From Dehalococcoidia bacterium (GTDB lineage: Bacteria > Chloroflexota > Dehalococcoidia > Tepidiformales > Tepidiformaceae): a stretch of DNA of 38,533 bases. Below the pieces are notes generated by a model. The model ran no database searches, was not told where the DNA came from, and saw nothing but the letters and a program-made list of their open reading frames with translations. Below are positions 1-38,533 of this stretch, piece by piece. Made by a program: the position numbers and the translations under genes. How positions within the stretch are numbered: position 1 is the first letter of the stretch; the number at the start of each line of letters is the position of its first letter. The stretch lies in assembly GCA_020432105.1 (NCBI GenBank), contig JAGQGZ010000007.1, forward strand, positions 1 through 38,533, read 5' to 3'.

Positions 1-1
1 C

Positions 2-544
2 CCCGACGTCTTCAACGTCCTCCTCCAGGTCCTTGACGATGGCCGCCTCACCGATGGCCAGGGCCGCATGGTCGACTTCCGCAACGCCATCCTCGTCATG
101 ACCAGCAACCTTGGCAGCCAGTACATCGTTGAACCCGGCCTCGACCAGCAGACCGTGCACGATCGCGTGATGGCCGCTGTCCAGGGCCACTTTCGTCCTG
201 AATTCCTTAACCGCGTCGACGACATCATCGTCTTCACTCAGCTCACCGAGGCCCACCTCCTCAGCATCGTCGACATTCAGCTGGAACGCGTCGTCAAGCG
301 ACTCGCCGACCGCCGCATCACGCTTGAGATTTCAACCGAGGCGAAGCAGGCACTCGCCCGGCAGGGCTACGACCCGCTGTACGGTGCTCGCCCGCTCAAG
401 CGTGTCATCCAGACCGAAGTCCTCGACCGCCTGGCTATGGAGATCCTCGAAGGCCGCCTCCATGAAGGCACCGTCGCCGCCGTTGACTACGACGGCCAAC
501 GGTTCGTCTTTCGGGAGGTCCTTGTGGGCGAAGCGGTCGCCTAA
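2..544 (+). CDS. clpB: ClpB/ClpA-type AAA+ chaperone, C-terminal part (5' truncated by window)
   Basis: Open from the window edge, giving 180 C-terminal residues. It starts just after the Walker B region of the second AAA+ module ([22 protein letters not shown]), continues through the sensor-1 segment ([10 protein letters not shown]) and the conserved [15 protein letters not shown] arginine-finger region. It ends with the D2 small domain, including the sensor-2 motif [10 protein letters not shown]. This signature belongs to ClpB and ClpA/ClpC-type Hsp100 ATPases, which thread aggregated or tagged proteins through a hexameric pore in the cytoplasm. The C-terminus ([18 protein letters not shown]) looks like ClpB, with no ClpP-binding loop visible in the part present; the discriminating middle domain is outside the window. 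Its stop codon interlocks with that of the convergent sigma factor gene (positions 541-544). The family is certain; ClpB rather than ClpC is likely. Confidence 0.9.
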
Positions 545-1170
545 GCCACCGCACAGAGTTCGCGTAGCCGCGTGAGGGCCCGGGCTTGCCGGGCCTTCAC
601 TGCGTCCACCGTCGTGTTCAGGGCCGCCGCCGTCTCCTCCAGGTTCAACCCGTGCACGAACCGCAGCGTCACCACCTCGGCCTGGCTCCCCGGCAACTGC
701 TCAACCGCCCTCAGTAGATCCAGCATCTCTGCCGAAAGCTGATCCTCCACGGGACGGTCGTAGGCTTCGAGAGAAAGGTGCGGCGGCCGCCGGAACCAGC
801 GCCGGCGGTGGCTCGCAACCACGTTTCGCGCGATCCCGAAGAGCCACGCTCGCGGCGGCAGGCCCCGGTCTTCGTAGGTGCCGGCATGTCTCCAGGCCTC
901 CTCGAATACCTCGCCCGTGATGTCCTCAGCCGTCTCCGGGTCGCCCATCCGTGACCGCACATACCGGAAGATCGCCGGCATCTCCGCCTCAAACAGCGAC
1001 GACCAGGCATCCGGGTCCCGTTCCTGTAGGGCCCTGGCCGGAACCCGGGTGACAGGTTCCGCCGCCGGGAAGCTGTCGAGTGCAGCAAGCACCCATCCCA
1101 GCTTCTGCAGCAGACGCTCGATCGGTGAACCCGGGAGCCACGGCGTGTCGAACGGTATCGTGCCGCTCAA
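541..1170 (-). CDS. ECF-type RNA polymerase sigma factor
   Basis: This 209-residue protein has the two-domain layout of extracytoplasmic-function sigma factors. Region 2 lies at about residues 57-125 ([26 protein letters not shown], then [19 protein letters not shown]) and region 4 at about 150-205 ([41 protein letters not shown], a helix-turn-helix for the -35 element). About 50 extra residues precede region 2. The start is a TTG overlapping the stop of the upstream gene (TTGA). A GGGAGG ribosome-binding site lies 6 nt upstream, inside that gene, so the two are translationally coupled. It is the last gene of a five-gene minus-strand operon. By family knowledge it should be held inactive by the membrane protein encoded just upstream and direct transcription of its own operon; that role is inference. 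Family call is very secure. Confidence 0.92.
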
Positions 1171-2003
1171 CTGCCACCTCCCCCGGAGTCATCGTCAGCA
1201 TCGTCACTGTGGGTCTCGCGTTTGACTTCCGGGTCGATCAGGCCCTTCTCCACATCGGCTTTGAACTTCACCGTCGTGGTTCCCGACTCAAACCGAACCT
1301 CGATGTCCTCGCCCACACCCTCGACTATCTCCACGTCCCAGCCGCTTGCTGGCTGTGTCGAGACCACTTCCAGGAGCACGCCCGCCCGGCGAAGCGTCAC
1401 CGTCCCTGCTTCCAGCGCGCCGAACGTCTGCAGCCCCGCGGCGGTCGTTGAGATCGGTGTTGCCGGCGGTGTGCCATCCGGGGTCGCTGATGCACCGGGT
1501 GTCCCCGCGCCCGCGACTTCCTCAGTCGCCGATGCCGTGGGCTCGGGCGTCTCAGCACCTGGCGTGGGCGACGCGTCGCCAGCAGTCTCCCCGCCGTCAC
1601 TTGCTGTGCCCCGGGCCGGGTTCAGGTTGCGCACGACATTTACGACAATTTCTGTCGCGTTCCCCGCATCTCGTGCCGCATCGGCAGGGGTGTATCCCGT
1701 GGCCGCACTTCCCGCGCCAAGTCCCACGAGCAACACAGCGCCCGCAGCCAGCCGCTGCATTGCCGGCGTCGCCAGCCATGGGGGCAAGAGCCCTGCGAAC
1801 CCACGCGGTCGTCCTCCGCGTTCCAGGAAAGCTTCGAATCGACCGCGCATCTGGCGCGTCGCTCCCGTCGAGGGCCCTCTAGGGGTCAGCCGTGGCAGCA
1901 ACTGCGAGTATCGCAGCGCCTCGCGCTCAGCATCCGTCCTCGGCGCGGTTCGTCCCCCCAGCACCTCCTCAAGGTGGTCGGGCCGGAACGGATCAGCCGG
2001 CAC
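1167..2003 (-). CDS. Putative one-TM anti-sigma factor with acidic C-terminal tail
   Basis: 278 residues, GTG start. I do not recognise a named domain. The N-terminal ~80 residues are cytoplasm-like and charged (DPFRPDHLEEVLGG, DAEREALRYSQLLPRL). One membrane segment follows at about 83-103, then a long low-complexity Ala/Thr/Pro/Glu linker (about 120-185), a compact folded-looking segment (about 186-255, GVLLEVVSTQPASGWDVEIVEG and DIEVRFESGTTTVKFK) and an acidic/glycine tail ([12 protein letters not shown]). A single-TM protein translationally coupled to an ECF sigma factor is the classic anti-sigma arrangement, so that is the working call. No zinc-binding HxxxCxxC motif is visible, so it is not a ZAS-type anti-sigma. 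The start overlaps the end of the heme-protein gene by 11 bp. Its acidic tail echoes the Asp-rich first gene of the operon. Confidence 0.6.
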   Translation of the reverse strand: MPADPFRPDHLEEVLGGRTAPRTDAEREALRYSQLLPRLTPRGPSTGATRQMRGRFEAFLERGGRPRGFAGLLPPWLATPAMQRLAAGAVLLVGLGAGSAATGYTPADAARDAGNATEIVVNVVRNLNPARGTASDGGETAGDASPTPGAETPEPTASATEEVAGAGTPGASATPDGTPPATPISTTAAGLQTFGALEAGTVTLRRAGVLLEVVSTQPASGWDVEIVEGVGEDIEVRFESGTTTVKFKADVEKGLIDPEVKRETHSDDADDDSGGGGS

Positions 2004-2652
2004 GGGTTTCCGCCTGCGCCCGGGATCGGCTCGGACGTACGTACGTTAGCCGCGTCGTGAGTGCCCCCGCGAGCAAAGCGAACGTCACCACGTACATGCC
2101 TGCTACCCACACTTCCCCGCTATCGCTCCCCATTTGCACCCCGTGCCACAACGCGGCCACGTAGGCCAACAGTGACGTGAGGTGGATCGTTCGCCACATC
2201 CTCATCCCAATCCGGTTTCGGAACCAGAACGAGAACGAAACGAGAGCAAACATGTACAGCGCGATCGTCCCCAGCCCGGCCAGCGCTGGCTCATAGTACG
2301 AAGCGAACGGCACGGCAATGTCGATCAGGCCGAACGAGGTGAATCCGTCCGGAATCAGCAGGAGCGCGTGCCCCGCCCCGAGCGCCAGTCCCGTGAGGGC
2401 CAACGCCTGGTGCCAGGCAAGCAGGCGGGCCCTGCCCACGAAACCGTCCAGCCACGCCGATGACATCAGGAGGCCGGTCACCAGCGAACCCCACACCGCC
2501 AAATACGCGGCCAGCCCGGCCGCACGCGATGCATACCAGGCCCCGTGACCGCCGGCATCAGGAAACAGGTCATACCCCAACTGTCCAACAAGTGCGGCCC
2601 CACCCGCCATGCCCAGCAGGGCCGCAATCGCAAGGGCCATAGGTACCTTCAT
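1993..2652 (-). CDS. Ferric-reductase-like transmembrane heme protein
   Basis: About 219 residues from ATG 2652, which overlaps the upstream stop as TGATG; a GTG one codon earlier is possible. It is a polytopic membrane protein with six hydrophobic segments. Two helices carry the paired histidines typical of the ferric-reductase/cytochrome-b-like superfamily: H82 and H96 in LLAWHQALALTGLALGAGHALLL, and H158 and H171 in the IHLTSLLAYVAALWHG segment (numbered from the preceding GTG). These would ligate two b-type hemes across the membrane. No FAD/NAD-binding domain follows, as in MsrQ/YedZ-like and other membrane-only members, so electrons must come from or go to a partner. It lies between a small membrane protein and the anti-sigma-like protein in one operon, suggesting a redox or iron-linked function for the regulated system. 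The substrate cannot be told from sequence. Confidence 0.8.
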   Translation of the reverse strand: MKVPMALAIAALLGMAGGAALVGQLGYDLFPDAGGHGAWYASRAAGLAAYLAVWGSLVTGLLMSSAWLDGFVGRARLLAWHQALALTGLALGAGHALLLIPDGFTSFGLIDIAVPFASYYEPALAGLGTIALYMFALVSFSFWFRNRIGMRMWRTIHLTSLLAYVAALWHGVQMGSDSGEVWVAGMYVVTFALLAGALTTRLTYVRPSRSRAQAETRAG

Positions 2653-2897
2653 CACGAACCCCTCGAGACAGCCCGGCGTGGTACCGGCCTCGTCGGGACG
2701 CGCCCCTGGCTGGCCGGTTCGGCTGTCAACCGTGACTGCACGGCCGCATCCGTCGTCCCCGGCGAAAGGCCCGCGGCGTCCGGCGTCGACGAACTGGCGA
2801 TCTGCAACCAGATCGCCAGGAACGCAATAACGCTCCCCAGGACCACGCCGAGCCGTGTACCCGGGAAACGAATTCCGCGGCGTCGCTTAGTCGTCAT
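2652..2897 (-). CDS. Small single-TM membrane protein, unknown function
   Basis: 81 residues starting at ATG 2897 inside the end of the Asp/His-rich gene (8-11 bp overlap); ATG 2900 is also possible. It has a very basic N-terminus (MTTKRRRGIRFPGTR), one hydrophobic helix (LGVVLGSVIAFLAIWLQIA, about 16-34) and a hydrophilic Ser/Thr/Pro/Arg-rich tail of about 45 residues. The positive-inside rule puts the tail outside the cell. The reading frame is open much further upstream but only through low-complexity Thr/Met residues read out of frame from the GAY repeat, so the short start is preferred. Overlaps on both sides support a real, translationally coupled gene. I do not recognise a family; an accessory subunit for the heme protein is a guess. 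Confidence 0.6.
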   Translation of the reverse strand: MTTKRRRGIRFPGTRLGVVLGSVIAFLAIWLQIASSSTPDAAGLSPGTTDAAVQSRLTAEPASQGRVPTRPVPRRAVSRGS

Positions 2898-3285
2898 CAT
2901 CGTCCCGGTCGTCACCGCGATGGTGATCGTCGTCGTCGTCGTGGTCATCGCCATCCCGATCGTCGTCGTCATCGTGGCCATCGCCATGGTGATCGTCGTC
3001 GTCATCATCGTGGCTGTCGTCGTCCCAATCGTCGTCGTCGTGGCCGTCGTCATCCCAGTCGTCGTCGTCCCAATCGTCGTCCCAATCGGCACTCGCCGCC
3101 GGCAGGTCGAACTGCGAACTCACCAGGTCGCTGCCAACGGCATCCCGCGTCGACGATTCAGCGACGTCGCCCTGCCCTTCGGAGTCTCCCCCGAGCACGC
3201 CCTGGTCCATCGCTACCGCACCTACAGCCCCTGCCGATAGCACCGTCGCGACCAGTGCAGCCCCCAACGAAGTGACTCTGTTCAT
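2887..3285 (-). CDS. Exported Asp/His-rich low-complexity protein
   Basis: 132 residues. Residues 1-27 look like a signal peptide (NRVTSLGAALVATVLSAGAVGAVA). A short linker follows, and from about residue 67 to the end the protein is almost entirely Asp with interspersed His (8), Trp (4) and Gly. It is organised as imperfect repeats such as DWDDDWDDDD, GHDDDDWDDD and SHDDDDDDHH. Such composition is expected to bind divalent or trivalent metals (Ca, Fe, Cu, Zn) outside the membrane, but no known domain is recognised. TGAGGGAG (about 3298-3305) lies 12 nt upstream of the ATG. It is the first gene of the ECF sigma operon and ends inside the next gene. Because the antisense frames of the repeat are also open, ORF calling here is tricky; signal peptide, ribosome-binding site and overlap favour this frame. 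Confidence 0.7.
   Translation of the reverse strand: MNRVTSLGAALVATVLSAGAVGAVAMDQGVLGGDSEGQGDVAESSTRDAVGSDLVSSQFDLPAASADWDDDWDDDDWDDDGHDDDDWDDDSHDDDDDDHHGDGHDDDDDRDGDDHDDDDDHHRGDDRDDDDD
2893..3085. repeat. GAY trinucleotide-type repeat tract (GTC/ATC on plus strand)
   Basis: Nearly uninterrupted GTC/ATC/GTG triplets on the plus strand (GAC/GAT/CAC on the minus strand), encoding the Asp/His stretch of the minus-strand protein. It is an imperfect microsatellite-like tract that could change length by slippage in units of three bases without breaking the frame. It also leaves all antisense frames open, creating spurious hydrophobic Val/Ile ORFs on the plus strand. Confidence 0.75.
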
Positions 3286-3326
3286 GGCTCTTGTGTTCTC
3301 CCTCAGGTTGTGATGGAAAGCACATG

Positions 3327-3355
3327 GTCATCTCGGCCCGAAAAGAGTCGTTCCC
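3327..3355 (-). promoter_or_regulatory. Possible ECF-type promoter for the sigma operon
   Basis: On the minus strand a GGGAAC box (3355-3350) resembles the AAC-containing -35 element of many ECF sigma factors. It lies about 65 nt upstream of the first ATG of the operon, in the 240-bp divergent spacer. The region about 17 nt downstream (GAGATGAC) is not a convincing consensus -10, so this is a weak candidate for autoregulation by the operon's own sigma factor. Confidence 0.25.
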
Positions 3356-3526
3356 TTTCCGAAAATCTTCCCAGCCCCAAAGTGGCCGTTGCCGGTAGAT
3401 GCCCGGTCGCTGGAGAAGGTGCCTGTCCACACCGAACGTGTCACGCCGCGAGGCCCTCTGCCAACGCTGTTGGATCGCTCGCTTTACGCTTGGGAAATAC
3501 CCGTGCCGCATCGCCGTTCCATACTC

Positions 3527-4474
3527 ATGTCAATGCGACCCGCACCGCTCGCTATCGCCCTTGCCGGCACGTTGCTCTTGCTCGTCACCGCCTGCGCACC
3601 CGACGACTCCGGTGCTCGCAGTGCTGTTTCCATCGCCACCGCGACGCCGGTCGAAACGCCCACGCCATTGCCCACACCTTCCCCAACTCCGACGCCGGTT
3701 CCCCCGAGGGACTCGCCGGGCTGTACCACGCGCCTCGCCCTCGCCCGCCAGATGGCACAGGACATCGAGGTCGCGCTCGAAGGCTACGAGGCCGAATGGG
3801 GATTCGCCTTCATCGACGTCGCCTGCAAGGGCACTGTCTCAATTCACCCCGAATACTCCCAGTACGCAGCCTCTGCCGGGAAGATCGTCAGCGTGATCGC
3901 GGTCCTCCAGGCCGTTCAGCGTGGGGACCTACCGCTCGAAGAGGTCGATCAGTCGGTGATCCAGATCCTCACCCTGAGCCTCGACGAGCCGGCAGACTAC
4001 ATCGAGACCTTCCTTGAGCCAGGTGCGCTCAACGCCGTGCTCGACCAGGCAGGCACCCTCAGCGCCCGGATCGACACGACCTGGCGCGAGACCAATATCT
4101 CGGCCACCGACCTTGCCCGTCTCTGGGCCGCGCTCGTCAATGGCCAGCTCCTCAACGAGGAACTCACCGCCTACCTGCTGAAATACACGCGCGAGACGGT
4201 CATCCCGGAGGGATTCGAAACTTTCCCGGATAGCGATTTCGAACTTGACGGCTACCGGTATGGGCAAAAGGCCGGCTACTTCGTCTCCGATGGCGTCCCT
4301 TACTTCTTCGTCGGCGCCGGCTACCTCAACCACGAAGCGACCGGCGACTACTTCATCCCCGTGATCGTCATCGAGACTGAGATCGAAGACCTGCTCGATC
4401 CCCGGCGGTTCCTCGTCTTCCCGGTTGTCGTCGACTACGTCGAGCAAATGGTCGCAACTGGAGAATCCCGATGA
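3527..4474 (+). CDS. Lipoprotein with class A beta-lactamase-like serine hydrolase domain
   Basis: 315 residues from ATG 3527. The frame is open further upstream, but this start directly precedes a lipoprotein signal peptide (MRPAPLAIALAGTLLLLVTAC, lipid-modified Cys about residue 23). A Thr/Pro-rich linker (about 38-62) follows, then a serine-hydrolase fold. S116-A-G-K119 fits the SxxK nucleophile motif and K248-A-G250 the KTG-like triad. The segment TNISATDLARLW is typical of the class A beta-lactamase/transpeptidase-like family (beta-lactamase2). It should be anchored outside the membrane and act on peptidoglycan or related amides/esters. The canonical SDN and the Glu of the omega loop are not evident, so true beta-lactamase activity is doubtful; an esterase or D,D-peptidase-like role is more likely. 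It is transcribed divergently from the sigma operon. Confidence 0.75.
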   Translation: MSMRPAPLAIALAGTLLLLVTACAPDDSGARSAVSIATATPVETPTPLPTPSPTPTPVPPRDSPGCTTRLALARQMAQDIEVALEGYEAEWGFAFIDVACKGTVSIHPEYSQYAASAGKIVSVIAVLQAVQRGDLPLEEVDQSVIQILTLSLDEPADYIETFLEPGALNAVLDQAGTLSARIDTTWRETNISATDLARLWAALVNGQLLNEELTAYLLKYTRETVIPEGFETFPDSDFELDGYRYGQKAGYFVSDGVPYFFVGAGYLNHEATGDYFIPVIVIETEIEDLLDPRRFLVFPVVVDYVEQMVATGESR

Positions 4475-4530
4475 CGCTGTACGGCGCAGCGGGTTACGAT
4501 GCTTCGCATGCTCCGAACTATCGCTGAAGC

Positions 4531-5955
4531 ATGGCTGTAGAACAGGCCCCGGCCGCGCCCGTCCCGGCGCCTCGCGTCACCTGGCGCTCGGCCCTGAACC
4601 GTCGCCAGTGGAGCCGAACCTTCACGTCCCTGCAAGAACGCGAATACGCCTGGTACTTTGCCGGCAATCTCGCCTTCTTCATGGGCATGCAGATGCAGCA
4701 GATTCTCCGTGGCTTCCTTGCCTACGACATCACCGGCAATGCCACCTCACTCGCCTGGATGGCAGCCAGTGTGGCTATTCCTATGCTTGTCGTTGCTCCC
4801 TTCGGTGGCGTCACTGCCGACCGCGTAAACAAGCGTACGTTGCTTATCGTCACCCAGACCGTGGCCGCCATTGCGAGCCTCGTCATCGCCGTCCTCATCA
4901 TCACCGGCCTCATCGAATTCTGGCACCTCGTCACCATCTCCTTCGCCACAGGCCTCGTCTTCAGCTTCAACATGCCCGCCCGCCAGGCCCTGGTGCCCAG
5001 CCTCGTTCCCCAGCACAAGCTCATGAACGCCATCTCCCTCCAGATGGGCGGCATGAACCTCACCCGCATTCTTGCCCCGGCAGCCGGCGGCCTCCTTGCT
5101 GCTCCCCTCGGGATCGGCTGGGTTTACGCCATCACCTTCGTCCTCTTCATGGTCGCTGTTGCCAGCGAATTCCACCTTCCCAAGCACGGCATGCTCTCCC
5201 AGAACGAGCGCAAATCCTTCAAGGAGGATTTCACCGCCGGGTTCCGCTACATCGCCCAGGAGCCGACGATTCGCCTGCTCATGACCGCGGCCCTCGTCAT
5301 GCCGCTCTTCGGATTTCCCCTCCAGCAACTCCTCCCCGTCTTCGCCGAAGACGTCTTCGACCGCGGCACTCTTGGCCTTGGTCTCCTTGCTGCCGCCATG
5401 GGTATCGGCGGTCTCGCCGGCGCCATGGTCTCCGCCAACCTCGAGAATCAGCCCTACAAGGGCAGGCTCATGCTCCTCGGCGGCATCATCATGGGGGTCT
5501 TCATCATCGCCTTCGCCGCTACCCCCATCTTCCCCCTCGCACTCGTCCTGCTCATCGCTATGGGCGTTGGCCAGATGCTCTTCCAGGCAACCAACAACAC
5601 CGCCATCCAGTCCATCGTCCCCGCCGAAGTTCGCGGCCGCGTCATGTCCGTCATGATGATGTCCTTTGGTCTTATGCCGCTCGGCGTCATCCCCGTGGCG
5701 ATCCTCTCCGACAGGATCGGCCCGGGTCCGGCACTCGCTATCTCCGCCACGTTCCTCTTTGGCGCCCTTGCCCTCCTCTGGGGCAGCAGCGCCCGGCTCC
5801 GAAACCTCCGTCTCGACGTGGCCGAAGCCGCCGAACTCTCACCGGTTCGCGCAGCCCAGCTTGTTGCCGAAGGCAAGCTCACCCAGGAAGAAGCCGACCG
5901 AATGACAGGCAAGGTCGTCGCCGGCCGTCCCTCCGCCCTCGAACCCGGCCGCTAG
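4531..5955 (+). CDS. MFS transporter (EntS-like, MFS_3 type)
   Basis: 474 residues with about 12 hydrophobic segments. After the first helix pair it has D-I-T-G-N and APFGGVTADRVNKR, the MFS motif A between TM2 and TM3. FSFNMPARQALVPSLV in TM5 and the following loop is typical of the enterobactin-exporter-like MFS subgroup. The N-terminal ~35 residues are Ala/Pro-rich, and a short C-terminal cytoplasmic tail (LSPVRAAQLVAEGKLTQEEADRM) resembles a SHOCT-like helix pair. Proton-coupled efflux of a small molecule is the family role; the substrate cannot be read. A TACGAT box (4495-4500) might be the -10; there is no clear ribosome-binding site. It is clearly a paralogue of the transporter at 25300 (shared WHLVT, SF-TG and PARQA motifs). 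Confidence 0.88.
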   Translation: MAVEQAPAAPVPAPRVTWRSALNRRQWSRTFTSLQEREYAWYFAGNLAFFMGMQMQQILRGFLAYDITGNATSLAWMAASVAIPMLVVAPFGGVTADRVNKRTLLIVTQTVAAIASLVIAVLIITGLIEFWHLVTISFATGLVFSFNMPARQALVPSLVPQHKLMNAISLQMGGMNLTRILAPAAGGLLAAPLGIGWVYAITFVLFMVAVASEFHLPKHGMLSQNERKSFKEDFTAGFRYIAQEPTIRLLMTAALVMPLFGFPLQQLLPVFAEDVFDRGTLGLGLLAAAMGIGGLAGAMVSANLENQPYKGRLMLLGGIIMGVFIIAFAATPIFPLALVLLIAMGVGQMLFQATNNTAIQSIVPAEVRGRVMSVMMMSFGLMPLGVIPVAILSDRIGPGPALAISATFLFGALALLWGSSARLRNLRLDVAEAAELSPVRAAQLVAEGKLTQEEADRMTGKVVAGRPSALEPGR

Positions 5956-5984
5956 ATCTGCGTAAAGCGAGCGGTTTCCCCGAT

Positions 5985-6012
5985 TTGCCAGAGGCTCCAG
6001 CATCCATATCGT
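5985..6012 (+). promoter_or_regulatory. Candidate sigma-70 promoter for second MFS gene
   Basis: TTGCCA (5985-5990), a 16-nt spacer, then TATCGT (6007-6012), located in the 117-bp gap ahead of the second MFS gene. The -35 matches 5 of 6 and the -10 4 of 6 consensus positions. Predicted by eye only. Confidence 0.3.
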
Positions 6013-6072
6013 AGGCAGTGTCATAGCCAACGCCGAAGGCGAACACTCTGCGCGCCCCGCCGCGCGATTGGA

Positions 6073-7338
6073 ATGCTTCAGCTGTCTCAGTCCGTACGCC
6101 GAGCCGTGATTCCCTTCTATTCCATCCGGCTGCTCAGCCAATCCGGCCAGGGCATCTTCATCGCGGCCCTTTTCGTCGTCGTTGGTGGCAGCGATCACCT
6201 GGCGGCCGGCCTCAGCGGCGTTCTCGTTGCCATGATGGCTGCATCACTCATCGCCGGTATCCCCGGCGGCATGCTTGCCGACCGTCTCGGTCCCGTCCGT
6301 GGACTCATTGGCGGCTCCTGGGCCCGCGTGTTGGTTACTGCCGCCGCCGTCCTGCTCGTCGCAAACCCGGTGGTTGCCGTCGGCCTCGCACTCGCCTACT
6401 CCATCGTCTCGCAGGTGTTCTCCTCCGCCGAACTCGCCTTTATTCGCCACCTCGATGCTGCCCGCCCGGCCCGTGGACACGCACTCCTCGTCGTTTTCCA
6501 GTACGCCGGTCAGAGTGCCGGCCTCCTCATATTTGCACCGCTCCTTCACCTCGCCGGCGGGACACAGCTCATGTTCGCCGCCGCCTTTGCCTGCTATCTG
6601 GTCGTCGGCATCCTCTCCCTTTGCCTGAGAATCGGCCCGGTCGCCGGTCCCGCTCGGGTCGTTGCGCGGACGGGCATTTCGATCGGTCCCACGCTGCGCT
6701 TCTTCGGTACTGAACGCTGGGCCGGCTACTCGGCCGTCGTCCTCACCTTCTTCGAACTGGTCGTCAAGGTAATGGTCGTCGCTCTCCCCGTCCTTGCCAT
6801 TGAAGAAATGGGTCTCGGCAAACCCGCCCTCGGGATTCTCGGTGCCGCCGCTATCGCTGGGGGCGGTGTCGGCTTCATCTGGGCCGCTAACATGCGCCCT
6901 GCCCGGGCCGAAGAAGTCCTCCGCCCCATGATGGTCGCGGTCGCCGCCACTTCCGCCCTCTTTGCGACGGCCTCACATGGCTTCCTCAATGGTGCTGGCG
7001 AAACGGGCATTCTCACCGGCCTGGTGCCCCTTGCGCTCGTCAGCGGTCTCACCCTCACCCTTGCCCCAATTGCCGCGCGAGCTGTCCTCACCGGCCGGGC
7101 GCCGATCGAACAACAGGCCAGGGTCTTCGCAACCCAGGGCTTTGCCACCAACCTCGCGGTTGTCATCCCCCTCGCCCTCCTCGGAGTCTCGACCGAAGTG
7201 GCGGGCGCCGGCACGACCTTCTGGCTTCTGGCTGTTGTTGGCGCTGCCAGCATCGCCGCATTCGAACTCCTCAGCTCTCCCGCTCCGGCCCCCGAGTTGG
7301 TGCCGCAGCGCCCCTCCCCGGAGCCTGTGCTCGACTAA
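6073..7338 (+). CDS. MFS transporter
   Basis: 421 residues, polytopic, about 12 hydrophobic segments. GIPGGMLADRLGPVRGLI gives a motif A-like G-x3-D-R loop between TM2 and TM3, and SSAELAFIRHLD sits in TM5 or the following loop. Sequence similarity to the preceding MFS gene is low outside this motif, so it is a separate subfamily. The N-terminus (RRAVIPFYSIRLLSQSGQGIFIAALF) begins directly with the first helix. No cytoplasmic domain is attached. It is followed after 18 bp by the PAP2 gene. Substrate unknown. Confidence 0.82.
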   Translation: MLQLSQSVRRAVIPFYSIRLLSQSGQGIFIAALFVVVGGSDHLAAGLSGVLVAMMAASLIAGIPGGMLADRLGPVRGLIGGSWARVLVTAAAVLLVANPVVAVGLALAYSIVSQVFSSAELAFIRHLDAARPARGHALLVVFQYAGQSAGLLIFAPLLHLAGGTQLMFAAAFACYLVVGILSLCLRIGPVAGPARVVARTGISIGPTLRFFGTERWAGYSAVVLTFFELVVKVMVVALPVLAIEEMGLGKPALGILGAAAIAGGGVGFIWAANMRPARAEEVLRPMMVAVAATSALFATASHGFLNGAGETGILTGLVPLALVSGLTLTLAPIAARAVLTGRAPIEQQARVFATQGFATNLAVVIPLALLGVSTEVAGAGTTFWLLAVVGAASIAAFELLSSPAPAPELVPQRPSPEPVLD

Positions 7339-7344
7339 TCGAAC

Positions 7345-7350
7345 TACACT
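7345..7350 (+). promoter_or_regulatory. TACACT box 6 nt before ATG (leaderless-type start)
   Basis: TACACT is followed by exactly six bases and the ATG of the PAP2 gene, so transcription would begin at or next to the start codon. The same TACACT-N6-ATG arrangement occurs on the minus strand ahead of the gene at 21472. No ribosome-binding site precedes this ATG. Confidence 0.45.
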
Positions 7351-7356
7351 CCTGCC

Positions 7357-7995
7357 ATGAGGTTCGCCGAACTCGCCCCCGGTAGAGACCTCGCCCTCCC
7401 GGCCGTGCTCACCGCAACGTTGTTGGCGCTCACACTTGTGGTGGCGCTCGGCCCCGACCCCCTCCCCGGTGAGGTTGCATCAATTCGGACCCTGCAGTCC
7501 CGCAGTGGCTGGGCCCGCGATTCCGCTGACCTCATCCGCAGGGTCACCGGCACCGGTGGGGCGATCGTCGCAATTGCCCTCGTGAGTCCTTTCCTGCTCT
7601 CGCGCTATCGCTGGCGTGCTCTCACTCCCCTCGCCATAGCATTGGTCACGGTCCTCGTGATTCAGCCAGCCTTCAAGGAACTCATCGATAGGGCCCGCCC
7701 CGCTGAAACACAGGTCGAGGTTCTCGCGGTTTGGACCAGCAAAGCCTATCCCTCGGGCCACGCCATTGGCACCACGACCGTTGCGGCATACCTTACCTGG
7801 CTCTGTCGGCGCCGTTGGCCACACTCGTGGGTCCCCTTCATCCTGCTCCTCCTCATTCCCGCAACGGTACTGAGCAGCCTCGTCCAGGGTGTGCACTGGC
7901 CCAGCGATCTCCTCGGCGGCATGCTCGTCGGCGGTCTTGCTGTATGGCTCATGGCACGCACCACACCCGCCGGCTCCGTGTCATCCTGGTCCTGA
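7357..7995 (+). CDS. PAP2-family membrane phosphatase with altered third motif
   Basis: 212 residues with about five or six membrane helices. The PAP2 catalytic motifs are K107-x6-R114-P115, P132-S-G-H135 and S173-S174-x5-H180-x3-D184. The family acts on lipid phosphates such as undecaprenyl pyrophosphate or phosphatidic acid at the outer face of the membrane. In the third motif the usual SR pair is S-S, so the phosphate-contacting arginine appears to be missing; the catalytic His135/His180 and Asp184 are kept. This may lower activity or shift the substrate. It lies 18 bp after the MFS gene but has its own TACACT box. Family call is secure; exact substrate unknown. Confidence 0.88.
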   Translation: MRFAELAPGRDLALPAVLTATLLALTLVVALGPDPLPGEVASIRTLQSRSGWARDSADLIRRVTGTGGAIVAIALVSPFLLSRYRWRALTPLAIALVTVLVIQPAFKELIDRARPAETQVEVLAVWTSKAYPSGHAIGTTTVAAYLTWLCRRRWPHSWVPFILLLLIPATVLSSLVQGVHWPSDLLGGMLVGGLAVWLMARTTPAGSVSSWS

Positions 7996-8301
7996 CCGCC
8001 TGATACGTCTCTGCGTGCCGAAGGCCCGTCGTCAGGTCTGTTGGATGCGTATCTCCCGACCTGCCAGCAGACCCGTCCACCGTGGCGCATTCAACGCCTC
8101 ACGGCTGAACAGGTGCTGGTCCACGAATCCCTGCGGTACCGCTGTGCCCGGGTTTACGGCAGACTGCGTAGGACTGTCCCGAACGTCGTGGCCGGATCCG
8201 CAAGCATCTCCGATGCCTGTGCAGGCCTCACGACCATTGATCGGGACGTTGCCCACGCAAACCCTGGCTCCGAAGCCTGCTACAAACGAAAGGACTAACC
8301 T
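7996..8301. other. 306-bp intergenic stretch, no supported gene
   Basis: Longest gene-free gap in the window. Open frames exist on both strands, but none shows the strong C-ending codon bias or recognisable protein patterns of the neighbours. Only GAAAGGA (about 8288-8294), the ribosome-binding site for the GTG start at 8302, is recognisable. No tRNA, terminator hairpin or convincing promoter was seen. Confidence 0.5.
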
Positions 8302-8931
8302 GTGCCCGACGAAATGGGCGTCTTTGACGCCATCTACCACACCCGCGCAATGCGCCGTATCAAACCAGATCCCGTACCAGAAGAGTTGCTGGTGAAGCTC
8401 ATCGACGCCGCCAATCAGGCCCCCAGCGGTTCCAATGCCCAGAATGGCCGCTGGATTGTCGTCCGCGACCCCGGTGTCCGGACTCGGCTCGCTGAGCTCA
8501 ACAAGGCCGCCGTCGATTACTATGCTCAGTCGTTCAACCCCGATGTGCCGGGCCAGGACCCCGATGCTCGCCGCCGCATATTCGCTTCGGTCCAGTGGCA
8601 GGCCGAACACCTCGCCGAGATCCCGGCCCTCGTTATCGCCTGCCTCGAATTCGGATCGCCACCCCCCGATCGATTTGCCGTCGGCGCCGGCGCTGGCGGT
8701 TCCATCTGGCCCGGCGTTCAGAACCTCCTCCTCGCCGCTCGCGCCCTCGATCTCGGAGCCGCCCCCACGACACTGGGTCTGAGCGACCGAACCGCCGTCC
8801 GCGAAGTCCTCGCCCTGCCCGACACCATCGAACCGTTCTGCCTCATCCCTGTCGGCTGGCCCATGGGCAAGTTCGGGCCGGTTACGCGTCGTCCCGTCGA
8901 AGAGATCATGCGCTGGGATCGCTGGTCCTAG
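8302..8931 (+). CDS. Nitroreductase-family FMN oxidoreductase
   Basis: 209 residues from a GTG start with GAAAGGA 7-8 nt upstream. The N-terminus has the nitroreductase signature TRAMRRIKPDPVPEELLVKLIDAANQAPSGSNAQNGRWIVV, with arginines and the SGSN loop expected to hold FMN phosphate. The C-terminal half has the helix AGGSIWPGVQNLLLAARALDLGAAPTT and ends with the strand FCLIPVGWPMGKFGP. Members are homodimeric flavoproteins reducing nitro groups, quinones or enones with NAD(P)H; some are involved in cofactor or xenobiotic metabolism. The true substrate cannot be told. It is followed by a VOC protein and a D-2-hydroxyacid dehydrogenase in the same direction, suggesting a small oxidoreductase operon. 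Confidence 0.9.
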   Translation: MPDEMGVFDAIYHTRAMRRIKPDPVPEELLVKLIDAANQAPSGSNAQNGRWIVVRDPGVRTRLAELNKAAVDYYAQSFNPDVPGQDPDARRRIFASVQWQAEHLAEIPALVIACLEFGSPPPDRFAVGAGAGGSIWPGVQNLLLAARALDLGAAPTTLGLSDRTAVREVLALPDTIEPFCLIPVGWPMGKFGPVTRRPVEEIMRWDRWS

Positions 8932-8965
8932 CCCGGGAAGTACCACTTCGAAGGAGCCCCATTCC

Positions 8966-9370
8966 ATGGCTGTCAAACTCGCCAAAGATGCTGTCGACAT
9001 CGGCATCGTCGTCAAGGATGCCGCCAAAGCACTCGCCTTCTATCGCGACCTCCTCGGTCTCGAGTTCGAAGGTGAGTTGCCTATGGGCGGTGGCGGTACG
9101 ATGCACCGCCTCAAGGCCGGAAACACTGTCGTTAAGCTTGTCTCGCCCGGCCGCAGCACGCCGGCCGACGCGGCCCCGGGCGGTATCCAGGGAGCCTACG
9201 GATTCCGCTACTGGACGATGATCGTCGAGAACCTCGAAGAAATCGTCGGCCAGTGCGAGAGTGCGGGCTACAAGATCGCCGTGCCTGTCACTGAGTTCCG
9301 CCCCGGCATCACCATCGCGATCGTCGAAGATCCCGATGCCAACTGGGTGGAGTTCGTCACGTATTCGTGA
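8966..9370 (+). CDS. VOC-superfamily (glyoxalase/bleomycin-resistance fold) protein
   Basis: 134 residues, start ATG with AAGGAG (8951-8956) 9 nt upstream. It has two beta-alpha-beta-beta-beta repeats: DIGIVVKDAAKALAFYRDLLGLEFEGE at the N-terminus and YWTMIVENLEEIVGQCESAGYKI followed by AIVEDPDANWVEFVTYS at the C-terminus. In metal-dependent VOC enzymes the first strand carries His; here that position is Asp (VDIGIVV). The C-terminal Glu (WVEF) is kept. The metal site may thus be changed or absent. The function could be isomerase, dioxygenase or binding protein. Its stop overlaps the GTG start of the next gene (GTGA), indicating translational coupling. Confidence 0.85.
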   Translation: MAVKLAKDAVDIGIVVKDAAKALAFYRDLLGLEFEGELPMGGGGTMHRLKAGNTVVKLVSPGRSTPADAAPGGIQGAYGFRYWTMIVENLEEIVGQCESAGYKIAVPVTEFRPGITIAIVEDPDANWVEFVTYS

Positions 9371-10356
9371 TCGGCCTCCTCGTCACCAATCGCATCCGTG
9401 AAGCGATTGGCGACCGTATCATCGCCGCGGCGGCATCGGCGGGGAATGAGGTTGACTTTGTCCTCCTCCCCCCCGATCCTGCCGGCCGTCTTCCTCCTGA
9501 GGACCTCCAGCGGATCGACGTTGCGTTCTTCTCCGGCGACCTCTACCCGGATGGTTCCCGGGGCTTCTTCGCCGCCGCCCAGGGTGCACCCCGCCTGCAA
9601 TGGCTACACACGTTCAATGCTGGAATCGATGCCCCGGTCTTCGGCCGCATCATGGCGAATGGCACGCGCATCACCACCTCTTCCGGCTCCACCGCCGTGC
9701 CCATCGCGCAGACGCTTGTCACTGCCCTGCTCATGCTTGCTCGCGGCTTCCCCGAATGGCTCCAATCACAGCACCGCCGCGAATGGGAACCCCGCCCGGG
9801 CCCACCCCCTCCCGACCTGGCCTCGCAAACCCTCACTGTCGTTGGCCTGGGGGCTATTGGCACCGAGATCGCCAGACTCGGTCAGGCGCTCGGCCTACAC
9901 GTCGTTGGGGTCCGCCGCACACCGGTCACGGGAGCCGAACCTATCGACGAGTTCATCACCCCCGACGCCCTCGATACCGTACTCCCGAGAACTGACTGGC
10001 TCGCTCTCGCCGCTCCTCTCACCCCCGCTACCGAGCACATGATCGACGACCGCCGCCTCACGTTGCTTCCGCCAACCGCCTGCCTCCTGAACGTCGGACG
10101 CGGCTCCCTCGTCGACGAATCAGCCTTAATCCGCTCACTGAGTTCTGGTCGCCTTGCCGGCGCCTACCTCGACGTATTCGAGGAAGAACCACTCCCGCCC
10201 GACTCTCCCCTCTGGAACTTCCCCAACGTCATCATCACGCCCCACAACTCGTCGGTCTCCGCAGGCAACGAAGCCCGCACCTGGGACTACTTCATTCAGA
10301 ACTTCGAGGCCTGGATCCACGGTCAGCCGTTGCGCAATGAAGTGCGGCCGGGATAG
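9367..10356 (+). CDS. D-2-hydroxyacid dehydrogenase (NAD(P)-dependent)
   Basis: 329 residues, GTG start overlapping the upstream stop. It has the split Rossmann architecture of the D-isomer-specific 2-hydroxyacid dehydrogenases: G160-L-G-A-I-G165 in the nucleotide-binding domain and catalytic Arg245 in LLNVGRGSLVD. Glu in the DVFEEEPLPPDSPLW segment and His293 in VIITPHNSS complete the triad. The enzyme reduces 2-keto acids to D-2-hydroxy acids or the reverse. After GVRRTP in beta2 the acidic NAD-selecting residue is not seen, so NADPH is possible (inference). Its stop abuts the stop of the convergent LysM lipoprotein. A second, more distant member is at 24265. Confidence 0.92.
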   Translation: MIGLLVTNRIREAIGDRIIAAAASAGNEVDFVLLPPDPAGRLPPEDLQRIDVAFFSGDLYPDGSRGFFAAAQGAPRLQWLHTFNAGIDAPVFGRIMANGTRITTSSGSTAVPIAQTLVTALLMLARGFPEWLQSQHRREWEPRPGPPPPDLASQTLTVVGLGAIGTEIARLGQALGLHVVGVRRTPVTGAEPIDEFITPDALDTVLPRTDWLALAAPLTPATEHMIDDRRLTLLPPTACLLNVGRGSLVDESALIRSLSSGRLAGAYLDVFEEEPLPPDSPLWNFPNVIITPHNSSVSAGNEARTWDYFIQNFEAWIHGQPLRNEVRPG

Positions 10357-10731
10357 CTACTGGCTGCCCGCAGCCCCGGGGATGATAAGCACCTGTCCCG
10401 GGTAGATGAGGTTCGGATCGGCGATCCCGTTCGCATCGACCAGTGCCTGCACGGTCGTCCCGTAGAGGCCGGCAATGATGCCTAGCGACTGTCCGGCTTC
10501 CACAGTGTGCGTTTGTCCGGCCGGTGTCGGTGAAGTGGTCGTCGTCGTTGCCCCGGCCACTGTCTCGGTCGCTGCCGCAGGAGTATTCGTCGCCACGGCC
10601 CCCTGGGTACTGGTTGCCGTCGGTACTACCTCTGTCGGGTCGTCGTCCCCGCCGCCAAACACACACCCTCCCAGCAGCGCTCCAAGCACCGCCACTCCCG
10701 CTACTATTCGTCCTGCGCGCGTTCTATACAT
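10357..10731 (-). CDS. LysM-domain lipoprotein
   Basis: 124 residues. The signal peptide ends in a lipobox (GALLGGC, lipid-modified Cys23). A Thr/Ala-rich spacer (about 33-72) is followed by a single LysM domain at about 75-118 (HTVEAGQSLGIIAGLYGTTVQALVDANGI, then YPGQVLIIPG). LysM binds N-acetylglucosamine-containing glycans, chiefly peptidoglycan, so this is a membrane-anchored wall-binding protein without a catalytic domain. Stop codons of this gene and the plus-strand dehydrogenase are directly adjacent. A second LysM lipoprotein, fused to a deacetylase, lies at 20450; both have similar Thr/Pro-type linkers. Confidence 0.88.
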   Translation of the reverse strand: MYRTRAGRIVAGVAVLGALLGGCVFGGGDDDPTEVVPTATSTQGAVATNTPAAATETVAGATTTTTSPTPAGQTHTVEAGQSLGIIAGLYGTTVQALVDANGIADPNLIYPGQVLIIPGAAGSQ

Positions 10732-10809
10732 ACAATAGTCCGCAGCCTATGCCGTTCGCCAACACTTCGCAACGTCTAAATTGTTGCAAGCCCGCCGGGT
10801 TTCTGTCCC

Positions 10810-11736
10810 TTACCTGCCCAACATACGGCGCACAATCGTCGCCACTATCCCCGGTCGCTTTCGCATCGACAGATAGTGCGATACGGATTCCGCTCGTCCC
10901 ATAAGCACCGGCTCACTCCAGTCCCGCAGCGTTGGCTCCCGATCCTCCTTCACCTGGGCCGGCGGCGTGAAACGGTCGAATGCGACCCATTCACCACCTC
11001 GGCGGGCACGAACATCCAACCCCGCCGATTGTGCCAGTGCTATCCCTGATGCGAGGTCCCAGATTCGTAGCCCACCAAAGCTGCACTGTGTGAAGATGCC
11101 TGCTGCCGTAAACGCGCACTCCAGCGCCGCTGAACCCGTCACCCGGTTGTCCCACCTCGGCGTGCGCCCCGGCGAACCACCGGGTGCCGCTGCCAGTGGC
11201 CGTCTTGCGCGCTGTTCCAGATTGGACGCCGGCATCGCAACGCCCTCAAACGAGAGTGGCTGTCCGGCCCGGGAATGCATCACTCCCGGCCGCAACTCCC
11301 GCGACGCTGCAACCCAGGTCGCACCCACCACCGGTCGCCCCCTGTGCAGCACACCGATGCTTGCGCAGTACAGCGGGAACCCGTTGACGAAGTTCGTTGT
11401 CCCGTCCACCGGGTCGATCGCCCAGGTGTACTCGGCGTCCACGGCCGGCTGCTCATCCACTTCCTCGCCTATGATCGCGTGGTCCGGCCACTCCTTCGCC
11501 AGCCGTTCCCGGATCATCGCCTCAACCGCCCGGTCAATCTGCGAAACCGGGTCCGTCGGTTCCGCTCCGTTCTTGCCCTCGGTCTTGTATTCGATGGTCA
11601 GCTCAGTGCCCAGCGAGGCAACAATGGCCTCACCGGCCGCTCGCGCGAAGCTCAGTGCCGCCTGCTCAACCGCCGCAAGCTCATCATCCGGCGGCAGCGC
11701 CTCGCCGCTCACTGGCTTCGGTCCGGCCTCGCCCAT
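10810..11736 (-). CDS. Inositol-monophosphatase-family phosphatase
   Basis: 308 residues. The metal-binding motifs of the Li-sensitive phosphatase superfamily are present: E91-E92 (IIGEEVDEQ), D108-P-V-D111-G-T-T (WAIDPVDGTTNFVNGFP) and W226-D227 (RIWDLASG). These enzymes hydrolyse phosphates of inositol, histidinol, fructose-1,6-bisphosphate or PAP with Mg2+ in the cytoplasm. The 30-40 extra N-terminal residues are not part of the fold. The C-terminal tail (about 260-308) is also longer than usual. The start lies 28 bp inside the ABC ATPase gene, so it is the last gene of the minus-strand ABC operon. Histidinol phosphatase and inositol phosphatase cannot be distinguished by eye. Confidence 0.85.
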   Translation of the reverse strand: MGEAGPKPVSGEALPPDDELAAVEQAALSFARAAGEAIVASLGTELTIEYKTEGKNGAEPTDPVSQIDRAVEAMIRERLAKEWPDHAIIGEEVDEQPAVDAEYTWAIDPVDGTTNFVNGFPLYCASIGVLHRGRPVVGATWVAASRELRPGVMHSRAGQPLSFEGVAMPASNLEQRARRPLAAAPGGSPGRTPRWDNRVTGSAALECAFTAAGIFTQCSFGGLRIWDLASGIALAQSAGLDVRARRGGEWVAFDRFTPPAQVKEDREPTLRDWSEPVLMGRAESVSHYLSMRKRPGIVATIVRRMLGR

Positions 11737-12665
11737 CGCGAGGCGTCATCCGCCTCATCGTCCGTCAGTTCCTCGGCTTCGACCTCCGCTGCCACAACCT
11801 CGGCCGGCTTAGGCTCTTTCGGACTTTCGGGTGCCCCTTCGTCGCTCGCTGTGAACACCCGTTGGTCCGCCCCCAACAGCGACGACAACCCTGAAGGGCG
11901 ATGAATCGTCGTCTCTGAATCGCCTTCTTGGGCCGCGAACGGACTTCGTTCACGCGCCTGTACATGCGTCCACACTTGCTGCTCCTCGCGCTCAAGCAGG
12001 CGCCCGTCCGAAAGCTCCTCCACCCGGTCTGCCCGCTCCATCACCAGGCGGTCGTGCGTGCAGGTCACAATCGTAATCCCCTCCGACCGCGCCAGGTCGC
12101 GCATCAGCCCGAACACCGCCACGGCTGTCGCTGAATCCAGTTCACCCGTCGGCTCGTCCGCCAGGATCAGCCGCGGCTCCGTCGCCAGCGCCCGCGCGAT
12201 AGCGACCCGCTGCTGCTCGCCACCGGAGAGCTCGTAGGGCCGGTGGTCCGTCCTCCGGCCCAGCCCCACAAGTTCGAGCACGCGCCGCGTCCGCCGGCCC
12301 CGCTCCCTGGCGCTCACCCCGGCGATCCGCAGTGGCAATTCCACGTTCTCGTGCGCCGAAAGCAGTGGCAACAGCCCGAATGACTGGAAGATCACGCTCA
12401 CCGTGTGGCGCCTCAGCTCATTGAGCTGCTTGTCGCTCATCCGATCGACGCGCTGACCGTCGATCCAGACCTCACCGCTCGTCGGCCGGTCGAGTCCGGC
12501 AATCAGGTTCAGCAGCGTCGTCTTGCCACTGCCCGAACGCCCGACCAGCGCCAGGAACTCCCCCGCTGCGATCTCCAGGCTCACATTGTCGACCGCCAGC
12601 ACATCCTCGGAGCCCAGCTTGAAGAGCCGCGAGACGTTCTTGACCGAAATCTGCGCCCCTGCCAC
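11709..12665 (-). CDS. MacB/LolD-type ABC transporter ATP-binding protein with C-terminal extension
   Basis: 318 residues from GTG, which overlaps the stop of the previous ATPase by one base. Nucleotide-binding motifs are Walker A (GRSGSGKTT, 42-50), Q-loop Gln94, signature LSGGEQQ (146-152), Walker B with catalytic Glu171 (LILADEPTGELDS) and H-loop His204. This signature and LDRPTSGEV are typical of MacB/LolD/FtsE-like ATPases that drive FtsX permeases. From about residue 231 to 318 there is an acidic Glu/Ala/Pro-rich extension with no recognised domain. It is probably paired with one of the two giant permeases at 13579-16974 and 17088-20453. Confidence 0.9.
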   Translation of the reverse strand: MAGAQISVKNVSRLFKLGSEDVLAVDNVSLEIAAGEFLALVGRSGSGKTTLLNLIAGLDRPTSGEVWIDGQRVDRMSDKQLNELRRHTVSVIFQSFGLLPLLSAHENVELPLRIAGVSARERGRRTRRVLELVGLGRRTDHRPYELSGGEQQRVAIARALATEPRLILADEPTGELDSATAVAVFGLMRDLARSEGITIVTCTHDRLVMERADRVEELSDGRLLEREEQQVWTHVQARERSPFAAQEGDSETTIHRPSGLSSLLGADQRVFTASDEGAPESPKEPKPAEVVAAEVEAEELTDDEADDASRWARPDRSQ

Positions 12666-13573
12666 TAGCCGCCCTCTCCTCGTCGGTCGCTTGGCAGCAC
12701 CTCCACCGCTCCCTCGCTCATCTGGATGCGCGCGCGATCGTGGATCTTCAACCGGTCCAGGAACTCGCGGGGAATCTGTAGCCGGCCCGCCGCATCAATC
12801 AACGCATATTCGTCGTGATGCACCGTCGGATGTCCCGCCTCGAACTCCACCCGCCGGTAGATCTCCGTGCTCGTCCGCCCGTCTCGAATCGCAACCACCC
12901 GGTCCACTCGTGAAGCGATCTCCGGGTCGTGGGTGACGATCACCACGGTGACACCAAACTTCCGGTTCAGGTCAACAAACACCTCGTAGATCAGGTCCGC
13001 TGCCAGCGAATCGAGTTCGCCCGTTGGCTCATCCGCCAGCAGCAGCGGTGGGTTGTTGGCCAGTGCCACGGCAATGCTCACCCGCTGCTGCTCGCCACCC
13101 GATAGCTGCTGTGGCCGGTGGTGCAGCCGGTGCGAAAGCCGCACTGCCTCCAGCAACTCCAGTGCTCGCCTCCGCGCCTCACCCGCGTCGGTGCTGTTGA
13201 GAATCATCGGCACCTCGACGTTCTGCAGCACGTCCAGGTACGGAACCAGGTTGCGCCCGGTCTGCTGCCAGACGAACCCCACCTGGTTCCGCCGGTAGTC
13301 CACCATGTCCCTGTCCGACATCGTCAACAGGTCGCGGCCCCCCACGAACGCTCGCCCCGCACTCGGCGTATCCAACCCCGCCAGGATATTCAGCAGGGTG
13401 CTCTTTCCCGACCCCGACGCCCCAACGATCGCCATGAACTCGCCCTGCCTCACCTTCAGGTCCAGCCCCCGCAGGGCCACTACCTCGAGGTTGGCGATCT
13501 TGTAGATCTTGAAAAGATCTTCACAGTTGATGTACAACTCGCGGCTTGCGAAGGTGGTCGCCGGATTGGTCAT
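12665..13573 (-). CDS. MacB/LolD-type ABC ATPase fused to an AbrB/SpoVT-like C-terminal domain
   Basis: 302 residues. ATPase motifs: Walker A G51-A-S-G-S-G-K-S-T, signature LSGGEQQ (157-163), Walker B with Glu182 (LLLADEPTGELDS) and H-loop His215. After the ATPase, residues about 254-294 (EYALIDAAGRLQIPREFLDRLKI and RARIQMSEGAVEVLP) match the pattern of AbrB/MazE/SpoVT swapped-hairpin domains: an I-D-x-x-G-R-(L/I)-x-I-P-x-E core followed by hydrophobic strands. In that family the domain is a DNA-binding dimer. Here it may instead be a dimerisation or regulatory tail of the transporter. It starts five bases after the permease stop, with GGGTGA upstream. The ATPase is certain; the tail assignment is good but not proven. 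Confidence 0.88.
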   Translation of the reverse strand: MTNPATTFASRELYINCEDLFKIYKIANLEVVALRGLDLKVRQGEFMAIVGASGSGKSTLLNILAGLDTPSAGRAFVGGRDLLTMSDRDMVDYRRNQVGFVWQQTGRNLVPYLDVLQNVEVPMILNSTDAGEARRRALELLEAVRLSHRLHHRPQQLSGGEQQRVSIAVALANNPPLLLADEPTGELDSLAADLIYEVFVDLNRKFGVTVVIVTHDPEIASRVDRVVAIRDGRTSTEIYRRVEFEAGHPTVHHDEYALIDAAGRLQIPREFLDRLKIHDRARIQMSEGAVEVLPSDRRGEGG

Positions 13574-13578
13574 GGAGG

Positions 13579-16500
13579 CTACAGTTCACCCATCCGCAGT
13601 GCCCGGTGGACGCTGAGACGGGAATAGAGAATTGCCAGGGCCACTATCGTAGCAACGAAGACCACCGCGAGCAGCGAGTATACCGTCAGCACCGTGCTCC
13701 AACTGACTTGCGTCACAATCGGTGGGATTACATCTTCGCCGCGTTCGTTCACCCCCATGAAATCGATCATCAGGCCGCTCAGCGGCATCCCCAGGAAGGT
13801 GCCGACAAGCGCCCCCGACACGATCACGAAGATCTGCTCGAAACTCACCAGTCCGAATATCTGGCGCGTCGAAAACCCCATCGTCCGCAGGATCGCAAAC
13901 TCCAGCGACCGCGACTGCGCCGTCAGGAAGCTATAGACGACGAATCCCAGTGCCGTCAGCAGCAGCACCGAAGCAAAAGAGAGGAAGAGGATACCCTCCC
14001 AGCTGGCCGCCACTAGCGGGTCGCTGCCCGCCTCTTCCCGCAGCCCGGCCTCAGTTGTTACCTCCGGCGCAAACGAGCTTCCCGGGAGCACAAGAGCCTC
14101 CGGGTCCAGGTCCATCCCATCGGCCGATGGTAGCCACGCCTCGTTCGGGTAGGCACCGGTCGCCAGCACCGGCACTCTTGCCGCCAGGTCCTGGATCGTA
14201 TCCAGGTTCGCCACCACCAGTTCCTCTCTGCCGTTGGGGTCCCAGGTCGGGAAATAGGAAAACGAACCGGCAATGACCACATTCACGTACTGCCGGTTGA
14301 TGTAGAGGAGCGTAGCGTCGCCTCGTTCCAGGCCTGTCTCCTCGAGAAAGCCCTCGCTCACGATCACCGCCATCGCGTCGGCGCCCGATCGTGGCCGGAA
14401 CCCGAAGAGCTGCGGCCCCTGGTCGGTCACGGAGAACTCCAGCTTCGCTGCGTACCTGTCCGAGCGCCCCTCCTCTACACGGGAGAGCACCGCCGGTTGG
14501 CGTAGCTGGCTCACCCCCCCAATCGTTGCGTAGCCCGCGACATCTTCAAATTCATCCACGATCGTTGGGTCCGCAAAGCCGAACTCGTCCTCAGCAGGGA
14601 GCGCTTTGCCGGTTTGCAGGGCGTCGGCCAGGAACACATGCCGGGTGTCTCCTGTGGGGGCCTGTGTAAATCGAAAGAAGATCGCGTCAAGCTGGAGTTC
14701 CTGGGCCGGGTCCGGCGATCCCTGGTTTCGCGGCGACTCAGGGTCATCCAGCGCCCCCGCGTAGAACTGCCAGCCACCGGTGTCTGGCTCGCCAACCGGG
14801 AACAGCGTGAACTCCCAGAGGCTCTTGTTCTCGTCGGACACTCGCACCGCCATGCGCCCGTGGAATGCCGGGTTCGTGAGCAGGTCCGGCGGCTTCGCCC
14901 AGAGCCCGATGTACCGATTTCCGGCGGGGATCTTGCCCACCTCGGGGGCAGGCTCCTCCTCCTCGGGTACCAGGCGCCCCATCAATTCCTCCAGCGACGC
15001 TCCGGCGAAGTCATTCCGCCAGTAGGCAATCTGTTCGAACTCGCCCGGCCGCACAGCCAGCAGGTCCGAACTCACGAAGGTGAACGTCGCCAGGTCTGAA
15101 TATGACGCGCTCATGCGGGCCACCGGTGTCACTCCCTCACTGTTCGTCGTCTCCTCCACCTGCGATACAAACTGGTCCGGCGGCGAACCACCCCGCGTGT
15201 AGGTGAGGCGTGCCGGCGCTCCCGCTTCGTAAGCCGAGCGGTCGTCGTAGCTTTGCTCCAGGGTCGCCCGGAAACCTGCCGCAAACATCCCCACCGCTGT
15301 CGCCAGCAACAGCAGCAAAATCAGCCGGCTGTAATGCAGGGGACTCCGCACCAGGTGCACCAGGCCCAGTGGGATCGTCGCCCCGTTCAGTCCCCGCCCC
15401 GCCCACGAAGCAACCCGTAGCACCAGCGGGAACAGGCGCAGGAAGACAAGCGCGATCATCAGCATGAACAACGTCGGCGTCACCAGCAGCAATGGGTCCG
15501 CCGAAAGGTCGCCGAACAACCGGTCGGTGACCAGCGAACCCTGCTGGCGCAACTGGTAGAAAAGGAACGCCCCCACCACGATCAGCCCTAGGTCGAGGTA
15601 GTAGCGGAGAAACGCCGGTTGCTGTGGCGGTCTCGCCAGCGATTGCTTGTAGTTCACGATGGAGTTGCTGGTTGCCCGGTAGGCCGGTATCAGCAACGCA
15701 GCCAGGGCCAGGAGCACCCCAACAACTGCCAGCAGGATCGCCCAGATCGAGTAGTTCACCGCAATCGTGCTGCCGCCGCTCAGTCCGCTGAACGATGGCG
15801 TCAGCCCCAGCAGCGAGATGGCGGTGCCGGCAAGCAACGGACCAACCACCACCCCCACAAGGCAGAGCATCGCCCCTTCAATGAAGTAGATCAGCATCAC
15901 CTGTCCCGTACTCGCGCCGCGACTCTTGAAGAGCGCTATCTCCCCCACCTGTCGCTCGACCAGCATGTTCGAGACCATCACCAGGTAGTACAGGACGATG
16001 CCGACGATCTGGACCATCAGCGCGAACAGCGGCAGTCGCGTGAAGAACAGCTTCTCCTCGTAGCTCTCAATGGTGTTGGGAAGCTCGGTATTCACCGTTG
16101 TCCGCAGGATCTCCGCTTTCAGCCCCGCACTCATCCCCTTCACGCTGTCCACGATCCCGCCGGCGTTGCGACTGTTGACCTTGTCGGCATCCACCAGCCC
16201 GTACGTCCAGAAGCTGCCGCGCAGGTCGGGCAGGTACGTCGTCAGGGCACCTGTCAACGTTTCCTCCGGCACGAAAAACGCATAGGTCGGCCATGAAGTA
16301 TTCGTCACGATGAAGCGGCTTTCATCTGCCACCCCAAACCAGAACGGGTCGTCCGGATCCAACGGGGCTATCAGCCCCACCACGGTCACCTTCACCGGCT
16401 CGCTCCCCAGCGCCCAGAACGGATGAAGGTCGAAGCTGTCCCCCACGGCAACGCCGAGTTGCACAGCCGCCTTCGCCCCCAGCATCACCTCCACCGCAGG

Positions 16501-16974
16501 AGCGCCGCTGGCAGGCGAGGCAATCTCGGCGATCCTTCCCTCCACTACCTCGATCTGCTCATCGAGCCCCTCATAGAACTGGAAGTGGGACCGTGGCCGT
16601 CCATCGTCCTCAAGGTCAGGGGGCACCCCCACCGGCGCCAGGAAGAACGTATCTGATCGCCCGTAGCGGACCGTCGCATCCAGGATCTCGCCTACACCGG
16701 TCGCCAGTTGCCGGCCTGTGATCTCCACCCGGTCGTCGTACAGTTCCCCGGTGAATCCCTGGCTGGAACTCAGGATCTCGATATCGAGATCGCGTGGGTT
16801 CTCCCCTTCCAGCGCGAACTTCAGCCCCAGGTCTCGGATGGCATCAGAGTAGATCGCTACGCTCGACATAAGCGCAGCCGAAAGGACCACCCCCACCATC
16901 ACCGTGGCCAGGAGCCGCCGATTCCCCATACTTCGACTGAAGACGAGCCGCAGGATAGCGAGAAATCGAGCCAA
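13579..16974 (-). CDS. Large FtsX-type ABC transporter permease (two FtsX domains)
   Basis: About 1131 residues from TTG 16974, which has GGGGAGG four bases upstream and gives a typical N-terminus (ARFLAILRLVFSRSMGNRRLL). The frame stays open to a TTG at 17007. The layout is an N-terminal membrane helix (about 15-40), a large extracytoplasmic domain, a first FtsX core (LVMVSNMLVERQVGEIALFKSRGAS with four helices), and three further membrane segments in a hinge. A second large external domain follows, then a C-terminal FtsX core (LEFAILRTMGFSTRQIFGLVSFEQIFVIVSGALVG). Such proteins form mechanotransmission-type exporters (MacB/LolCE-like) or envelope regulators with the ATPases encoded just downstream. 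The substrate is unknown. It is clearly homologous to the divergent permease at 17088. Confidence 0.9.
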   Translation of the reverse strand: MARFLAILRLVFSRSMGNRRLLATVMVGVVLSAALMSSVAIYSDAIRDLGLKFALEGENPRDLDIEILSSSQGFTGELYDDRVEITGRQLATGVGEILDATVRYGRSDTFFLAPVGVPPDLEDDGRPRSHFQFYEGLDEQIEVVEGRIAEIASPASGAPAVEVMLGAKAAVQLGVAVGDSFDLHPFWALGSEPVKVTVVGLIAPLDPDDPFWFGVADESRFIVTNTSWPTYAFFVPEETLTGALTTYLPDLRGSFWTYGLVDADKVNSRNAGGIVDSVKGMSAGLKAEILRTTVNTELPNTIESYEEKLFFTRLPLFALMVQIVGIVLYYLVMVSNMLVERQVGEIALFKSRGASTGQVMLIYFIEGAMLCLVGVVVGPLLAGTAISLLGLTPSFSGLSGGSTIAVNYSIWAILLAVVGVLLALAALLIPAYRATSNSIVNYKQSLARPPQQPAFLRYYLDLGLIVVGAFLFYQLRQQGSLVTDRLFGDLSADPLLLVTPTLFMLMIALVFLRLFPLVLRVASWAGRGLNGATIPLGLVHLVRSPLHYSRLILLLLLATAVGMFAAGFRATLEQSYDDRSAYEAGAPARLTYTRGGSPPDQFVSQVEETTNSEGVTPVARMSASYSDLATFTFVSSDLLAVRPGEFEQIAYWRNDFAGASLEELMGRLVPEEEEPAPEVGKIPAGNRYIGLWAKPPDLLTNPAFHGRMAVRVSDENKSLWEFTLFPVGEPDTGGWQFYAGALDDPESPRNQGSPDPAQELQLDAIFFRFTQAPTGDTRHVFLADALQTGKALPAEDEFGFADPTIVDEFEDVAGYATIGGVSQLRQPAVLSRVEEGRSDRYAAKLEFSVTDQGPQLFGFRPRSGADAMAVIVSEGFLEETGLERGDATLLYINRQYVNVVIAGSFSYFPTWDPNGREELVVANLDTIQDLAARVPVLATGAYPNEAWLPSADGMDLDPEALVLPGSSFAPEVTTEAGLREEAGSDPLVAASWEGILFLSFASVLLLTALGFVVYSFLTAQSRSLEFAILRTMGFSTRQIFGLVSFEQIFVIVSGALVGTFLGMPLSGLMIDFMGVNERGEDVIPPIVTQVSWSTVLTVYSLLAVVFVATIVALAILYSRLSVHRALRMGEL

Positions 16975-17063
16975 CGAGCCTCCCCAGCCGGGCAAGCCTA
17001 TCAGCAATCATTGGCGCCCAGCAAAGCACCCACGCCGGAGTGCCCCACGGCCTCCCCTGTCTG

Positions 17064-17069
17064 TAGGCT
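17064..17069 (+). promoter_or_regulatory. Possible -10 box for the plus-strand permease
   Basis: TAGGCT, about 19 bases before the CTG proposed as start of the plus-strand permease; GGGAG follows at 17077-17081. No convincing -35 is visible. The spacer between the two divergent permeases is only about 110 bp, so both promoters must lie in it. Confidence 0.2.
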
Positions 17070-17087
17070 ACGTGCCGGGAGCATGCC

Positions 17088-20000
17088 CTGAATCGCTTCG
17101 GTCCGTCCTGGCAAATCATCACCCAGCGCGCAGCGGCCAACTGGCGGTTGCTCAGCGTCCTCGCGCTTGGCATTGTCATCGCCTCCACCCTCCTTGCCGC
17201 CGCTCCCATCTATGCCCGCACTATGGGCGACCTCGGCCTCACCTTTGTCGTACGCGAAGACCTTGAATCCACCTCCGCCACCCGCATCCTCCTCCGCGAT
17301 GCCGAGATCGGCACATCCGATGGACAGGCCCTGTCCGATGCCATCGACGCCCGGATAGACGAACGCGCAGGCTGGTTCACCGGGTCCATCGCCCGCTACG
17401 AGCTTGGCGCTCGCTTCACCATCGCCGGCGAGACGGAGATCGAGCCCGTCTTCGGCCAGCCCTACCTCGAACTCCAGGCGTTCGAAGGGTACGAAGAGCA
17501 CGTCTCCATCGATGAAGGGCGTCTTCCCGCTCGCTCAGCTCCGGGTGCTCCCATCGAAGTCGCCATCTCCGCCGAGGGTGCCGAAGCCGCCGACCTCGCC
17601 CTTGGCGATACGGTCGTCCTCAGCGAACGCCTGGACGACTGCGAACAGGAGATTGTCGAAGGAGAGATGCCGGTCGTAACCCCCTGCCCGCCCGGCACGC
17701 CGACCGTCGAATTGCTCTACCAGTTGCAGGCTACGGTCGTCGCCATCGTCTCCCCCCTCGATGATGAATCCCCTGCCTGGCCCGGTGGCGCAAACGCCTT
17801 TTTCGCACCCCGCCGCGCCATCCCGGGCGCCGGCCCCCAGGTTCCCGCGTTCACCCATCCCGAGACCCTCACGCTCGACCTCGGCACTGCCCTCCCCGGC
17901 TATCGCGCCGATCTCAGCTGGCGCCTCGATGTCGATCCTGAGGCGATTTCCCGCGCAAATTACCGCCGCGCACTCGCGGATATCGAAGCCCTCCGCGATG
18001 ACCTTCTCCCGCTTGGTGCGCTCACCTTCAGCCCACTCGTTAACACGCTCGCCGAATTCGAGCGCGGCGAAAGCGTGAAGCAGACACCGCTCACCATCCT
18101 CCTCCTCCAGATCTCGGCCATTGCCCTCTTCTACGTCGGCCTCGTCTCCGCAATCGTGGTCGAACGTCAGTCCGATGAAGTGGCGCTCCTTCGCAGCCGC
18201 GGCGCAAGCGTCGCCCAGGTTCTTACCATCTACCTGGGCGAAGGCCTCCTCGTCGCTATCCCCACGCTCCTGGTTGCGCCCCTCCTCGCTACCATTGCCA
18301 CCTCCGCCCTTGGCCTCACCCCCGCCTTCAAAGACGTCAACGATGGCAACCTGCTGCCGGCTGTGCTCGTGCCCCAGGCATTCCTCTGGGCGCTTGCCGG
18401 AGTTACGCTCTCACTCCTTGCCGTTGTCGTTCCTGTCTTCTTCGTCGCCCGGCGCACGTCCGTCACCCAGAAACGGCAGGAAGCCCGGCCTTCTCCTTCC
18501 ATTCTCCAGCGCTACTATCTCGACCTCGCCCTCGCCGCCTTTGCCGGCGTCCTCCTTTGGGAACTCAACGAACGTGGCTCCGCCTTTGAGCCCAGCTCCA
18601 CCGGCGGCATCAGCTCCGATCCCATCCTCCTTGCTTCCCCAACCCTCATCATCGCTGCCGCTGCCGCCCTCGTCCTTCGCTTCTATCCCTTGATCCTGCG
18701 CGTTGCCACCCGCGGCCTCACCGCAGTCGCCGGAGTTACCGTCACCATCGGCCTCTGGCAACTCGTCCGCCGGCCTGGCCAGTACACCCGGCTCACCCTC
18801 CTCCTCATGATGGGCGTCGCCGTCGGCACCTTTGCCGCGAGTTACAGCAGCACCGCCGACCGGTCCTACCGCGACCGCGCTGCCTTCGCCGCCGGTACCG
18901 ACCTTCGTGCCCGCACCGCCGACCGCATCACGGCCCCAGGCAACACCCAGGACCATGAAGCCGACCTTGCCGCCATCGACGGCATCGACCTTGCCTCGCT
19001 CGTCTATCGCTCCGGCACCAGGACCGGTGCTGTCGGCAACTCCGGCCGCCAGGTCGTCATCCTCGGCGTTGACCCCACCGATGCCTCCACCATGCTCTTT
19101 TCCCGCGAAGACTTTGCCGACCAGAGCCTCCAGAGCCTGATGTTTCAGCTCCAGGGCGCGGATCAACTCCGTGGCCTCCCGGTTCCCGCCGGCGCCACCA
19201 GCGTTACCCTCTGGGTCAACTCAACGGTCTCCCGGGGCGACGTTTCGCTCTGGCTCCGGGTTCGCGATGCGAATGGCATCCACCGCCTCTTCAGCTTCGG
19301 AAAGCTCGACACCCCCGGCTGGCGCCTCATGGAGGCTCCACTCTCCACCGCCACCGTCACCCTCGCCGAACCAGCCACCGTACTCGGCATCCTCATGACC
19401 GAGCCTCCGAGCCGCTTCAACACGTTCCCCGATCCCGTCTACTTCGATGACCTCACTGCAGTCGGCCCCGGCGTTTCTGAGGTGCTCGACGACTTCGAGA
19501 CCATTCGCTGGGACAATCTACCCACCCTCGAAAACGCTTCCGATGAATATGAGCTGAGTTCCGATGAGGTCCAGTCGGGCACCCTCGCCGGCAAGTTCAC
19601 CTTCCGCCTCGGCGTCCAGAATGAACGTCGAGGGCTCTATGCTCTCGACGAAAACGTTCCGATTAGGATCCTCGCCAGCGACGAATTCACCAACCTCACG
19701 GGCATCTCTGCTGGCGGCCTCGGCACGCTCCGCCATGGCCAGGTACTCGTCCCCATCAGGGTCGTCGCCGGCTTCGAGCACTTCCCTACACTCCCCGGCG
19801 ACGATGGCCCCGCGATCGTCGTGAACCTCGACCAGTTCGCCTCCTGGGTCAACGCCTTCAACCCGTCCGGCGCGCCCAACGTCGAACCCAATGAGGCCTG
19901 GTTCAAGCTCTCTCCCACCGTCGACACCGAAGCCCTCGAAGACACCCTCAGCGCACCTCCCTGGCGAATGGGGCGCTTCGTCAACCATGCCTCCGAACTC

Positions 20001-20453
20001 GACACCATCCAGCGCAACCCCCTCCTCACCGCCGGCGGCGCGGGCATCCTTCTGGTCAGCTTTGTTGGCGTCCTCGTGCTCATCGGCGCTGCCTTCCTCG
20101 TTTCCCTCTGGACTGCGGTCGAACGGCGCCGCACCGAGTTCGCCGTACTCCGCGCTATGGGCATCTCCCGCGGCCAACTCCTCCGCCTGCTCACCTTCGA
20201 ATACGCCCTCGTCAGCATCGTCGGTGTCGTCGTCGGCGCCTACCTCGGCCTCCTTGTCGGCCGCCAGATGCTCTCGTTCCTCGACGTTACGGAAGCGGGC
20301 AATCGCGTCGAGCCATCCTTCATTCTCCAGACCGACTGGTCCATGGTCGCCGGCGGCGGTGGCGTCGTAGCCGCCGTCTTCATCCTCGCGCTCCTCTTCG
20401 CCGTCCGCATCATTGCTCGCACCACCGATGCCCAGGCCCTCCGCAATGACTAG
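17088..20453 (+). CDS. Large FtsX-type ABC transporter permease (two FtsX domains), non-standard start likely
   Basis: The nearest standard start is TTG 17148 (1101 residues), but it would begin inside the first membrane helix. Homology to the divergent paralogue (pattern I-x8-N-x-R-L-L, then V-x7-L) extends upstream to residues LNRFGPSWQIITQRAAANWR. A CTG at 17088, with GGGAG six bases before, fits best as start; a TAG blocks the frame at 17064. The protein has an N-terminal helix, a long external domain and an FtsX core (VERQSDEVALLRSRGASVAQVL) with further helices. A second external domain and a C-terminal FtsX core (RRTEFAVLRAMGISRGQLLRLL) complete it. No ATPase follows, so it presumably uses one of the two ATPases of the minus-strand operon. 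The stop interlocks with the deacetylase stop (CTAG). Confidence 0.88.
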   Translation: MNRFGPSWQIITQRAAANWRLLSVLALGIVIASTLLAAAPIYARTMGDLGLTFVVREDLESTSATRILLRDAEIGTSDGQALSDAIDARIDERAGWFTGSIARYELGARFTIAGETEIEPVFGQPYLELQAFEGYEEHVSIDEGRLPARSAPGAPIEVAISAEGAEAADLALGDTVVLSERLDDCEQEIVEGEMPVVTPCPPGTPTVELLYQLQATVVAIVSPLDDESPAWPGGANAFFAPRRAIPGAGPQVPAFTHPETLTLDLGTALPGYRADLSWRLDVDPEAISRANYRRALADIEALRDDLLPLGALTFSPLVNTLAEFERGESVKQTPLTILLLQISAIALFYVGLVSAIVVERQSDEVALLRSRGASVAQVLTIYLGEGLLVAIPTLLVAPLLATIATSALGLTPAFKDVNDGNLLPAVLVPQAFLWALAGVTLSLLAVVVPVFFVARRTSVTQKRQEARPSPSILQRYYLDLALAAFAGVLLWELNERGSAFEPSSTGGISSDPILLASPTLIIAAAAALVLRFYPLILRVATRGLTAVAGVTVTIGLWQLVRRPGQYTRLTLLLMMGVAVGTFAASYSSTADRSYRDRAAFAAGTDLRARTADRITAPGNTQDHEADLAAIDGIDLASLVYRSGTRTGAVGNSGRQVVILGVDPTDASTMLFSREDFADQSLQSLMFQLQGADQLRGLPVPAGATSVTLWVNSTVSRGDVSLWLRVRDANGIHRLFSFGKLDTPGWRLMEAPLSTATVTLAEPATVLGILMTEPPSRFNTFPDPVYFDDLTAVGPGVSEVLDDFETIRWDNLPTLENASDEYELSSDEVQSGTLAGKFTFRLGVQNERRGLYALDENVPIRILASDEFTNLTGISAGGLGTLRHGQVLVPIRVVAGFEHFPTLPGDDGPAIVVNLDQFASWVNAFNPSGAPNVEPNEAWFKLSPTVDTEALEDTLSAPPWRMGRFVNHASELDTIQRNPLLTAGGAGILLVSFVGVLVLIGAAFLVSLWTAVERRRTEFAVLRAMGISRGQLLRLLTFEYALVSIVGVVVGAYLGLLVGRQMLSFLDVTEAGNRVEPSFILQTDWSMVAGGGGVVAAVFILALLFAVRIIARTTDAQALRND

Positions 20454-21472
20454 CGGACGCTGAGCAGTTCACCCAGCGTTACCGGCTCCAGGCCCCGCGC
20501 CTTCAGTCCCGCCACTATCGCTGGCAGTGCCTCCAGCGTGTTGTACCCACCAAGGTGCATGAGCACGATCGTGCCGCCCTTCGCTCCGTTCACCACCTTG
20601 TCCACCATCTGCTGGGTCGTTGGTCCGCCATCCGCTTCCGGTAGCCAGTCGATTGTGTCGATGTCCCACATGATCGTGTACGCATACCCGGCGGCGCCTA
20701 CCGCCGACAGCACATGATCGTCAACGGCACCGAACGGCGGGCGAAAGAACGGTCGCGGGTTCAACGCCGTATGGGCCGCGATCGCCGCTTCCGTCGTCGA
20801 CAGTTCATCGGCGATCCCGGCTGCGGAGAGGTCCCGGAAGTCCGGGTGCGAGTAGCTGTGGTTCCCCAGGGCGAACTGGCCCCCGTGCTGATCCACCAGC
20901 GCCAGCACCTGCCTGCCGACATCCGTGTTCACGCTTTCCAGTAGCGAGCCGGTCGGGAAGATCGTCGCCCGAACGTCGTTGTCGATGAGGAACTGCATGA
21001 TCGCCAGCGCCGGCGCCACCCGTCCCCCCATGTCAAACGTAAGTGCCACGACGTTCGAATCTCGTGGCCCGTGGTCCACGCGCAGGCTCGGTCCCGACGG
21101 CACCGACGTTGCGGTGGGCGTCGGCGTATTCGGAATAAAGATCACGGCCCCAACTGCGATGTCCGTCACATCGTCGATCGCGTTCAGCGTGACCAGCGTC
21201 TCGACCGTCGTCCCAAAACGCTGGGCCAGCGAGAACAGCGTGTCACCAGCCTGCACCGTGTACGCGAACGCATCCGGCGGACCCTCGCGAACGACTCCCG
21301 GGACGTATTGCGATCCGGGTGTCGGTGATGGCTCCTGGGTCAGCGGCGCAATGGCAACATCGGTAGCGGTCGCCGGGCGCGATTCATCAACGCAGCCAGC
21401 GGCCAGGACCGCTGCCACTGCGGCCAAACCCACCGCAATCGCTATCCCGAAGCGATACATAAAATTGTACAT
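20450..21472 (-). CDS. Lipoprotein with LysM domain and NodB polysaccharide deacetylase domain
   Basis: 340 residues. The lipoprotein signal ends at Cys27 (VLAAGC). After a short linker come a LysM domain (about 70-115, YTVQAGDTLFSLAQRFGTTVETLVTLN and VIFIPN) and a NodB-type deacetylase domain (about 140-338). Motifs are TFD147-M148-G, H205-S-Y-S-H209, R244-P-P-F and L-M-H306. Members remove acetyl groups from peptidoglycan or chitin-like glycans outside the membrane; LysM would tether it to the wall. In motif 1 the second Asp, a usual metal ligand, is Met, so metal binding is changed or lost; TFDAG-type variants also occur in the family. A TACACT box lies six bases before the ATG. Confidence 0.9.
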   Translation of the reverse strand: MYNFMYRFGIAIAVGLAAVAAVLAAGCVDESRPATATDVAIAPLTQEPSPTPGSQYVPGVVREGPPDAFAYTVQAGDTLFSLAQRFGTTVETLVTLNAIDDVTDIAVGAVIFIPNTPTPTATSVPSGPSLRVDHGPRDSNVVALTFDMGGRVAPALAIMQFLIDNDVRATIFPTGSLLESVNTDVGRQVLALVDQHGGQFALGNHSYSHPDFRDLSAAGIADELSTTEAAIAAHTALNPRPFFRPPFGAVDDHVLSAVGAAGYAYTIMWDIDTIDWLPEADGGPTTQQMVDKVVNGAKGGTIVLMHLGGYNTLEALPAIVAGLKARGLEPVTLGELLSVR

Positions 21473-21478
21473 AGATCG

Positions 21479-21484
21479 AGTGTA
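21479..21484 (-). promoter_or_regulatory. TACACT box 6 nt before ATG (leaderless-type start)
   Basis: On the minus strand TACACT, then six bases (CGATCT), then the ATG of the LysM-deacetylase at 21472. No ribosome-binding site precedes the ATG. Same geometry as at 7345. Confidence 0.45.
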
Positions 21485-21511
21485 GGGCCGCCGCTGTCGC
21501 GAAGCGAAAAC

Positions 21512-22294
21512 CTACCGGGCGGGCCCCGAAATAGTCACGCCTCCATCCACCGGCAGCACCACTCCCGTCACGTAACGCGCTTCCTCCGAACACAGGTATA
21601 GCGCCGCATAGCCGATATCCCAGCCCGTGCCCTCTACCTTCAGCAACGAAGCATTCTTCCGCCGCTCCCGCAGTTCGTCTGCCATCCCTGCCGCATACAC
21701 CATCGGCGTATACACCGGTCCCGGCGCAATACAATTCACCCGGATCCCATCCTTCGCATGGTCCACCGCCATGCTCCGCGTCAGGGCAATCACCGCCCCC
21801 TTCGACGTTCCATATGCCGTCAAGCCTCTTGGTCGCAGCGCCGCGATCGATGCAATGTTCACGATCGCCCCACCCTCACCGCTCTCGATCATTGCCGGTA
21901 TCGCCGCCCGGCTCGCGAGCATCATGCCCTTCACGTTGACCGCCATCACCAGGTCCCACTCATCCTCCGAAATGTCCAGTACCGTCCCCCGGCTACCGAT
22001 ACCCACGTTGTTGTCCAGGATGTCGAGCCGCCCGTACCGCTCAATGGCCGCACCGACCATCGCCCTGCACTGCTCGCCGCTCGTCACGTCCGCCACGAAA
22101 CTGCTCGCCGTGCCGCCCTCACCTGCGATCATCTCCACCGTCGTCTCTGCCGCCCCGGCATTTGCGTCCACGCACAGCACCTTCGCCCCTTCCCGCCCAA
22201 ACAGGATCGCCGCCGCCCTCCCGTTGCCGATTCCCTCGTTTCGCGAACCGGCCCCGGTCACTATCGCCACTTTCCCCGCCAGCCGGCCGGTCAT
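21512..22294 (-). CDS. Short-chain dehydrogenase/reductase (SDR)
   Basis: 260 residues from ATG 22294, which overlaps the cupin stop as ATGA and has GGAGG at the ideal seven bases; an ATG two codons earlier (22300) would have only one base of spacing. Classical SDR motifs: nucleotide-binding TGAGSRNEGIG (13-23), DNNVG (a variant of NNAG), catalytic Ser149, Tyr161 and Lys165, and a C-terminal PVDGG. An insertion (SRNE) in the glycine loop fits the TGAGSGIG-like divergent members. NAD(P)-dependent oxidation or reduction of a hydroxy/keto group is expected; Asp43 after beta2 suggests NAD. It forms a two-gene unit with the cupin protein. Confidence 0.93.
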   Translation of the reverse strand: MTGRLAGKVAIVTGAGSRNEGIGNGRAAAILFGREGAKVLCVDANAGAAETTVEMIAGEGGTASSFVADVTSGEQCRAMVGAAIERYGRLDILDNNVGIGSRGTVLDISEDEWDLVMAVNVKGMMLASRAAIPAMIESGEGGAIVNIASIAALRPRGLTAYGTSKGAVIALTRSMAVDHAKDGIRVNCIAPGPVYTPMVYAAGMADELRERRKNASLLKVEGTGWDIGYAALYLCSEEARYVTGVVLPVDGGVTISGPAR

Positions 22295-22662
22295 CGCCAT
22301 GCCTCCACGTCAAGGTCCTCCGGTACGGTGATGAAGAGACTTCGTCGCGGCCCCTCGATTTCGCGGGTGATGTGCCCCTGCCCCGTCGTATCGTCTGCCA
22401 GCATGATCTCGCCGGGCCCGAAGCGCTGCTTCGTGCCATCCCCACATTCCACCTCCACGATCCCCGCCAGCGTCACCACGAACTGCCTCCGGGGTGCGGG
22501 GTGATAGTCCAAGAGGCCATCCGCCGGCGTTTCCCTGAAGATCACCGAATCGGCCGCCACCGGTTGCGATAGAGACCCGTAGCGGGAGGCCCCCAACGGC
22601 ACATCCAGTTCCTCAAAATGGGATTCGTTATCATCGCCGGTAAATATCCGTACGACCCGCAT
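22291..22662 (-). CDS. Cupin-fold protein
   Basis: 123 residues from ATG 22662 with GGAGG seven bases upstream; a longer frame exists but lacks these signals. The central region (DYHPAPRRQFVVTLAGIVEVECGDGTKQRFGPGEIMLADDTTGQGH) is a single small beta-barrel cupin. The first motif is reduced (H-P-A-P-R-R-Q) and the second is GPGEIMLADDTTGQGH with one His. Metal binding is possible but not complete. Proteins of this kind are dioxygenases, isomerases or ligand-binding regulators. It is translationally coupled to the SDR downstream and divergent from the MBL-fold gene, suggesting a small catabolic unit. Confidence 0.75.
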   Translation of the reverse strand: MRVVRIFTGDDNESHFEELDVPLGASRYGSLSQPVAADSVIFRETPADGLLDYHPAPRRQFVVTLAGIVEVECGDGTKQRFGPGEIMLADDTTGQGHITREIEGPRRSLFITVPEDLDVEAWR

Positions 22663-22727
22663 GTGCCACCTCCATCTGCCGGGGCATTGTGCGAGGCGGC
22701 GGCCCAACTCCACAAGTAGAGGTGCCC

Positions 22728-23528
22728 GTGCTCAAGACTACCGTCGGCCAGATCGAAGTTATCGCCCTCGTCGACTCCATCGAGGCTTATCCTTCCGTCG
22801 CCGTCTACCCCGAAGCGGGCGACCGTATCGCGTCCTACCGCCAGCATCTCGACAGCGACGGCAACGTCCCCCTCACCTTCGGTTGCTACGCCCTCCGCGA
22901 TGGTGCTTCTACCGTTCTCGTCGATACAGGCTGGGGCCCCGAACACGACGGTCGCCTCATGGTCGAACTTCGCGAGGCCGGCATTACCCCCGCCGAAGTC
23001 AGCCACGTCCTCTTCACTCACCTCCACGGCGACCACACCGGCTGGAACATCGACCGCACCAGCGGCAAGCCGAATTTCCCTCGCGCCACCTACCTCGTCC
23101 CGGCTGGCGACTGGGCCCACTACAGCAAACAGGATCCACCCTCCGCCTCCTTCCAGCGCGACGTCGTCCCCCTCCACGACTCCGGCCAGATGGAACTGAT
23201 CGAGGGCGAACGGACAATCACCTCCGGTATCACCGCGGTTCCCACGCCGGGCCATACGCCGGGTCATACCAGTGCCACCATTGTCTCCGGTACCGAACGT
23301 GGCTATGTCCTCGGCGACGTCGTCATCTCACCCGTGGACCTTGCTGAGCCGGACTGGCCCAACCGTTTCGATTGGGACGACGATATTGCCCGCGCCACCC
23401 GCAACAGCGTCCTGGCTGCGCTCGACGACAGTACCCTGATCGCCGCCAGCCACCTCCCCGACCAGGGCATCGGCCACTTCCTGACCGGGAGCGGTAAGCG
23501 TTCCTGGCGGGGCTACCGGCCGTCATGA
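22728..23528 (+). CDS. Metallo-beta-lactamase-fold hydrolase
   Basis: 266 residues from GTG 22728, chosen because AGAGG lies five bases upstream; the frame continues to a GTG at 22689. The metal-binding motif H98-L-H100-G-D102-H103 (FTHLHGDHTGW), a further His in TPGHTPGHT, Asp in VLGDVV and a final His in AASHLPD make a complete binuclear site. This group includes lactonases (AttM/AiiA-like), glyoxalase II and related hydrolases. The N-terminal strand VIALVDSIEAYPSVAVYP resembles the quorum-sensing lactonase-like branch, but that is only suggestive. The downstream gene overlaps as ATGA. Confidence 0.9.
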   Translation: MLKTTVGQIEVIALVDSIEAYPSVAVYPEAGDRIASYRQHLDSDGNVPLTFGCYALRDGASTVLVDTGWGPEHDGRLMVELREAGITPAEVSHVLFTHLHGDHTGWNIDRTSGKPNFPRATYLVPAGDWAHYSKQDPPSASFQRDVVPLHDSGQMELIEGERTITSGITAVPTPGHTPGHTSATIVSGTERGYVLGDVVISPVDLAEPDWPNRFDWDDDIARATRNSVLAALDDSTLIAASHLPDQGIGHFLTGSGKRSWRGYRPS

Positions 23529-24268
23529 ATTCGCAGGGCCCCGCCGCCAGCTTCGCCGCGCCCGTCGAAGCGCCGCGACGGTCCCGATCATGGCTCATAC
23601 CGGCTGCCCTCTTCGCCGCCCTCGTGGCGATGCTTGTGGCAGTCCTCGTTATCGCCCGACAGGCAAACGATGACGGCACCCCTCCGCGGCCCGGTGAGTT
23701 CCTCGTGCCTGCCCCCATCTTCCCTACCGTCCCTTACGACATCCAGCAGCGATCAGCCGCCGGCAACGTCACCGTTTCTGCCGCCGACGGCGCCACCTTC
23801 GATGTCAACCTCGACGCCGTTCCTGTCGAGATCCTCGAACCGATCACCATTAGCGACATTGCCCCGGGTCAGGGTGTCAACGTCATCGCCCGCCCGAATG
23901 CCGTCCGCAACTTTGTCATCACCTCTATCGTCGTCCTCAACGACGGAGCCACACTCCTGCCCGGTGACGCCGGGTATCGCTCCCCGGCCGGTTTCCAGGG
24001 TTGGGAGGCTGGCCGCGACCAGGAGCTGCGTCCGGTCCTTGCCGGCATCGTCGTTGATGCATCCGCCGATGAATTCGTTATCAGTACGGCCGTCGGAGAA
24101 GTCACGCTGCGCCTCGTCGAGACGGGTGGAGCCGCTCCTCCCGCTATCTACCGGCTCCGCGAAGACCCCGCCCTCCAGATCGACGCCGGGGACCGCCTCG
24201 CCCTCGCTGGCATCGAGGATGGCGACCCCGAAACCGCGAAGGCTGCCCTCGTCCAGCCCGCCAACTAA
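23525..24268 (+). CDS. Single-pass membrane protein with two OB-like repeats, unknown function
   Basis: 247 residues, ATG overlapping the upstream stop. After a short Ala/Pro/Arg-rich N-terminus there is one membrane helix (about 23-43, SWLIPAALFAALVAMLVAVLVIA), so the rest is outside. Two related beta-rich units follow: about 75-140 (GNVTVSAADGATFDVNLDAVPVEI, then DIAPGQGVNVIAR) and about 168-235 (LAGIVVDASADEFVISTAVGEVTLRLV, then DAGDRLALAGIED). This pattern resembles DUF5666-type domains of high-GC bacteria but is not conclusive. It is coupled to the metallo-hydrolase. Its stop interlocks with the convergent dehydrogenase stop (CTAA at 24265). Confidence 0.7.
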   Translation: MNSQGPAASFAAPVEAPRRSRSWLIPAALFAALVAMLVAVLVIARQANDDGTPPRPGEFLVPAPIFPTVPYDIQQRSAAGNVTVSAADGATFDVNLDAVPVEILEPITISDIAPGQGVNVIARPNAVRNFVITSIVVLNDGATLLPGDAGYRSPAGFQGWEAGRDQELRPVLAGIVVDASADEFVISTAVGEVTLRLVETGGAAPPAIYRLREDPALQIDAGDRLALAGIEDGDPETAKAALVQPAN

Positions 24269-25227
24269 CTCGGCGTGACGACGTTCTGTGGCCGGCCGTC
24301 GAGAAACGCCACGATATTGTCGATCGCCGTCTTCGTCAGGAGCTCGAACCCCTCGGGCGTCGCATCCGCCGCATGAGGTGACATGACAACGTTGTCCAGT
24401 GCGGCGAGCGGGTGTCCCGGCGGCAGGGGCTCGGGGTCGAAGACGTCCAGCCCCGCACCCCCGAGCTTTCCGCTCCGGAGCGCCTCAACCAGCGCAGCCG
24501 TGTCCACCACCGGGCCCCGCGACCCGTTCACCAGGATTGTTCCCTCTCGCATCAGCCCGAACTGTGCCGCCCCAATCATTCCCCGGGTTTGCTCCGAGAG
24601 CCCAACGTGCAGGCTCACCACGTCGGACGCTTGCAACAGTTCATCCAGTTCCAGGTAGCGGAAGCCGATCTCCCGCGCCGCATCCGCCTTCTGCCGAAAC
24701 GACCATGCCACCACCTCCATCCCCAGCGCTTTGCACAGGCGGGCCATCTGCAGCCCGCTGTTCCCCGTCCCCACGATCCCGACGGTCTTCCCTCGCAGCG
24801 TCGTCAGTTGAACATCGGGCCAACCGCCTGCCCTCATCTCTCGGGTCGAATCGCCCAGGCGGCGGGCCGTCGCCAGCATCAACGCAAACTCGTGCTCGGC
24901 CACAATCGCCGACGTGCTGTCCCCCTGGTTGCTAACCGTGATCCCCAACCGCCTCGCCGCCTCCAGGTCCACTGCGTCTGTCCCCACCGAACACAGAGAG
25001 AACAGCCGCACGCCCTCCATCCGGTCCAGCATTGTCGCCGTCCATTTCATCGACCCGTGAGAATTGATGATTACATCCGCACCGCGCACTCGCTCCAGGC
25101 GTTCATCCTCTGTCGCCGGCAGATCCGGGTAGACAACCACCTCGCCGTAGGCGGCCAACCGCTCAAGGTGTGGAGAGCCTCCCACCTGGGCCGGGTAATC
25201 TCCGGGCGCAACAATGCGAACTGCCAT
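24265..25227 (-). CDS. D-2-hydroxyacid dehydrogenase / phosphoglycerate-dehydrogenase-like
   Basis: 320 residues from ATG 25227; the frame is open another 400 bp upstream, but that part overlaps the divergent MFS gene and is not protein-like. The Rossmann domain has GTGNSG (153-158), catalytic Arg237 (NGSRGPVVD), Glu266 (DVFDPEPLPPGHPL) and His285 (MSPHAADATP). The N-terminal catalytic half has NSHGSMKW and FSLCSVGTDAVD. It oxidises or reduces a D-2-hydroxy acid with NAD(P); phosphoglycerate, glycerate, glyoxylate and lactate are possible substrates. A TATGGT box lies eight bases before the ATG with no ribosome-binding site, suggesting a leaderless start. Divergently transcribed from an MFS + FAD oxidase pair. 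Confidence 0.9.
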   Translation of the reverse strand: MAVRIVAPGDYPAQVGGSPHLERLAAYGEVVVYPDLPATEDERLERVRGADVIINSHGSMKWTATMLDRMEGVRLFSLCSVGTDAVDLEAARRLGITVSNQGDSTSAIVAEHEFALMLATARRLGDSTREMRAGGWPDVQLTTLRGKTVGIVGTGNSGLQMARLCKALGMEVVAWSFRQKADAAREIGFRYLELDELLQASDVVSLHVGLSEQTRGMIGAAQFGLMREGTILVNGSRGPVVDTAALVEALRSGKLGGAGLDVFDPEPLPPGHPLAALDNVVMSPHAADATPEGFELLTKTAIDNIVAFLDGRPQNVVTPS

Positions 25228-25235
25228 CAATCGCA

Positions 25236-25241
25236 ACCATA
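25236..25241 (-). promoter_or_regulatory. TATGGT box 8 nt before ATG (leaderless-type start)
   Basis: On the minus strand TATGGT, then eight bases, then the ATG of the dehydrogenase at 25227. No ribosome-binding site is seen between. Confidence 0.3.
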
Positions 25242-25299
25242 CAAAATCCGCCCCTACACGGGAGACCACCGCCCCCTGCAGGCGTAGGCTGAGAACCCC

Positions 25300-26547
25300 A
25301 TGCTCGCCTGGTTCCAGCGCACTTTCACCGCCCTCGAAAGCCGGTCGTTTCGCACGCTCTGGTTCGGCTCCTTTTTCTCCATGGTCGCCTTCTTCATGTC
25401 GAGTGCGGCCCAGGCCATCGTCGCCTTCGATCTCACCGGCAACAACGCTTCCGTCGGCTTCGTCATCTTCGGCCAGGGCTTTGCCCAGCTGTTCCTCGCT
25501 CCTTTCGGCGGCGCACTCGCCGATCGCCTCCCCAAGAAGCCACTGATCATCTTCTTCCAGGCCATCATCATGGCCGTCTTCACCTCCATCGCCATCCTCA
25601 TCTGGCTCGACCTCATCGCCATCTGGCACCTCGTCACCGCCTCCTTCATCACCGGGATGTCTTTCTCCTTCATGGGCCCCGCCCGCCAGGCATATGTCGT
25701 CGACCTGGTCGAAGAGGGTCGTCGGGGCAACGCCGTCGCCCTCAACCAGGTCGCCCTCAACGCTTCTCGGGTGCTCGGCCCCGCCGTCGCCGCATCACTC
25801 ATCGCCTGGGAAGTTTCCGGTGGCGGTGGGGCCTACATGACCATGGCCGCCTTCTACTTCTTCACCATCATCGCCACCTTCATGCTTCCTCCCTCGCATG
25901 GCGGCGGCACCCAGCGTTCAGTCCTTGGCGATATCGGCGGCGGCTTTCAGTACGTTGCCGGACATCCCCGCCTGCGCACCCTTATCCCTTTCTTCATCCT
26001 CCTCATCATGTTCGGCCTGCCCTACGTCACCATCATGCCCGGCTTCGTGAAGACCGATCTCGGCAAGGGCGAGGCCGGCATCGGGCTCATGCTTGCCGCC
26101 CAGGCTGCCGGTGGGCTTCTCGCTAGCCTCGCCGTTGCCGGCCTCGCCGATAGTCCTTCCGCCCTCAAGATCTACTCGGGTGCCGGTCTCCTTTTTGGCG
26201 CCTCACTCCTTGCCACATCCGCCTCACCAAACCTGCTCGCCGCTCTCGGTGCCATGTTCGTTGCTGGTATCGGTAGCGGCGCCTTCCAGACGCTCAACAG
26301 CGCCGTGGTCATCCGCGAAAGCGACCCCCGCTTCTTCGGCCGCGTCATGTCTCTCACCATGACTGCCTTCGCCGGCTTCGCCCTCATGGGCCTGCCCATC
26401 GGGTTCCTCGCCGACGCCATCGGCGAACGGGCTACGCTCGCCTGCATGGGCGGTGCGATCATCGCCGTCGTCATCGTCTTTACCCTCCTCCTCAGCCGCA
26501 TCCCCGTGACTCCTCCCGCTCTCCCCAGCGCCGAAGCGGCAGGTTAG
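25300..26547 (+). CDS. MFS transporter (EntS-like, MFS_3 type)
   Basis: 415 residues, about 12 hydrophobic segments. APFGGALADRLPKK is the TM2-TM3 motif and FMGPARQAYVVDLV lies in the TM5 region. D-L-T-G-N, WHLVT and SFITGMSFSF align directly with the gene at 4531, so the two are paralogues; this one lacks the N-terminal Ala/Pro stretch and the C-terminal SHOCT-like tail. A weak GGCTGAG lies upstream of the ATG. It is followed three bases later by a FAD-dependent 2-hydroxyacid oxidase-like gene. Substrate unknown; a carboxylate fits the neighbours but is inference. Confidence 0.87.
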   Translation: MLAWFQRTFTALESRSFRTLWFGSFFSMVAFFMSSAAQAIVAFDLTGNNASVGFVIFGQGFAQLFLAPFGGALADRLPKKPLIIFFQAIIMAVFTSIAILIWLDLIAIWHLVTASFITGMSFSFMGPARQAYVVDLVEEGRRGNAVALNQVALNASRVLGPAVAASLIAWEVSGGGGAYMTMAAFYFFTIIATFMLPPSHGGGTQRSVLGDIGGGFQYVAGHPRLRTLIPFFILLIMFGLPYVTIMPGFVKTDLGKGEAGIGLMLAAQAAGGLLASLAVAGLADSPSALKIYSGAGLLFGASLLATSASPNLLAALGAMFVAGIGSGAFQTLNSAVVIRESDPRFFGRVMSLTMTAFAGFALMGLPIGFLADAIGERATLACMGGAIIAVVIVFTLLLSRIPVTPPALPSAEAAG

Positions 26548-26550
26548 CCC

Positions 26551-27915
26551 ATGAGCCTCGAATCCCACCTCCGCACCCTCGTCGGCGACTCTCACGTCAT
26601 CACCGATTCCGACCTCAAGGCTTCCTACGAGACCGACTGGACGCGCCGCTTCTCAGGCAATGCCAGGCTCGTTGTCCGCCCGGCCAGGACGGCCGAAGTC
26701 GCCGCCGTTGTCAAAGCTTGCACCTCCGAAGGGGTACCCATCGTCCCCCAGGGCGGAAACACCGGTCTTGTTGGTGGCAGCGTCCCTCGCGGCGGCGAAG
26801 TTGTCCTCAGTCTCCGCCGTCTCGTGGAACTCTCGCCGGTCGATACCATGGCTGCCCAGGTTACGGCCGCCGCTGGCGTCTCTATCGCCACCGTCCAGGA
26901 GGCAGCCCGCGAAGCCGGCCTCATGTATGGCGTCGACCTTGCCTCCCGCGACAGCGCCACCGTTGGCGGCACCGTTGCCACCAACGCCGGTGGGCTGCGG
27001 GTCCTCCGTTACGGCGCCACTCGTGCCCAGGTCGTGGGGGTCGAAGCCGTCTTCGCCAATGGTGACGTCGTCCAGCGCATGACCGGTCTCACCAAGGACA
27101 ACACCGGCTACGATCTCGCCGGCCTCCTCACCGGCAGCGAGGGGACGCTCGCCGTTATCACTCGCGCTCGCCTCAAGCTCTGGAACCCACCCGTCGCCAG
27201 GGCCACAGCGCTCCTTGGCCTCGACTCCATAGCCGATGCCATTTCCCTCCTCGAGCGCCTCCGCACCCTGTCCTCGCTCGACGCCCTCGAAGCCTTCTTC
27301 GACGACGGCATGCAGCTCGTCTGCGACCACACCGGCATGTCGCCACCGTTCCCCGGCAGTTTCGGCTGCTACCTCCTCGTCGAATGCGCCGGCCGCAACG
27401 ACCCCACGGAAGAACTCGCCACCCTCCTCGATGACTCCCCCGAAGTTCGGGCCGCCGCCTTCGCCCGCCAGCGCCCCGAGCGCGAGGCACTCTGGCGTTA
27501 CCGCGAGGCTCACACCGAGTCCATCAGTGCAGCCGGTGTCCCCCACAAGCTCGACGTCACCCTGCCACTCGCCCGAATGGTCGAGTTCGAAGCCAGCGTT
27601 CGTGGTGCCGTCGCAGCTGCCGCCTCGCCGGGGGACGACGTACGCGCCATCCTTTTCGGCCACCTCGGCGACGGTAACCTCCACGTCAATGTCCTCGGTC
27701 CCGCCGACGATGATGAGCGAGCCGATGACGCCGTCCTCCGCCTCGTTGCCTCACTCGGCGGTAGCATCAGCGCCGAACACGGCATCGGCGTCGCCAAAGC
27801 TCCGTGGCTCCATCTCACTCGCAGCCCTGCCGACATCGCCGCCATGCTTGCCATCAAGGCCGCCCTCGACCCCCAGGGCATCATGAATCCGGGCGCCATT
27901 TTCAGCCTTACCTGA
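26551..27915 (+). CDS. FAD-linked 2-hydroxyacid oxidase/dehydrogenase (GlcD / D-2-hydroxyglutarate dehydrogenase family)
   Basis: 454 residues, start three bases after the MFS stop. PCMH-type FAD domain: VPIVPQGGNTGLVGGSV (about 70-86), ATVGGTVATNAGGLR and LTGSEGTLAVIT. C-terminal vanillyl-alcohol-oxidase-like substrate domain: FGHLGDGNLHVNV with a His-x6-His metal pair, ISAEHGIGVAKAPWL with Glu-His, and a final MNPG. The D-2-hydroxyglutarate dehydrogenase branch uses these residues to bind zinc and the substrate carboxylate. It oxidises a D-2-hydroxy acid (D-lactate, glycolate or D-2-hydroxyglutarate) and passes electrons to a carrier such as ETF or quinone. No GlcE/GlcF partners are adjacent, which favours the single-subunit type. 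Confidence 0.9.
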   Translation: MSLESHLRTLVGDSHVITDSDLKASYETDWTRRFSGNARLVVRPARTAEVAAVVKACTSEGVPIVPQGGNTGLVGGSVPRGGEVVLSLRRLVELSPVDTMAAQVTAAAGVSIATVQEAAREAGLMYGVDLASRDSATVGGTVATNAGGLRVLRYGATRAQVVGVEAVFANGDVVQRMTGLTKDNTGYDLAGLLTGSEGTLAVITRARLKLWNPPVARATALLGLDSIADAISLLERLRTLSSLDALEAFFDDGMQLVCDHTGMSPPFPGSFGCYLLVECAGRNDPTEELATLLDDSPEVRAAAFARQRPEREALWRYREAHTESISAAGVPHKLDVTLPLARMVEFEASVRGAVAAAASPGDDVRAILFGHLGDGNLHVNVLGPADDDERADDAVLRLVASLGGSISAEHGIGVAKAPWLHLTRSPADIAAMLAIKAALDPQGIMNPGAIFSLT

Positions 27916-27985
27916 CCTGCAGATGACCGGGTGCCAGCCCTTAGGGGGCCTGCCTTACTCCGAACCGGTTCCCGGCCGTGGACGG

Positions 27986-28453
27986 CTACTCCTCTTCGTC
28001 GTCCTCATCAGGCACCACCAGCGTCGGTACTCGTCCCCGCCGGATAACCTCGTCCGCCACGCTCCCGAACAACAAACGTCCCAGTCCGCGCCTCGCGTGC
28101 GAAGCCATCACCACCAGGTCGTGGCCACCCCGCACGGCCTCCTCCGCAATCGCCTCCGCCGGGTTCCCTTCCGCTACCAGCAGTCTCCATCCCGGCTTTC
28201 CCACGTCATCCCGTACGTTGCGCAGGTACGCCTGCCCTACGGCTTCCAGCGTATTCTCACGCTCAATCGCCGCCCGCACACTCCCCGATGCTCCAAACAT
28301 CTCAGCAACGGCAGCCAGGGTAGTCTCTGCCGACTCTGCCACCAGCAACAGCGTTACCTGGCCACCAACCGCGGCCTGCAACGTGCGCACGTGCGGCAAC
28401 GCCCGCTCCGCTTCCGGCGTCGAGTCAAGGGGAACCAGGATACTCCGGTACAT
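27986..28453 (-). CDS. Universal stress protein (UspA family)
   Basis: 155 residues from ATG 28453, with GGGAGG four bases upstream; the frame continues but without signals. The N-terminal MYRSILVPLDSTPEAERALPHVRTL is the UspA nucleotide-binding start. The C-terminal VVMASHARRGLGRLLFGSVADEVIRRGRVPTLVV has the G-x2-G-x9-G-(S) pattern associated with ATP-binding UspA members. The protein ends in an acidic stretch (DEDDEEE). ATP binding and a stress or energy-sensing role are family knowledge. It lies 63 bp downstream of the VOC gene on the same strand. Confidence 0.93.
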   Translation of the reverse strand: MYRSILVPLDSTPEAERALPHVRTLQAAVGGQVTLLLVAESAETTLAAVAEMFGASGSVRAAIERENTLEAVGQAYLRNVRDDVGKPGWRLLVAEGNPAEAIAEEAVRGGHDLVVMASHARRGLGRLLFGSVADEVIRRGRVPTLVVPDEDDEEE

Positions 28454-28516
28454 CACGCCTCCCGGACTCCCCCGCGAGGGGCAGTCCATAGCGTGATCAT
28501 AGAGACGACCGCGTAT

Positions 28517-29098
28517 CTATGCGCGGGCGTACTCCCGGGCGTCCGCCGCTCTCGCTGGCTTGTGCTGGCGGTCGGCTTCGGTGAAGGTCGCCGTCCACGC
28601 CGCAAACTCCAGCAGGATCCCGTCCGGATCCTGGAAATACATCGACCGCACGAACACGTCGTCGGTCACTTCCTTCGACACCTGGCTGGGGCTGTTGTCG
28701 TGGTTCAGGATCATCGATACCTTCACGCCCTTCTCCTTCAGGCGCTGCCGGTACTCCTCCATCTTCTCCGGCGCTACGTCGAACGCGACGTGGTTCATCG
28801 ATGCGTGCGCGGTAACAATCTCTCCACCGATTCCAGGCACGCCCTCCGGCGACGCAATCCCGGGCGCTGCCTTCGGCGCATTCGGGAACCAGAAGAACGC
28901 CAGGCAATCGCCATTCCCTATGTCGAAGAAGAAGTGCTGGCCCATCCCGCCCGGCAACTCGATCGTCTTCACCAGCGGCATCCCTAGCGTGTTCGAATAG
29001 AAGTCCACCGTCCGCTCCATGTCCGAACAGACAAGCGCGAGGTGGTTAATCCCCCGTAGCTCGAAATCCTTGTTTTCCTGTACGTTCTCCAGCGGCAT
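28517..29098 (-). CDS. VOC-superfamily dioxygenase/glyoxalase-like protein
   Basis: 193 residues. Two VOC repeats: LRGINHLALVCSDMERTVDFYSNTLGMPLV with His19 at the first metal position, and MNHVAFDVAPEKMEEYRQRLKEKGV followed by YFQDPDGILLEFAAW with the terminal Glu. Unlike the small VOC protein at 8966 it retains the His/His/Glu metal set. An insertion (GIASPEGVPGIGGEIVTAHAS) between the repeats and a C-terminal charged tail make it longer than simple glyoxalases. It could be an extradiol-type dioxygenase or a lactoylglutathione-lyase-like enzyme. GGAG lies about 11 bases upstream of the ATG, with TATAGA (29116-29121) as a possible -10. Confidence 0.87.
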   Translation of the reverse strand: MPLENVQENKDFELRGINHLALVCSDMERTVDFYSNTLGMPLVKTIELPGGMGQHFFFDIGNGDCLAFFWFPNAPKAAPGIASPEGVPGIGGEIVTAHASMNHVAFDVAPEKMEEYRQRLKEKGVKVSMILNHDNSPSQVSKEVTDDVFVRSMYFQDPDGILLEFAAWTATFTEADRQHKPARAADAREYARA

Positions 29099-29266
29099 AG
29101 ACCATGTCTCCGCGTTCTATAGATTGCGTCATACGTTACCACCGCACCGCAACACCCGTCCCCCAAAGGCCTCCGTTCAGTCGTCCCTGCCCGACCACTT
29201 CTTATCGAAGACCGAGGAGCGCTGCGCCTGGGACGATGGAACGGATCCGCGAACCCGCAGCCGGTC

Positions 29267-30295
29267 CTACAGCCCGTACTTCTCGTATGCCGTCCCGAAC
29301 TCGTCCCGCCGGAAATTGTCTGCATCCACGTCCTGCAGTGCTGCAAGGTGCGCTGCCAGCCACTGCCCGGGGATGATCTCCACGATCGGTGCCAGCTGCT
29401 CCCCCACGTCTGCCACCTCCAGCCAAGTCGAACCCAATGGCCCTTGCACGGGCGACACCCAGGCCACTGGTAGGCCGACGTCCAGCCCAAACTGCGCCAC
29501 TGTCACCGATCGCTCCAGAGCTGCTCCCGCACCTGCAAACACCATGAGCGGGTCGCCCCGCCGCACCTGTGCCTGTGGGCCATGCAGGAACTGCTCCGCC
29601 GCATAGCCGCGACATCGCATGCGCGCCGCTTCAGCCACCTTGATCGCCACTTCGTGGGCGCTTACCTCGTGCGGTCCCGCTCCAACCCCGATGAGGCTCT
29701 CAAACGGATACCACTCCTCGGCCAGTGCCTTCATCTCGCCTTCGAGCCCGACAGCCTCCTTCACCGCCGCCGGCACCGCCGACAGGTCACCAACCGACCC
29801 TGCCCTGATCCGGCCCGCGATGCGGGCCGTGAGCAACATCGCCGTCGTGTGCGACACCGTGAATGCGGACGATGTCTCCCTCGCCACGGTCCTGATAATG
29901 ACGTCCGCCTCGTTCGCCTCTGCCTCGGTGCTGGCAACCCACACCGTCGGCACCTTCGCATCGTGCAGCCGCGCCAGCGTGTCCCTGGAATAGCGCTTGC
30001 GGCCGCTGTGGCTGTACACGATGGCAGAGTCCCCTTCACGGAGCTCCGGCCCGTAAAGGGCGAAGTCGTAGGCGGCCCACTCAACCGCGTCAGCTCCCGC
30101 CGCCCGGAGCATGGAAGCGCCGGTCCTCGCCGCATTCGTCGATGTTCCGGTCCCTACGCAGAACACCCGCTGCGCCCCACCCAGGAGCTCCGCCGCTGCC
30201 GGGATTGGTTCCTCTGCGTTCAGTACCCGTTCGATTTCGTCCGGTTGGCTCATGATCTGGCCGTACAGCCTGTAGCTCGTAACTTCCCGCACCAT
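29267..30295 (-). CDS. SIS-domain sugar isomerase / GlmS-C-like protein
   Basis: 342 residues, ATG with AAGGA just upstream. Two tandem SIS domains: about 40-170 (VFCVGTGTSTNAARTGASMLRAAG, IVYSHSGRKRYSRDTLARL) and about 190-330 (LIGVGAGPHEVSAHEVAIKVAEAARMRCRGYAAEQFLHGPQAQV). The layout equals the isomerase half of glucosamine-6-phosphate synthase without the glutaminase domain, as in AgaS/FrlB-type deglycases and deaminases. It would bind a phosphosugar. The EEFxHG-type motif (AAEQFLHGP) is kept. It is the last gene of an operon with a PNPOx protein and an alpha/beta hydrolase. Confidence 0.85.
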   Translation of the reverse strand: MVREVTSYRLYGQIMSQPDEIERVLNAEEPIPAAAELLGGAQRVFCVGTGTSTNAARTGASMLRAAGADAVEWAAYDFALYGPELREGDSAIVYSHSGRKRYSRDTLARLHDAKVPTVWVASTEAEANEADVIIRTVARETSSAFTVSHTTAMLLTARIAGRIRAGSVGDLSAVPAAVKEAVGLEGEMKALAEEWYPFESLIGVGAGPHEVSAHEVAIKVAEAARMRCRGYAAEQFLHGPQAQVRRGDPLMVFAGAGAALERSVTVAQFGLDVGLPVAWVSPVQGPLGSTWLEVADVGEQLAPIVEIIPGQWLAAHLAALQDVDADNFRRDEFGTAYEKYGL

Positions 30296-30308
30296 GTCCT
30301 TAACTCCC

Positions 30309-30932
30309 TTACCTCAGCGTTCCGAGGAACGCGATGGCTGTTTCCAGTGCCTCGTCCCAGTTCTGCTCTCGCGTACGCCCCGACGCCTTGCGTGGCCGCA
30401 GGTCATGGTCGCCGTCCTCCAGCCAGTGCACCGCAATGCTCGCCGGCAATCCGAATCCCTCCACCTCTTCCCTCGATCCGAACGGATCACGGCTGCCCTG
30501 CAAGAACAGCGCCGGCGTGCGAAGTGTCATCAGGTGTTCGGTTCGCAGCCGTTCCGGGCGCCCCGGTGGATGGAACGGGTATCCCAGGCTGATCAGCCCC
30601 GCCACTGCCTCCTCGTCCGCCACCATCGAGGCGATCCGGCCGCCCATCGACTTGCCACCGATGACGGTCTTCCTCGCTTCAACTCCGGCAATCGCTGCCC
30701 GCCACGTCGCCAGGAGTTTCGGCTGGCTGTCCGGGCCCGGTCGCTTGTCCTCGATCCGCCGCCGTGCCATGTAGGGAAACTCGAACCGCGCACAGCGGTA
30801 TCCCGCTTTGCCAAAGCCCTTCGCAAAGAACTCCATGAACGGCGTGTCCATCGCCGCCCCTGCACCGTGCGCCAGGATCACCGTGATCGGTGCCTCCGCC
30901 GGTCCATCAAACAGATACGCGGGTGCGCTCAC
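30309..30932 (-). CDS. Alpha/beta hydrolase (dienelactone-hydrolase/Tex30-like)
   Basis: 207 residues, GTG start overlapping the upstream stop (GTGA). Serine nucleophile Ser95 in GGKSMGGR, Asp149 in LQGSRDPFGS and His176 in LEDGDHDLRP form a plausible catalytic triad. The N-terminal ILAHGAGAAMDTPFMEFFAKGF with an HGAG oxyanion segment is typical of the KANL3/Tex30 branch of small dienelactone-hydrolase-like proteins. A cytoplasmic ester or thioester hydrolase of unknown substrate. It sits between PNPOx (upstream) and SIS (downstream, 13 bp gap) on one transcript. Confidence 0.88.
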   Translation of the reverse strand: MSAPAYLFDGPAEAPITVILAHGAGAAMDTPFMEFFAKGFGKAGYRCARFEFPYMARRRIEDKRPGPDSQPKLLATWRAAIAGVEARKTVIGGKSMGGRIASMVADEEAVAGLISLGYPFHPPGRPERLRTEHLMTLRTPALFLQGSRDPFGSREEVEGFGLPASIAVHWLEDGDHDLRPRKASGRTREQNWDEALETAIAFLGTLR

Positions 30933-31345
30933 GCCTGCTGGATCACCGCTCCCGTCCGGTCGACGATCCGCTCGATCTTCACGATCGTCCCGATCCCCTT
31001 GCGTTCCGGGTCGGCATCCAGCTCCCGCTGGTCGGTCACTGCCATTACCGCTTCTCGCTCTGCCGGGTCTGTCACGTTCCGTCCCTGCCCGAAGAAACGC
31101 CAGGCAATACGCTCGGCCGCGTTCCGATAGAAGATCTGCACCTTGGGGTTAGCCTCGATATTCGGCACCGTGTCCTTCCGGCTCCGGCTCCAGAAGCTCA
31201 GTTCGTTGTCGCTGAACACTGAAACGCTGCCCCGGAACGCCAGCTGCGGCCAGCCATCCGCGCTCGCTGTCGCAACAATGCAGACGTTGCGATCGTCAAG
31301 CGCATTCTTGATGGCGTGGCGCATTTCCTCGGTAAATTCGATCAT
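30929..31345 (-). CDS. Pyridoxamine 5'-phosphate oxidase-family (split-barrel FMN/F420/heme) protein
   Basis: 138 residues from ATG 31345 with GGAG six bases upstream; the frame stays open much further but overlaps the divergent HAD gene and is not protein-like. The split barrel begins with CIVATASADGWPQLAFRGSVSVFSDNELSFWSRSRKDTVPNIEANPKVQIFYRN, the usual core that binds FMN or F420 at a dimer interface. It ends with GTIVKIERIVDRTG. Real PLP synthesis (PdxH) is unlikely because the substrate-binding C-terminus of PdxH is absent; a flavin- or F420-dependent reductase is more probable. First gene of a three-gene operon. Confidence 0.85.
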   Translation of the reverse strand: MIEFTEEMRHAIKNALDDRNVCIVATASADGWPQLAFRGSVSVFSDNELSFWSRSRKDTVPNIEANPKVQIFYRNAAERIAWRFFGQGRNVTDPAEREAVMAVTDQRELDADPERKGIGTIVKIERIVDRTGAVIQQA

Positions 31346-31423
31346 GGGTACTCCGTGTGTGGTCGTGGTTGCAGCAGCGTACCGAACTTCGTACGCCGCC
31401 GCAGGTAAGGCCGGGGAGGTACC

Positions 31424-32080
31424 GTGCCATCGATCTTCGTCCTGTTCGACGTTGATAACACCCTGCTCAATACCGACCTCGCCGTCGAGCGGATGCAGGC
31501 CCGCATGCGCGAGGAGGTTGGCGAAGCCCACGCCCGTCGCTTCTGGGAGATCTATGAGGAAGTGCGTACCGCCGGCGACTCCGTGAACATCCCCGATACC
31601 TTTGAGGCCTTCAGCCTCGAATGCTCCGACTTCCCCGCCGTCAACCGCATGAGCGAGCTCATCTACGGATTCGACTTCGAAGGCTGCCTGTTCGCGGGCG
31701 CGCTCCCGGCTATCGAACACGGATTCAACCTCGGTGGGGCCGCCATCCTCTCGGACGGCGACCAGCTCTACCAGCGCCACAAGATCGCTGTCGCCGGTCT
31801 TGAACAGGCGGTCGGGGGCAACGTCATGGTCCAGAAACACAAAGAGTCGGTGCTCCAACACGTCACACAGCGATTCCCCGCTCGCCATTACATAGCCGTC
31901 GACGACAAAGCTGGCATTCTTGCCCGCATGAAGGCCGTCCTCGGCCAACGCCTCACCACCGTGCAGGTCTGCCAGGGCAAGTACGCCGCCAGCCGCGATG
32001 GTGCACTCCCTCCCGACCTCGCGATCGACTCCATCGGCGATTTCGTCACGCTCACGCCCGACAAACTCGACGTCAGTTAG
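31424..32080 (+). CDS. HAD-superfamily hydrolase (phosphatase-like)
   Basis: 218 residues from GTG 31424, GGGGAGG four bases upstream. Motif I is FDVDNTLL with nucleophile Asp9 and acid Asp11; motif II is AILSDGDQ. A Lys (near KHKESVLQHV) serves as motif III and YIAVDDKAGILARMK as motif IV. An alpha-helical cap of about 75 residues follows motif I. Mg-dependent hydrolysis of a small phosphorylated metabolite is expected. Divergent from the PNPOx operon; its stop interlocks with the stop of the PrsW-like gene (TTAG, 32077-32080). Confidence 0.88.
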   Translation: MPSIFVLFDVDNTLLNTDLAVERMQARMREEVGEAHARRFWEIYEEVRTAGDSVNIPDTFEAFSLECSDFPAVNRMSELIYGFDFEGCLFAGALPAIEHGFNLGGAAILSDGDQLYQRHKIAVAGLEQAVGGNVMVQKHKESVLQHVTQRFPARHYIAVDDKAGILARMKAVLGQRLTTVQVCQGKYAASRDGALPPDLAIDSIGDFVTLTPDKLDVS

Positions 32081-33237
32081 CGCCCCGCAAGTTCCTGAAG
32101 GACGAACGGTGCGTCCCGCTGCACACCGGCGCTACCTGGCCGCATCCCCAGCATTCCGTAGATACCGGCCGGGCGAAGGTCGCGCAGCCACCCCGAGAGA
32201 AACCAGGTGCCGGCTGCACAGCCCAGGGCCATCAGCCCCATCGCCGCGATCGCCGTGTAGTCCAGCCAGCGCGCATCCGGACCCTCGCGACTCAGAAACA
32301 CATCCCCGGTCACAAGATAGGCAAGCCCGTTCCACGCTCCGTGGCAGAGAACCCCCGCGAAGTAGAGCAGGACCATTGACCATCGCCCTCGCAATAACCC
32401 GTAGAACCCCAGCGCCGCCAGTCCCGAGGCAAACCCGTGGAGCACAGCCGTTCCCGCTCGCCCCACCGCAAACAGCCACCACTGATTGCCGATCGTTTGA
32501 TCGGCGAGCGCCGCTGGATCCACTGCAGCGATGCTGTTCATGAAAGTCTCCAGGAGGTTGAAGCCGGCCCCCGCGATCACTCCCCAGGCAAAGCATCGTG
32601 CCATGCTCCCCTTCCGAAAGAAGAACAACACCACCAGGGCGCCCTTCCAGAACTCCTCGTTGAGCGGAGCTACCACCGAAAGGACGCTCAGGTCGAAGAT
32701 AATCCCCGCCTCGCCACGCAGAGTTTGGACGTTTGTTAGGTCCCACACGTCCCCATGCCCCCGGTAGTGAATGAATAGGGCGCCCCCCAGGAGAATCCAG
32801 GCCGTATTCACTGTCCCGCCCAGCGTCGTCGCCCCCACCGCGCCCCATGTGAACCCCGAAGTCACCTCTCGCCAGCTCATCGGCCACGACAGCGGGTTCC
32901 GTCGTTGATACCGGCCCAACACCGTCGTCGCCAGCAGGATCGACGGCACCGCTATCACCACGATGTTCACAAACGGGAAAAGCCACGGCGCTTGCGTTGG
33001 TTCGTTCGCCTGCCACTGCCCGATCAGCACTGCTGCCGGAAAGGCCGGCGCCGGCAGCCACGGCCTCGGTACCCGGTACGCCGACGAACCAACCCCGCCC
33101 AGCGACGAAGCGGCCTGCACCACAAGGAATCCGCCCAGGCCCATGAAGACCACGGCAAAGCCCACAAATAGGTTGACTTCGAAGAGCCGTTCGGACGGGC
33201 GGTCACTGAGTTGCGTAAGCCCCACCAGCGCCAGCAT
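32077..33237 (-). CDS. PrsW-family intramembrane metalloprotease-like protein
   Basis: 386 residues from ATG 33237, with about nine hydrophobic segments. PrsW motifs: E194-E195-F-W-K198 (APLNEEFWKGALV), F226-x3-E230 (GFNLLETF), H267 (AVLHGFASGLAALGFYG) and H299 (CHGAWNG). This is the EExxK / FxxxE / H / H pattern of the PrsW/CPBP superfamily. In Bacillus PrsW cleaves an anti-sigma factor at site 1; a similar role towards the anti-sigma-like protein at 1167 is imaginable but not supported by proximity. The frame upstream of the ATG also reads like a membrane helix (RRRGIIVGLAALAGAVAFLAG) up to the recF stop, without any standard start codon. It follows recF. Confidence 0.82.
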   Translation of the reverse strand: MLALVGLTQLSDRPSERLFEVNLFVGFAVVFMGLGGFLVVQAASSLGGVGSSAYRVPRPWLPAPAFPAAVLIGQWQANEPTQAPWLFPFVNIVVIAVPSILLATTVLGRYQRRNPLSWPMSWREVTSGFTWGAVGATTLGGTVNTAWILLGGALFIHYRGHGDVWDLTNVQTLRGEAGIIFDLSVLSVVAPLNEEFWKGALVVLFFFRKGSMARCFAWGVIAGAGFNLLETFMNSIAAVDPAALADQTIGNQWWLFAVGRAGTAVLHGFASGLAALGFYGLLRGRWSMVLLYFAGVLCHGAWNGLAYLVTGDVFLSREGPDARWLDYTAIAAMGLMALGCAAGTWFLSGWLRDLRPAGIYGMLGMRPGSAGVQRDAPFVLQELAGR

Positions 33238-33309
33238 TCCGGCCAGGAACGCAACCGCACCCGCAAGCGCTGCCAGGCCGACGATGATTCCTCGCCGGCG
33301 GATAGTTCT

Positions 33310-34479
33310 CTACTCGCCTTCGAAGGGCATAATCGCCCCCGCCTGCACCAGGAAACGTGCCGATGCTCCCGGCAGAATGTCCCGCACCCGGTCCGGGTCG
33401 GCCGTCGTCACAATTGTCTGCTCAAAACTGTCGATGTATTCCAGCACGCCCTTTCGGCGCCGCGCATCCAGTTCGCTGAGCACATCGTCCAGCAGCACCA
33501 CCGGGTCATCGCCCAGGGCATCGCGAAGGTACGTCGCCTCCGCCAATCGCAGCGAAAGCGCCGCCGTTCGTTGCTGGGCTCGCGAGGCCATTGTCGCCGC
33601 CGGAAGCTCGTTCACCTCGATTGTTACGTCGTCGCGGTGCGGCCCCACCAGTGTTACGCCCGCCCCGATCTCTCGTGAACGCGTCTCCTGCATCACCGCC
33701 AGCATCCGCCCTGTCCACTCCGAATCCTCGATCGGCACCGAAAGCAGCTCGGCCTTTCCCAGCGCCGGCGCATAGGTGACGTCCAGGTGCTCCTGCCCAT
33801 CCGACAGGTTCACCATTTGCTCCTCACCGAACAGCGCGATCCGGCCCAGCGCCTCCGCCCGGGCATGCATGATCGTCCCGCCCGCGTGGGCCAGCTCCTG
33901 GTCCCAGAAGTTCAGGTCGTACGAACTCGCCTGCCGCTCCCGCACCTGCTTCAGCAGGCTATTCCGCTGCTGGAGCACCTTCGCGTAACGCTGCATCGCC
34001 CGCAGGTACCCCCGGTCCACCTGCGAAATCATCATGTCCAGGTAGCGGCGTCGCAGGAGTGGCGGCCCCGCCACAATGTCGATATCCAGCGTCGTGAACA
34101 GTGTCGCCGCCAGCTGTCCAACCGCCTCCGATGCCCGCTTCGCGACCCCGTTAATCCGCACGCGCTTGCCCGCTCGATGCTGCGTGTCCGTCGAGCGCCC
34201 CACGATCGCCACCTCAAGGTGCAGGTTCCCCGCCGACCGATGGACCTCCGCAGTGAGCCGCGAAACCGGGAAATCGCTCTCCAGGATATCCCTGCGCACC
34301 AGGTCCGCATCGCTGCTCGCCCTGCTGCTTCGCAGCGTCGAAAGCAGGTAAATCGCCTCAAGCAGGTTGCTCTTACCCTGGGCGTTCTCACCGATCGCCA
34401 GGTTCAGCCCTTCGCCCAGGGGCACATGCGAGCGCGCATAGTTACGGAAATTTGTGAGCTGCAGATCAAAGATGTACAT
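33310..34479 (-). CDS. recF: DNA replication and repair protein RecF
   Basis: 389 residues. The N-terminal strand MYIFDLQLTNFRNYARSHVPLGEGLNLAIG leads to Walker A (ENAQGKSNLLEAIYLL, about 30-45). The central arms include DLNFWDQELAHAGGTIMHAR and GPHRDD. A signature-like SRAQQRTAALSLRLAEA and Walker B VVLLDDVLSELDARRR follow. This ABC-type ATPase loads RecA at gaps together with RecO and RecR and acts on chromosomal DNA. A TATACT box (34491-34496) ends 11 bases before the ATG with no ribosome-binding site. It is divergent from dnaN, instead of the usual dnaA-dnaN-recF order. The next gene on the strand, the PrsW-like one, is in the same reading frame. Confidence 0.95.
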   Translation of the reverse strand: MYIFDLQLTNFRNYARSHVPLGEGLNLAIGENAQGKSNLLEAIYLLSTLRSSRASSDADLVRRDILESDFPVSRLTAEVHRSAGNLHLEVAIVGRSTDTQHRAGKRVRINGVAKRASEAVGQLAATLFTTLDIDIVAGPPLLRRRYLDMMISQVDRGYLRAMQRYAKVLQQRNSLLKQVRERQASSYDLNFWDQELAHAGGTIMHARAEALGRIALFGEEQMVNLSDGQEHLDVTYAPALGKAELLSVPIEDSEWTGRMLAVMQETRSREIGAGVTLVGPHRDDVTIEVNELPAATMASRAQQRTAALSLRLAEATYLRDALGDDPVVLLDDVLSELDARRRKGVLEYIDSFEQTIVTTADPDRVRDILPGASARFLVQAGAIMPFEGE

Positions 34480-34490
34480 GTGCTATGTGA

Positions 34491-34496
34491 AGTATA
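34491..34496 (-). promoter_or_regulatory. TATACT -10 box of recF
   Basis: On the minus strand TATACT ends 11 bases before the recF ATG, so transcription would begin only about four bases before it. No -35 similar to TTGACA is seen 17 bases upstream. Confidence 0.4.
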
Positions 34497-34644
34497 GATC
34501 ACTCGGTAGTTAGCACAGCACGAAATTTACGGAATGATCGGGCCAACGCAAAGAAATGCTCCGCCCTGGCCCCGCCACCCCGCTGAATCGCATGAACCGC
34601 TAACGCACTTGATCATTCGGCTGGCCTTCCCACTCCCCCCTTCC

Positions 34645-34650
34645 TATAAT
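34645..34650 (+). promoter_or_regulatory. Perfect TATAAT -10 box of dnaN
   Basis: TATAAT lies 54 bases before the TTG start of dnaN, giving a leader of about 45 bases that contains GGGAG (34692-34696). The -35 position (TGGCCT, 34622-34627) is poor. The sequence between recF and dnaN (34480-34703) has no TTATCCACA-like DnaA boxes that I can see. Confidence 0.5.
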
Positions 34651-34703
34651 TCGCCCAATCCGCTCGGCCCAACCCGTCCGGGCCTGCCCCCGGGAGAACG
34701 CTC

Positions 34704-35834
34704 TTGAAAGTCCAGGTCCTGCAAGAAAACCTGCAGAAGGGTCTGTCGATCGTCGGCCGCGCCGTCGCCACCCGCTCAACCCTGCCGATTACGGCCAACG
34801 TCAAGCTCGAAACCGAAGGCCAGGGCCGCCTTCGCCTCTCCGCCACCGACATGGATATCGGCATCAGCGCTTGGGTCGGCGCCCGCGTCGACGAGCCCGG
34901 TGCAACCACCGTCCCCTCACGGCTCATCTCCGACTACGTCAGCTCACTCCCGCCCGTCCCGGTTCATATCGAAATGCCTGAACGAGGCCGCCAGGTCCAC
35001 CTCGACTGCGGCTCCCCCGAGACCTCGCGCAACGACTCCACTATCAACGCCATCGACGCCGAGGACTTCCCCGACATCCCCCGCGTCACCGATGGCATCT
35101 CCATAACCCTCGACCCCCGAGTCCTTCGCCCCACCATCGAACGCGTCGAGTTCGCCGCCGCCAGCGACGAGACCCGCCCCGTCCTCACCGGCGTCCAGGT
35201 CAAATCCTCCGACAACCGGCTTACCTTCGCCGCCGCCGATGGCTTCCGCCTCGCCGTGTCCGACATCATCCTCGAACAGCCACCTGCCGAACCCGTCGAG
35301 GTCATCGTCCCCGCACGTGCCCTCCGCGAACTCTCCCGCCTCATCGCCGATACCACCGAGCCCATCGAAATGCGGATCAACGCCAACCGCACCCACGTCC
35401 TCTTCGCCATGACCGACATCGAACTCGTCGCCGGCCTCATCCAGGGCACCTTCCCCAACTACTCCCAGCTCATCCCACCCGAGTGGAGCACCCGCTGCAC
35501 CGTCAAGGTCGACGAGTTCAAGCGCGAAGCCAAGATCGCCTCCATCTTCGCCCGCGACGGCAGTGGCATCATCCGCCTCCAGATGGAACCTGAACTCCTG
35601 AAAGTCAGCGCCGCCGCCGACGAAGTCGGCAACAACGAAGGCCAGATCGAAGCCCGCATCGAAGGCGACGCCAGCAAGATCGCCTTCAACAGCCGCTACC
35701 TCCAGGACGTCCTCAACGCCCTCGACGGCGACGTCAAGCTCGAAATGACCAGCCCCTCATCCCAGGGCGTCTTCCGCCCCGTCGGCGACGACTCCTACGT
35801 CCACGTCGTCATGCCGATGTTTGTTCAATGGTGA
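34704..35834 (+). CDS. dnaN: DNA polymerase III beta sliding clamp
   Basis: 376 residues from TTG 34704, with GGGAG seven bases upstream. Three repeats of the clamp fold: the N-terminal VLQENLQKGLSIVGRAVATRSTLPITANVKLE, the middle RVEFAAASDETRPVLTGVQVKSSDNRLTFAAADGFRLA, and the C-terminal FPNYSQLIPPEWSTRC with SRYLQDVLNALDGDVKLEM and a terminal HVVMPMFVQW. Conserved clamp features include the SRPVLTGV-like strand and the C-terminal MPM. It encircles DNA and tethers polymerase III. Codon usage is extremely biased to C-ending codons, as expected of a highly expressed core gene. dnaA is not in the window on this side. Confidence 0.96.
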   Translation: MKVQVLQENLQKGLSIVGRAVATRSTLPITANVKLETEGQGRLRLSATDMDIGISAWVGARVDEPGATTVPSRLISDYVSSLPPVPVHIEMPERGRQVHLDCGSPETSRNDSTINAIDAEDFPDIPRVTDGISITLDPRVLRPTIERVEFAAASDETRPVLTGVQVKSSDNRLTFAAADGFRLAVSDIILEQPPAEPVEVIVPARALRELSRLIADTTEPIEMRINANRTHVLFAMTDIELVAGLIQGTFPNYSQLIPPEWSTRCTVKVDEFKREAKIASIFARDGSGIIRLQMEPELLKVSAAADEVGNNEGQIEARIEGDASKIAFNSRYLQDVLNALDGDVKLEMTSPSSQGVFRPVGDDSYVHVVMPMFVQW

Positions 35835-36105
35835 CAAAACGATTCTTGAAGTGACTCCGGAGCTGCAACCGACGCCTCGGTGACGTTCCTCTCCCGGGCT
35901 GCCTTGGAGCGGCATGTCGAGGGTCATCAACCCCTGCGTTTTGGGATGCGTCGTGAGTGCACCAGTCGGTGTATCGGTCAACGGATAGTCCCTGCATGCA
36001 TCCTCCAGACCCGGCATCCGCCGGGCGTTATGAAGGAGTTGCGTCGCCTCATCGCGGGGGTAGGATGCGAGGCGCCGGCCACAAACGCCTGGCAGGAGAG
36101 GCACC
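35835..36105. other. 271-bp spacer after dnaN, site of composition change
   Basis: No gene recognised. A 6-bp GC stem with ATCC tetraloop (CCCGGC 36010-36015 / GCCGGG 36020-36025) lies 175 bases after the dnaN stop but has no T-tract, so it is at best a weak terminator. TTGCGT (36039-36044) and TAGGAT (36061-36066), 16 bases apart, may be a promoter for the next gene. To the right of this spacer genes lose the strict C-ending codon bias. Confidence 0.4.
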
Positions 36106-37299
36106 GTGAACGACTGGTTTCCCGTGACGGCGGACGAAATCACCAACGAGTGGCTCTCTGGGCTGCTCGGCGCACCGGTGACCGGGTTCGAGACAACCTT
36201 CCTCGAGGGCGGCGTGCTTGCGGACGCCTTCAAGCTCCACAACATCACCTACGCCGTCGCCAATGGGGAGTTGCCGCCGTCGCTCGTAGTGAAGGTCCCG
36301 AACGCCATCCCGGAGCGGAAAGACATGGCCGTGGCCAGCGGTGCATACGCGAAGGAGGCGAACTTCTTCGCGCAGCTCGCCCGGGACGTGCCGCTTCGTT
36401 CACCGCAGACGTATGGAGTATTCACCGATGGCAGCGACACCTGTCAGCGGTTCATCATCGTCATGGAGGACCTCACCCGGCACTCCAGGGTGTTCGACCA
36501 GGTCGACGACCCGCCCGGGGTCGACGACGCGTGCCGGGTCGCTCTCGCTGCGGCGGAGATGCACGCGGCGTTCTGGCAGTCCGACGTGCTGACGCTCCCG
36601 TGGATAGGCGGAGGAAGCACGCGATATGTCTTTGGTCTCGACGCCCTCGCCAAGCAGGCCCGCTCGAGCTACGCCCCATTCCGGGAGCTCTGGCAGCGGA
36701 TGTACGGCCAGGACCTGTGCGCAAACTGGCCGGATGGACAGACCGATGCCCTGTACGACCTGATCGCTGGGCCCAAGTCTCAGGGGATCATCGAGCGGAT
36801 CTACGATGTATTGACGAGCCGCCCCAGAACCCTGCTTCATGGCGACATGCGCGCGGACAACATCTTCCGGACCGTTGGGACCGGCCCGAATGACACAGAG
36901 TTGACGTTCATCGACTGGCAGGTGCTGCATGCCGGCCCTCCCGGCATTGAGTTCACCCAGGCGTGGTTCAATTCACTCGATCCTGACGTTCGGGCCCACG
37001 ACCGCGAGATGCTCCGCAAGTACCACGACCGTCTGCTTGCCCTGAACCCGGCAGCGGAGGCGTACACCTATGACGCACTGGTCGAGGATTACGCGCTTGG
37101 GATGTGCTTCTGGACTGCCGCGATCATCACACTCGGAGTTGGCACCCTGCCCACCTTCGACCAGCCGGACAGTGCCCGGATGAAGCTGCTCTGGGAGAAG
37201 GGAGTTCATCGCGGGCAGGCCGCGATGCGCGACCTGGACCTGCTGTCCCGTATCCAGAGCCTGGCCGAGGGGCTTCCGGACGACCCCGTGGCCGTCTAG
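36106..37299 (+). CDS. Aminoglycoside-phosphotransferase/choline-kinase-like (APH/EcKinase-type) protein
   Basis: 397 residues from GTG 36106, AGGAG seven bases upstream. The C-terminal lobe has H245-G-D247-M-R-A-D-N252 (LLHGDMRADNIF, Brenner's motif with catalytic Asp) and the Mg-binding I-D270-W. The N-terminal lobe has the Lys strand SLVVKVPN and a helix with Glu (AYAKEANFFAQLA). The FIIVMEDL hinge is typical of the APH/DUF1679-like kinases. Such proteins phosphorylate small molecules (aminoglycosides, choline, sugars, ecdysteroids), and many have unknown substrates. Codon usage contains many CTG, GCG and CGG codons, unlike the neighbours to the left. SDR 37446 follows in the same direction. 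A resistance role should not be assumed. Confidence 0.82.
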   Translation: MNDWFPVTADEITNEWLSGLLGAPVTGFETTFLEGGVLADAFKLHNITYAVANGELPPSLVVKVPNAIPERKDMAVASGAYAKEANFFAQLARDVPLRSPQTYGVFTDGSDTCQRFIIVMEDLTRHSRVFDQVDDPPGVDDACRVALAAAEMHAAFWQSDVLTLPWIGGGSTRYVFGLDALAKQARSSYAPFRELWQRMYGQDLCANWPDGQTDALYDLIAGPKSQGIIERIYDVLTSRPRTLLHGDMRADNIFRTVGTGPNDTELTFIDWQVLHAGPPGIEFTQAWFNSLDPDVRAHDREMLRKYHDRLLALNPAAEAYTYDALVEDYALGMCFWTAAIITLGVGTLPTFDQPDSARMKLLWEKGVHRGQAAMRDLDLLSRIQSLAEGLPDDPVAV

Positions 37300-37358
37300 C
37301 CATAGGGGAGACACAGGCACCCGACGCACCATCGCCGCCGGGCCGGTGTCGTTGCGCC

Positions 37359-37387
37359 TTGACCCACCGGGGCGGATCACTTTTGAT
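37359..37387 (+). promoter_or_regulatory. Candidate sigma-70 promoter for SDR gene
   Basis: TTGACC (37359-37364), a 17-base spacer, then TTTGAT (37382-37387). The leader would be about 50 bases and ends with AGGAGG (37434-37439). Confidence 0.4.
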
Positions 37388-37445
37388 TCGGGGGTCTGGA
37401 CGGCGTATCGCGGCCGGAAAGAAACGGTAGGGCAGGAGGACAAGT

Positions 37446-38291
37446 ATGAGCGTTGAAAGCCGATTCCGGTTGGATGGGAAAGTCTCCGTGGTCACGGGTG
37501 CCTCGTATGGACTCGGCCAGCTGTTCGCGCGAGTACTTGCCGAGGCAGGTTCTAATGTCGTCGTAACGGCCCGTTCCGTGGATAAACTCGCTGATACCGC
37601 GAGAGCAGTCGAGGCAACGGGGCGTCGGGCTCTCGCAGTGCCAGGCGACATTTGTAGCTATTCGGATTGCGCCGCCGTCGTAGAGAAGACACTCGCCGAG
37701 TTCGGACGAATCGACATCCTCGTCAACAATGCTGGATGGGCCGATGACAGCCTTGTTCGAACTGAGCACGTTGATCCTGAGAGCTTCGAGAAGATGGTCA
37801 GGACCGATCTAGTCGGTCTGTTCTACATGACCAGGGCAGCCGCTCCGGCCATGCTAGCCGCGGGTGGAGGTAGCATCATCAACCTCTCGTCAATCTTCGG
37901 AATGGCCGGCGCCGAGAACCGCACTGCCGGATATTTCGCAGCCAAGGGCGGCGTAAACAACCTGACTAAGCTCCTTGCGTGCGAGTGGGGGGATCGAAAT
38001 CTCCGTGTCAATGCACTTGCCCCAAACTTCTTTCTTTCGGAGATGACCCGCTCGCTCTTAGAGGACTCAGGGATGGCCGAGTGGATGCGGAGCCGCACAC
38101 CGATGCGACGGCTCGGCGAACTGGAAGAGCTTATCGGACCGCTGCTCTTCCTTGCCTCAGACGCCTCCAGTTTCGTGACTGGCACGGTCATCCCAATAGA
38201 TGGCGGCTACACGGCCGGCGCAGGTTACGCCCAGCTCGACCAGCCCTGGGACGAATGGTCGGATCAAGGGCGGCCAATCGTTCCACAGTAA
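37446..38291 (+). CDS. Short-chain dehydrogenase/reductase (SDR)
   Basis: 281 residues, ATG with AGGAGG six bases upstream. Classical SDR motifs: TGASYGLG (about 17-24), NNAGWADD with NNAG, catalytic Ser in NLSSIFG, Tyr-x3-Lys in AGYFAAKGGVNNLTKLL, and the C-terminal FVTGTVIPIDGGYT. The basic Arg after beta2 (VVTARSVDKL) suggests NADP preference (inference). A 25-residue C-terminal tail (AQLDQPWDEWSDQGRPIVPQ) goes beyond the usual SDR end, as in gluconate-5-dehydrogenase-like members. Codon usage is mixed and less C-biased than the main part of the window, like the phosphotransferase gene upstream. Confidence 0.93.
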   Translation: MSVESRFRLDGKVSVVTGASYGLGQLFARVLAEAGSNVVVTARSVDKLADTARAVEATGRRALAVPGDICSYSDCAAVVEKTLAEFGRIDILVNNAGWADDSLVRTEHVDPESFEKMVRTDLVGLFYMTRAAAPAMLAAGGGSIINLSSIFGMAGAENRTAGYFAAKGGVNNLTKLLACEWGDRNLRVNALAPNFFLSEMTRSLLEDSGMAEWMRSRTPMRRLGELEELIGPLLFLASDASSFVTGTVIPIDGGYTAGAGYAQLDQPWDEWSDQGRPIVPQ

Positions 38292-38417
38292 GTGGGGCGC
38301 GAACACCATGGCGCGCTGTTAAGCCATACAGGGCCATGCTTCGCAGCGGGTTACTCGCCTCGCAACCTCCCATGTCGAGTCTCGATGACGCTCACCGCTG
38401 CATCTTGACTCGCTTGG

Positions 38418-38531
38418 CTACTGGTCGCATGCACTGAGGAAACGCTCGACCCGAGCCAGGGCCTCATCCCGCGCAAGGAGTTTCTCGCCGCCGATGGCAT
38501 CCCCCGAGGCACCCGATGCTACGCTGGGTGT
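38418..38531 (-). CDS. C-terminal end of an unidentified protein (runs off the window)
   Basis: Reading the minus strand from the right edge gives 37 codons without interruption and a TAG stop at 38420-38418. It encodes an amphipathic helical C-terminus (GGEKLLARDEALARVERFLSACDQ). Codon choice (GAG, CTG, CGG, GCC) is protein-like and similar to the neighbouring two genes. Too short for family assignment. It is convergent with the SDR gene; the 126-bp gap between them holds only weak inverted repeats (ATGGC/GCCAT at about 38309-38328). Confidence 0.45.
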   Translation of the reverse strand, partial: TPSVASGASGDAIGGEKLLARDEALARVERFLSACDQ

Positions 38532-38533
38532 TG

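Follow-up and report, generated by a model that had tools for sequence, protein, structure and literature searches.

The operon, its sigma pair and its promoter

Inspection of the open reading frames (ORFs) in the window, that is, the whole 38,533-nt stretch of Dehalococcoidia DNA that was analysed, showed five of them on the minus strand, running from position 3285 to position 541 and overlapping at every junction (Table 1). In the 5′ to 3′ direction they code for an exported Asp/His-rich protein, a protein with one transmembrane segment (one-TM protein), a heme protein (FRD), an anti-sigma-like protein and an ECF sigma factor. The Asp/His gene ends with a stop codon at 2889-2887; its overlap with the one-TM ORF is 11 bp if the latter starts at the ATG at 2897, or 14 bp if it starts at the ATG at 2900. 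The one-TM and FRD ORFs overlap by 1 bp (FRD starting at the ATG at 2652) or 4 bp (GTG at 2655), those of FRD and the anti-sigma by 11 bp, and those of the anti-sigma and sigma factors by 4 bp, with a TTG start. The original prediction had placed a five-gene operon with overlapping junctions at this site; all five ORFs were present, and recomputation returned an overlap at each junction. It had also proposed that the genes are made as one unit; this is supported, and the unit is conserved in relatives. The operon is a conserved MsrQ-like electron-transfer operon. A divergent exported beta-lactamase-like protein is encoded at 3389-4474 (PF13354, E = 5.9e-12); it was not kept beside the operon in the relatives seen.

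Table 1. Location of the operon features in the window
Feature	Position	Strand	Remarks
ECF-type promoter CGACTC-N17-CCATGTG, upstream of the Asp/His gene	3321..3350	(-)	One mismatch to YGACWC-N17-CGATGTR
Asp/His-rich exported protein, 132 aa; N-terminal signal/anchor, acidic tail	2887..3285	(-)	
One-TM tether protein with C-terminal tag, 81 aa (ATG 2897) or 82 aa (ATG 2900)	2652..2897	(-)	
C-terminal tag Ser-Arg-Gly-Ser; proposed ApbE flavinylation site, terminal Ser	2655..2666	(-)	Motif comparison
FRD, six-TM bis-heme ferric-reductase/MsrQ-like protein; His 82, 96, 158, 171	1993..2652	(-)	PF01794 below cut-off, conserved His
Anti-sigma-like one-TM protein; Thr/Pro-rich linker, extracytoplasmic C-terminal domain, acidic end	1167..2003	(-)	Adjoins sigma in homologues
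ECF sigma factor	541..1170	(-)	Pfam/NCBIfam

The FRD scored 22.3 bits against PF01794, under the curated cut-off of 28 bits. Its four His residues were conserved in 95–98% of 57 homologues, and were present in all ten rows of a second alignment. As a six-TM, PF01794-type protein with four heme-ligand His residues, FRD is MsrQ-like, with a Pfam score below the gathering cut-off. The bis-heme His pattern first noticed in the sequence is thus conserved among homologues, and the electron movement across the membrane proposed at the same time fits the bis-heme family.

The sigma factor was recognized as a clear ECF factor, as originally predicted, by its matches to PF04542 (E = 1.5e-15) and PF04545 (1.5e-11). 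The nearest NCBIfam model was that of the BldN family (TIGR02952; E = 3.9e-30), for which the 105 bits obtained fell short of the 206 bits required for membership. The anti-sigma protein had no Pfam or NCBIfam match, and its translation (1167-2003) contains no Cys, so the zinc anti-sigma motif HxxxCxxC is absent; its homologues adjoin a sigma factor in relatives.

The upstream regions of the Asp/His genes were found to have in common the sequence CGACTC or TGACAC, 17 nt of spacer and CGATGT[GA]. The same promoter (YGACWC-N17-CGATGTR) lies ahead of an anti-sigma/sigma operon that is detached from the other genes in the Tepidiforma-like genomes. In one such genome assembled as a single contig (G012), the pattern occurred exactly three times, ahead of two Asp/His genes and of the sigma operon. 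A few matches lay inside genes and look like chance hits; a reversed control pattern gave zero matches in nine genomes. In the window, the promoter listed in Table 1 was the sole match with at most one mismatch, against a random expectation of 0.46 over the full length of the window. A GGAAC-type ECF -35 motif was not found as a shared element of the upstream regions. Since the Asp/His genes and the detached sigma operon share a promoter, the self-regulation that had been proposed for the system is supported. Other candidate members of the sigma regulon, with the promoter element upstream (L279, L289), include an exported protein that looks of the CAP/SCP type by eye (G032:C1:929925); a further candidate is an exported 267-aa protein (G010:C18:17268), also preceded by the element.

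Gene order in relatives and the acidic exported protein

The host genome (G000) is an assembly of 399 contigs that is 81% complete. The family to which it belongs resembles that of Tepidiforma (Dehalococcoidia) and has single-contig, Tepidiforma-like members of about 2.7 Mb. FRD orthologues with 49–62% identity were found in 13 relatives. Some 15 relatives in the family had retained the Asp/His, one-TM and FRD genes as a group, with the sigma gene downstream in seven others, and the order is conserved beyond chance. The predicted link of the heme protein with the Asp/His protein is real. The complete order apbE, Asp/His, one-TM, FRD, anti-sigma, sigma was visible at four loci (L048, L052, L053, L054). 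At another (L045), the core and the sigma gene were present, with an uncalled gap between FRD and sigma and with apbE a few kb upstream (L124), while at L049 and L051 the FRD, anti-sigma and sigma genes lay at contig ends. Four Tepidiforma-like loci (L043, L044, L046, L047) contained the core without the sigma pair, which was detached (L104-L107). Finally, a paralogous core of Asp/His, one-TM and FRD genes was found divergent from a two-component system (L057, L058, L060 and others). The sigma factor is thus not obligate: paralogous copies go with a two-component system, and the core stands alone elsewhere. Of the five-gene order expected in relatives, the part formed by the three core genes was conserved, but the sigma pair was not always attached. 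The host has a second tagged one-TM and FRD pair (contig C199, about 2700-3677; L056), with the tag ISRGS and no adjoining Asp/His gene or regulators.

The exported Asp-rich protein of the window contains the 8 His and 4 Trp residues that had been counted originally. When a strict filter was applied, acidic exported proteins were found upstream of the tagged gene at 44 of the 145 Chloroflexota loci with enough upstream sequence. In Herpetosiphon and its relatives, these proteins have PepSY domains (PF03413, E = 9e-19) ahead of the acidic tail; their putative homology to the window protein is based on position, a similar N-terminal anchor and the acidic tail. His was not constant in the acidic protein, which in some relatives has RDDD repeats, so that metal binding is only a possibility. 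In the sensor kinases adjoining the paralogous cores, the extracytoplasmic loop contained runs of Asp, Glu and His (10–17 of 20 residues in eight of the nine), as compared with 0–8 per 20 residues in the other kinases seen, and several anti-sigma proteins ended in acidic runs. Sensors and effector thus share an acidic/His element, and it may be that they bind the same cation. At three Tepidiforma-like loci (L043, L044, L046), two Asp/His genes stood in tandem, and a separate copy of the promoter preceded each; the repeats were RDDD in some of these genes and DDH in others.

The C-terminal tag and its association with ApbE

The one-TM gene had been counted correctly among the five, but its role had been passed over, although its tag and its association with ApbE make it the best functional clue of the operon. 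The one-TM proteins of about 140 relatives consist of a flexible tether with a C-terminal tag, [S/T]-x-[A/G/S]-S, and all those of the family that were examined end in [S/T]-[R/K]-[G/A/S]-S. No significant Pfam domain was found in the tagged proteins. Among the 765 genes predicted in the loci, the strict tag ([ST][RK][AGS]S-stop) was present in 39, every one of them linked to FRD; these encode one-TM proteins and, once, an FRD with a C-terminal extension of its own (L079). Four codons (TCC, TCG, TCA and AGC) are used for the final Ser and eight for the R/K position; this mixture indicates that it is the protein that is constrained, rather than a ribosome-binding site. An origin of SRGS as a by-product of a Shine-Dalgarno sequence was ruled out by the codon mix, the variable spacing, and the presence of the tag on the FRD C-terminus and on proteins with no FRD following.

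Over the phylum, the tags form a series that starts with SRGS and TRAS in Dehalococcoidia, passes TRSSR in Chloroflexia (Herpetosiphon aurantiacus DSM 785, L266, among them) and TTQSGK, and ends with TGSS, STGSS, TGAS and SGAS, the last four on Gly-rich or other flexible tails. Canonical tags were SGAS (L182) and TGAS (L263, L270); TGAS was the tag in some Anaerolineae, where TGSS also occurred. The motif recognized by ApbE is D-x-x-[S/T]-G-A-[S/T], with the last residue flavinylated (PMC12052999), and the shape of the tag is that of its [S/T]GA[S/T] part. In the SRGS tag of the window, Arg replaces Gly and the upstream Asp of the canonical motif is absent; loss of this Asp had a minor effect only in one study quoted in PMC12052999. 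An engineered seven-residue ApbE tag works best at a protein terminus (PMC12052999). The main argument for proposing the tag as a flavinylation site is that the tags grade into the exact ApbE motif, and we infer that the tag is probably an ApbE substrate carrying electrons from the hemes. Judging by the positive charges N-terminal of the TM segment, 128 of 138 tagged tethers were predicted to have the C-terminus outside. The idea of the acidic protein as an electrostatic partner of basic tags was rejected, as it was seen at 37 of 121 loci with basic tags versus 7 of 24 with non-basic tags.

In most relatives, an apbE gene (PF02424) was either the upstream neighbour of the core or lay between the tagged gene and FRD, at several loci with overlapping frames (L081, L130, L132, L136 and others). 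Trios of tagged protein, ApbE and FRD were found across Chloroflexota, including H. aurantiacus DSM 785, Chloroflexus and Roseiflexus. In a sample of 400 Chloroflexota genomes, which are not independent, ApbE was present in 197 of the 206 FRD-positive but in 45 of the 194 FRD-negative genomes (Fisher p 4e-56, a value that ignores relatedness). Within the host family it was present in 23 of 26 FRD-positive and none of 12 FRD-negative genomes; the three FRD-positive genomes lacking it (G000, G024, G034) are 72–81% complete. No ApbE was found in the window or in the host's 81% complete assembly. Where the core had been lost from its usual site, ApbE was retained, and FRD paralogues, most of those seen having tagged partners, were present elsewhere (L109-L113, L117, L122). 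An apparent anti-sigma remnant was retained at one such site (L113).

Candidate ApbE substrates other than the tag were considered. Domain searches found no FMN_bind in the host genome or most relatives, and it was lacking in 150 of the 242 ApbE-positive Chloroflexota genomes, so it was rejected as the substrate. Two further substrates are named in PMC8238504, DUF2271 and DUF3570; they were likewise rejected, being almost absent (1 of 241 and 0 of 231 genomes, respectively). FRD was present in 141 of the 150 ApbE-positive genomes lacking FMN_bind; in these 141 'orphan' genomes of the sample, a single system offers an obvious candidate for the substrate.

A signal peptide was absent from 147 of 153 ApbEs of the group. 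With the tethers predicted C-outside, this implies that flavinylation would occur before export, or that the topology prediction is wrong. These ApbEs keep the catalytic His, while Asp285 is replaced by Glu in most and Thr289 by Lys in nearly all; within these genomes, the ApbEs whose genes adjoin FMN_bind genes differ from them at 285 and 289. In NqrC, a substrate Lys assists catalysis (PMC12052999); that the group's own Lys might stand in for it is only an idea. Lys289 was rejected as the cause of the tag Arg, being common to the enzymes of tags with and without Arg. In some genomes of the family there was a second ApbE type (L118, L119, L120, L121), likewise with no clear signal peptide; it accompanied an FMN_bind protein with one TM segment (..VSGATESS.. 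or a similar sequence) and another membrane protein, NqrB/RnfD-like by eye.

A candidate tethered flavin and the alternatives

The reading we favour, with a probability of about 0.6, is that the operon encodes an autoregulated MsrQ-like electron-transfer module in which ApbE attaches FMN to the terminal Ser of the tether's Ser/Thr-x-Ala/Gly/Ser-Ser end, as a 'flavin on a string'. The flavin carrier would be a disordered one-TM tether, not a folded FMN_bind domain. Electrons would pass from quinol or a cytosolic reductase to the two FRD hemes, to the tethered FMN, and then to an acceptor outside the membrane. The Asp/His-rich protein (elsewhere PepSY plus acidic tail) might bind this acceptor, or a cation, near the membrane, and the anti-sigma, with its acidic extracytoplasmic end, would release the sigma factor for transcription of the Asp/His gene and of its own operon. 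Scarcely less probable is a hitherto unrecognised class of such substrates in wide use in Chloroflexota: one-TM proteins with a disordered tail, carrying FMN on a C-terminal [S/T]-x-[A/G/S]-S, modified by signal-peptide-less ApbEs with Glu285 (usual) and Lys289 (almost always), and acting as swinging flavin arms for MsrQ-like hemes, with a dedicated ECF sigma regulon in Tepidiforma relatives.

The lack of export signals in the group ApbEs would also fit a flavinylated tag on a cytosolic tail, with the tethered FMN feeding the FRD hemes in place of a NOX-type fused reductase domain. No NAD(P)H/FAD domain was found fused to the window's FRD by domain search, and Klebsiella is known to have an ApbE in the cytosol whose substrate is cytosolic too (PMC12052999). 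However, most tethers were predicted C-outside, and their Pro/Thr/Ala-rich tails are typical of exported linkers; we consider this arrangement unlikely. Slightly less likely still is a role of the tag in docking or assembly, as a signal for FRD or for the membrane or cell wall, with ApbE modifying another, unrecognised protein. The tag on one FRD's own C-terminus would agree with this, as would tagged proteins in the family whose FRD cluster has no adjoining ApbE, but it would leave aside the shading of the tags into the exact ApbE motif (TGAS, SGAS), the position of ApbE between the tagged gene and FRD at most loci of the phylum, and the scarcity of the known substrates noted above.

The model of the original prediction, in which a secreted Asp/His metal-binding polymer and the heme protein serve metal reduction or sensing and the small ORF is incidental, appears about as improbable as a docking signal. 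It draws on the occurrence, across the phylum, of an acidic exported protein encoded upstream of the core and on the matching D/E/H runs of the kinases; yet of the small ORF and the acidic protein the former is the more constant, His varies in the acidic protein, and no metal transporter was seen adjoining the operon. The favoured reading, FMN on an extracytosolic tether, has as its strongest new claim that a C-terminal flavin tag would be the substrate of 'orphan' ApbEs in Chloroflexota, which is well supported by genomics. In the survey of Meheust et al. 2021 (PMC8238504), no substrate was known for the ApbE of about 4% of the genomes that have one, which were left as 'orphan', and the candidate tether could explain what many of these flavin-attaching enzymes act on. 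If so, it would be the simplest natural flavin carrier, and an ECF sigma regulon would be tied to transmembrane electron transfer.

The MsrQ-like flavinylation systems described earlier (PMC8238504) also combine a PF01794-type six-TM bis-heme protein, a clustered apbE (here in relatives) and predicted extracytosolic electron transfer. Those clusters, however, are mainly actinobacterial and typically contain a folded FMN_bind substrate, whereas here the candidate substrate is a tether that has one TM segment and ends in the motif, and the Asp/His or PepSY-acidic exported protein is an extra part. Further, the method of that study depended on the prediction of a signal peptide or lipidation site for a target gene, and the present ApbEs lack these features. 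The MsrPQ methionine sulfoxide reductase likewise has a bis-heme membrane subunit, of the MsrQ type, to which no reductase domain is fused, but no MsrP gene was seen adjoining the operon, and the tether and acidic protein are additional here. A short C-terminal motif was sufficient for flavinylation by ApbE in a synthetic flavin tag (PMC12052999); the present tag is natural, lies on a membrane tether and, in the host, has a diverged motif. The regulatory pair recalls BldN-type ECF sigma factors with a one-TM anti-sigma in overall sigma similarity (TIGR02952), but this sigma factor lies far below the family cut-off and is dedicated to an electron-transfer operon. No description of ApbE flavinylation at a C-terminal serine, or of a heme protein paired with a C-terminal flavin-tag tether, was found in the literature. 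At several loci (L070, L074, L081), the FRD gene is followed by a gene for a membrane protein of about 165–169 aa (GLPAHALVVHAAVVLVPL), which may be another partner.

Follow-up and report, generated by a model that had tools for sequence, protein, structure and literature searches.

This locus raises the question of where its plus-strand permease gene begins. In the window, the whole 38,533-nucleotide stretch of DNA that was analyzed, an in-frame TAG (17064–17066) lies upstream of the gene, and the earliest ATG, GTG or TTG codon in the permease frame is the TTG at 17148–17150, where the mechanical list of open reading frames starts the gene. The initial annotation had proposed that translation begins at the CTG codon at 17088. 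CTG is seldom proposed as a start by annotation programs. The host organism is a member of the order that includes Tepidiforma (Dehalococcoidia), and its draft genome, in 399 contigs, is 81% complete. The features needed for the argument are as follows.

11709–12665, minus strand: second ABC ATPase gene, LolD/MacB-like (PF00005; best NCBIfam match LolD, below cut-off)
12665–13573, minus strand: ABC ATPase gene next to the paralogous permease, LolD/MacB-like (PF00005; best NCBIfam match LolD, below cut-off)
13579–16974, minus strand: divergent paralogous permease (PF02687), most likely starting at TTG 16974, as judged from the start column in an alignment of 35 paralogues
16995–17000, minus strand: the paralogue's −10-like box (TAGGCT), 20 nucleotides before TTG 16974
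17064–17069, plus strand: −10-like box TAGGCT of the permease, which contains the in-frame TAG; supported by TANNNT conservation and by the recurrence of TAGGCTACGTGCC in L032
17077–17081, plus strand: GGGAG, Shine-Dalgarno-like, six bases 5′ of the CTG
17088–17090, plus strand: CTG, most likely start codon, in the column of orthologue ATG and GTG codons
17088–20453, stop included, plus strand: FtsX-type ABC permease gene, 1,121 residues from the CTG
17148–17150, plus strand: TTG, first standard in-frame start, probably internal, with weak anti-Shine-Dalgarno pairing, no TANNNT, and conserved residues upstream

The divergent permease pair and the CTG codon

The permease matches PF02687 in two stretches (E = 9.3e-20; 71.3 bits, above the gathering cut-off of 25.5). 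The two PF02687 stretches and the adjoining LolD/MacB-like ATPases resemble the arrangement of LolC, LolE and MacB type permeases of the FtsX family; however, the protein is 1,121 residues long and scores far below the curated cut-offs of the LolCE equivalog (TIGR02212; 31.1 of 362.45 bits) and of the ADOP duplicated permease model (TIGR03434; 28.1 of 622.3 bits). Positions 690–788 of alignment A1, near the middle of the permease, give a weak match to solved structures of the flagellar filament sheath protein FlaA (E = 2.8e-6).

The permease shares 31% identity with the divergent paralogue over their main match. That match opens at TTG 16974 of the paralogue and, on the query side, at residue 8, the position of the CTG, in agreement with the alignment between the two proteins that had been claimed for this region. 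In the region 16972–17007 (minus strand), TTG 16974 matches the start column in the paralogue alignment and is preceded by GGAGG, and the first TTG of the paralogue frame, at 17007, lies upstream of the paralogue's own −10-like box. For this genome, the comparison corrects the N-termini of two permeases.

The initial annotation was exact to the base in reading the TAG at 17064, a GGGAG set six bases (17082–17087) before the CTG, and TTG 17148 as the first standard start. Between the TAG and the stop codon at 20451–20453 the frame runs for 1,128 codons. CTG is used sparingly here: with the start counted it accounts for 12 of the 1,121 permease codons (1.1%; CTC, 10%), and across 39 permease loci it makes up 1.3% of the triplets in the 60 nucleotides upstream of the CTG column. 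Because CTG is so scarce both in the gene and among upstream triplets, an accidental CTG on the predicted column is about 1% likely. Among the early permease codons of the 39 loci it is commoner than in the window gene (9.2%).

Pairing energies were calculated with the universal anti-Shine-Dalgarno sequence, which we take to apply to this genome, whose own 16S was matched for the 5′ part only. The GGGAG before CTG 17088 pairs with −6.6 kcal/mol, the strongest value among the near-cognate in-frame codons of the gap, but 17% of shuffled sequences equal it. We also observed that GGGAGCATGCCC (17077–17088), which comprises GGGAG and the first base of the CTG, is almost palindromic; it might serve as a regulator site or hide the leader.

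The main rival to a CTG start is an assembly error, either at 17088 or in the run of C residues at 17086–17088, such that a true standard start stands at this position or ATG 17083 is in frame. This is a metagenome-type draft, and ATG 17083 sits 13 nucleotides behind TAGGCT, a distance within the apparently leaderless spacing described below. However, the long frame contains no internal stop, GGGAG ends only one base before ATG 17083 as opposed to six before the CTG, and a CTG occupies the start position in two other genomes. Those two genomes show starts of this kind to exist in the order, although they do not prove the base in the window. We consider an assembly error improbable.

Orthologue start columns and the onset of coding conservation

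The order that was compared consists of one family with 38 genomes. A single-protein search of the named genomes returned no relatives, and an alignment-based search returned 41 loci. The start region was readable in 35 of the 38 genomes, including that of the window; G014, G017 and G023 gave weak matches confined to the C-terminal domain, with no readable start region. The resulting 39 permease loci comprise 35 from the order and four from outside it, and L044, L046 and L047 stand outside all counts. One Tepidiforma orthologue (L038; G034:C2:200133-203499) is matched by two pieces that overlap and lie in different frames (query residues 3–354 and 353–1127), as if by a frameshift.

At the position of CTG 17088 the 39 loci carry 22 ATG, four GTG, one CTG (that of the window) and 12 other codons, so that ATG or GTG fills exactly this column in 26 of the 38 other loci. 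Eleven of the 12 loci with another codon have an accepted ATG, GTG or TTG no more than four codons away, and the twelfth (L012, genome G022) has a CTG three codons downstream. Among the 24 relatives that share Trp8, the column holds 22 ATG, one GTG and one CTC, the last belonging to L037, whose ATG lies four codons upstream. In more distant loci (27–39% identity, family membership unchecked), ATG or GTG occupies precisely this position in 10 of 10 cases; of twelve such loci, L083, on a contig shared with L032, was left uncounted and L088 has no usable match. This comparison bears out the CTG start that had been claimed, and we consider it highly probable, on the strength of aligned sequences, that CTG 17088 is the start codon of the permease gene. 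A CTG start of this kind is a rare but known type of start and not a novel mechanism.

Note that starts lying a few codons off the main column were chosen by hand in 12 of the 39 permease rows and four of the 35 paralogue rows. In L012 and in the L039 paralogue, a GTG further upstream was not accepted because it directly adjoins the −10-like box, whereas in L037 an ATG at the same offset as the GTG of L012, nine nucleotides behind the L037 box, was taken as the start.

Coding conservation sets in at the same place. Scored against 34 relatives of the order (L041, L042, L043 and L045, from outside the order, were omitted), codons 17091–17147 have a mean BLOSUM62 value of +1.38, which none of 5,000 shuffles reached (shuffle mean, −0.91), and shifted frames over the same stretch give −0.8 to −1.3. 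For the first ten residues alone, scored in the main group only, 0.4% of shuffles do as well. The stretch 17067–17087, seven codons long, averages −0.88 against the same columns and relatives. The earlier proposal that the whole stretch between the TAG and the TTG reads as the expected N-terminus therefore holds from about 17088 onward but not for the codons before it, and the scores argue that coding starts at CTG 17088 or close to it, well before TTG 17148.

Translation from TTG 17148 would yield a protein without the preceding 20 residues, Trp8 and NWR among them, but, as read from the sequence, would keep the greater part of the hydrophobic segment in the first helix. This TTG is the earliest standard in-frame start, and 11 of 25 rows have Met in its column. 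However, the 19 codons preceding it are conserved in frame, it pairs with the anti-Shine-Dalgarno sequence at only −1.7 kcal/mol, and no TANNNT occurs in the 40 nucleotides upstream of it. In addition, a check for orthologues starting at the equivalent of TTG 17148 showed an acceptable standard start in 37 of the 38 other loci that lies well before this position, within four codons of the CTG column. We judge it very unlikely that the gene starts at the TTG, although a second, shorter product may be made from it besides the one from the CTG. Other routes to initiation have scarcely any likelihood: downstream of the presumed transcript start, the remaining near-cognate codons are ATC 17115 and ATC 17118, and a two-codon frame (ATG-CCC-TGA, from ATG 17083 to TGA 17091) that overlaps the CTG and might pass ribosomes to it can be read in the sequence, but both ATC codons lie downstream of conserved Trp8 and pair weakly (−2.9 and −1.5 kcal/mol), and L005, L006 and L032 have no ATG at the position of 17083.

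Leader layout and start codon type

The reading in which CTG 17088 starts the permease also fits the layout of its upstream region. A TANNNT box lies 4–30 nucleotides before 69 of 74 assigned starts (39 permease and 35 paralogue; 68 from the order), whereas 1,000 composition-keeping shuffles gave a mean of 7.3 and a maximum of 16. TANNNT about 12 base pairs 5′ of the start has been described as a mark of leaderless genes (PMC3160421). A scan with generic sigma-70 promoter and terminator patterns gave no matches. The two divergent permeases of the window share the −10-like hexamer TAGGCT, with boxes 63 base pairs apart (16995–17000, minus strand; 17064–17069, plus strand), and divergent box pairs recur in the order.

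The 69 starts with a box fall into two sets. Boxes within 15 nucleotides precede 52 starts, consisting of 49 ATG and three GTG; boxes at 17 nucleotides or more precede 17 starts, consisting of five ATG, five GTG, four TTG and three CTG. All three CTG starts thus belong to the far-box set and none to the near-box set. Start type is associated with box distance (Fisher p = 2.5e-7; p = 1.2e-3 with each genus and gene counted once per state), in a test that omits the five starts lacking a box and in which box distances are not fully independent of start assignment, the starts being partly assigned by hand. Shine-Dalgarno words of at least four bases precede 12 of the 17 far-box starts versus two of the 52 near-box starts, and mean anti-Shine-Dalgarno pairing is −9.4 versus −1.4 kcal/mol. 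The near-box starts are apparently leaderless. The permease lies outside the leaderless layout, in which the −10 box stands about 7–15 nucleotides before the start: 18 nucleotides separate its TAGGCT from CTG 17088, and the ATG codons of its nearest relatives are similarly placed (L005, 17; L006, 18). That start codon type tracks leader layout is a more general observation than the single CTG start. Neither this relation nor the place of the in-frame TAG within a conserved promoter-like box had been noted in the initial annotation.

These data resemble what a mycobacterial study reports, namely that leaderless transcripts begin at ATG or GTG rather than CTG or TTG (PMC4633059): here, too, near-box starts are ATG or GTG only, and the farther starts, often preceded by Shine-Dalgarno sequences, include TTG. 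They differ in that CTG was unenriched in mycobacteria even behind a Shine-Dalgarno sequence, whereas three of the 17 such starts are CTG here, with leaders deduced from DNA only.

The two further CTG candidates belong to different genera, so that with the window three genera are represented. In the permease locus L012 (G022), the CTG at the start position has AGGAGG six bases upstream, and the corresponding codon is GTG in its congener L018 and ATG in L026, L029 and L040; in the paralogue locus L039 (G003), the CTG at the start position is accompanied by AGGA. The three changes to CTG look independent because the genera differ and the nearest relatives carry ATG (L005 and L006, for the window) or GTG (L018, for L012). 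On sequence grounds the CTG starts of L012 and L039 are less certain than that of the window, because each has an in-frame GTG right behind its box, which we judge to be upstream of the transcript start; in L012 this GTG is the sole standard codon nearby. A chance CTG is also likelier in these two loci, because the codon is commoner in the relatives. A GTG right behind a −10-like box was seen in three upstream regions, TAGATTGTG, TAGTCTGTG and TAGACTGTG, those of the L012 permease and paralogue (the L012/L047 region of G022) and of the L039 paralogue (G003).

We envisage that the permease promoter would use the −10-like box TAGGCT at 17064–17069 and that the mRNA 5′ end would lie near 17076. 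TAG 17064 is inside the box, and the mRNA should contain nothing upstream of about 17076. On the short leader bearing GGGAG, ribosomes would initiate at CTG 17088 with the initiator tRNA, and the product would be a 1,121-residue FtsX-type permease that, as placed by comparison, begins where its orthologues begin. The Shine-Dalgarno-led layout of the gene would explain why a CTG is tolerated, while the close-box, apparently leaderless relatives use ATG and rarely GTG. Such a start is probably weak and would hold the protein level low. A broader proposal, which we regard as possible but doubtful, is that the permease pair of this order exists in two layouts, one apparently leaderless with ATG and rarely GTG, the other Shine-Dalgarno-led, and that in the latter weak starts, TTG and even CTG, evolved on three or more separate occasions to restrain permease synthesis, hidden by gene callers that accept only ATG, GTG and TTG.

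CTG initiation in the order at large

Like Shine-Dalgarno-led CUG genes of other bacteria, the permease has CTG in the start column and no other fitting start; the Shine-Dalgarno-like sequence six bases 5′ of it is unremarkable by itself. Annotated CUG starts amount to 0.024% of bacterial starts, with a yield of 0.86% of that of AUG (PMC11497404), whereas the permease start is placed by comparison and not by proteomics. By that count CUG starts are near-absent in bacteria, and the comparison made here adds three probable cases, all in one transporter pair and all in the longer-leader layout. No report of CTG starts in Chloroflexota was present among the matches listed, which cover the literature in part. 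Orthologue columns that lack a standard start and hold CTG in its place suggest a route to more such cases.

General use of CTG starts across the order is unsupported. Control loci of trmD (30 of 37 matches), miaA (28 of 30 loci, with two incomplete loci excluded) and murA (30 of 35 matches) gave no CTG start in 88 cases, these controls not being matched for a Shine-Dalgarno leader. Likewise, in 677,554 bases there was no excess of CTG behind Shine-Dalgarno-like sites (2.7% at Shine-Dalgarno spacing versus 3.3% at other spacings, p = 0.11), a weak test in which GTG was equally unenriched. The controls and the site scan together indicate that CTG starts are scattered exceptions here. An automatic tally of starts (24 of 25 orthologue clusters, the permease cluster excluded; 36 regions, 205 sequences) was set aside as too noisy, owing to shadow frames and variable N-termini.

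An initiator tRNA with a standard anticodon arm was found in four of the seven genomes searched (G022, G003, G005 and G032), whereas neither the standard nor a looser pattern located one in G000, G015 or G018, and the draft genome of the window is among the genomes in which none was located. G022 and G003 are the genomes of the other two CTG cases, and their ordinary anticodon arms speak against an unusual initiator tRNA as the cause in those two genomes. Nothing suggests a lineage with relaxed initiation.

Irregularities of other kinds were noted among the control loci. Two of the 28 miaA loci have no clear start in the stretch shown: L155 has none, and L179 (G011) has GCG where its relatives carry ATG or GTG, its only standard start shown being a TTG four codons upstream. 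The miaA of Tepidiforma flava (L182; G032:C1:134572-135419) is found as two adjoining pieces in different frames, and one trmD match (L145; G016:C37:172-855) contains a single in-frame TAG.
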